A model generated the notes under the pieces. It was not told the origin of the DNA. It made no database searches and was given only the letters and a program-made list of their open reading frames with translations. Positions 1 through 38,427 of a DNA stretch of 38,427 nt are shown here, one piece after another. Source of the stretch: Chitinophagaceae bacterium (lineage in GTDB: Bacteria > Bacteroidota > Bacteroidia > Chitinophagales > Chitinophagaceae). The stretch is taken from positions 1-38,427 of the forward strand of contig JAHEMO010000007.1 in the NCBI GenBank assembly GCA_024643625.1, written 5' to 3'. The position numbers and the translations under genes are program-made. The stretch's first letter is position 1. Each line of letters opens with the position of its first letter.

Positions 1-574
1 ATTGCTTGTCGGTAGGGTCAAGGCCTGTCATCCGGCGTATATTTTGATATGCCACCGCAGCCCACTCTTTGCCATGCACCCAACTGCTGTTGCTTGCTTT
101 ACCGCTGAAGCCTACTACCGGCTTCTCAGTTTTGGGCTTGGGATACCAGCTTGTGCCTAAAATATTGGGCACCGGGTCGGTAAAAAAAGTAGGCATAATT
201 ATTTGGTGCCCGTCATGTATCGATCGATGGCCCGCCAACCTTATGCCATAAGCATGAGGTGAAGGGGCCGTTATGCCAAAATCGCCGCCCGTAAAATAAA
301 GCAAGGGCTTTTGCATCTGCTCTGCTATAGCTGCCATTTGCAAATATTGCTGCCGCTTTTCGCCGTTTTGGTATTCGGAAAAGTCCAGCACTAAGGCCAA
401 TATATCGGCACTATCGGCATCATTTACCAGCTGTATTTTAGGGAGCCATTCCGGATTGGCTGGTTTGGCAGGATCCTGCATCCATTCCGGTGCCAGCAAC
501 GGCATCAGTAATGGAAAGGCATCATTAAAATATTTGCGTTGAAGGTTATGAGTATCGGCAAATACATGCAGCAT
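1..574 (-). CDS. Exostosin-like (GT47-like) protein, N-terminal part, cut by window edge
   Basis: About 191 codons are visible; the 3' end lies before base 1. The protein starts MLHVFADTHNLQRKYF and continues without stops. It has no signal peptide or membrane segment. A stretch around residues 145-165 (KPVVGFSGKASNSSWVHG) resembles the 'VGF.G' segment found before the donor-binding half of bacterial exostosin-like proteins that sit in polysaccharide clusters. The diagnostic C-terminal half is missing, so the family call is tentative. It is divergent from the polysaccharide operon that starts at 824, which fits a glycosyltransferase of the same locus. The ATG at 574 was chosen as the first in-frame start. 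No clear ribosome binding site is visible. It could instead be an unrelated conserved hypothetical protein. Confidence 0.5.
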   Translation of the reverse strand, partial: MLHVFADTHNLQRKYFNDAFPLLMPLLAPEWMQDPAKPANPEWLPKIQLVNDADSADILALVLDFSEYQNGEKRQQYLQMAAIAEQMQKPLLYFTGGDFGITAPSPHAYGIRLAGHRSIHDGHQIIMPTFFTDPVPNILGTSWYPKPKTEKPVVGFSGKASNSSWVHGKEWAAVAYQNIRRMTGLDPTDKQ

Positions 575-823
575 GGGCTAACAGAGTAGGCTAGGTAACA
601 AGTTTTGCTTTTTAGCAGTGCGGCAAGGATACTGTTTTATTCGCTTGCATTATTGCATAGGGCCGTGCTTTTATGTGAATAAATGCCAGGCGAAATTTGC
701 ACTCTTCATTAATTCGTTTCCGGATACCCTTTACCCTGCAGAGGCGTCTGCTTCTGGCGCTAAAAGGTGCTGCCCTAATAAGTTTCAATAGCCAAATTGT
801 GGCAGAATGCTAACATTGCAACC

Positions 824-1984
824 ATGCGATTTGTGGTTTTTAGCTATGCGCCGCTGGTGCACCATAACGGTCAATACTGGGGCTATTTGCCATATATCCG
901 CGAAATGAATATCTGGGTAAAGCATGTGGACGAACTGGTATTTGTATGTCCGCTTAATCAAGGTAAGGTTCCGGCTGATTTTGCTGCCCTCGCATCCCAT
1001 GTCCCGGTTAGTGTGATTCAAATCAAAGGTTTCAGTTTTACCAGTTTTGCCTCCGGTTGCCGTTCCGTTGTCGCCATACCGGGCATTCTTTTGCAAATTA
1101 TAAAGGGATGCCGTCGGGGTGATCACTTGCATTTACGGGTACCCGGAAATGTGGGGCTGCTTACCTGTTTGGTGCAAATATTTTTTCCAAAAAAGCCCAA
1201 AACGGCGAAGTATGCGGGTAATTGGGATCCGGAAAGTCAGCAGCCCTTGTCGTACCAAATGCAAAAATGGATTCTCAATAATACTGTACTCACCCGCAAC
1301 ATGGCGGTATTGGTGTACGGCCGATGGCCTGCCGACAGCCATAATATCGTTCCGTTTTTTACCGCTTCCTACGGGCAGGTACAGGCACGGCCGGTAAGGC
1401 ATAGAACATTTTCGGGCGGGGTGAAATTGATTTTTGTGGGCAAAATGACGGAAGGTAAAAGGCCCGTCTTAGCCTGTAAGACGCTTGGTATGCTTCGTCA
1501 GGAGGGCATTAATGCTTCTTTGGAAATGATTGGTAGCGGCCCTGAACTGCCTTCGCTGCAGCGCTACGCCCGCGTTCACAAATTAGAACCCTATATCACG
1601 TTTCAAGGCGAGTTGCCTCCTGAAGTTGTGGCTGAAAAAATGCGGGAAGCTCATTTTTTGGTATTCCTTTCCAAAAGTGAAGGTTGGCCAAAAGTGGTAG
1701 CGGAAAGTATGTTTTGGGGCTGCTTACCCATTACCACTGCCGTAAGCTGTGTGCCCCAAATGTTGGGTAGTGGCAGCCGCGGAACCCTTGTGCCGCCTAA
1801 TGCGGCAGCGGCAACTGCGGCTATAATCAACTGGATATCAGGCCCCGAGGCCTGGCAATCGGCTTCGAAAGCAGCGGCGGAATGGTCGCAACAATTTACA
1901 CTGGAGCGCTTCGAGGCCGAAGTAGTAAGATTATTACACCACGATTTTAGGGCGCCATTTGTTCCTGCAATAAATTTGCCCTGA
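824..1984 (+). CDS. GT-B glycosyltransferase (GT4-like)
   Basis: A 386-residue cytoplasmic glycosyltransferase predicted to add one sugar to a lipid-linked oligosaccharide. The C-terminal Rossmann half contains KLIFVGKMTEGKRP (about 201-214), the IGSGPE turn (about 236-241) and the E-x7-E donor-binding motif (E286 and E294, in SEGWPKVVAE), all typical of family 4. The N-terminal half begins MRFVVFSYAPLVHH and is divergent, as is usual for the acceptor domain. I prefer the ATG at 824; a start at 797 would add nine residues not typical of the fold. The stop overlaps the next start as TGATG, so translation is probably coupled to the polymerase-like gene. Donor and acceptor cannot be read from the sequence. 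Confidence 0.87.
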   Translation: MRFVVFSYAPLVHHNGQYWGYLPYIREMNIWVKHVDELVFVCPLNQGKVPADFAALASHVPVSVIQIKGFSFTSFASGCRSVVAIPGILLQIIKGCRRGDHLHLRVPGNVGLLTCLVQIFFPKKPKTAKYAGNWDPESQQPLSYQMQKWILNNTVLTRNMAVLVYGRWPADSHNIVPFFTASYGQVQARPVRHRTFSGGVKLIFVGKMTEGKRPVLACKTLGMLRQEGINASLEMIGSGPELPSLQRYARVHKLEPYITFQGELPPEVVAEKMREAHFLVFLSKSEGWPKVVAESMFWGCLPITTAVSCVPQMLGSGSRGTLVPPNAAAATAAIINWISGPEAWQSASKAAAEWSQQFTLERFEAEVVRLLHHDFRAPFVPAINLP

Positions 1985-3456
1985 TGCTCAAGTTTCTCGC
2001 CTCGGATAAATTGCAGATATTCTGGCTGATTTTTCATGCGGCTCTCGGTTTTGTTTCCGTCAATTACAAGTGGCCGCTGATTGCCTGGGTGTACCTTTCG
2101 TTCTTTTCCCTGATTTTTTCATTGCTCAATCCCCGCACTGCCCGCTTTCATGTGCTGCTGCTGATTGCCTATTTGCTGGGTTTTGAAGTGTTAGCCCGGG
2201 GCATTGTGGCCTACCCGTTTCTTCCTTTTGAAATGGGGAAATATGCGTCAGTCGCTTTATTTGGGTTTGCCTTGTTGTTGGGAGGACCAATAAAAAGAAC
2301 CAATCTTTATGGTATCGCCCTTTTGGTGCTGAGTTTGCCGGCCTTAGTGGCTGCGGAAGAGTTTACAAGAAAGAGTATTGTATTTAATTATTTTGGGCCG
2401 TTGGCCATGTTTCTTGGCGTTATTTTCTGCTCAAAACAAATATTGAGTTTTTCACAGATAAAGCAACTGCTGCGGGTAATGGCGTATTCCATTTTTGCCC
2501 TGGCTTGTTTTACCATTTTTCGTGCGGCCGAGTTCGATAAAATTGTTTATGGGGTATCTGCAAATTATGAAGCAGCAGGCGGTACCATTACCAATCAGGT
2601 AGCCAATCTTTTTGGGGCGGGTATTTGCATTATGAGCTTAATGTTTTTATCCAATCAGACGCTGTTTAAATACAAGGCACTGGATCTGATTATTCTGGGC
2701 TTTTTCATTATCCGTGGGTTGCTTACGTTTTCAAGAGGGGGCATGTTGAGTGCTGCAATGGCCATAGCCCTTATGGTAGTGTGGCCCAAGGCTCAGGCTG
2801 CCTGGCAGGACAACCAAATAAAAATGCGTTCCATTCCTATTGGCAATTTGTTTATAGCCGGTATTGTTTTTCTGGGTATGATAGTAGCAGTAAATACCTA
2901 TACCGATAATTACCTTTTATACCGCTATCAGGGCAAAACGGAAAGGTCATTGCAAACAGGTTTTACTAAGGACCTTGATTGGGACCAATGGACTACCGGC
3001 CGGGTAACGATTGCCGGTTCCGATATGCGCATGTTTTTGGCAAATCCTATTTTAGGGGTGGGTATTGGCCGTTCGATGGATGAGCGGCCCCGTTACGATG
3101 GACCTCCCGGACAGACATCGCACATCGAGTTTACCCGGCTATTTGCAGAGCATGGCTCCTTAGGCATGGCAATGGCAATCATGATATTTGTTTTTCCATT
3201 TTTTAAGCTTTGGAAGGAACCTAATAACTATGTACGATCCATAAGAATTGTATTTCTGGTAATGGCATTGAGCGCCACTTTTCACAATGCCATGCGCACG
3301 CTGATTACGCCGGTATTTTTTGCGTTTTCGTTTATTAAACTTGTACCCGATAATTATGATTGGCGCAAACATTTGACCAATAGTAAAAAGCAACAATCTA
3401 TAAGAAGGCGCACTGCTGTTATTCAAGAATTGAAGGCAGAGCAAATGCCGCAATAG
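1984..3456 (+). CDS. O-antigen ligase/polymerase-like membrane protein (Wzy_C family)
   Basis: A 490-residue polytopic inner-membrane protein with about a dozen hydrophobic segments. It has the family landmarks: a TFSRGG segment (about 248-253), then a large periplasmic loop with TTGR (337-340), an ANPILGVGIG segment (353-362) and HIEFTRLFAEHG (380-391), followed by the last membrane helices. In this family the loop after SRGG and the downstream arginine and histidine act in joining undecaprenyl-linked glycans, either chain to chain (Wzy) or chain to lipid A or protein (WaaL/PglL type). Sequence alone does not separate these. The start overlaps the preceding stop. The C-terminal tail is basic (KKQQSIRRR). 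As the only such gene in the cluster, polymerase is slightly favoured over ligase. Confidence 0.87.
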   Translation: MLKFLASDKLQIFWLIFHAALGFVSVNYKWPLIAWVYLSFFSLIFSLLNPRTARFHVLLLIAYLLGFEVLARGIVAYPFLPFEMGKYASVALFGFALLLGGPIKRTNLYGIALLVLSLPALVAAEEFTRKSIVFNYFGPLAMFLGVIFCSKQILSFSQIKQLLRVMAYSIFALACFTIFRAAEFDKIVYGVSANYEAAGGTITNQVANLFGAGICIMSLMFLSNQTLFKYKALDLIILGFFIIRGLLTFSRGGMLSAAMAIALMVVWPKAQAAWQDNQIKMRSIPIGNLFIAGIVFLGMIVAVNTYTDNYLLYRYQGKTERSLQTGFTKDLDWDQWTTGRVTIAGSDMRMFLANPILGVGIGRSMDERPRYDGPPGQTSHIEFTRLFAEHGSLGMAMAIMIFVFPFFKLWKEPNNYVRSIRIVFLVMALSATFHNAMRTLITPVFFAFSFIKLVPDNYDWRKHLTNSKKQQSIRRRTAVIQELKAEQMPQ

Positions 3457-3600
3457 CGTTACTGAGAAACTTACATTTCCTATATCAACCTGGGCAGATA
3501 AAGACAGATTCGACTCCGGATGATACATAAAGTAAATACTAAACCTAATGCTCAGGATTTACGCCGAAATATCTTATACCTGCTGCGAGCCGGTATTGGG

Positions 3601-3632
3601 TTTTGATTCAAATTCATCGGTTTTAGATTCAA
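3601..3632 (+). repeat. Imperfect direct repeat upstream of glycosyltransferase gene
   Basis: TTTTGATTCAA (3601-3611) recurs as TTTTAGATTCAA (3621-3632), about two helical turns apart, in the 192-base gap between the polymerase-like gene and the next glycosyltransferase. It ends 17 bases before the ATG at 3649. The spacing would suit a dimeric regulator or RNA polymerase contacts, but the repeat is AT-rich and short and may be chance. The rest of the gap shows no hairpin or ORF. Confidence 0.3.
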
Positions 3633-3648
3633 TGGTTATTTTTCCGGC

Positions 3649-4767
3649 ATGACGAAGCCCGAAGTAATTGTGGTGGCGCAGATAATTGACTCGCTCAATA
3701 TGGGTGGAGCCGAGTTGATGGCTGTACACATAGCGAATGCAATTGCAGGCACACCGGGGTTTAAGTCCATGCTTATTGTCACCCGTAATGCCGGTACGCT
3801 TCAACAAAGGGTTTCAGGTAAAGTGGCCGTTATTTATTTGCATAAAACAAATCGTTTCGACCTTGGTGCATTATCGCGGCTAAGGCAGGTTATTCGGCGT
3901 GAGCGTATTCAAATTTTACATGCCCATGGCAGCTCAATAACAATGGCTGCAATGCTTCGCATGGTAATGCGCTTCCGGCTTATTTGGCACGATCACTATG
4001 GCAAACTGTTGCGGGCAGATGGTAAAAGAAATTATCCTTACGCTTTATGGTCCCGGTGGTACAATTATGTATTCTGTGTATCGGAAGAGTTGGTGCAGCA
4101 TAACAGACGATTTCTGCAATGTGCCGATGACCGTATTCAGTATCTGCCAAATTTCACCGTGCCGCAATCACCTGCAGCATCGCCCGATTTTTTGCCGGCA
4201 ACGGCCGGTCCTATCATCATTCATCTTGCTAACCTGAGGCCACAGAAAGATCATGTAAATCTTTTCAAGGCAATTGCGATTCTTGTAAAGAGTTTTCCTG
4301 ATTTGCGGCTGTATTGTATTGGGGGTGGTAATAGCGGTCCTTATTTTAATGAACTTGAGGCCATGGTTAACCGTCTTGGCTTGACGGAGCATGTCTTATT
4401 TACCGGTCCGCAGGCTAATCCCTATCCTTACCTGCATTTGTCTAATCTTGGTGTATTAAGTTCGCAAAGCGAAGGAATGCCGCTTGCTTTACTGGATTAT
4501 GGGCTTGCAAAATTGCCGGTGGTATGTACCGACGTGGGTAAGTGCCGTGAAGTGGTGGGGCAACATGGTGGACTTGTAGTTGCTGCAGAAAATGCAACTG
4601 CACTTGCAGAAGCCATGCGCAATATAATTACGGATAAAAGGATGGCGGAGGAAATGGCGGCGCATTTAAATCAACGAATTTTGCAACACTATTCGCAAGC
4701 CGCTATTATGCCGCAGATTGTAGAAGTGTATGATAATTACAAACAAAAATCTCTGACACCTGCATAA
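3649..4767 (+). CDS. GT-B glycosyltransferase family 4
   Basis: 372 residues. The N-terminal half has the classic acceptor-side start IIDSLNMGGAE (about 12-22), and HAHGSS at 91-96. The C-terminal half has HLANLRPQKDH (192-202), the IGGGNSGP turn (224-231) and SEGMPLALLDYG (274-285), the donor-phosphate motif E-x7-E, here with D283 in place of the second acidic residue. It transfers a sugar from a nucleotide donor to the growing repeat unit at the cytoplasmic face of the inner membrane. A 192-base gap separates it from the polymerase-like gene, so it may have its own promoter. The next gene begins about 32 bases after its stop. Specificity is unknown. Confidence 0.9.
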   Translation: MTKPEVIVVAQIIDSLNMGGAELMAVHIANAIAGTPGFKSMLIVTRNAGTLQQRVSGKVAVIYLHKTNRFDLGALSRLRQVIRRERIQILHAHGSSITMAAMLRMVMRFRLIWHDHYGKLLRADGKRNYPYALWSRWYNYVFCVSEELVQHNRRFLQCADDRIQYLPNFTVPQSPAASPDFLPATAGPIIIHLANLRPQKDHVNLFKAIAILVKSFPDLRLYCIGGGNSGPYFNELEAMVNRLGLTEHVLFTGPQANPYPYLHLSNLGVLSSQSEGMPLALLDYGLAKLPVVCTDVGKCREVVGQHGGLVVAAENATALAEAMRNIITDKRMAEEMAAHLNQRILQHYSQAAIMPQIVEVYDNYKQKSLTPA

Positions 4768-4799
4768 GGCACCCGGTGCGATATGTTGAAATAAATAAC

Positions 4800-5873
4800 A
4801 TGGCGGCAAAGCGACGAATACTTTTTTTGGGAGAAACCTACCGTGCAGATGCCATAACCTGGATTACCGGGCTAAAAGAGTTTGGGCATTTTGAAGTATA
4901 CACCTGGGAAATGCGCAACGTTGAGCGCGGATGGCGGAGGTGGCTGCGATTTGCAGAATATTTATGGGCTGTTAATGAAGTCAGAAAGGCTATCAGTGCT
5001 TATAAGCCCCATATGGTAATTGCAGAGCGCACCACAAGTTTCGGTTATCTGGCCGCAAGATCAGGGCATCATCCCATTGCTGTGGCCCAACAGGGCCGAA
5101 CCGATATTTGGCCCAATAAGTCAATCATAAAACCCTTAAAGAAAGCAATGCAACGGTATTGTTTTAAGCATGCAGATTTGCTGCACTCATGGGGACCGGT
5201 TATGACTTCGTATATGCTTTCGCGGGCGGTTCCCCGTCATAAAATTCTTGAATTACCCAAGGGTATCGACCTACGCAAGTTTTATGCCGCTCCCGCTACC
5301 AAGCCATTTGATAAAATAAGAGCCATTGTTACCAGAAGTATGGCGGCAGAATACCGGCATGCTGTAATATTAGAAGCTTTTAGCTTACTTAAAAAGAAAG
5401 GGATAGACTTTGAGTTGGTGCTTGTAGGTTCGGGTCCCTTGAAAAATCTTTTGGAGCAATATGCCGATGATTTGGGTATTACGCAACAGGTGGTATTTAC
5501 AGGCATCGTACCCAACACTGAACTCCCGGCGTTACTAAAAGAAGCTAATATATACATTAGCATGCCGTTAAGTGAAGGGGTATCCGCGTCGCTGTTTGAA
5601 GCCATGGCTACATCAAATTATCCGATAGTAGCTGATCTTGAAGGAAACAAATCGTGGATTGAACATGGCGTGAATGGGTATTTGGTTCCGGTGGACGATA
5701 GTGGCCATCTCGCTGAATCAATTATGGCTGTTTGGTCGGATCAGCAGAAATTGAAAGAGGCGCTGCATACTAATTTTCAATTTGTGCAGAACCATGTGAG
5801 CTATGAAAAAAACATGAAACTCATTGCTGACAAGTATCACAGTATGATTGACGAATTCTATAAGCGCACTTGA
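4800..5873 (+). CDS. GT-B glycosyltransferase family 4
   Basis: 357 residues from the ATG at 4800 (MAAKRRILFLGETYRAD). An ATG at 4776 would add eight residues and is less fitting. The C-terminal donor domain shows VLVGSGPLKNLLEQ (207-220), VFTGIVPNTELPALL (232-246) and the E-x7-E motif (E259, E267 in SEGVSASLFE), followed by NGYLVPVDD (292-300). The N-terminal half has no membrane anchor. Position between another glycosyltransferase and the CapK-like gene puts it in repeat-unit assembly. Its TGA overlaps the next ATG as TGATG at 5871-5875, so the CapK-like protein is probably made by coupled translation. Donor sugar and linkage cannot be predicted. Confidence 0.88.
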   Translation: MAAKRRILFLGETYRADAITWITGLKEFGHFEVYTWEMRNVERGWRRWLRFAEYLWAVNEVRKAISAYKPHMVIAERTTSFGYLAARSGHHPIAVAQQGRTDIWPNKSIIKPLKKAMQRYCFKHADLLHSWGPVMTSYMLSRAVPRHKILELPKGIDLRKFYAAPATKPFDKIRAIVTRSMAAEYRHAVILEAFSLLKKKGIDFELVLVGSGPLKNLLEQYADDLGITQQVVFTGIVPNTELPALLKEANIYISMPLSEGVSASLFEAMATSNYPIVADLEGNKSWIEHGVNGYLVPVDDSGHLAESIMAVWSDQQKLKEALHTNFQFVQNHVSYEKNMKLIADKYHSMIDEFYKRT

Positions 5874-7240
5874 TGATGCAGTTATTCGATATTTCGTTGC
5901 AATTGAATGGATATCGTATCCATACTGCTGAAAAAAGTTTGGCGGCTTTATTGCGTCTGCCTTTCGATGAAAGGAGTGCAAGGCAAAAAGCCATGCAAAT
6001 GGATATCCTGCACTTTCACTTGCATAACAATAATTTTTATCGGCAACTTATGCAAGCAAAGGGGTGTCCGGTAGAAAATCTTTCCGGTTTAGCATGGGCG
6101 CAGATACCCATAGTAGAAAAGCAGGATTTGCAGAAGCCTTTACCTGAAATGATATCGGATACTTTTTCTGTCACTAGCGTGTTTAGAAACAAAACATCGG
6201 GTTCTTCCGGAATGCCTTTTTCTTTTGCCAAAGACAAATGGTGCCATGCCATGAGCTGGGCCAATAACAAACGATTATTTGGTCTTTATGGTATCGATTT
6301 TAATCAATCGCTGCAGGCAAGATTTTATGGCATGCCTGCTTCGGGATATAAGTATTATAAAGAGCAATTAAAAGACAGACTGTCCCGCAGAGTTCGGTTT
6401 CCGGTACACAAACTAGATGCAGCATCCAGTAGGCAATACGTAGAGGCTTTTAAGCAAAAGCCATTTAGCTATATCAATGGCTACACGAGCAGTTTGGTTT
6501 TGTTTGCACGTTACTTATTGGATATGGGCATTGTCCTTAAAGAAATATGTCCTTCACTTGTGGCTTGCTTTACGACATCAGAAATTTGTGATGACATAGA
6601 CCGTGAAATATTGTCGAAAGCATTTGGTGTTCGGGTGGTGAATGAATATGGCGCAGCCGAACTGGAATTGCTTGCCTTTGAGCATCCTGGTGGTGAATGG
6701 GTACTAAACGAAGAGAACTTGTTTATAGAAATCGTTGACGACAATGGTAGTCCGTTACCCGATGGTGAAACCGGCCGTGTAGTGGTAACTGCATTACACA
6801 ATAAAGCCATGCCATTTATTCGTTATCATCTGGGCGATAGCGGAGCCATTCAGCCGGAAAGGCGATTTGGCTTCAACAGAATTTTACAATCCCTTACAGG
6901 CCGCACTAACGATCTAGCCGTGTTGCCAGGTGGCAAAAAAGTACCTGGTTTGGCTTTTTACTACGTCACCAAGTCTATTATGGATGATGCCGGCAGGCTA
7001 AAGGAAATTGTAGTGAAGCAAACGGCGTTGGATACCTTTGAAATAAATTATGTACGGGATACGCCGCTAACCAATACTGAATTGCTTCATGTTCAAAAGT
7101 TGATGGATGAGTATCTTGAACCCGGCCTGAAACTGATAACAAAAAAAGTGGATTCTATAGATCGTACAAGGACCGGCAAGCTTCGGCAGTTTGAAAATCT
7201 AATGGTTCGCCAAAGCGATACGAGTGAAAGAAATGCGTAA
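5873..7240 (+). CDS. CapK/phenylacetate-CoA ligase-like adenylate-forming enzyme
   Basis: 455 residues of the ANL superfamily. The phosphate-binding loop is NKTSGSSGMP (about 106-115), the adenine/aromatic motif is NEYGAAE (about 257-263), the ribose-binding GD is in HLGDSG (about 319-324), and the C-terminal lysine lies in RTRTGKLRQF. Such enzymes activate a carboxylate with ATP to an acyl-adenylate and may then form a thioester, amide or ester. CapK-type members are common in capsule and O-antigen clusters, but their substrates are mostly undefined. The start is ambiguous between ATGs at 5873 and 5876; both follow the upstream TGA directly. The stop overlaps the next gene by eight bases (ATGCGTAA). 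The position among glycosyltransferases suggests a role in decorating the polysaccharide, not in phenylacetate catabolism, for which no other gene is present. Confidence 0.88.
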   Translation: MMQLFDISLQLNGYRIHTAEKSLAALLRLPFDERSARQKAMQMDILHFHLHNNNFYRQLMQAKGCPVENLSGLAWAQIPIVEKQDLQKPLPEMISDTFSVTSVFRNKTSGSSGMPFSFAKDKWCHAMSWANNKRLFGLYGIDFNQSLQARFYGMPASGYKYYKEQLKDRLSRRVRFPVHKLDAASSRQYVEAFKQKPFSYINGYTSSLVLFARYLLDMGIVLKEICPSLVACFTTSEICDDIDREILSKAFGVRVVNEYGAAELELLAFEHPGGEWVLNEENLFIEIVDDNGSPLPDGETGRVVVTALHNKAMPFIRYHLGDSGAIQPERRFGFNRILQSLTGRTNDLAVLPGGKKVPGLAFYYVTKSIMDDAGRLKEIVVKQTALDTFEINYVRDTPLTNTELLHVQKLMDEYLEPGLKLITKKVDSIDRTRTGKLRQFENLMVRQSDTSERNA

Positions 7241-8498
7241 GCCCCAAATATTATACTGCTATCAATACTTTGGTACTCCGCAAGGTGGCTGGAGTACCCG
7301 CGTGTACGAAATGGCAAGGCGTTGGGTGGACGCCGGTTATGAGGTAACGGTACTTACCACGCCTTACGATAAATCTGATATCAAGGTTGCCAAGGGTATA
7401 TCTACAAATTATTCCATTGATGGTATTCAGGTGAGGGTGCTAAACTTTCCCCAGTCCAATAAGCACGGTCTGCTGCGAAGGATTGTACAGTTTATGAAGT
7501 TTATCTTTTTCTCCGGCTACTATGTAATGAAACTGGACTTTGACGTAATAATCGCCAGCTCAGGACCTATTACGGTAGGTTTACTTGGCATTATTGCTAA
7601 GAAATTCCGTGGTAAAAAATTTGTTTTTGAGGTACGGGATTTATGGCCCGGTGGAGCGGTTCAATTGGGTATCATCAAAAACAAAATCCTGCAAAAGCTT
7701 GCCTTTCGTTTAGAAGCAGCATGTTATGCCCACGCACAATTAATTGTGTGCTGCTCCAGCGGGATGGAAGAGGATATTAATAGCCGGTTTAGCTACCGCA
7801 AGACATTGGTAGTGCCCAACGCTGCTGATATAGATTTGTTCTCACCTCCTTCTGCCGTAGAAAGCAATAAGTTACATCTAAAGCCAAGGGTAATTTACAC
7901 CGGATCTTTAGGCCTGATGGATAACTGTATGCAAATTATGTATGCAGCGGCATTGTTAGATAAGGTAAAGTATAAGGATGTTGAATTTTTGATTGTAGGT
8001 GAAGGGGTCGATAGGCCTGCCATGGAGTCATTTGCGCAAGAACATGGCCTGGATTTCGTAAAGTTCACGGGGCTGCTGCCCAAAGTGCAAGTTGCTGATT
8101 TGCTGAGGCATGCTTGTTGTTCTATTATTTGCTTTAAAGATGTAGCTATCCTGAATACCGTTTCACCAAACAAATTATTTGACGCTTTTGCTGCCGGCGT
8201 TCCGGTAGTGCAGACCACCTCGGGTTGGATAGCCACGCTAGTGCAGCAGCATCAATGTGGTAGTAATGTGCCGCCTGATAATCCGCAGGCTATGATTCAT
8301 GCCATCTGCAATTATCTTGATAACGAACAGCTTCGGGAAATGCATGGCGCACGGGCAAGAGGCCTGGCCCTTCACCAATTTAACCGGGATACATGTGCGG
8401 CTACTATGATTAATGCTATACAGGCGGTTTGGGAAAACAAAGACTTTAATAATAGGGCACAACAAACTATTGTTGCAGATAGCTCAAGTGCTGCTTAG
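7233..8498 (+). CDS. GT-B glycosyltransferase, WbuB-like subfamily of GT4
   Basis: 421 residues from ATG 7233, which overlaps the previous stop. Features of the WbuB-like group are the N-terminal YCYQYFGTPQGGWSTRVYE, the FEVRDLWPGG segment (about 132-141), VPNAADIDLF (194-203) and SPNKLFDAFAAG (311-322), the last replacing the usual E-x7-E with an N-K...D arrangement. Well-studied relatives transfer amino-deoxy sugars such as L-FucNAc to lipid-linked GlcNAc. A GTG at 7224 is also possible but adds only three residues. It is directly followed by the sugar oxidoreductase and acetyltransferase genes, which fits a donor that is an acetamido sugar. That substrate link is an inference. Confidence 0.88.
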   Translation: MRKPQILYCYQYFGTPQGGWSTRVYEMARRWVDAGYEVTVLTTPYDKSDIKVAKGISTNYSIDGIQVRVLNFPQSNKHGLLRRIVQFMKFIFFSGYYVMKLDFDVIIASSGPITVGLLGIIAKKFRGKKFVFEVRDLWPGGAVQLGIIKNKILQKLAFRLEAACYAHAQLIVCCSSGMEEDINSRFSYRKTLVVPNAADIDLFSPPSAVESNKLHLKPRVIYTGSLGLMDNCMQIMYAAALLDKVKYKDVEFLIVGEGVDRPAMESFAQEHGLDFVKFTGLLPKVQVADLLRHACCSIICFKDVAILNTVSPNKLFDAFAAGVPVVQTTSGWIATLVQQHQCGSNVPPDNPQAMIHAICNYLDNEQLREMHGARARGLALHQFNRDTCAATMINAIQAVWENKDFNNRAQQTIVADSSSAA

Positions 8499-8553
8499 CA
8501 AGCATGTACCATCTACAACCCTGCATAAATTACCAGCTATCATACTATCAGGA

Positions 8554-9600
8554 ATGGAAAAAAAGCCACACGACCCCTTAAAATTTGCCGTCATAGGATG
8601 TGGTCGCATCGGGCAACGCCATATCAAGCATATTAACTCCGTTGGTGAACTTTCGGCAATTGTTGATACAGATACCAATTTGCTGCGCATGGTGGCAGCC
8701 GGAAAAAATGTGGAGCAATTCAGCAGCTTGCAAGAGTTTTTATTTCATGCGCCGGAAATTGATGTAGTAAGTATTTGTACACCTAACAGTTACCACGCGG
8801 CACAATCTGTGGCCTGCCTGCAAGCGGGCTACCATGTGGTGTGCGAAAAGCCGATGGCGCTGACCCTTCCGGATTGCCACGCCATGGACCTTGCTGCCAA
8901 AGCTGCCAACAAGCAGCTATTCATCATCAAGCAAAACCGTTACAATGTACCGGTACAGCATGTAAAAAAAATGATTGATGAAGGCTTTTTGGGTAGAATA
9001 CTTAGTGTGCAGGTAAATTGCTTTTGGAACCGGGATGAGCAGTATTATGCCAATAGCTGGAAGGGGTCTCTGGATGTGGATGGCGGCACATTATTTACTC
9101 AATTCAGCCATTTTATCGATTTAATGCTTTGGTTGGCAGGAGACATTATTGAAGTGCAGGCTTTTATGGAGAATCTGCATCACAAGAAGCTCATTGAATT
9201 TGAAGATACCGGAGTGGCTATTTTTAAATTTGCCAATGGCGCTTTGGGTGGTTTGCATTACACGGTAAATGCCTACAATAAAAATATGGAAGGGTCTATT
9301 ACGGTTATGGGCGAAAAGGGGACCATAAAGGTGGGTGGAGAATATCTTAATGAACTGGAATATCAGGTACTGGAAGATGATCAGGAAAACCTCGTTTCGC
9401 TTGGCAACAAACCAATACATTTCGGCAGTTATCAAGGCAACATGAGTAACCATTTGTTGGCTTACCAAAATGTGGTGGATGTACTAAATGGCGATGCATC
9501 TATTACCACTTCAGTATCGGAAGCCATAAAAACTATTGAGGTAATCAATAAAATTTACGCATCAGCAAAGTATCATTATGGCAGAACCGATATTTCGTGA
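8554..9600 (+). CDS. Gfo/Idh/MocA oxidoreductase, WbpB/WlbA-like
   Basis: 348 residues. It has the NAD-binding fingerprint VIGCGRIG (13-20), the catalytic-lysine motif CEKPMAL (97-103) and the sugar-binding signature DGGTLFTQFSHFID (176-189, with H186 and D189 in the catalytic positions). The next gene is a WbpD/WlbB-like acetyltransferase. In Pseudomonas and Bordetella these two enzymes work in the UDP-2,3-diacetamido-2,3-dideoxy-uronic acid pathway: WbpB/WlbA oxidises the C3 hydroxyl of UDP-GlcNAcA, and the acetyltransferase caps the 3-amino group later. The start at 8554 places the Rossmann motif at the usual distance; an in-frame ATG at 8413 would overlap the glycosyltransferase by 86 bases. 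The substrate is inferred from context. Confidence 0.85.
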   Translation: MEKKPHDPLKFAVIGCGRIGQRHIKHINSVGELSAIVDTDTNLLRMVAAGKNVEQFSSLQEFLFHAPEIDVVSICTPNSYHAAQSVACLQAGYHVVCEKPMALTLPDCHAMDLAAKAANKQLFIIKQNRYNVPVQHVKKMIDEGFLGRILSVQVNCFWNRDEQYYANSWKGSLDVDGGTLFTQFSHFIDLMLWLAGDIIEVQAFMENLHHKKLIEFEDTGVAIFKFANGALGGLHYTVNAYNKNMEGSITVMGEKGTIKVGGEYLNELEYQVLEDDQENLVSLGNKPIHFGSYQGNMSNHLLAYQNVVDVLNGDASITTSVSEAIKTIEVINKIYASAKYHYGRTDIS

Positions 9601-10036
9601 ATCAGGGATATACGATGTTACCTGTGGCAGCAACGTGGTTATCGTCAAACCTGCAAATTTGTATGGGTGTACCTTGGGCAATAACGTATTTATTGGTCCT
9701 TTTGTAGAAGTGCAGCGCGGTGCAAAGATTGGGGATGACACCCGGGTGCAAAGCCATAGTTTTATTTGTGAACTCGTTACTATCGGCGGCCATTGCTTTA
9801 TTGGCCATGGGGTAATGTTTATCAACGATTTGTTTAGTGAAGGTGGCCCTGCGGCCGGCGATAAAAACAAATGGAAGGAAACGCTTATAGGCAACCATGT
9901 TTCTATTGGCAGCAATGCCACCATTTTACCTGTGTCTATTTGCGATAATGTGGTAATTGGCGCAGGCGCAGTAGTAACCAGAAGTATTATCGAACCGGGC
10001 ACTTATGTCGGCAATCCTGCCAGAAAAATCAGCTAA
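9578..10036 (+). CDS. Left-handed beta-helix N-acetyltransferase, WbpD/WlbB-like
   Basis: 152 residues built of hexapeptide repeats (for example VKPANLYGCTLGNNVFIGPFV at 24-44, IGGHCFIGHGVMFIND near the middle, IGSNATILPV and NVVIGAGAVVTRS near the end), finishing YVGNPARK. This is the trimeric acyl-CoA-dependent acetyltransferase fold. Relatives acetylate the 3-amino group of UDP-2-acetamido-3-amino-2,3-dideoxy-glucuronate, and the upstream WbpB-like gene supports that role. H and N residues in GHGVMFIND correspond to the usual active-site loop. The gene overlaps the previous one by 23 bases in another frame, so the pair is co-translated. A maltose/galactoside O-acetyltransferase role is less likely. 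Confidence 0.85.
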   Translation: MAEPIFRESGIYDVTCGSNVVIVKPANLYGCTLGNNVFIGPFVEVQRGAKIGDDTRVQSHSFICELVTIGGHCFIGHGVMFINDLFSEGGPAAGDKNKWKETLIGNHVSIGSNATILPVSICDNVVIGAGAVVTRSIIEPGTYVGNPARKIS

Positions 10037-10042
10037 AAATTC

Positions 10043-10957
10043 ATGGCAGTAAAAAAGATTTTACTAACAGGCGCAAGCGGCTTTCTGGGTCAGTATTTGC
10101 TACGGCATTTGATGCATGAGCATTATGAAGTTATAACGGTGGGCAGAAATGCATCAAACTCCATTTGTTGCGACCTCAGTACTACCATACCCGAATTGCC
10201 CGCCAATGATTGGGATATTATCATACATGCCGCGGGACAAACCCCTTATGTTGATAATGCAAGCCATAATGATGAAGCTGTACGCGGTGTAAATGTGGCG
10301 ATCACGAAAAATTTGCTGCAGGCACTGCAGAACAGCGGATGCCATGCAAGGTCTTTCGTATTTATCAGCTCGGTGGCTGTTTATGGATTGCATCAGGGAT
10401 TGCTGTTGAAAGAATCAACCTCATTAAATGGTACCTCCGGCTATGCCATGGGGAAAATTGAGGCTGAGCAGCTGATTCAGGATTGGTGCCTTCAGAATAG
10501 CATTCCGTTGTCAGTTCTTCGTTTGCCACTTGTGGTGGGGGAGGGAGCAAAGGGCTCATTGGCTGCCATGGAGACCGGCTTGCAAAAAGGACGGTATTTC
10601 AATATTGGGGATGGAAAGGCACGTAAAAGCATGGTATTGGCCCAGGATGTGCCCGCCGCCGCAGTGCAAGTAGCGGGTAAGCAAGGCATTTTTCACCTTA
10701 CGGATGGCCATCATGCCAGTTTCGCAGAATTATCGGCAGCTATGGCGGCCAACCTTAAGGTAGCAAGACCCCGCAGTTTGCCTTTTGCCATCGCAAAAAT
10801 TTTGGCGATAGCGGGTGATTTTACGGGTAAAATATTACCAATCAATTCTTTATCGCTAAAGAAGATAACCTCAACACTTACATTTGACGATACATTGGCC
10901 CGGCAAACTTTTAACTGGCAGCCGGGGAAAGTCTTGGACTATTATACTAAAAACTGA
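10043..10957 (+). CDS. NAD-dependent epimerase/dehydratase (extended SDR)
   Basis: 304 residues. TGASGFLG (9-16) is the NAD(P)-binding glycine motif. The catalytic set is S109/S110 in FISSVAVYG, then Y134 and K138 in GYAMGK. IHAAGQTPYV (61-70) is the usual fourth strand. It starts six bases after the acetyltransferase stop and ends one base before the WecA/WbpL-like gene. The epimerase-plus-initiating-transferase pairing matches WbpV/WbpL in Pseudomonas O-antigen loci, where the SDR makes an N-acetyl-fucosamine or quinovosamine type precursor for the first sugar. It probably supplies the sugar loaded by the next gene. Epimerase versus reductase activity cannot be separated by eye. Confidence 0.85.
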   Translation: MAVKKILLTGASGFLGQYLLRHLMHEHYEVITVGRNASNSICCDLSTTIPELPANDWDIIIHAAGQTPYVDNASHNDEAVRGVNVAITKNLLQALQNSGCHARSFVFISSVAVYGLHQGLLLKESTSLNGTSGYAMGKIEAEQLIQDWCLQNSIPLSVLRLPLVVGEGAKGSLAAMETGLQKGRYFNIGDGKARKSMVLAQDVPAAAVQVAGKQGIFHLTDGHHASFAELSAAMAANLKVARPRSLPFAIAKILAIAGDFTGKILPINSLSLKKITSTLTFDDTLARQTFNWQPGKVLDYYTKN

Positions 10958-10958
10958 T

Positions 10959-11921
10959 ATGGTTTATTTGCTGGCGGCAACTATCACCCTGCTTGTACTG
11001 GAATTAGTCTATTTCAGGTTGGCCATGCGATTCGACATTACAGATCGGCCGAACCGGCGGAGCAGCCATCACCATATTGTGTTGAGAGGAGCAGGTATCA
11101 TTTTTCCGGTAAGCGTAGTTTGTTATGAGATATTGAATGGGTTTATCCATCCGCTTTTTGCACTGGGTTTACTACTCTTAGCCATTGTCAGCTTTATGGA
11201 TGATATAAAGCCTGTGCGGGCAACCCTACGTTTTCTGGTTCAATTGGTCGCCGCTGCCTTATTGCTAATGCAAATTGAATTCAATCCTGTTTTTTGGGTG
11301 TTTTGGCCAATGGCACTTATTGCTATTTCGGGTATCATGAATGCCTGGAATTTTATGGATGGTATCAATGGACTTACTGCAGGTGTTTCAATAATCACCG
11401 TACTCACTTTTATGCTGATTAATCATCGGCAGAGCATTATAGATCCTCATTTTTTGCTGTGGGTACTCGGCGGATTATTGGTGTTTGCTTTTTTCAATAT
11501 GCGCACCAATGCAAAATGCTTCGCCGGCGATACCGGAAGTATCACCATTGCTTTTATCCTGTTATTTGTAATGGGCTTGTTGCTTCTAAAAACTAAGAAT
11601 CCGCTTTACCTGCTCATGTTTGTAGTCTATGGAGTAGATTCCATAAGCACCATTGTTATGCGGCTTCGAAAAGGTGAGAATGTTTTTCTCCCGCACAGGC
11701 AGCATCTGTATCAGTATTTAAGCAATGAAATGGGTTGGTCGCATTTAAAAGTTACTGCACTTTATACTGGTATTCAGATGGCTATTAATGCTCTCATGTT
11801 GTTGCTTTTGCAAATGAGCGAGGGCATTGCTTTCTCAATCGCTTTATTGATTGTGGGGTGTATGGTTGGTTTGTATCTCGTTGTAAAGCAACAGATATTA
11901 CGCAAGCTTGCTATAAAGTAA
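10959..11921 (+). CDS. Undecaprenyl-phosphate sugar-1-phosphate transferase (WecA/WbpL-like)
   Basis: 320-residue polytopic inner-membrane enzyme of the PNPT family. Visible catalytic landmarks are DDIKP (81-85, Mg2+ binding), NAWNFMDGINGL (128-139), CFAGDTGS (187-194) and the cytoplasmic PHRQHLYQ (245-252). RPNRRSSH at 30-37 matches the N-terminal conserved loop. It starts polysaccharide assembly by moving a phospho-sugar from UDP to undecaprenyl phosphate. An upstream in-frame start at 10884 would overlap the epimerase by 74 bases; the ATG at 10959, two bases after its TGA, is better. It is the last plus-strand gene of the cluster, and its end overlaps the convergent M56 gene by 11 bases. 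Confidence 0.9.
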   Translation: MVYLLAATITLLVLELVYFRLAMRFDITDRPNRRSSHHHIVLRGAGIIFPVSVVCYEILNGFIHPLFALGLLLLAIVSFMDDIKPVRATLRFLVQLVAAALLLMQIEFNPVFWVFWPMALIAISGIMNAWNFMDGINGLTAGVSIITVLTFMLINHRQSIIDPHFLLWVLGGLLVFAFFNMRTNAKCFAGDTGSITIAFILLFVMGLLLLKTKNPLYLLMFVVYGVDSISTIVMRLRKGENVFLPHRQHLYQYLSNEMGWSHLKVTALYTGIQMAINALMLLLLQMSEGIAFSIALLIVGCMVGLYLVVKQQILRKLAIK

Positions 11922-13941
11922 CCGATATGGTTACCTTTCTTACCCGGTTTTGTGGAACGTGGCCTTCATTATTTTCAGGTACTTCTGATTTTCTTAGTAA
12001 CACGGGTTTTTCCGGCACTGAAATTTCTGCATCAATCTTTAGGTTTTCCGCGTCAGTTCTCTGCGCCGGATTGATGTCAATGTTCCGAATACTTATTCTT
12101 CCTTTTAATTCTGCAAGCTTGCGACTGGCTGCTTGAACCTTACCTATTTCTCTTCTGATGATTATTTCGGCTTTGTCAAGATCCTCTTTCGATAAAGCAT
12201 GTAGCTGTTCTTCCAGCAATTTGGTTTGCTTTTCAATTATTACTGCAGCTTCGCGAAACTTCAATTCCTGCAGTTGCATAAACTGAGCCTGTTCCTGCTC
12301 GCTCATTACAAACACGTCTTCTGTTATCCATTGTACATGCATTTCATCGGCTGCATTTACACCTGCTTTGCGTGCCTGATGGTCTGCAACAATTGACCTT
12401 GATTTTGTATTGGCATCACATTCTGCTGCAATTGCAGAAGAAGCAATTGCGATGCCCGCGTTAGCATGAGATATTTCACCGCTAATAATTCGATACCTGC
12501 CTTCGGGTAGTTTTTGCCAAACACTGTTCTGTCCTGCCAAAGTTGCCGCATTCCATTCGTAACTATAATTGCTGCCGTCATACGAATTGCGGGTATTGTT
12601 GTCAATTGTTGCCGTAGCCCATTTATCTGCTATCTCAAGTTGGGGTTCTGCATTAGCGGCCTGTGGGGCAAAACCTGTAGCGTTTGTGGAAACTAAGCCA
12701 ATTGCGGTTTGATCGGGAGCATAGGATTCTGAAGCTTTAAACAAATCCCAATTGGGGTTATAGAGAAATTGCAAAACCGCTAAGGATGGTTGTAAAGCCA
12801 GCAATTTTTCTCCCGATGCAGGTGTTGGTGTAGTTGCTGCAAGCTTATGGCTAAACCATGCAGATAATCCATTTTGAACCGAAATAGAGGACGATGAGGC
12901 CTTTTCTTTAAATACAACTGAGGATAAGTTGTGGCTGTTTGCCGATTTCAGAAAGCCTGCGCCCACACCAATAATTGAAAGCGCCAATACAAAGGCCAAT
13001 GCAGGGATCCACTTGAGCAAACCGCCGCGTTGTATTTCTTCCTGCTTGCTCAAAATACGGCGAATACGGTGAAGGAGGTGAAACGAATTTTCACCCGAAG
13101 CAGCCATCGCAAGTTGCAAACCTGGCAATTGGCTGCAATTGAGCAGGGCCTCAGCGTAGGCGCGTCGGTCAATTTTAAATTGAACTACGGTATCGTCGCA
13201 GCTTATTTCGCGGTGCAGTTTTGCCTGCGCAGTCATATGCCTGATAAAAGGATTGAAAAACAACAGCATCCCGGCCACCTCAATCACTATATTAACTATA
13301 TAGTCGTATCGCCTGATGTGTATTAGTTCATGTAAAATGATGGCTTCCACCTGAGGGATGCTAAGGTTATTAACCATGGCGGCAGGCAACAATATCATGG
13401 GTTTTACATAGCCTATGGTAAGCGGGACCAACACGTTGTGGTTTACAAAAACCTGCACTTTTTTGCCAATATTTAATACTGAAGCGTAATGGTCAGTCAG
13501 TAGTCTAAAGTCAATAGGCGCTTTTCTGCCGGGCGATTTGCGAAGTAGTTTTGTATGAACTACTGATGATGAAAATCTGGTGCTCAGCATTGCCAGGACA
13601 AACACATATAAAATGCTTAAGTATGGTGCCAGTATAGCTGGTATCTGTATAAAAGCATACCATGGTGAAGCCTGTTGGTCAATATTCAGGTATTGCAGAT
13701 TTTCCGCGCTTGGCATGGCCGCAGGCGCGGGCTGAACCAATGCGGCAATAAAAATTGTGATAAACAAAATCAATTGCGTGATCACGCCCGCAGCGTTAAG
13801 ATAATATCGGCTGGCTGATGTAAGTGGCGCAATGCGCTGCACCAACTGTATAATACTCCAAATTACCAGTGCTTGCCAAATACTCTGCACCAGCGATGTG
13901 GTCAGGGCTTGTGGCAACAGGTGTTCAAATAAATACAGCAT
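11911..13941 (-). CDS. M56 family membrane metalloprotease (BlaR1/MecR1-like signal transducer)
   Basis: 676 residues. The N-terminal half has four likely membrane segments and the M56 zinc site HELIH (204-208) with the downstream glutamate in REISCDD (E245), then a membrane segment near 306-325. In BlaR1 systems the membrane protease is activated by an external ligand and triggers loss of the BlaI repressor, encoded just upstream here. The remaining ~350 residues lack penicillin-binding motifs: I see no SxxK plus KTG arrangement. They include a low-complexity region and a charged, probably coiled-coil stretch at about 555-630 (many E, K, Q). So the signal is unlikely to be a beta-lactam sensed by the usual domain. 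It starts 26 bases after the blaI-like stop, forming a two-gene operon. Confidence 0.88.
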   Translation of the reverse strand: MLYLFEHLLPQALTTSLVQSIWQALVIWSIIQLVQRIAPLTSASRYYLNAAGVITQLILFITIFIAALVQPAPAAMPSAENLQYLNIDQQASPWYAFIQIPAILAPYLSILYVFVLAMLSTRFSSSVVHTKLLRKSPGRKAPIDFRLLTDHYASVLNIGKKVQVFVNHNVLVPLTIGYVKPMILLPAAMVNNLSIPQVEAIILHELIHIRRYDYIVNIVIEVAGMLLFFNPFIRHMTAQAKLHREISCDDTVVQFKIDRRAYAEALLNCSQLPGLQLAMAASGENSFHLLHRIRRILSKQEEIQRGGLLKWIPALAFVLALSIIGVGAGFLKSANSHNLSSVVFKEKASSSSISVQNGLSAWFSHKLAATTPTPASGEKLLALQPSLAVLQFLYNPNWDLFKASESYAPDQTAIGLVSTNATGFAPQAANAEPQLEIADKWATATIDNNTRNSYDGSNYSYEWNAATLAGQNSVWQKLPEGRYRIISGEISHANAGIAIASSAIAAECDANTKSRSIVADHQARKAGVNAADEMHVQWITEDVFVMSEQEQAQFMQLQELKFREAAVIIEKQTKLLEEQLHALSKEDLDKAEIIIRREIGKVQAASRKLAELKGRISIRNIDINPAQRTDAENLKIDAEISVPEKPVLLRKSEVPENNEGHVPQNRVRKVTISVTL
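11918..11934. terminator. Possible weak bidirectional terminator hairpin
   Basis: GTAACC-GATAT-GGTTAC forms a six-base stem with a five-base loop, with partial extension by AAA/TTT outside. It lies where the two convergent genes overlap. On the plus strand it is followed by CTTTCTT, on the minus strand by TTTATAG. The stem is short and not GC-rich, so termination may be inefficient. Confidence 0.35.
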
Positions 13942-13967
13942 AGCAGATGTGTTTGATTACAATTTCA

Positions 13968-14348
13968 CTATTCGTACTGATCCAATAGTTTGCGGATGGC
14001 GTCAATTTCTTGTCGGGTAGGGGTATGCGTGCCAAGCGCCTGTAATACCAGTTGAGAAGCCGAACCACCAAAAAAAGTATCCATTACTTTTCCAAGCATA
14101 GACTGCTGCACTTTTGCTTTGCTCAGCAGGGGCCTGTATACATGCGATTTGGCGCTTTCGTCGCGGCTTACCATTCCTTTTTCAAACATTATTTGCATTA
14201 GTTTGAGCGTTGTTGTATAGCCCGCATCTTTGGTAGCGCTAAGTACTTCATGTACATCGCGAACCGTAGCTTTCTTGCGATCCCACAGTACCTGCAAAAT
14301 TTCCAATTCGCTCTCGGTTGGCTTTATATGAGCGGGATTTTTCGACAT
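13968..14348 (-). CDS. BlaI/MecI/CopY-family transcriptional repressor
   Basis: 126 residues. The winged helix covers about residues 11-75 (TESELEILQVLWDRKKATV, then VHEVLSATKD and YTTTLKLMQIMFEKGMVSRDE), the characteristic start of the family. The C-terminal part (about 76-126) is the dimerisation region. Family members bind TACA/TGTA-like dyads as dimers and are inactivated after cleavage by the partner M56 protease, here the next gene. A dyad TACGA-N6-TCGTA lies about 27 bases upstream of the ATG, consistent with autoregulation. Targets besides its own operon are unknown. MscS and the Rieske gene are on the same strand but upstream, so they are not in this operon. Confidence 0.92.
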   Translation of the reverse strand: MSKNPAHIKPTESELEILQVLWDRKKATVRDVHEVLSATKDAGYTTTLKLMQIMFEKGMVSRDESAKSHVYRPLLSKAKVQQSMLGKVMDTFFGGSASQLVLQALGTHTPTRQEIDAIRKLLDQYE

Positions 14349-14374
14349 AATTTATAGTATTTACGCATGCAATA

Positions 14375-14390
14375 TACGATGTCCTTCGTA
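14375..14390. promoter_or_regulatory. Candidate BlaI-type operator dyad
   Basis: TACGA-TGTCCT-TCGTA, a perfect five-base dyad with a six-base spacer, lies directly downstream of the predicted -7 box of the blaI-like gene, where transcription should start. The position suits repression. The half-site differs from the classical TACA/TGTA box, so this is inferred from symmetry and location. Confidence 0.42.
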
Positions 14391-14418
14391 CAAAATAAAT
14401 GTTAATGCAATACGCCAA
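14391..14418 (-). promoter_or_regulatory. Candidate promoter of blaI-M56 operon
   Basis: On the minus strand, TTG (14418-14416), 18 bases, then TATTTTG (14397-14391) resembles the Bacteroidota -33/-7 pattern TTG ... TAnnTTTG, with one base fewer in the -7 box. The expected start point falls inside the dyad at 14375-14390. Confidence 0.35.
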
Positions 14419-14466
14419 TTATCATTTGGTTGAACGGTAAATGGGAGGGATATAATGCCTGAAAGC

Positions 14467-15543
14467 CTATGTTGACGGTTGACCGCTGCGTTCCACAAAC
14501 AGGGTTTGGGTAGGGTAGGCAAATTCTATGCCCTCCTTGGCAAAGGCCTCGAAAATCCGGAGATTAATGTGCTGCCGAGCCGTCATGTAGGTTGCATAAT
14601 CATTGGTGTCAACAAAAAATACGGTTTCAAAGTCCAGACTGAAATCACCAAATCCAAAAAAATGACAACGATCAAATGCTACGTGTTCTGTGCTTTCAAT
14701 TATTGTGGTAATGATGTCGGGTATTTGTTTGAGCTGCTCTGCAGTGGTTTGATAGGTAACGCCAATCGTGAATACAACACGCCGGCGTTCCATCTTTTTA
14801 AAATTGTGTACCCTGCTATTGGTAAGATTTGTATTAGACACAATAATCTGCTCACCGGTAATGGATTTTATCCTTGTGGTTTTTATGCCAACATATTCTA
14901 CCGTTCCGGATTTGTCATCCACTGTTATAAAATCGCCCAATTCAAAAGGCCTATCGAAAAAGATGACAAAATAACTAAACAGATCGCCTAATATGGTTTG
15001 TGCTGCAAGTGCAATAGCGATACCGCCAATGCCAAGGCCTGTTACAACTGCTGTCACATCGTATCCCAGATTATCCAGCAGAAAGACAAGCGAAAGCAAC
15101 CAGATGATCACCTTTACAATTATCATAATACCACGCAGTTCCTTTCGCTTATCAACTGTTGCAGCTGCAGCATCTTTATTTTTCCCCACCATTTGCTCAA
15201 AGACAAATTGTAATGATGCGGTAACCAGTTTTGCTACAAAGTATACCCCAGCCACTTTTAATCCGGCCATGAGGTATTTATCTGCCTTGTCGCTTAGCGT
15301 AAGTGCATTAATACCAAGGTAAATGGCAAACAAATTCAGTAAGGGAATTATCTTTTTCTCCAGCAGAAAAACCAGGAAATCGTCGTAGTTGTTATCCGTT
15401 TGCGCACTTATTTTTTTGAGTCTTGCCACAATCATTTTTCTGAAGATGCGCAAGGCCAGCATGATACCAAATGCCAGTAAAACAGCTATGAGATAGCTTT
15501 TGATAGAGTTGCCAAAATATACTCTTGATAAAAAATCTTCCAT
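14467..15543 (-). CDS. Small-conductance mechanosensitive channel (MscS family)
   Basis: 358 residues. Several N-terminal membrane segments (about 13-32, 60-80, 90-115, 140-158) precede the pore helix and conserved turn VVTGLGIGGIAIALAAQTIL (166-185), followed by the beta domain with DRPFELGDFI (197-206) and a C-terminal alpha/beta domain with YPTQTLFV near the end, as in MscS. The channel opens on membrane tension during hypo-osmotic shock and releases solutes. It is larger than E. coli MscS (286 residues) because of extra N-terminal helices, a common arrangement in Bacteroidota. It is followed at 118 bases by the blaI-like gene on the same strand with no clear terminator between them. Confidence 0.92.
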   Translation of the reverse strand: MEDFLSRVYFGNSIKSYLIAVLLAFGIMLALRIFRKMIVARLKKISAQTDNNYDDFLVFLLEKKIIPLLNLFAIYLGINALTLSDKADKYLMAGLKVAGVYFVAKLVTASLQFVFEQMVGKNKDAAAATVDKRKELRGIMIIVKVIIWLLSLVFLLDNLGYDVTAVVTGLGIGGIAIALAAQTILGDLFSYFVIFFDRPFELGDFITVDDKSGTVEYVGIKTTRIKSITGEQIIVSNTNLTNSRVHNFKKMERRRVVFTIGVTYQTTAEQLKQIPDIITTIIESTEHVAFDRCHFFGFGDFSLDFETVFFVDTNDYATYMTARQHINLRIFEAFAKEGIEFAYPTQTLFVERSGQPST

Positions 15544-15642
15544 AATGGCAAGTATAACAATTACCCAAGGAATCTATATTAAGCAAACGCTAACTCCTGT
15601 TTACAACTCCTATTTAGAGACAACCTCGCACTATTGAAATGA

Positions 15643-16755
15643 TTATAAATCATTCTTGGTTTGCTCGGCATGCTTTTGCATAAATGCACAAATGAGTTGG
15701 TGGAAATGGTGGGTGCCTTTTTCATGAGCAACAGAATACCTGCCATGTTGGTAGTGCGACGATCTGATTCCCTTTTGAACGGACAGTACAATTTCTTCGT
15801 CTTCCATTTCTGTGGTATGCAAATCGCCACCGGCACCGCTATGCTGCTTCTCGGGTTTCCAAACATAGCTGTAAAAACTTACGGTAGTTTTAGCTGTTGC
15901 TTCCGGCTTTACTACATTAAGTGAGAGTCCCCATGGATAGAAGTTGAACATAAGGTTGGGAAAAACGAAGTAATAATAAGCCGCCACCTGCTTGCCATAA
16001 TCAACCGAACTTTCAGGTAGGGCAAAACAATCCTCATCGCCTTTTGCAATTCCCAATTGCAGTGATGCCAGGGGATACAACTCTGTTGTGTAGTTGCCAA
16101 AATCGAGTGCTTTATTCAAAGCCTGATGTACAAACGGTATGTGAAAGCCTTCGAGGTAATTTTCACAATACAGTGCCCAGTGTGCATCAATGGAATAATG
16201 TGCAGTTGCGGCAGGGTCAAGTGCAAATTCATGCAGCGGCAACCAGTGGAGCCTTGACAGTATCGGTTCAAAAAAATCCTGAAAACTTTGCTTGCCAGTA
16301 GCGTTTACAAAATAGCTGCCGGCAAAGGATTGCAAAGCGTAGGTATGTAAATTATCTGCATTCGTGGGAAAATCTGCAACGCCTTCAAATTCTGGCATTG
16401 ATTTAAAGGTGCCGTTCAAGGCAAATTGACGTCCGTGGTACGGGCATCTGATGATGCTGTTTTTGCATGGGGTGTTGATGAGCATTGCTCCGCGGTGTGT
16501 ACATACATTGGAGATGCAATGTATTTTGCCATCAGTATCGCAGGTTAAGGCGACAGGTTCATCCAAGAAACCTTCAAGCAAAGTATATGGCTTGCATGCT
16601 GTTGGCTGCAGCGGTTCGTCAATGGAGGCAAGCCATTGCCAGCTGTTGCAAAATATGGCTTCGCGGGATGTTTCAAAATATTTTGAATCCAAATAGAAGG
16701 CCTTAGAAAGGGTTTTGGCCCGGGCAATATCGGGGTGCACAAATAATGGCTGCAT
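15643..16755 (-). CDS. Rieske [2Fe-2S] aromatic-ring-hydroxylating-type oxygenase, alpha subunit
   Basis: 370 residues. The Rieske cluster ligands are C85 and H87 (CTHRG) with C104 and H107 (CPYHG). The catalytic domain carries the mononuclear iron site ENYLEGFHIPFVH with H205 and H210; D319 in MEDEEIV may be the third ligand. E198/N199 sit at the bridge to the neighbouring Rieske centre. The layout resembles single-component-type oxygenases such as choline, carnitine or stachydrine mono-oxygenase alpha subunits. No ferredoxin reductase or beta subunit is adjacent, so electrons must come from a protein encoded elsewhere. It sits about 30 bases after the groEL terminator, leaving little room for a separate promoter. 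The substrate is unknown. Confidence 0.87.
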   Translation of the reverse strand: MQPLFVHPDIARAKTLSKAFYLDSKYFETSREAIFCNSWQWLASIDEPLQPTACKPYTLLEGFLDEPVALTCDTDGKIHCISNVCTHRGAMLINTPCKNSIIRCPYHGRQFALNGTFKSMPEFEGVADFPTNADNLHTYALQSFAGSYFVNATGKQSFQDFFEPILSRLHWLPLHEFALDPAATAHYSIDAHWALYCENYLEGFHIPFVHQALNKALDFGNYTTELYPLASLQLGIAKGDEDCFALPESSVDYGKQVAAYYYFVFPNLMFNFYPWGLSLNVVKPEATAKTTVSFYSYVWKPEKQHSGAGGDLHTTEMEDEEIVLSVQKGIRSSHYQHGRYSVAHEKGTHHFHQLICAFMQKHAEQTKNDL

Positions 16756-16784
16756 GGCGTAAAACTATAACCATATCTATGTCC

Positions 16785-16830
16785 CGCAAAAAAATAAGAC
16801 CCCGAAGGAAAATCCTTGCGGGGTCTTGCT
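16785..16830 (-). terminator. Rho-independent terminator after groEL
   Basis: Read on the minus strand, AAGACCCCGCAAGGA-TTT-TCCTTCGGGGTCTT (16827-16796) makes a stem of about 14 pairs with one bulged base, followed by a T-rich run (ATTTTTTT). It is placed 50-90 bases after the groEL stop. This is the strongest terminator in the window. Confidence 0.9.
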
Positions 16831-16878
16831 TGTATAGCGAAGTGATCCAAAAGGAAACACTGCGCTTTTTTCGTTGGC

Positions 16879-18561
<1,683 letters not shown>

Positions 18562-18611
18562 TTAGTTTACGGGGCCCAACGGCTCTCCGACATGCATTTT
18601 TGCCTTAATAA

Positions 18612-18899
18612 TTACACAATAGCGAGAATATCGCTTTCGCGCATAATCAGGTAGTCAACACCTTCCAACGAAATTTCGGTGCCTGCGTACTTGCCATAAA
18701 GAATGGTGTCACCGGTTTTTACCGTAACGGGCTCGTCTTTCTTACCGGGGCCGGCAGCAATTACTGTTCCACGCTGGGGCTTTTCTTTTGCGGTGTCAGG
18801 AATGATAATTCCACCTGCGGATTTTTCTTCGGCAGCAGCTGGCTTTACAATCACCCTGTCGTGCAATGGGGTGATAGACAACTTTTTCTCTTTTGCCAT
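18612..18899 (-). CDS. groES: Co-chaperonin GroES (10 kDa)
   Basis: 95 residues from the ATG at 18899 ([20 protein letters not shown]), the expected GroES length and start. The mobile loop lies around residues 25-40 ([14 protein letters not shown]), and [13 protein letters not shown] and [10 protein letters not shown] are conserved core strands. It caps the GroEL cage. An in-frame upstream start at 18959 would add 20 residues not found in GroES. The groES-groEL order and spacing indicate one operon. The upstream region carries paired repeats and a possible sigma54-type element. Confidence 0.98.
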
Positions 18900-18953
18900 A
18901 TTTCTTTGATTTTTAGATGTTTTAGTAAATGATTTTTTTACTGACCTACTGTT

Positions 18954-18969
18954 ATCCATAATTGTGCCA
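18954..18969 (-). promoter_or_regulatory. Candidate sigma54-like -24/-12 element upstream of groES
   Basis: On the minus strand TGGCACAATTATGGAT matches the sigma54 pattern TGGCAC-N5-TTGCW at the complete -24 half and at three of five -12 positions (G for the second T, A for C). It would start transcription near 18944, leaving about 45 bases of leader before the groES ATG. The same DNA could be read as a TTGACA-N17-ATTATG promoter. The call is tentative. Confidence 0.35.
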
Positions 18970-18974
18970 TGTGA

Positions 18975-19006
18975 AAAATTGTCAAACCATTGCGATAAAA
19001 TTGTCA
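18975..19006 (-). repeat. Paired TGACAATTTT direct repeats upstream of groES
   Basis: Two identical ten-base copies of TGACAATTTT (19006-18997 and 18984-18975 on the minus strand) are exactly 22 bases apart, that is two helical turns. The nearer copy ends five bases from the TGGCAC element. They lie in the divergent groES/nusB intergenic region. Phase and identity suggest binding sites of a regulator or a duplicated promoter element. Confidence 0.5.
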
Positions 19007-19105
19007 GGTTCAGGGGCTGCTTCTGCCTTAGATGGCAGATTTACCTGAGCAGTAGCTGCCAATGCTGCATTTCTGTCAGCATCTGCAAAAAGCCCGCTAT
19101 TACAC

Positions 19106-19113
19106 TACATTTG
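19106..19113 (+). promoter_or_regulatory. -7 promoter box for nusB operon
   Basis: TACATTTG, followed by C, fits the Bacteroidota sigma-A -7 consensus TAnnTTTG exactly and lies 23 bases before the nusB ATG at 19137. No clear TTTG-type -33 box is seen at the usual distance. Confidence 0.5.
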
Positions 19114-19136
19114 CCGCGCCCAACAGCAGCAGAATT

Positions 19137-20075
19137 ATGATAACGAGGCGTAATATCAGGATAAAGGTGATGCAGACACTGTACACCCGTAAAAGCGGGG
19201 AACAGACCATGCTGAAGGCAGGCGAAGCCGATAAATTGTTACAGACAAAATTTAAGCAGACCTATGGTTTGCTGGCTTTTCAGTTACAAGTGCTTACCGG
19301 TGCGGCCCGCTATGCCGAGAGGGATTCGCGGCTGCGCGGCGCCAAGCATTTACCCTCAAACGACGACCTGAATGTAGCCGTAAAGCTGGCGGGCAACGAA
19401 CTGCTTTGGCGGATTTTGGAATCCGATTTTTACAAAGATGCCATGACCCACACCAAGGGTCACGATGAAGCGGTGACTGAATTGAGCCGCAAAGTTTATC
19501 AGCGTCTTTGCGACACTTCCGAGTATTACCTGTACAACCAGGAGGAGGGCAGGAGCAAGCAAGGTGAAAAGGCTATTATGGAGTTTATCTATAACGACCT
19601 GATGCTGGCCAACGATATTTTTACCGATACGGCTGAGGGTCTTTATCCCAATTGGGACGACGATGCTGAAATGCTGCAGCAGATTGTTATGGCCTATCTG
19701 CAGAAACCCGGGGTATATCGTTTTGATGATTTGCTTACAGATGACAAGCGCAATTATGCAGCCGAACTGATGCAGACCGTTGCTGAAAAACACGACCATT
19801 TATCGGCGCTTATCAAACCCAAGCTCAAAAACTGGGATGCCGACCGGTTGGCACTGCTCGATACCATCTTACTGGAAATGGGTTTGGCAGAGTTTCTCTA
19901 TTTTGAAACTATTCCCCCCAAGGTTACCATTAACGAGTACATTGATATTGCCAAAGCCTACAGTACTGCCCAAAGCGGCCAGTTTGTAAATGGCATTCTC
20001 GATAGTCTTCGCATTGAACTGGAAAAGGAAAACAAAATGATAAAAACTGATTTTCGCAAATCGGCCAAATCCTGA
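19137..20075 (+). CDS. nusB: Transcription antitermination factor NusB
   Basis: 312 residues from ATG 19137 (MITRRNIRIKVMQTLYTRKSG). Bacteroidota NusB proteins are about twice the length of E. coli NusB (139): the NusB helical fold is in the C-terminal half (about 180-300, with DRLALLDTILLEMGLAEFLYF and NEYIDIAKAYSTAQSGQFVNGILD), while the N-terminal half is a lineage-specific extension. It binds boxA RNA with NusE and supports rRNA antitermination. An in-frame ATG at 19062 lies upstream of the good -7 box and is rejected. The next two genes follow closely (DUF1573, yajC), a gene order conserved in this phylum. Confidence 0.93.
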   Translation: MITRRNIRIKVMQTLYTRKSGEQTMLKAGEADKLLQTKFKQTYGLLAFQLQVLTGAARYAERDSRLRGAKHLPSNDDLNVAVKLAGNELLWRILESDFYKDAMTHTKGHDEAVTELSRKVYQRLCDTSEYYLYNQEEGRSKQGEKAIMEFIYNDLMLANDIFTDTAEGLYPNWDDDAEMLQQIVMAYLQKPGVYRFDDLLTDDKRNYAAELMQTVAEKHDHLSALIKPKLKNWDADRLALLDTILLEMGLAEFLYFETIPPKVTINEYIDIAKAYSTAQSGQFVNGILDSLRIELEKENKMIKTDFRKSAKS

Positions 20076-20098
20076 AGCACTAATAAATCCAACATATC

Positions 20099-20572
20099 AT
20101 GACAAAAACATTGCTTAAAACAATTGCCATTGCTGCCTTGCTAAATCTGGCAGGGTGCATTACAGATGCAGATGAACAGGCTACAGACAGCCAACCGGGC
20201 GAGGCCGCCAGCACTGCATCTGTAGCACCTGAGGCACTTACCTCTATGGAGTGGGTTGAGGTGAAAAAAGATCTGGGCACGATAAATGAAGGCCAGCAAA
20301 TGGAGATTATCTATCGGTTTAAGAACACGGGTAAAAAGCCACTTACCATTGCGGCCGCGCAACCCAGTTGCGGATGCACCGTTCCCCAAAAGCCCGATAA
20401 GCCTATTATGCCCGGTGATGAGGGCGAGATAAAAGCGGTATTTGACAGCCAGGGCAGGGCAGGAACCAACCATAAAACAATTACTGTTACCGCCAACACG
20501 GAACCCTCCACCACACATGTGCTGGAATTTGATGTAAACGTAACAGCAGCGGAGAAAAAAGCCGGTGCGTAG
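20099..20572 (+). CDS. DUF1573 domain lipoprotein
   Basis: 157 residues. The signal peptide ends in the lipobox LAGC with C20 as the lipidated residue, followed by an acidic stretch (DADEQ) that favours surface or outer-membrane retention in Bacteroidota. Residues about 50-150 form the DUF1573 immunoglobulin-like domain: DLGTINEGQ, YRFKNTGKKPL, PSCGCTVPQKP and FDSQGRAG are the family landmarks. The function is not known in detail; similar proteins are abundant in this phylum. It starts 23 bases after nusB and 40 bases before yajC, so it is part of the same operon. Confidence 0.9.
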   Translation: MTKTLLKTIAIAALLNLAGCITDADEQATDSQPGEAASTASVAPEALTSMEWVEVKKDLGTINEGQQMEIIYRFKNTGKKPLTIAAAQPSCGCTVPQKPDKPIMPGDEGEIKAVFDSQGRAGTNHKTITVTANTEPSTTHVLEFDVNVTAAEKKAGA

Positions 20573-20611
20573 CACTTTGACTAAATAATAAACTAACAAC
20601 TAAACAGAGGC

Positions 20612-20950
20612 ATGATTCATTTATTTATTACACTGGCCGGGCAGCCCGGCAAAAGCGGCGGATTCGAATTTATTTTCCTGGGTATGATGGTTTTGGTGTT
20701 TTGGCTGTTTATGATACGGCCGCAAGCCAAAAAAGCAAAGGAGCAGAAAAAGTACATTGAAAACCTGCAAAAGGGCGATAAAGTAGTAACCATTGCAGGC
20801 ATTCATGGCACCGTAAACAAGCTTAATGAAGATGGCACTTTTGAATTGCAGGTAAGCCACGGCACCTACCTCAAAATTGAGAAATCGGCAATAAGCATGG
20901 AGATGACGGCTAATGCCAATAAGGGCACAGCTGTTGCAGAAAAGAAATAA
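20612..20950 (+). CDS. yajC: Preprotein translocase accessory subunit YajC
   Basis: 112 residues with one membrane helix (about 18-36, FEFIFLGMMVLVFWLFMIRP), then QAKKAKEQKKYIENLQKGDKV and an SH3-like domain with IAGIHGTVNKL. This is the standard YajC layout. It associates with SecDF in the inner membrane and aids Sec export. A strong terminator follows 28 bases after the stop, ending the nusB-DUF1573-yajC unit. Confidence 0.96.
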   Translation: MIHLFITLAGQPGKSGGFEFIFLGMMVLVFWLFMIRPQAKKAKEQKKYIENLQKGDKVVTIAGIHGTVNKLNEDGTFELQVSHGTYLKIEKSAISMEMTANANKGTAVAEKK

Positions 20951-20978
20951 GAGTGAAATTCCGGTTTGAGCCGGTGCA

Positions 20979-21021
20979 AAAACGGCAGGCGTCTATCAAG
21001 ATAGTCCTGCCGTTTTGTTTT
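20979..21021 (+). terminator. Rho-independent terminator after yajC
   Basis: AAAACGGCAGG (20979-20989) pairs with CCTGCCGTTTT (21006-21016), with an inner stem CTATC-AA-GATAG, followed by GTTTTAA. It is a long GC-rich hairpin with a U-tract. The OstA-like gene begins about 20 bases later. Confidence 0.87.
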
Positions 21022-21039
21022 AACAGGAAATGGGCAAGC

Positions 21040-22722
21040 ATGGTGCTAAAAACTGAAGCATATTTGCGGGTAATGCGTTGCTATTTTGCATTGATAACCA
21101 TGGTTTTACTGTGTCCTGTTGTTTTGCAGGCACAGGTACCTGTGCAGCCTCAGAGGCCGGGTGCAACTGCAGATACTATGCCGCCCGGCGGGGGCATCCG
21201 TACCGTGTACATAGTAAACGCCGACCGCCTGAGCATGCAAAAAGTTGATAGTGTAACCACCTTGCAAACTGCCGCAGGTAATGTGCATTTTAGGCAGGAC
21301 AATACCGATTTTTATGCCGATAGCATAGTGCTTAATCAATTTACCAGCATAGTGCAGTCATATGGCCGGGTGCATATAAACGATTCTGATAGCCTGAATA
21401 CTTATGCCAAATACCTGCGCTACGATGGCAAAACCAAGATTGCTACGCTGGAAAAAGATGTAAAACTGGTAGACAGCAAAGGCGGCGTACTAACCACGCA
21501 GGAGCTGGTGTACGATCTTAATGCCAGCATGGCTACCTACAATAACAACGGCAAAATTGTAAATAAAAAAACTACCCTCACCAGCAAGCGCGGCACTTAC
21601 TACGGTGGCACAAAAGATGTGGTGTTTGGCGGCAATGTATTGCTGCAGGATCCGGAATATAAAATTGCTGCCGACTCGCTGCAATACAATACCCAAAACG
21701 AGGTAGCCACTTTTATTGCCCCTACCACTATTGTTACCGGCAAGCGCACCATATTTACCCGAAAGGGTTATTACAATCTGCAGACAGGCAAGGCAGAGTT
21801 TTTTGAGCGGCCGTCCATTGTGGATTCCACCTATTCTATTGATGCGGAAGACATGGCTTTTGATGATAAGGAGGGTCTTGCTCAGTTTAGAGGGAATGTG
21901 GTTTATGTAGATACAGCCAACGGCATATCGGTACTCAGCAACCAACTGTATGCCAACAAAAAAGAAAGTTCTTTTCTGGCTACGCAAAATCCGCTGTTGA
22001 TTTTGAAGCAGGAAACTGATAGCCTGTTTGTAACGGCGGATACGCTCTATTCCGGAAAAATTTCGGTTCTCAGCAAAACCCGTAGTATTCCTTTCATTCG
22101 CGATACGGCGAATGGCAATTGGATACCACCCGATCTTGCCGGTAAAGACTCATCAGCCGATCGTTTTTTTGAAGCATGGCACCATGTCCGCATTTTTTCA
22201 GACTCGGTGCAGGCTGTGGCAGATAGTTTGTTTTATGCCGGGAGCGATTCTGCTTTTCGGCTGTTTTCTGATCCCATTGTGTGGGCCAGCGAAAGCCAGA
22301 TAACGGCGGATACTATTTACCTTTTTACCAAAGACAAAAAGGCTGAGCGGCTTTGGGCTTACTACAACAGTTTTATCATCAATAAAATTGGTGGTAATCA
22401 ATACAATCAGGTAAAGGGAAATACGCTAAATGCCTTATTTAAGGAAGGTACTATTGACTATGTGCGGGCCAAGGGCCGTGCTGAAACTGTATATTACGCC
22501 CTTGATGAACAGGACCAGTACGTGGGTATGAACCGGGCAACCAGCGATGCTGTTGATTTGTTTTTTGAGGAAAGGAAAGCGAAAAAAGTGTTGTTCATCA
22601 AGGATTTGCAGGGAACGCTTTATCCCATTACGCAAATTCCGCTGAATGAAGACCGGTTAAATGGATTCAACTGGTTGGAAGGGAAACGTCCCAAATCGTA
22701 TTTGGAACTCATGGAAAATTAA
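21040..22722 (+). CDS. OstA-like/LptA-domain exported protein
   Basis: 560 residues from ATG 21040. A start at 21073 (MRCYFALITMVLLCPVVLQAQ) would give a cleaner signal peptide and is equally possible. After the signal, repeated beta-jellyroll strands of the OstA N-terminal domain are visible: FRQDNTDFYADSIVLNQ, QSYGRVHINDSD, YLRYDGKTKIATLEKDV and RGTYYGGTKDVVFGGNV. In Proteobacteria the domain forms the LptA bridge carrying LPS across the periplasm; the longer Bacteroidota form probably does the same in the Lpt pathway. A GTG-start extension to 20953 would run through the yajC terminator and is rejected. An LptE-like gene is found at 36058-36561. Confidence 0.85.
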   Translation: MVLKTEAYLRVMRCYFALITMVLLCPVVLQAQVPVQPQRPGATADTMPPGGGIRTVYIVNADRLSMQKVDSVTTLQTAAGNVHFRQDNTDFYADSIVLNQFTSIVQSYGRVHINDSDSLNTYAKYLRYDGKTKIATLEKDVKLVDSKGGVLTTQELVYDLNASMATYNNNGKIVNKKTTLTSKRGTYYGGTKDVVFGGNVLLQDPEYKIAADSLQYNTQNEVATFIAPTTIVTGKRTIFTRKGYYNLQTGKAEFFERPSIVDSTYSIDAEDMAFDDKEGLAQFRGNVVYVDTANGISVLSNQLYANKKESSFLATQNPLLILKQETDSLFVTADTLYSGKISVLSKTRSIPFIRDTANGNWIPPDLAGKDSSADRFFEAWHHVRIFSDSVQAVADSLFYAGSDSAFRLFSDPIVWASESQITADTIYLFTKDKKAERLWAYYNSFIINKIGGNQYNQVKGNTLNALFKEGTIDYVRAKGRAETVYYALDEQDQYVGMNRATSDAVDLFFEERKAKKVLFIKDLQGTLYPITQIPLNEDRLNGFNWLEGKRPKSYLELMEN

Positions 22723-22748
22723 GGCCTCGAGCCTATAACCATTTAAGC

Positions 22749-23942
22749 ATGGCATTAGGATTTCTTCGTTTTCGGTTTGTAAACTTTCTGCAGGAGTTTA
22801 TCCATGATAGCCGCACCATCGGTATCATGCTGGTCATTTGCACAGCAGTATCACTAATCGTAGCAAATACGCCATTTGGTGAGGCCTACGTAGATTTTTT
22901 CAGCAAAGAGTTTGATTTTTTTCACCAGGTGCATTTGCCGCACAGCGTAGCCCATTGGATAAACGATGGCCTTATGGCTGTATTCTTTTTTCTGGTAGGT
23001 ATGGAGATAAAAAGAGAACTCGTAATGGGCGAACTCTCTTCTGTAAAACGCGCCATACTACCTATTGCAGCGGCCATTGGCGGCATGGTGGTACCTGCCG
23101 TTATTTACATGATTTTTAATAAGGGAACCGATTTTTCCGCCGGCTGGGGAATACCCATGGCTACCGATATTGCTTTCTCGTTGGGTATTGCCTCCATTAT
23201 GGGTAAAAGATGTCCTACCAATCTCAAAGTATTCCTCACTGCGCTGGCCATTATCGACGATTTGGGAGCCATTGTAGTTATTGCCGTTTTTTATGGGGAA
23301 AGCGTTAAAGGATGGTACCTTCTTGGTGCATTGCTGGTATTGGCAGCCTTTGTATTAATGAACCGGCGAAAAGTAAAATTTGGTCCTTTGCATTGGATTT
23401 TGGCCATATTGCTTTGGTATCTTGTATTCAATTCCGGCATTCACGCCACCGTTGCGGGCGTTTTATTTGCTTTTACCATTCCTGATAACCTGTTGGCCAA
23501 ATTGGAATTGAAGTTTCACAACTTCGTCAATTTCGGCATTTTGCCTGTATTTGCGCTGGCCAACACGGCCATCATCATCAATGCCGGTATGGCTGCCGGC
23601 CTCGGCAGCGTTCTGGGCCTTGGTATCATGCTGGGCTTACTTATTGGCAAGCCGGTTGGCATAGTGGGTGCCTGCTGGTTGCTGGTAACAAAAAGGGTGG
23701 CCGAATTGCCCAGAGGCGTTAGTTGGAATAAGATGATTGGTGCAGGTCTTTTGGCGGGCATAGGGTTCACCATGTCCATTTTTATTGCGGGCCTTGCATT
23801 TGGTGCCAGAGATGTCCAGGACACTTCCAAAATCGCCATATTACTGGCGGCGCTGCTCAGTGTGCTCCTTTCTTTTCTCTGGTTTCGCTTCTTTACCAAG
23901 GATCCAAAGCCGTCGGTTCATATTGAGCACAGTTTGGAATAA
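22749..23942 (+). CDS. nhaA: Na+/H+ antiporter NhaA
   Basis: 397 residues, about 11-12 membrane segments. The family landmarks are present: NDGLMAVFFFLVGMEIKREL (72-91), MATDIAF with D140, and the discontinuous-helix acidic pair D170-D171 in LAIIDDLGAI, which correspond to the ion-binding aspartates of E. coli NhaA. It expels Na+ in exchange for H+ and supports pH and sodium homeostasis. It starts 26 bases after the OstA-like stop, so probably the same transcript, though no functional link is implied. It is intact and of normal length. Confidence 0.97.
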   Translation: MALGFLRFRFVNFLQEFIHDSRTIGIMLVICTAVSLIVANTPFGEAYVDFFSKEFDFFHQVHLPHSVAHWINDGLMAVFFFLVGMEIKRELVMGELSSVKRAILPIAAAIGGMVVPAVIYMIFNKGTDFSAGWGIPMATDIAFSLGIASIMGKRCPTNLKVFLTALAIIDDLGAIVVIAVFYGESVKGWYLLGALLVLAAFVLMNRRKVKFGPLHWILAILLWYLVFNSGIHATVAGVLFAFTIPDNLLAKLELKFHNFVNFGILPVFALANTAIIINAGMAAGLGSVLGLGIMLGLLIGKPVGIVGACWLLVTKRVAELPRGVSWNKMIGAGLLAGIGFTMSIFIAGLAFGARDVQDTSKIAILLAALLSVLLSFLWFRFFTKDPKPSVHIEHSLE

Positions 23943-24086
23943 TTGCCGTTTTGTCTTCCTACGCCATCTCCCATTTTTGCGCTGAAAGTCCCTTCATGTT
24001 TGTCCATAGATAAACGGATTTGGTACAACTATTTGCAGGTTGCAACGATTAGCCCTTACTTTTATGCGGAAATTTGCGGGTTTGCC

Positions 24087-24833
24087 ATGCTAAAACAAGA
24101 ACGTCAGGCGTATATATTAAAGCAGTTAGATGTACATAATAAGGTGCTAACCACCGATTTATGCAGTAGCCTGGCAGTAAGCGAGGATACGGTTCGGCGC
24201 GACTTGCAGGATCTGGCCGAAGCCGGCAAATTGCATAAAGTGCATGGCGGCGCACTTTCCACATCTTTTCAATATTCACTGCAGCCGGCCCCGGTTTACC
24301 ATCAACTCGAAAAGCAGAATATCGCCCAAAAAGGCATCAACCTGATGCGCGATGGCATGCTGGTACTGCTGAGTGGAGGTACCACAATTTTACAAATGGT
24401 AAAGGCCCTGCCCCCTGATTTGCAGGTAACTTTTATGACCATAAGTATCCCGGTGGCGCTGGAACTAATGAATCATCCGCGGGCCGAAGTGATATTTATA
24501 GGAAACAGACTCAACAAAAACACAAAGACAGCCGTGGGATCCGAAGTGGTAGCCAGGCTTGAGGGCGTCCGGGCGGACCTGTGCTTTTTGGGCACCAATA
24601 GTATTGATGTGGAGGCGGGAGTAACAGATTCTGAATGGGAAATAATAGATGTGAAGCGGGCAATGATAGCCGCTTCCGACCGGGTAGTCAGTTTGGCCAT
24701 ATCCGAAAAGCTCAATACCGTTCAAAAGTTCAAAGTGTGCGGGCTGGACGAAATTGACTATATCGCTACAGAACTGCCGTACGATGCGGGTATCCTGGAG
24801 TGCTTTGCCCAAACCGGAATTGGAATCCTTTAA
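24087..24833 (+). CDS. DeoR/GlpR-family transcriptional regulator
   Basis: 248 residues from ATG 24087. The N-terminal DeoR winged helix is MLKQERQAYILKQLDVHNKV with LAVSEDTVRRDLQDLAEAGKL (about 29-49) and KVHGGAL. The C-terminal domain has LLSGGTTILQMVKALP and the IFIGNRLNKNTKTAVG segment of the sugar-phosphate sensing fold. Such regulators usually repress sugar or nucleoside catabolism until a phosphorylated sugar binds. A longer frame from 23943 would give an unrelated N-terminus. Its target is not obvious: the nearest candidate is the SusC/SusD unit 185 bases downstream on the same strand, or its own gene. Confidence 0.92.
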   Translation: MLKQERQAYILKQLDVHNKVLTTDLCSSLAVSEDTVRRDLQDLAEAGKLHKVHGGALSTSFQYSLQPAPVYHQLEKQNIAQKGINLMRDGMLVLLSGGTTILQMVKALPPDLQVTFMTISIPVALELMNHPRAEVIFIGNRLNKNTKTAVGSEVVARLEGVRADLCFLGTNSIDVEAGVTDSEWEIIDVKRAMIAASDRVVSLAISEKLNTVQKFKVCGLDEIDYIATELPYDAGILECFAQTGIGIL

Positions 24834-24902
24834 GCCCTGGCCGACGCCCCCGGCTACTTATTCAGATTTTCGGTTTCTATTCACATTTTATTAAAATTTA
24901 TT

Positions 24903-24931
24903 TTGGTTTCCCGGCCGAAAGGCTATTTTCG
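24903..24931 (+). promoter_or_regulatory. Candidate promoter of susC-susD-DUF4397 unit
   Basis: TTG (24903-24905), 18 bases, then TATTTTCG (24924-24931) is one base from TAnnTTTG in the -7 box. It gives a leader of about 80 bases before the ATG at 25019. The rest of the 185-base gap has no clear hairpin. Confidence 0.35.
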
Positions 24932-25018
24932 TTTTTAGTCTTATTTGTGCGGGTTTGTGCGTGATTATATTTTTTCCTGCTGAAGCCTGCGTAAATCTTT
25001 AAAAACCAAAACGAGCTT

Positions 25019-28000
25019 ATGAAAAAACTAATGAGCCTGTTGACACTGTGTATGGTAGCGTCGCTTTTTACAGTGGCCATAGCGCAGCAGCAAAAAGCAA
25101 CAGGAAAGGTTGTGGACGCCCGGTCTAACGATCCTTTGGTAGGCGTTACAGTAACGAACCAAAAAACAAAAAAAGCAACCACTACCGACGCTTCGGGCAA
25201 TTTTAGCCTTGATGCAGCTGTAGGTGATATGCTTGATGTAACCTATGTGGGTTTTATCAAACGTTCCTTTCGGGTGCCGGAAAGTGGCAGCCTCGGGCAG
25301 ATTTCATTGCTGGTAAATGAAGGGAGCGAATTGGACGAGGTGGTAGTAACCTCCTTTGGTATTGAACGCCAAAAGAGAGGTTTAGGTGCATCCACTCAGT
25401 CTGTTGACGGCAAGGAAATTGCCCAAACACAGCGCGAGAACTTCATAAACTCGTTGCAGGGCAGGGTAGCCGGCGCAACAGTAAACAGTACGAGCGGCGC
25501 GCCCGGAGCGTCTTCGCAAATTGTATTGCGCGGCTTTAATAGCTTAAGCGGCAATAACTCTCCACTTTTTATTATTGACGGCTTGCCTGTAAACAACAGC
25601 ACTTTCGAGCAAAGATTTTTGGCGAGTGATAAACCAAACCGCGATGATGATTACAGCAACCGCGGTATTGATATCAACCCGGATGATATTGAATCGGTAA
25701 CCATCCTGAAAGGTCCCGAAGCAGCAGCACTCTACGGTATTGATGCCGGTAGCGGTGCTATTGTTATTACCACCCGCAAGGGTAAGGCGGGCAAAATGAA
25801 AGTGTCATACGATAATAATTTCCGTTTAGAAACTTTGCGTAAGTATCCTGAAATACAGAATGAATTTAGCAACGGTATCAACGGTACGTTTGATAGTACA
25901 ACCCGTTCTCGTTTTGGACCACGCTGGCCAGAGGGAACTAAACTTTACAATAACGTAGAAAATTTCTTCAATACAGGCTTTTCGCAAAAGCATAACCTTA
26001 ATCTGCAAGGTGGAAAAAACGGCTTTGTATATCGTGCAAACATTACCTGGCAGGATCAGCTTGGCATTATTCCTGAAACGCGTTACACCCGCTTTATTCC
26101 ACGTTTAACATTGGAAAAGGCTTTTAGCAAGAAATTCAAGGTTAGCTCCACCCTGACTTATACGCACAGCAAAAACGATAAGGCATTTCGGGGAGCCGGA
26201 GGTTTTCTGAACAATCTTTTGCTTTGGCCATCCTGGGACGATGTAACCAATTGGCTTGATGAAAATGGTAATCGGCGCAAAGTTGTGGAAGACGATAATT
26301 TTCGCGAAGTGGATAATCCATTCTGGGATGTTAATCGCAACAAGAATCAGGATATCCTTGATCGGTATATCATAAACGTATCCGCAGTGTATGATCCAAC
26401 CAACTGGCTAAATATCACGGCCCGTGGCGGTATAGATGCCTTTAACCAGGGTGGCGAATACATGTATAGCCCGCAAAGCAATGCCTACCTTACCACCAGC
26501 GGTTTTGCAGAAAAATATGATATCTTCTACAGAGGCTTAAGTGGTAACGTAATAGCAACCGGAAAGTGGAAGTTTGGTAAACTTGGAACTACTGTTCGTG
26601 TTGGATCGGCTATCGATGATTTCCGCACAGAATCGTGGAGCGAGAACGCTGAAGATATAGGAGACTTCTTTGGCTTCGAACTCAGCACCAAGCCTGAAAA
26701 ACGACTAAACAGTCGCGATCGCGGCCGCGATACATTAACCCAGCGTAGGTTGGTAGGCGTCTTTGGCGAAGTTGGTCTTAGCTGGGAAAATTGGTTTTAC
26801 CTTACCCTTACCGGTCGTAATGACTTGTCTAGTACTCTGCCCGAAGAATCACGTTCATTCTTTTATCCCAGCATAAGCGGTTCTTTTGTGTTCAGTGAGT
26901 TATTGGCTCCCAAGTCCACTGTATTTTCATTCGGTAAGTTACGGGCCAGCTTTGCACAGGCCGCCAAGGATATTCCACCTTATGTAAACCAAAGTGTTTA
27001 TACCGCCCAACTTACCAGCGGGCAAGGCTTTGCCTACGGCTTTAGAAATAACAGCCCGCTAATTGTTCCTGAAAGGCAGAACACCTATGAGATTGGTACT
27101 GAGCTCAAGTTTTTCAGAAACAGGTTGAGCTTTGATGTCACCTATTATAATACTTCCAATATTGGTCAGATTGTAACGGACTACCGAGGTAGCTACGGTA
27201 CCGGGTTTATTTTGAATACAGGCAATATCGCCGACACCAAAAATCAGGGCGTGGAAGCAATGATTAATTTCACTGCTGTACAGACCAAAGATTTTCGTTG
27301 GGATACCAGGTTAAACTTTGCCCGTAGCTGGAATGAGGTTACAAAATTGCCGCCAACCGTTACTGAATTTTATAATTCTGATAGCTGGATAGGCAATTAC
27401 CGCAATGGTCTTTTACTTAACGGCCCAACCACCGGTATAACAGGTGCCACTTATCTGCGTAACAATACCGGAGACATTCTTATAGATCCCACTACCGGTT
27501 TGCCGCAGGTTGATGGTACTTACCGCCTGATAGGCGATCGTCTGCCAACCTTTACAACGGGTATTGTAAACACCCTGCAATACAAACAATGGTCGCTAAG
27601 CTTCCTGCTTGATGTGCGGGTAGGTGGCGATATCCTCAATGGAAATGAATTGTATTGGACAACGGTAGGTCTAAGTAAGCGTACGCTGGACAGGGAAACG
27701 CCAAGGGTAATTTCTGGTGTGTTGGCAGATGGTTTGCAAAACACGGCTAATCCAACACGCAATACCATTGCCCTTAATCCTTACTTCTACAACGATATAT
27801 ATACGAGCCGCGCATTGGCAGACGATTATATGGAGCGTGGTGTAAATTGGTTATGGTGTCGCGATATCACTTTGCGTTATGGCGTGCCGGCAGATAAATT
27901 GAGGAACAGCAAGGTATTTAGCAGCCTCAGTGCTTTTATTACTTGTACCGATTTATTTGTGTTAACCAATTACAGTGGATTTAACCCCAACGGCAATGGC

Positions 28001-28105
28001 AATACACCCGGTACACGTGGTGTTGGTTCATTCGGTATTGATTTTGGTACCCTGCCCAACCCGCTGGGTTTCAACTTTGGTGTTGCTGTAGGATTTAAAA
28101 ACTAA
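25019..28105 (+). CDS. SusC/RagA-family TonB-linked outer-membrane transporter
   Basis: 1028 residues. The signal peptide is about 1-22 (ending AIAQQ). Residues about 27-105 form the CarboxypepD_reg-like domain (GKVVDARSNDPLVGVTVTN), followed by the VVVTSFG TonB-box region, then the plug (about 125-235, with LQGRVAGATVNSTSGAPGAS, RGFNSLSGNNSPLFIIDGLP, DIESVTILKGPEAAALYG), and the rest is the 22-strand barrel ending FNFGVAVGFKN. It imports a ligand captured by the SusD partner, powered by TonB/ExbBD. The substrate is unknown: no glycoside hydrolase, peptidase or sulfatase lies nearby. It is nine bases from the susD-like start. A FecI/FecR pair, common upstream of such genes, is absent. Confidence 0.97.
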   Translation: MKKLMSLLTLCMVASLFTVAIAQQQKATGKVVDARSNDPLVGVTVTNQKTKKATTTDASGNFSLDAAVGDMLDVTYVGFIKRSFRVPESGSLGQISLLVNEGSELDEVVVTSFGIERQKRGLGASTQSVDGKEIAQTQRENFINSLQGRVAGATVNSTSGAPGASSQIVLRGFNSLSGNNSPLFIIDGLPVNNSTFEQRFLASDKPNRDDDYSNRGIDINPDDIESVTILKGPEAAALYGIDAGSGAIVITTRKGKAGKMKVSYDNNFRLETLRKYPEIQNEFSNGINGTFDSTTRSRFGPRWPEGTKLYNNVENFFNTGFSQKHNLNLQGGKNGFVYRANITWQDQLGIIPETRYTRFIPRLTLEKAFSKKFKVSSTLTYTHSKNDKAFRGAGGFLNNLLLWPSWDDVTNWLDENGNRRKVVEDDNFREVDNPFWDVNRNKNQDILDRYIINVSAVYDPTNWLNITARGGIDAFNQGGEYMYSPQSNAYLTTSGFAEKYDIFYRGLSGNVIATGKWKFGKLGTTVRVGSAIDDFRTESWSENAEDIGDFFGFELSTKPEKRLNSRDRGRDTLTQRRLVGVFGEVGLSWENWFYLTLTGRNDLSSTLPEESRSFFYPSISGSFVFSELLAPKSTVFSFGKLRASFAQAAKDIPPYVNQSVYTAQLTSGQGFAYGFRNNSPLIVPERQNTYEIGTELKFFRNRLSFDVTYYNTSNIGQIVTDYRGSYGTGFILNTGNIADTKNQGVEAMINFTAVQTKDFRWDTRLNFARSWNEVTKLPPTVTEFYNSDSWIGNYRNGLLLNGPTTGITGATYLRNNTGDILIDPTTGLPQVDGTYRLIGDRLPTFTTGIVNTLQYKQWSLSFLLDVRVGGDILNGNELYWTTVGLSKRTLDRETPRVISGVLADGLQNTANPTRNTIALNPYFYNDIYTSRALADDYMERGVNWLWCRDITLRYGVPADKLRNSKVFSSLSAFITCTDLFVLTNYSGFNPNGNGNTPGTRGVGSFGIDFGTLPNPLGFNFGVAVGFKN

Positions 28106-28114
28106 TTCAATCGC

Positions 28115-29674
28115 ATGACAATTATGAAAAAGCAATTCTTATACATACTAGCAGGTGCCACATTAATTTTGGGTGCCTGTAACAAATGGGTAGACGATGT
28201 TTACCGTAATCCCAATGCACCGGTAGTAGTAGAACCGGAAGTGGTATTACCCAGTATCCATGGTAATCTGGCCAGGGGCATACATTTCGACAGTCGTATT
28301 GTAGGCAATCTTGCGCAGCATTGGGCTCGCACAGTGGCCGCCGACTTGCGTGATACGCACGGCTACATAGCCGGTAATGACTTTGGTGGCGAAAAATGGC
28401 GCATCCATTATTGGAATCTCGGCCATAATCTATTAAACGTTATTAAACAAACACGGACAGACAAGCCGGAGTTTGCCGGTGTATCCTATGCCTTATTTGC
28501 CTTCAGTTGGCTCCAACTAGCCGATCATCATGGACCGGTTATTTTAAAGCAGGCATTTGAAACAGACAGACTTTCATTCGATTATGATGAGCAGCAGGAA
28601 GTGTATCAATATGTATTGCAGCAATGTGATAGTGCTGAACTATACCTGAAGCGTGCAATGGCCGATGGTGGGGCTCAGCAGCGTCTGGCTGAAGCTGACC
28701 GGTATTTTTACAATGGTAATATTGATAATTATCTCAGGTTTACCTATGGCGTAAAGGCACTTGCCTACCATCGCTATTGGAATAAGGCCGACTATAAGGC
28801 AGACAGCGTAATCAAATACGTGAATCAATCCTTTACTTCTGCTGCGCAAGACGCATTCATAAAATATGATCAGAATCCGTTGATTAGTGATCAGCGAAAC
28901 TTTTTTGGACCGGTTCGTAATAATATGGGCGCTTACAGACCCACGCAGTACGCTATTGATTTGTTTAAAGGGGTGCCTTTTAATAACGCAACCGATCCGA
29001 GACTGGCATACATATTTCCTACAGCTACCGATGGGCAGTATCGTGGCATAGTACCTGGCTTGGGTTTTGGAACACAAACTACCAATCAGCGACCACTTAG
29101 CTTTTGGGGCATTAACTCTACTGGTACAACAACAGGTGGATCAGATGCAACAGCAAGAACATACTTCCTTAACAGCGGACCATTTCCCATCCTTACCTAC
29201 ACCTGGCTGCAATTTGTAAAAGCTGAAGCGGCATTTAAGAAAGGAGACCGCGCAACAGCGCTCACTGCTTACAAAGCAGGTATTGGAGGGCACTTCGAAC
29301 ACCTGAAAAGGTTGACTGGTTATGTTGATTTTACCAATGCCCAGCGGGATGCTTATCTCAATAATCCTGCCGTAGTGCCTACAACGGTGGATGGCCTGAC
29401 CCGCAGCATGATATTGCTGCAAAAGTTTATGGCGCTTTGGGGTTATGGTTTTGATGAAACATGGGTAGATCTGCGCAAAGACAAATACAGCAGTGCGGTG
29501 TTTACCGGATTTAAATTGCCTGATGTTTTGTTTGCCGATAATAATGGCAAGCCCGCTTACCGCTTCCGTCCAAGATACAACAGCGAGTACTTGTGGAACG
29601 CAGAAGCACTGCAAAAGGTAGGTGGCTTTGATGCCGATTATCATACGAAGGAAGTTTGGTTTGTTAACCCCTGA
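28115..29674 (+). CDS. SusD/RagB-like nutrient-binding lipoprotein (SusD-like_2 type)
   Basis: 519 residues; a start at 28124 (MKKQFLYILAG) is equally possible. The signal peptide ends in LGAC (lipidated C19 or C22), so it is a surface lipoprotein. NPNAPVVVEPEVVLPSIHGNLARG matches the N-terminal helical start of the SusD-like_2 group, which is common in Bacteroidota uptake loci. TPR-like helices follow (ALFAFSWLQLADHHGPV, YQYVLQQCDSAELYLKRA) and a ligand region of aromatic residues. It forms a lid on the SusC channel. The C-terminal half includes QKFMALWGYGFDETWVDLRK, typical of the family. Ligand identity is unknown. Confidence 0.94.
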   Translation: MTIMKKQFLYILAGATLILGACNKWVDDVYRNPNAPVVVEPEVVLPSIHGNLARGIHFDSRIVGNLAQHWARTVAADLRDTHGYIAGNDFGGEKWRIHYWNLGHNLLNVIKQTRTDKPEFAGVSYALFAFSWLQLADHHGPVILKQAFETDRLSFDYDEQQEVYQYVLQQCDSAELYLKRAMADGGAQQRLAEADRYFYNGNIDNYLRFTYGVKALAYHRYWNKADYKADSVIKYVNQSFTSAAQDAFIKYDQNPLISDQRNFFGPVRNNMGAYRPTQYAIDLFKGVPFNNATDPRLAYIFPTATDGQYRGIVPGLGFGTQTTNQRPLSFWGINSTGTTTGGSDATARTYFLNSGPFPILTYTWLQFVKAEAAFKKGDRATALTAYKAGIGGHFEHLKRLTGYVDFTNAQRDAYLNNPAVVPTTVDGLTRSMILLQKFMALWGYGFDETWVDLRKDKYSSAVFTGFKLPDVLFADNNGKPAYRFRPRYNSEYLWNAEALQKVGGFDADYHTKEVWFVNP

Positions 29675-29701
29675 TTGTTTTACTATTTATAATTCGTTAT
29701 C

Positions 29702-30514
29702 ATGAAATTCATTCAAATATTTTCAACCGTTGCAGCTGGTGCTCTACTGCTTGGCGGTTGCGAAAAGAACCTGCTGCAGGATAACCGCGATTATTCGTTG
29801 TTTCCCGACAATGGAGCCGCTATGGTTAAGGTAATGCATGCGTACGCCAGCAAGCAGCCTTCACTAACTACTATCGGGCCTAATGTGTTTTTATATGCCA
29901 ACAATAACAAGCTTAACGGAAGTGCCTTGACGTACGCCATCAGCCAGGGTACATGGCCCGCCCCAAGTACAAGCACTACTAATGCACGTACTCTTTATGC
30001 TAATGTAGAACCCGGCAGTGTGCCATTTTTGGGGATAATGGCACGCACTACACCTGTTGCTGGCGACACAGTTTTTAAAAGCACATTGAATCTTGCAGCA
30101 GGAAGCTATTACACTGCGGTGCTTAGCGATTCGCTGCCGAACCCGTCAGTAACCTTGCTCGAGGATAAGTTTCTGCCCATTTCGGTAGGCACATACAAAA
30201 TCAGGTTGGCCAATTTTGCAGCCTGGCCTAACGATGTTTATGATCTTTATAGCTTGCGCGAACGCAAGGTGATTGCTGCTGGTATCGGCTACAAAAAGGC
30301 GAGTGATTTTATTGAATTGCCGGTGCCTGCTTTAAGCGATACGCTATCTATTATCAAGCGTTCGGGAAATTCAAATTTGCCTGATACGGTAGGTAAGATT
30401 AATACGTTTGCCGGGGTATCCCAAAGGGCATATACTATTTTAAGTCGTGGTAAAACGACAACCACTTCAACTACATTTCAGAGCTTTTCTGTTTCGTTCA
30501 TTACCCAATGGTAA
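29702..30514 (+). CDS. DUF4397-domain lipoprotein, third member of SusCD unit
   Basis: 270 residues. The lipobox is LLGGC with C20, so it is probably anchored in the outer membrane. Two short immunoglobulin-like or beta-rich halves follow, with AAMVKVMHAYASKQPS and NVFLYANNNKLNG in the first and KIRLANFAAWPNDVYDLYS in the second, the pattern of DUF4397 proteins found after SusC/D pairs. The function is unknown; as a surface lipoprotein it may help bind the ligand. It lies 27 bases after the susD-like stop and is followed by a terminator, so it ends the operon. The DUF4397 call is from pattern only. Confidence 0.78.
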   Translation: MKFIQIFSTVAAGALLLGGCEKNLLQDNRDYSLFPDNGAAMVKVMHAYASKQPSLTTIGPNVFLYANNNKLNGSALTYAISQGTWPAPSTSTTNARTLYANVEPGSVPFLGIMARTTPVAGDTVFKSTLNLAAGSYYTAVLSDSLPNPSVTLLEDKFLPISVGTYKIRLANFAAWPNDVYDLYSLRERKVIAAGIGYKKASDFIELPVPALSDTLSIIKRSGNSNLPDTVGKINTFAGVSQRAYTILSRGKTTTTSTTFQSFSVSFITQW

Positions 30515-30550
30515 CCGTCAGATAGTTATATAGTAGTTTTGATTTAAAGA

Positions 30551-30587
30551 AAAAGCTGCCTTCTTCGTGAAGGTGGCTTTTGTTTTT
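30551..30587 (+). terminator. Rho-independent terminator of the SusCD unit
   Basis: AAAAGCTGCCTTC (30551-30563) pairs with GAAGGTGGCTTTT (30569-30581) with two G-U wobbles and a five-base loop, followed by GTTTTTT. It lies 36 bases after the DUF4397 gene stop and 19 bases before the trmH start. Confidence 0.87.
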
Positions 30588-30605
30588 TAGGCTATTTTGG
30601 CAGCC

Positions 30606-31217
30606 ATGACGCCATCACGGGAAGCCCGAATACAATATGCGCTCAGCCGCCGCCAACCTGATATTACAGTGGTGTTGGAAAATGTGATGGATCCGCACAA
30701 TATTGCTGCTGTGCTTCGCTCTGCCGATGCTGTTGGGGTTGCAGAAATCTATGTGCTCAACACCGGGCAACCCCCGCGCAAAACCTGGGCCGATCGCAGT
30801 GCACGCAGTGCTGATAAATGGATCATTATTCATGAGTTTACTTCCTGTGAAGAATGCGTGCTTGCGGTAAGGAAAAAATACAATCGGTTATTGGCTGCCC
30901 ATGTAGGCGACGGTAGCCACTCGCTTTACGAGCTTGATTTATGCGCACCTGTTGCGCTGGTATTTGGCAACGAGCGGCACGGCCTTACCCCCGAAATGCT
31001 TGCCGCTTGTAATGGTAGTTTTGTAATTCCGCAGGTAGGCATGGTTTTGTCGCTCAATATTTCTGTGGCCTGTGCTATATGCCTGTACGAAGCCTACCGG
31101 CAACGTCTTTCCCATCATTTTTATGATGCACCACGCCTTTCAGATGATGAATGTAGACAACTCTATAGCCAATGGAGTCAGCCTTGGCTGGCTAGACAAG
31201 GAAAGGATAACAAGTGA
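30606..31217 (+). CDS. trmH: tRNA (guanosine-2'-O-)-methyltransferase TrmH (SpoU family)
   Basis: 203 residues, near the size of TrmH. SPOUT-fold motifs are MDPHNIAAVLRSADAVG (28-44, motif 1 with N32 and R38), FGNERHGLTPEML (120-132, motif 2) and IPQVGMVLSLNISVACAICL (141-160, motif 3, knot). The N-terminal SRRQPDITVVLENV and C-terminal SDDECRQLYSQW match E. coli TrmH, which methylates G18 in the D-loop of tRNA. The ATG at 30606 was preferred to an overlapping TTG at 30597, which is beside the preceding terminator. It stands alone; the next gene is 42 bases downstream. Confidence 0.9.
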   Translation: MTPSREARIQYALSRRQPDITVVLENVMDPHNIAAVLRSADAVGVAEIYVLNTGQPPRKTWADRSARSADKWIIIHEFTSCEECVLAVRKKYNRLLAAHVGDGSHSLYELDLCAPVALVFGNERHGLTPEMLAACNGSFVIPQVGMVLSLNISVACAICLYEAYRQRLSHHFYDAPRLSDDECRQLYSQWSQPWLARQGKDNK

Positions 31218-31259
31218 TTGGGACTAAGAATGCATCGCCGTCACGAAATTTGAAACAAC

Positions 31260-31775
31260 ATGGCTAAATCATCATTATTTAATCGGCTGTTGCCAGCACT
31301 TTTTTGCAGCGTTTTGTTGGTAAACGTTGGCAGCGCCCAAACCATTCCGGTGGTAAACATTGCGCAGTTACAGGATAGTATTGCTCAGGCTAAGGGAATC
31401 ACCATCATCAATTTCTGGAGCACCTGGTGTAAGCCTTGTATCGATGAGGTACCTGAATTTTTAAAAGTGGCTAGGCAGTTCGAAACCCAAAATGTGCATT
31501 TAAAACTGGTGAGTCTTGATACAAAGAAGCTTTACCAATCGGGCGATTTAGCGAAATGGCTGGCTAAAAAGAACTGGGACGTACAGGTATGGTGGCTCAA
31601 TGAAACGAATGCGGATGTGTATTGTCCGGCAGTTGATGCAGCATGGGGCGGCGTTATTCCTGCCACACTTATCATCCGGCCCGAAACCGGCTATAGGTTG
31701 TTTGTAGAAGAAAGCATGAATGAGCAAGAACTGCGTGCTCAAATTGTAAAAGCACTTACCTCATCAAAACAATAG
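31260..31775 (+). CDS. TlpA-like thioredoxin-fold protein
   Basis: 171 residues with an N-terminal signal sequence (MAKSSLFNRLLPALF to GSAQ, about 1-27), so it is periplasmic. The redox centre is WCKPC (C57 and C60) in NFWSTWCKPCIDEVPEF, typical of TlpA/ResA proteins that reduce disulfides in exported proteins or cytochrome c apoproteins. The later VIPATLIIRPETGYR holds the cis-proline position. It converges with the other thioredoxin-fold gene. No cytochrome maturation genes are nearby, so a precise target cannot be stated. Confidence 0.85.
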   Translation: MAKSSLFNRLLPALFCSVLLVNVGSAQTIPVVNIAQLQDSIAQAKGITIINFWSTWCKPCIDEVPEFLKVARQFETQNVHLKLVSLDTKKLYQSGDLAKWLAKKNWDVQVWWLNETNADVYCPAVDAAWGGVIPATLIIRPETGYRLFVEESMNEQELRAQIVKALTSSKQ

Positions 31776-31802
31776 CCCCTTCATGAACTATAGGCTATAA
31801 AA

Positions 31803-31833
31803 AAGCCACGGAGCTAGTCTTGATCCGTGGCTT
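31803..31833 (-). terminator. Terminator between convergent thioredoxin-fold genes
   Basis: AAGCCACGGA (31803-31812) pairs with TCCGTGGCTT (31824-31833), a ten-base stem with an 11-base loop. Read on the minus strand it is followed by TTTTTTATAG, fitting termination of the gene at 32461-31853. On the plus strand the tail is weaker (GTAATTTG), so one-sided function is favoured. Confidence 0.78.
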
Positions 31834-31852
31834 GTAATTTGATGGTAAACTA

Positions 31853-32461
31853 TCAGCTTTTTTTCACCCGCTTAATGGCACAACCAACGGAGCGGCTTGT
31901 ATTAACACTTATATCTTTTCCTGCATTCATTTCATTGATGGCAAATTTCAAATGCTCACGCTTTACTGAAGAGGCATCGCTTGGACTATCATCAATGGCA
32001 CCGTGGTAAACCAGCGTGCCTGCAGTATTAAACAAATAGCATTCCGGTGTACGGGTAGCACCAAAAGCATCGGCCAGTTGGTGGTTATTATCTACGGCAT
32101 ACGGCCATGTATAGCCTTGTTCTTTGGCGTAATCTTTCATGGCATCAAAGCTGTCTTCACTTGTTCGGTAGGCTTCATTGCTGTTAACTACAACTACACC
32201 AAGGCCCTGGCTTTTGGCGTAAGCCATGATTTGGTTGGTACGATCCTGATTTTTTATAACATAGGGGCAAGTATTGCAGCTAAACATTACCAACAAGCCT
32301 TTTTCCGTCATGAGACCAGCCAGCGATACCTGTTGGTTGTCAACAGTTTTCATCGTATAGCTCTTCATAGGTAGCGCATCGCCAATGGCCAGGCTGCCAT
32401 CGGCCACAAATGCCATGGTTATTATTGCCATGACGGCCAGGGGAAATAGTAGTTTTTTCAT
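31853..32461 (-). CDS. Exported thioredoxin-family (redoxin) protein
   Basis: 202 residues. A signal peptide (MKKLLFPLAVMAIITMAFVA, about 1-25) precedes a peroxiredoxin/redoxin-type fold with CxxC at C62-C65 in FSCNTCPYV. TRTPECYLF near residue 137 carries the cis-proline and a third cysteine. Another conserved C is in SVGCAIKRVKK at the C-terminus, as in the Bacteroidota CNxCP...VGCAIKW group. A role in periplasmic thiol redox or protection is likely, exact substrate unknown. It is a single-gene unit between its terminator and the BrkB gene. Upstream at 32492-32499 the minus strand reads TACATTTA, a near -7 box. Confidence 0.8.
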   Translation of the reverse strand: MKKLLFPLAVMAIITMAFVADGSLAIGDALPMKSYTMKTVDNQQVSLAGLMTEKGLLVMFSCNTCPYVIKNQDRTNQIMAYAKSQGLGVVVVNSNEAYRTSEDSFDAMKDYAKEQGYTWPYAVDNNHQLADAFGATRTPECYLFNTAGTLVYHGAIDDSPSDASSVKREHLKFAINEMNAGKDISVNTSRSVGCAIKRVKKS

Positions 32462-32541
32462 GATTTCTGCTTTTGAAAATTTAAAGGATGATAAATGTAG
32501 ATTGCCTTCAAAGGCATTGGTTGTTTTGTATTGTTAAAGTA

Positions 32542-33519
32542 TCAAACTTCATCCTCCAGGTCAAACGTCATACTCAGTTGCTTTTGTCTTATTTCACTTT
32601 GCTGCTTGATACTGGTAATGCTTACGTTTATCTCAAACCCAATAATAAGGATGAGCGCATTGATATAAATGAGGTTAAGCAGTATGAGTACAGCACCAAG
32701 TGAGCCGTACACTTTGTTATAGCTTGCAAAGTTATCTACCCAAATAGAAAATATCCAGGTGGTTAATATCACAAGTGTTGTAGTAACTACTGTGCCGGGT
32801 GACGACAATTTCCATTTGGTAAGCGTAGCGGGTGCATAGCGGTAGATGAACGCAATGGTAAAATAGGTGAGGGCAAAAATGATAATCCAACGCAACACAT
32901 CAATATATCCGCCATAGTTTACAAAGTCCCAATTCAACTTTCGCATAACAAACTCGCGGATAGAGCCTTGTGTAATGAGCACCAACCCCGATGCAAAAAT
33001 TAGCAGGAATAGCAGCATGGTCAGTTTGATAGCCGTCCATCGCTTGGCTAAAAAATGATCGTGACGGTCTTCAAAATAACTTTTATCGAAAGTATCCATA
33101 ATGCCCAGCATGGCATTGCTGCTAAAAAACAGGGCAAATAGAAAGCTCACGGAAATTAATCTTGTTCGGCCCGGTTCAAAAAAGTCGTTGATGATGGAGG
33201 CTACCAGATTATAAGCACTATCATCAGAAATTACTTTGCTTAAAGTAATGAGCAGTTCGGTTCTAAAGGCCTCCGCATTGGGCAGGTAGGGGATAAGCGT
33301 GGCTACAAAAATGGTTCCGGCAGGTAGTGCCATTATGATGTTGAAAGAAATGGCAGCAGCACGGTCACTCAATCCAATATCGCGTAGTTGTTTAATAAAG
33401 AAAGCACCAACATCGTAAACCGGCAATCCCTGTAATCCCGGCAAGGATGCATGACGGGTCCAAAAAAGGAACTTGCGATACCATTTTTTCTTCCTTAAAA
33501 AACTGGTTACTCGGTTCAT
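32542..33519 (-). CDS. YihY/BrkB-family inner-membrane protein
   Basis: 325 residues with about six hydrophobic segments. Family features include ISFNIIMALPAGTIFVATLIPYLP (about 42-65), FFSSNAMLGIMDTFDKSY (about 132-149), and WTAIKLTMLLFLLIFASG. YihY proteins were once called RNase BN or BrkB; their function is unsettled. The start ATG overlaps the mltG stop as ATGA (33519-33516), so the two genes are coupled. The C-terminus is cytoplasmic and charged (SEIRQKQLSMTFDLEDEV). Not a ribonuclease in my reading; it is a membrane protein. Confidence 0.88.
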   Translation of the reverse strand: MNRVTSFLRKKKWYRKFLFWTRHASLPGLQGLPVYDVGAFFIKQLRDIGLSDRAAAISFNIIMALPAGTIFVATLIPYLPNAEAFRTELLITLSKVISDDSAYNLVASIINDFFEPGRTRLISVSFLFALFFSSNAMLGIMDTFDKSYFEDRHDHFLAKRWTAIKLTMLLFLLIFASGLVLITQGSIREFVMRKLNWDFVNYGGYIDVLRWIIIFALTYFTIAFIYRYAPATLTKWKLSSPGTVVTTTLVILTTWIFSIWVDNFASYNKVYGSLGAVLILLNLIYINALILIIGFEINVSITSIKQQSEIRQKQLSMTFDLEDEV

Positions 33520-34592
33520 GGATTGTTTGGCCGTTTCAGGCTGTCTTCTTTTAGTTTTTCTTTTGCCGCCTTACGCAGTAGCCAGGCATTCAGGCTATCC
33601 TGATACTCCCTGGCTGCCCGGGAATGGTCGCGCAGATTAGAAGAAAAAACGGAGTAGCCGGAAAAGTCGGCTTTAGCCACAAAATACAAATAATCTGTGG
33701 CAGGTGCATGTAAAACCGAATCAATGGTAGCCGGTTGGGCGGTGCAAATGGGGCCCGGCGGCAATCCTCTGTTGATATAGGTATTGTATGGTGACGGCGT
33801 TTTTAAATGAGAATAGACTACGCGATTACTGGTAAAATCTCTCCGGGCGTACCGCACTGTGGGGTCAGCTTGTAGGGGCATTCCTTTTCTTAAGCGGTTC
33901 AGATAAACCGAGGCAATAAGAGGTTTGTCGGCAGCCTTATTGGTTTCTTCATCTACAATGCTGGCCACGGTATAAACAGCATGCGCATTTAATCCAAGGG
34001 AATCGAGCAGTGCCTGCCTGTTGTTACTTTGCCACCAACTATCACTTTCGTCCTTCAGCTTTTTTAAAACGGTAGCCATGCTGCTTGTCCAGTATATGTT
34101 GTAGGTGTTCGGAATAATATTGGACAGTACATGCAGGGTATCCAAATCAAAGGACTTCAGGCTATCGTTGCTGCTGATGAATTGCAGCACTTGATCCTTG
34201 CTATGCATGGTGCGTCGGGCTATTAGCGATGCAAGGTCCTCCGGCAGGCGTACCTTATTGATAACGAGCTTTTCTTCCGCCTGAATGCCCGAGGCTAACA
34301 ATTTCAACAGCGATACCGGATTGGAACCCTTTTCAACCTTATAACGTCCGGGTTTTACATGCTGATAATACTCCTGCTGCCGGGCCAGCCAGTCAAAACT
34401 ACCTTTTGTTTTTAGAATGCTGTCGTGCTGCAATTGCTGCAGGATATGTTCCCGGCTTGTACTGTCGGGGTGTATATAAAAATAGCGGTGATCGGATGTA
34501 AATGTGGTTACACTGCTGAAAAAGGTATACCAGGCCAAAATGGCAATACCAGCCAATAAAACAATCACAAGGCCAACTATACGCTTATTCAT
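33516..34592 (-). CDS. mltG: Endolytic murein transglycosylase MltG
   Basis: 358 residues. An N-terminal membrane anchor (about 7-25) leads to a periplasmic YceG domain. The catalytic region is VASIVDEETNKAADKP (209-224); E216 corresponds to the E. coli catalytic glutamate as I align it. Other landmarks are VYLNRLRKGMPLQADPTVRY (229-248), SPYNTYINRGLPPGPI (conserved glycan-site loop) and YLYFVAKADFSGYSVFSS near the C-terminus. It cleaves nascent glycan strands and sets chain length. It lies about 150 bases after secG and is coupled to the BrkB gene. Confidence 0.94.
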   Translation of the reverse strand: MNKRIVGLVIVLLAGIAILAWYTFFSSVTTFTSDHRYFYIHPDSTSREHILQQLQHDSILKTKGSFDWLARQQEYYQHVKPGRYKVEKGSNPVSLLKLLASGIQAEEKLVINKVRLPEDLASLIARRTMHSKDQVLQFISSNDSLKSFDLDTLHVLSNIIPNTYNIYWTSSMATVLKKLKDESDSWWQSNNRQALLDSLGLNAHAVYTVASIVDEETNKAADKPLIASVYLNRLRKGMPLQADPTVRYARRDFTSNRVVYSHLKTPSPYNTYINRGLPPGPICTAQPATIDSVLHAPATDYLYFVAKADFSGYSVFSSNLRDHSRAAREYQDSLNAWLLRKAAKEKLKEDSLKRPNNP

Positions 34593-34691
34593 ACTGCCTC
34601 AATATTAGTAAATAGCCGCTACAACTTATGTGCTCCGTTCACCCGGCAGGCCTCAAAAAATGCAATATTTTGTTGTAACGCCAATAAAAAA

Positions 34692-34712
34692 CCCGCAACC
34701 GAAAATTGCGGG
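34692..34712 (-). terminator. Rho-independent terminator after secG
   Basis: CCCGCAA (34692-34698) pairs with TTGCGGG (34706-34712). On the minus strand the hairpin is followed by TTTTTTATTGG. It lies about 33 bases after the secG stop and ends the miaB-to-secG unit. Confidence 0.87.
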
Positions 34713-34744
34713 ACTTGATGACGATTAGTAAATCTACCGAATGC

Positions 34745-35095
34745 TTAATTGCTATCGGTAGGCGCGGGTAGCGGCGCTGTATTGGCCGGAGCCGTAGTAG
34801 GCGCAGGTACGGTTTGCTGCGTAGGTGCACCACCGGTATTTACTTTGTCGAGCAATGTATCGCTGCCACCACTACCCATAAACAGGGTACTAAGCAGGCA
34901 AAGCACGCCAATAACAATAGCAAAAAGCCAGGTACCTTTTTCCAATACGTCGTTGGTTTGCTTTACGCCCATAAACTGATTGCCAAAACCTGCAACATTG
35001 CCGGTAAGGCCACCACCTTTCGGGTTTTGAATCAATACAATAATTCCCAGCAAGGCACTCGCCAACACTATCAATACAAAGAATAATAAAGTCAT
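34745..35095 (-). CDS. secG: Preprotein translocase subunit SecG
   Basis: 116 residues with two membrane helices (about 3-21 and 58-74) around the SecG signature VLIQNPKGGGLTG (20-32). The C-terminal tail (about 85-116) is rich in T, A and P and is longer than in E. coli, as is usual for the phylum. It is part of the SecYEG channel in the inner membrane. The start follows the TPR-like gene stop by two bases, so the genes are tightly linked. Confidence 0.94.
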   Translation of the reverse strand: MTLLFFVLIVLASALLGIIVLIQNPKGGGLTGNVAGFGNQFMGVKQTNDVLEKGTWLFAIVIGVLCLLSTLFMGSGGSDTLLDKVNTGGAPTQQTVPAPTTAPANTAPLPAPTDSN

Positions 35096-35097
35096 GA

Positions 35098-36036
35098 TTA
35101 TAGTTCTTTCAGTTTTTCCAGACGGGCGGCAAAATAAGCGGATTTGTCAGGATATAACAATTGTAATTCTGTGAATATTGCGGTGGCCTCCTTCAGGCGC
35201 CCTTGTTTTATCATTACGTCGGCCATGGTTTCGGTTTTTACCAAATGTTCCTGCAGCGATGCATTGGCTTTTTGGGTTACAGCCGTATCCTCATCTACCT
35301 GACCGGTTTGGTAGTTAATTTTTTTCATGCCCTTAAGCCACTGTGTAAAGCTTTTTACCTGCGTGTTTAGTTTGTCCTTTGCATCAGTCACTTTTACGCC
35401 TACGGCTTCAAAATAGTCTACAGTGTGGTGCGGCTGAAATAAAGCAGGCAGATCTTCCTCCGTCACCTCTTTTTGCAGGTTTTCGGCGGCGGTTTTGAGG
35501 GCATTGCCCAATCGGCTGCTTATGGGAAGGGCTTCCTCTTCCGGTTCTTCCCGTGCTTCTGTCTTTTCGGCTACTTCTACCTCGGGTAAGGATGGCTCCG
35601 GACCTTGCAATTCTGCATCATTTTGCGTTCCCGGCACTTCTTCAATTTCCTCAGCCTTTGCCGTGATATCTTCTGTAAGCCATGCAGCAGCGCGGTTAGC
35701 CACGGATTCCAGCAAGTCCTCTGCATGCTGTTGTTCCAACTCTTCATCTTCCGCTACTAAGGGTTCCGGCGCAGTTTCCTTGTATAGCTGCTGCGCAGCA
35801 TGGGTTGTGCCAGACGTGCTATGGGCATTGCGATTAAGCAGCCAATGCAAGACGTAAGGGTTTTGGATATATTGCCTGAGTTGGGCGAGATTTTGCTGCT
35901 TGTCAGCACTTTGCATGGCTTTAGCCAGCCATGCGCTTGCATACCATGGAAATTCCCCAGTGTAGTCAGTGTCGGGCAATTCGCCGATGGGTTGCTGCAG
36001 ATCTTTTATCCAGTTGGTATCCCAGTTCGTGGTCAT
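35098..36036 (-). CDS. Acidic TPR-like hypothetical protein
   Basis: 312 residues, no signal peptide or membrane segment, so probably cytoplasmic. Residues about 30-65 are helical with a YASAWLAKAMQSADKQQ start. A strongly acidic, glutamate-rich linker spans about 90-175 (EDEELEQQHAEDLLES, EEIEEVPGT, EVAEKTEAREEPEEE). The C-terminus has a TPR-like helix pair: MADVMIKQGRLKEATAIF with LYPDKSAYFAARLEKL (about 270-310). It lies between lptE and secG in an order seen in other Bacteroidota. The function is unknown; a scaffold or assembly role is only a guess. Confidence 0.75.
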   Translation of the reverse strand: MTTNWDTNWIKDLQQPIGELPDTDYTGEFPWYASAWLAKAMQSADKQQNLAQLRQYIQNPYVLHWLLNRNAHSTSGTTHAAQQLYKETAPEPLVAEDEELEQQHAEDLLESVANRAAAWLTEDITAKAEEIEEVPGTQNDAELQGPEPSLPEVEVAEKTEAREEPEEEALPISSRLGNALKTAAENLQKEVTEEDLPALFQPHHTVDYFEAVGVKVTDAKDKLNTQVKSFTQWLKGMKKINYQTGQVDEDTAVTQKANASLQEHLVKTETMADVMIKQGRLKEATAIFTELQLLYPDKSAYFAARLEKLKEL

Positions 36037-36057
36037 GGCGGAAAAGGTAAGCGTAGT

Positions 36058-36561
36058 TTACCAGTTGGAAAAAAGGCGGTTAAAAATTTCCTCACTCAAT
36101 CCGCGAATAATTTCATCGCCCAAACTGGCTTCGGCTTGTTGTATGGTTTGGTTGGCCGGAAATTCAAAACTCCGCGATGCGGTATAGTCCTGCGTTTTCT
36201 GGTTTACATTGTCTTTAAGCTTAATGCTGGCCGATACCGTGAGACGGTTATTACTTACCTGCTGCCCGCTGATGCCTGATGTTGAAATACTATAGTCGGT
36301 AATGGTGCCATTAATCACCCAATCTGCATCGTCAGTAGTTACCCGCTGCAGTCGGGTTTGGCTAACTATTTTTTGCTGCAATCTATCGGTTAATTGTGGG
36401 CTCAACTGCGGGTTTACATACCTTGCTTTATTTTCAATAAAATTCAACTTTACGGTTTTTATCTCTGGTGGAATACTTACATCTTTCATCGTATAAACGC
36501 CACAACCCATTAGTATTACACTAAACAGCAAGCATACTAAAGCAACATATTTTGTCCTCAT
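36058..36561 (-). CDS. lptE: LptE-family LPS-assembly lipoprotein
   Basis: 167 residues with lipobox LMGC (C20) directly after the signal peptide, so an outer-membrane lipoprotein. GVYTMKDVSIPPEIKTVKLNF and ENKARYVNPQLSPQLTDRLQQKI are typical of the Bacteroidota LptE-like family. These proteins partner with LptD for LPS insertion. The divergent sequence makes the name partly context-based: the order activator-LptE-TPR-SecG is the usual Bacteroidota arrangement. It is 12 bases after the sigma54 activator stop. Confidence 0.82.
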   Translation of the reverse strand: MRTKYVALVCLLFSVILMGCGVYTMKDVSIPPEIKTVKLNFIENKARYVNPQLSPQLTDRLQQKIVSQTRLQRVTTDDADWVINGTITDYSISTSGISGQQVSNNRLTVSASIKLKDNVNQKTQDYTASRSFEFPANQTIQQAEASLGDEIIRGLSEEIFNRLFSNW

Positions 36562-36573
36562 ACAAACTCCCTG

Positions 36574-37863
36574 TTATAGGTTTTCAATATCGTATTCTTT
36601 CAACTTGCGGTACAGCGTACGTTCGCTAATGCCAAGATCGAGCGCTGCATCTTTGCGTTTGCTTTTGTGTTTTTTCAAGGCTTTAATAATCAGTTCTTTT
36701 TCCATGTCCATGATGTTCAGCGATTCCTCTACCTCTTCATGGTCATCAAAGTTAGCCGGTTGGGCAGTTACGGTATTCGCCGCTGATTGCTGCGGGTAAG
36801 CATTATTTTGAAAATAAACAGGTGTGGGGCTGATAGTAGACGGTGGGGTAATACCCGGTATGTCGTCGGATACGGCATTAAGTGCATCAAATACTTTGTC
36901 TTGCTTGCCTGCAAAACTGCCGGGACTTTTTACCAACTCTACAAACATGTGTTTCATTTCATTCATGTCTTTTTTCATGTCAAAAATGATTTTGTAGAGT
37001 ATATCACGCTCATTGGCAAATGTGCTTTCGCTAACATAGCCGCCATTAGCACTGCCGGCAAGTACCGGCAAGGAGTTGAGGCTTTGCTCCGGCAGAAATT
37101 TCTTCAATTCCGTAGCATTCACAATTTTGTCTTTTGACAAAACACTTACCTGCTCGCCAATATTTTTCAGTTCGCGCACATTGCCACGCCATGGATAATT
37201 CATCAGCAGTGCTTTGGCTTCATCGTCCAATTGCACAGGTGTGGTATTGTATCGCTCAGCAAAGTCTATCACAAACTTGCGAAAGAGCAGGTTTATATCT
37301 TCTTTTCTATCTCTTAGTGAAGGAATCCGGATAGGTACACTGTTGAGGCGGTAGTACAAGTCTTCGCGAAAATTTCCTTTCTGTGCTGCTTTAAGCAAAT
37401 CCTGATTGGTGGCCGCAATTACCCGAACATCTGTCTTTTGCACCTTGCTGCTGCCCACCCGTATAAATTCGCCGGTCTCCAAAACCCTCAGCAACCTTGC
37501 TTGTGTACCGATTGGCATTTCGCCTATTTCATCCAAAAAAATAGTGCCACCGTTCACCGTTTCAAAATATCCTTTACGGCTATCGACCGCACCGGTAAAT
37601 GAACCTTTCTCATGCCCAAATAATTCGCTATCGATAGTGCCCTCCGGAATAGCACCACAGTTTACTGCAATAAAAGGGTTGTGCTTGCGTGGCGATAGTG
37701 AATGAATGATATGCGAAAAAACTTCTTTACCTACGCCGCTTTCGCCTGTGATAAGCACACTAAGGTCGGTAGCCGAAACTTGTACCGCAACATTGAGTGC
37801 ATGGTTAAGCGCCGGAGAGTTGCCAATAATGGCAAAACGGTTTTTTATTGATTGAAGGTCCAT
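36574..37863 (-). CDS. Sigma54-dependent transcriptional activator (AAA+, Fis-type)
   Basis: 429 residues from ATG 37863. The AAA+ core begins almost at once: Walker A GESGVGKE (40-47), sigma54-contact loop GSFTGA (87-92, serine in place of the usual alanine), Walker B GGTIFLDEIGEM (105-116) and R-finger region (RLRV...FYRL type). The C-terminal helix-turn-helix is Fis-like (KHKSKRKDAALDLGISERTLYRKL, split here for length: KHKSKRKDAALDLG and ISERTLYRKLKEY). There is no N-terminal receiver, PAS or GAF domain; a linker of about 100 residues precedes the HTH. Such factors remodel sigma54 polymerase at -24/-12 promoters. It sits between miaB and lptE. Targets are unknown. Confidence 0.93.
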   Translation of the reverse strand: MDLQSIKNRFAIIGNSPALNHALNVAVQVSATDLSVLITGESGVGKEVFSHIIHSLSPRKHNPFIAVNCGAIPEGTIDSELFGHEKGSFTGAVDSRKGYFETVNGGTIFLDEIGEMPIGTQARLLRVLETGEFIRVGSSKVQKTDVRVIAATNQDLLKAAQKGNFREDLYYRLNSVPIRIPSLRDRKEDINLLFRKFVIDFAERYNTTPVQLDDEAKALLMNYPWRGNVRELKNIGEQVSVLSKDKIVNATELKKFLPEQSLNSLPVLAGSANGGYVSESTFANERDILYKIIFDMKKDMNEMKHMFVELVKSPGSFAGKQDKVFDALNAVSDDIPGITPPSTISPTPVYFQNNAYPQQSAANTVTAQPANFDDHEEVEESLNIMDMEKELIIKALKKHKSKRKDAALDLGISERTLYRKLKEYDIENL

Positions 37864-37909
37864 GGTGTTTGTTCTTGTGTGATGATGATTTGATTGCAAT
37901 GCAGCATGG

Positions 37910-38427
37910 CTACACCATATGGCCCAACAGCGTGGCTTGTGTGCAACTTTTTATTTGTACGCGCACATAGTCACCTTTAGTAATTGGCGCATCATTTTTA
38001 GGAAATACAATTACTTTGTTTTGACTGCTGCGTCCCATCCAATCCTGTTGGCTGCGTTTGCTTTCGCCTTCTATCAACACGGTAAATGTTTTGCCTATAT
38101 CAGCTTCGTTGCTTAGTCTGCTCAGTTCATTTTGAACGCTTACAATTTCGGCAAGCCTGCGTTTTTTTATGGCCTCCGGAATGTCGTCTGCGTAGCGGCG
38201 TGCAGCCAAAGTGCCGGGGCGCTCACTGTAAAAAAACATATAGCTCATATCGTAGCGGCTGTATTGCATTATGCTCATCGTGTCCTGATGATCTTCTTCG
38301 GTTTCCGTACAGAAGCCGGCAATAATATCGCTGCTGATACCACAATCGGGGATGATCTCGCGAATGCGATCTACTTTGGCCTTGTACCATTCGCGGCTGT
38401 ATGTACGATTCATCAGTTGCAACACAC
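37910..38427 (-). CDS. miaB: tRNA-2-methylthio-N6-dimethylallyladenosine synthase MiaB, C-terminal part
   Basis: About 172 codons are visible; the 5' end lies beyond base 38427. The segment MNRTYSREWYKAKVDRIRE and GISSDIIAGFCTETEEDHQDT is the end of the radical-SAM barrel, followed by YSERPGTLAARRYADDIPEA and the C-terminal TRAM RNA-binding domain (QDWMGRSSQNKVIVFPKND, KGDYVRVQIKSCTQATLLG). This layout identifies MiaB, which methylthiolates i6A37 in tRNA. The catalytic [4Fe-4S] cysteine motifs are outside the window. Translation starting inside the visible part is not expected. Confidence 0.93.
   Translation of the reverse strand, partial: VLQLMNRTYSREWYKAKVDRIREIIPDCGISSDIIAGFCTETEEDHQDTMSIMQYSRYDMSYMFFYSERPGTLAARRYADDIPEAIKKRRLAEIVSVQNELSRLSNEADIGKTFTVLIEGESKRSQQDWMGRSSQNKVIVFPKNDAPITKGDYVRVQIKSCTQATLLGHMV

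Follow-up and report, generated by a model that had tools for sequence, protein, structure and literature searches.

Paired repeats upstream of groESL in a Chitinophagaceae bacterium as putative activator sites of a sigma54-type chaperone promoter

Analysis of a 38,427-nucleotide stretch of DNA from a Chitinophagaceae bacterium (contig JAHEMO010000007.1 of assembly GCA_024643625.1; hereinafter, the window) suggests that its groESL genes are transcribed from a sigma54-dependent promoter, that two repeats located upstream of this promoter are binding sites of a sigma54 activator encoded in the same window, and that this arrangement takes the place of HrcA/CIRCE repression. We put the probability of this reading, which is derived from sequence comparison, at about 0.6.

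The groESL genes are encoded on the minus strand, with nusB as the divergent neighbor on the plus strand. As originally predicted, two identical copies of TGACAATTTT lie upstream of groES, at 19006-18997 and 18984-18975, 22 bp apart from start to start; reading along the minus strand, CTGACAATTTTATCG is followed 22 bp on by TTGACAATTTTTCAC and then by TGGCACAATTATGGAT at 18969-18954. The original prediction also placed the promoter element immediately after the repeats; the order holds but the adjacency does not, given that 5 nt (TCACA) separate the proximal copy from TGGCACAATTATGGAT. The complete proximal site, as delineated below, almost abuts the -24 element (Table 1).

Table 1. Coordinates of the features in the window that are relevant to the predicted groESL promoter and its putative activator
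Feature	Positions	Strand	Details
groES	18612..18899	minus	ATG at 18899
groEL	16879..18519	minus	downstream of groES
Distal activator site (putative), CTGACAATTTTATC	18994..19007	minus	38 nt before T of TGG; rank 3 in window, 13.5 bits, per-position p 5e-5
Proximal activator site (putative), TTGACAATTTTTCA	18972..18985	minus	16 nt before T of TGG; rank 1 in window, 17.3 bits
sigma54 -24/-12 element, TGGCACAATTATGGAT	18954..18969	minus	p=0.0006 against shuffles; model from 79 other groES upstreams, fitted without the window
Predicted transcription start	18943	minus	44-nt leader; computed from -12 position
secG	34745..35095	minus	Pfam SecG
Gene without Pfam match	35098..36036	minus	relatives in same block elsewhere
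lptE	36058..36561	minus	Pfam LptE; adjoins activator
sigma54 activator, 429 aa	36574..37863	minus	Pfam: AAA+ (sigma54 interaction domain) from residue 12, linker, C-terminal Fis-type HTH
miaB-like gene (end)	37910..38425	minus	radical SAM and TRAM matches; cut by contig end

To model the promoter element, we collected groES upstream regions from 80 loci in other genomes, 79 of which were usable (L052 begins inside the gene), and fitted a 16-bp -24/-12 model, seeded with the sigma54 consensus, on these 79 sequences, with the window excluded from the fit. The element (TGGCA, a constant spacer and the -12 G) is present in 73 of the 79 upstreams at p<0.01 against shuffles, an in-sample count. The window itself possesses a TGGCA-type -24 half, the fixed spacing and the -12 G. 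The textbook sigma54 consensus has GC at -12, whereas the window has GGA. This is nevertheless usual for the group: in relatives, the -12 G is most often followed by A (A 35, C 25, T 16 and G 3 in the 79 groES upstreams). Within the order, among the promoters that score at least 7 bits (out of 25 groES, 20 dnaK and 23 grpE upstreams examined), A follows the -12 G in 12/24 groES, 15/19 dnaK and 11/15 grpE promoters; taken over these three genes, GA at -12 is more frequent than the textbook GC.

The sigma54 factor itself, RpoN, is present in the genome from which the window comes and in all 158 genomes of the phylum that were analyzed, and therefore no inference can be drawn from losses. The original suggestion of an activator-dependent sigma54-type heat-shock promoter upstream of groES is supported, as far as sigma54 and the need for an activator are concerned, by the occurrence of the element in the same place in other Bacteroidota, by the neighborhood of the activator and groESL genes described below, and by start mapping in Flavobacterium psychrophilum, where the mapped starts of groES, dnaK, grpE, htpG, lon and clpB carry a sigma54 motif denoted SM4 (PMC9723704).

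Of the 79 groES upstreams, four (L003, L004, L006 and L011) contain a TAnnTTTG box of the primary-sigma type whose first base lies 16 nt past the T of TGG, as do 3 of 26 groES upstreams examined by genome (G011, G012 and G013). The box possibly represents an overlapping primary-sigma promoter; the groES upstream of the window does not carry it at this position. One of these loci, L004, comes from a contig labelled Streptomyces griseus, with a groES 91% identical to that of the window, and is probably a mislabelled assembly.

The two repeats are the only exact matches to TGACAATTTT in the window, but with one mismatch allowed, there are 7 matches against 6.3 expected. Counting of 10-mers alone was therefore discarded as uninformative, and the weight of the repeats rests on the relatives. 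Upstream regions of dnaK, grpE, groES and clpB were collected, where found, from 26 relatives of the same order, and a 14-bp site model was trained on 42 dnaK and grpE upstreams, leaving out the genome of the window and the truncated grpE of G007; the seed of the model was a consensus read by eye from the relatives, with the window already known. The resulting model reads CTGNCAWTTTKTC, a near-dyad, with TGACAATTTT as the core of both copies in the window. In 34 of the 42 training upstreams, the best site starts 26-27 nt before the T of TGG. When the model was run over all positions of the window on both strands, the two repeats came first and third (Table 1), one of them starting one helical turn inside and the other one turn outside the usual place.

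Eight genomes of the same genus contain a groES locus, and the groES site is located at 37-38 nt in five of these (G001, G002, G005, G006 and G009), with modest scores, and at 25-27 nt in the other three (G004, G007 and G008); these sites are weak, with p ~6e-4 each for most. In the five genomes with the groES site at 37-38 nt, the grpE site is at 26 nt (5/5) and the dnaK site at 27 nt (3/3 found); the grpE gene in the genome of the window has its site at 27 nt. Inspection by eye of the groES upstreams of G002 and G006 revealed an additional, weaker copy at 16 nt. Thus, the conservation in close relatives that the original prediction envisaged does not extend to the literal pair of 10-mers, but it holds for the degenerate class of sites and for their helical phase. 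On a broader scale, a site of at least 9 bits is present in 54 of the 73 phylum-wide groES upstreams that, out of the 79, pass the -24/-12 threshold (2.6 expected), and in 16 of 25 from the order (0.7 expected); no site of 9 bits was found in the remaining 19 and 9 upstreams, respectively. Conserved dyad-like sites, such as would be expected upstream of a target of an enhancer-binding protein, are accordingly present.

The positions of these sites are periodic. A set of 140 promoters was reduced to 125 non-redundant ones by a 60% identity rule; the set includes the 42 training promoters, and no positions past the 70-nt limit were used in training. Across the 125 promoters, the usual site is located 26-27 nt before the -24 T; 101 promoters contain a total of 131 matches of at least 9 bits, and 69 have one at 25-28 nt. 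The 62 matches outside 24-29 nt cluster near 37, 47, 57, 68, 79 and 90 nt, apart from isolated ones at 43 and 62; positions of 15-18 nt are rare (3 of the 131 matches). Among the periods tested, from 8 to 14 bp, the strongest signal came at 10.50 bp (R=0.70) and matches the usual position in phase; none of the 20,000 random sets was as strong, although the relatives are only partly independent. The 300 column-permuted models gave R of at most 0.61, compared to the observed 0.70. The periodicity is stronger in promoters that lack a site in the usual place (41 matches, R=0.80) and weaker for the extra sites in promoters that have one (21 matches, R=0.55). The predicted sites off the usual place are, then, displaced from it by whole helical turns. 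At L048, L050, L057 and similar loci, a terminator-like inverted repeat (ATGCCAGC ... GCTGGCATTTTT) was noticed by eye between secG and groES, just upstream of the groES promoter, and some of the site matches at 38-40 nt in Flavobacterium-like loci overlap such repeats, also as judged by eye.

A whole-genome search for the composite pattern (the site with TGGNA at 26 or 27 nt) yielded 8 matches in the genome of the window and 16 in G006, compared to 2 in each reversed control. Among these matches, grpE of the window's genome and dnaK and grpE of G006 are taken as candidate promoters. Another G006 match, L252 (17.9 and 4.5 bits), lacks the -12 G; a further one, L250 (11.4 and 9.9 bits), has the -12 G and is followed by a 58-aa frame alone. 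We do not claim clpB as a regulon member in the order because only 4 of the 21 clpB upstreams score at least 7 bits. The sole dnaK match in the assembly of the window, L115 on contig 150, is an HSP70 paralog of about 620 aa that falls below the dnaK cut-off and was rejected, which suggests that this assembly does not contain the genuine dnaK gene. In grpE upstreams of the order, 8 of 23 sequences, for example, L253 and L163, have a TAnnTTTG box that begins precisely 21 nt past the T of TGG, whereas only 0.6 would be expected to contain any box of this kind. The arrangement resembles two overlapping promoters, and the box was seen by eye also in the grpE upstream of the window's genome (L240).

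The original identification of a sigma54 activator gene in the window is confirmed by its Pfam domains (Table 1); no sensor domain was found by Pfam, and the protein scores below both NCBIfam cut-offs for PspF (266 of 443.55 and 215 of 529 bits). The activator block and groESL are encoded on the same strand about 16 kb apart. The activator can be tied to the groES promoter through the gene order in relatives: within the 3 kb fetched upstream of groES, a same-strand activator match, often the gene end only, was found at 36 of the 80 other loci, along with secG at 39, lptE at 23 and the gene without a Pfam match at 26. Likewise, an activator gene, lptE, groES and groEL have neighboring locus tags in F. 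psychrophilum (PMC9723704). An ortholog of the activator is present in 25 of the 27 genomes of the order (23 along the whole length and 2 over residues 2-311), including 21 of the 21 near-complete ones, whereas other activators in these genomes match the AAA+ part alone, at no more than 52% identity. In an alignment of 25 orthologs, the linker is variable (0.53, compared to 0.82 for the AAA+ domain and 0.86 for the HTH); a helix at residues 285-304 and a PV motif at 348-349 are conserved within it, and we propose that these elements are the signal entry point.

HrcA was identified in 89 of the 158 genomes of the phylum but in none of the 40 genomes of the window's class, that of the window included (an assembly about 90% complete). 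An activator match of at least 421 bits is present in 40/40 genomes of the class; outside the class, 29 genomes lack HrcA (by difference), and all 29 have an activator match of at least 336 bits (the lowest being that of G147), compared to 8 of the 89 HrcA-positive genomes by hand tally. Much of this distribution may reflect plain relatedness. The absence of a CIRCE inverted repeat upstream of groES in the window, noted in the original prediction, stands, with 9 mismatches out of 18 in the best match; given also that HrcA has no match in the assembly, about 90% complete, membership of the window in a HrcA/CIRCE regulon was rejected.

To compare the two types of elements directly, 27 genomes were picked to span HrcA-positive and HrcA-negative groups, and 26 of these yielded groES (G047 had no groES match). 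All 11 HrcA-positive genomes have CIRCE (0-2 of 18 mismatches) and lack the -24/-12 element (at most 3.8 bits); this count leaves out the second groES copies of G055 and G044, which have neither. Conversely, 14 of the 15 HrcA-negative genomes have the -24/-12 element (at least 6.6 bits, the score of 6.6 bits in two genomes falling under the 95% level of shuffles) and lack CIRCE (at least 7 mismatches). The remaining genome, G120 (L276), has CIRCE with 1 mismatch, yet neither a HrcA match nor a -24/-12 element. Hence CIRCE and the sigma54 element are mutually exclusive in 26/26 genomes, and the pattern agrees with HrcA in 25/26. Outside the class, eight HrcA-negative genomes possess the -24/-12 element, and a site of at least 8 bits was seen in 3 of these 8; the site model is thus a better fit to the class than to neighboring groups. 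Taken at the level of the class, sigma54 chaperone control seems to be used instead of the HrcA repressor.

Several other readings of the groES upstream region have to be weighed. It is very improbable that groES is driven by a primary-sigma promoter, with the sigma54 resemblance being incidental: the TAnnTTTG boxes that occur at +16 after the -24/-12 element in some relatives would fit this reading, but the window does not carry one, and relatives retain the -24/-12 element. The repeats could also be a product of chance, devoid of function, which would be compatible with the unremarkable count of the 10-mer with one mismatch; however, we give this next to no credence because the two copies rank first and third in the window under a model derived from other genes of other genomes. 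Far more serious is the scenario in which the sigma54 element is real but only the distal copy is functional, with the proximal one being a remnant or a self-limiting block of the polymerase by the activator. The 37-38 nt position is common to five of the eight same-genus groES genes and positions at 15-18 nt are rare, but the proximal copy is the top-scoring site in the whole window and the weaker second copies at 16 nt were seen by eye in two of the relatives. We regard this as a sizeable possibility but do not prefer it.

The identity of the protein that binds the repeats is a separate question. The sigma54 promoter might be real while the repeats are recognized by a different protein, which could be a repressor or any of the genome's three remaining activators; the activator encoded in the window would then serve other genes. 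There are indeed three other strong activator matches in the same genome, and fixed, promoter-close sites would suit a repressor as well, especially considering that the proximal copy almost touches the -24 element. However, it is the window's activator, not the others, that gene order links to groESL; no other activator has matches of high identity along its length across the order; and phased sites extending to about 90 nt fit an activator better than a simple blocker. We consider such a different binder rather unlikely, and the sensorless enhancer-binding protein encoded in the window most likely to be the protein that recognizes the repeats.

Under the preferred reading, in which this activator acts at the groESL promoter, we infer the following sequence of events. 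Activator dimers would bind on one helix face, close upstream of RNA polymerase with sigma54 at -24/-12, and build an AAA+ ring that opens the promoter with ATP; in the window, one copy a turn out and one copy a turn in would replace the usual single site at 26-27 nt. The distal copy fits the activation model well; for the proximal copy, either a helping or a blocking role is conceivable, the latter because its position is rare and almost touches the -24 element. Positive control would thus substitute for HrcA/CIRCE repression. Because the activator lacks a sensor domain, the stress signal would probably be relayed to it by another protein, and our preferred guess is that free chaperone keeps the activator inactive via the linker. 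More generally, we tentatively propose, at somewhat less than even odds, that a large branch of Bacteroidota swapped HrcA/CIRCE for a sensorless sigma54 activator that is encoded beside groESL in many members, acts on phased promoter-close sites and is silenced by free chaperone, with misfolded protein turning on groESL, dnaK and grpE.

Control of groES by sigma54 in Bacteroidota is already published. A survey reports enrichment of predicted sigma54 promoters at chaperone genes in Bacteroidota and states, citing other work, that Bacteroides thetaiotaomicron groES is sigma54-dependent (PMC12316311); the main text of the B. thetaiotaomicron start-site paper mentions neither RpoN nor GroE (PMC7366714). 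Our search of the open-access literature yielded no account of the activator site or its phasing, of the role of the activator or of the exchange with HrcA/CIRCE, although an earlier description elsewhere is possible. These findings name a candidate chaperone regulator and its DNA site for a major bacterial group, with an unusual geometry whereby sites on one helix face, in 10.5-bp steps, are located near the polymerase instead of at a looped distance. They also point to an evolutionary swap of repression for activation, and each of these elements is testable in tractable laboratory species.

With respect to known systems, HrcA/CIRCE has the same target genes, groESL, but is based on repression at an inverted repeat, and neither HrcA nor CIRCE was found in the case of the window. 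PspF is grouped among the sensorless enhancer-binding proteins. The window's activator resembles PspF-type proteins in combining the AAA+ domain with a Fis-type HTH and no sensor domain, but differs from PspF in scoring far under the NCBIfam cut-offs, in its linker of about 120 residues and in its target genes; the lack of an R domain in some enhancer-binding proteins is on record (PMC7175178). The closest parallel is with the SM4 chaperone promoters of F. psychrophilum. Unlike the case of the window, the account of these promoters, in its accessible portion, gives no activator site, phasing or activator assignment (PMC9723704); the two share the -24/-12 elements at groES, dnaK and grpE, and in F. 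psychrophilum, too, the activator gene and lptE are located near groESL.
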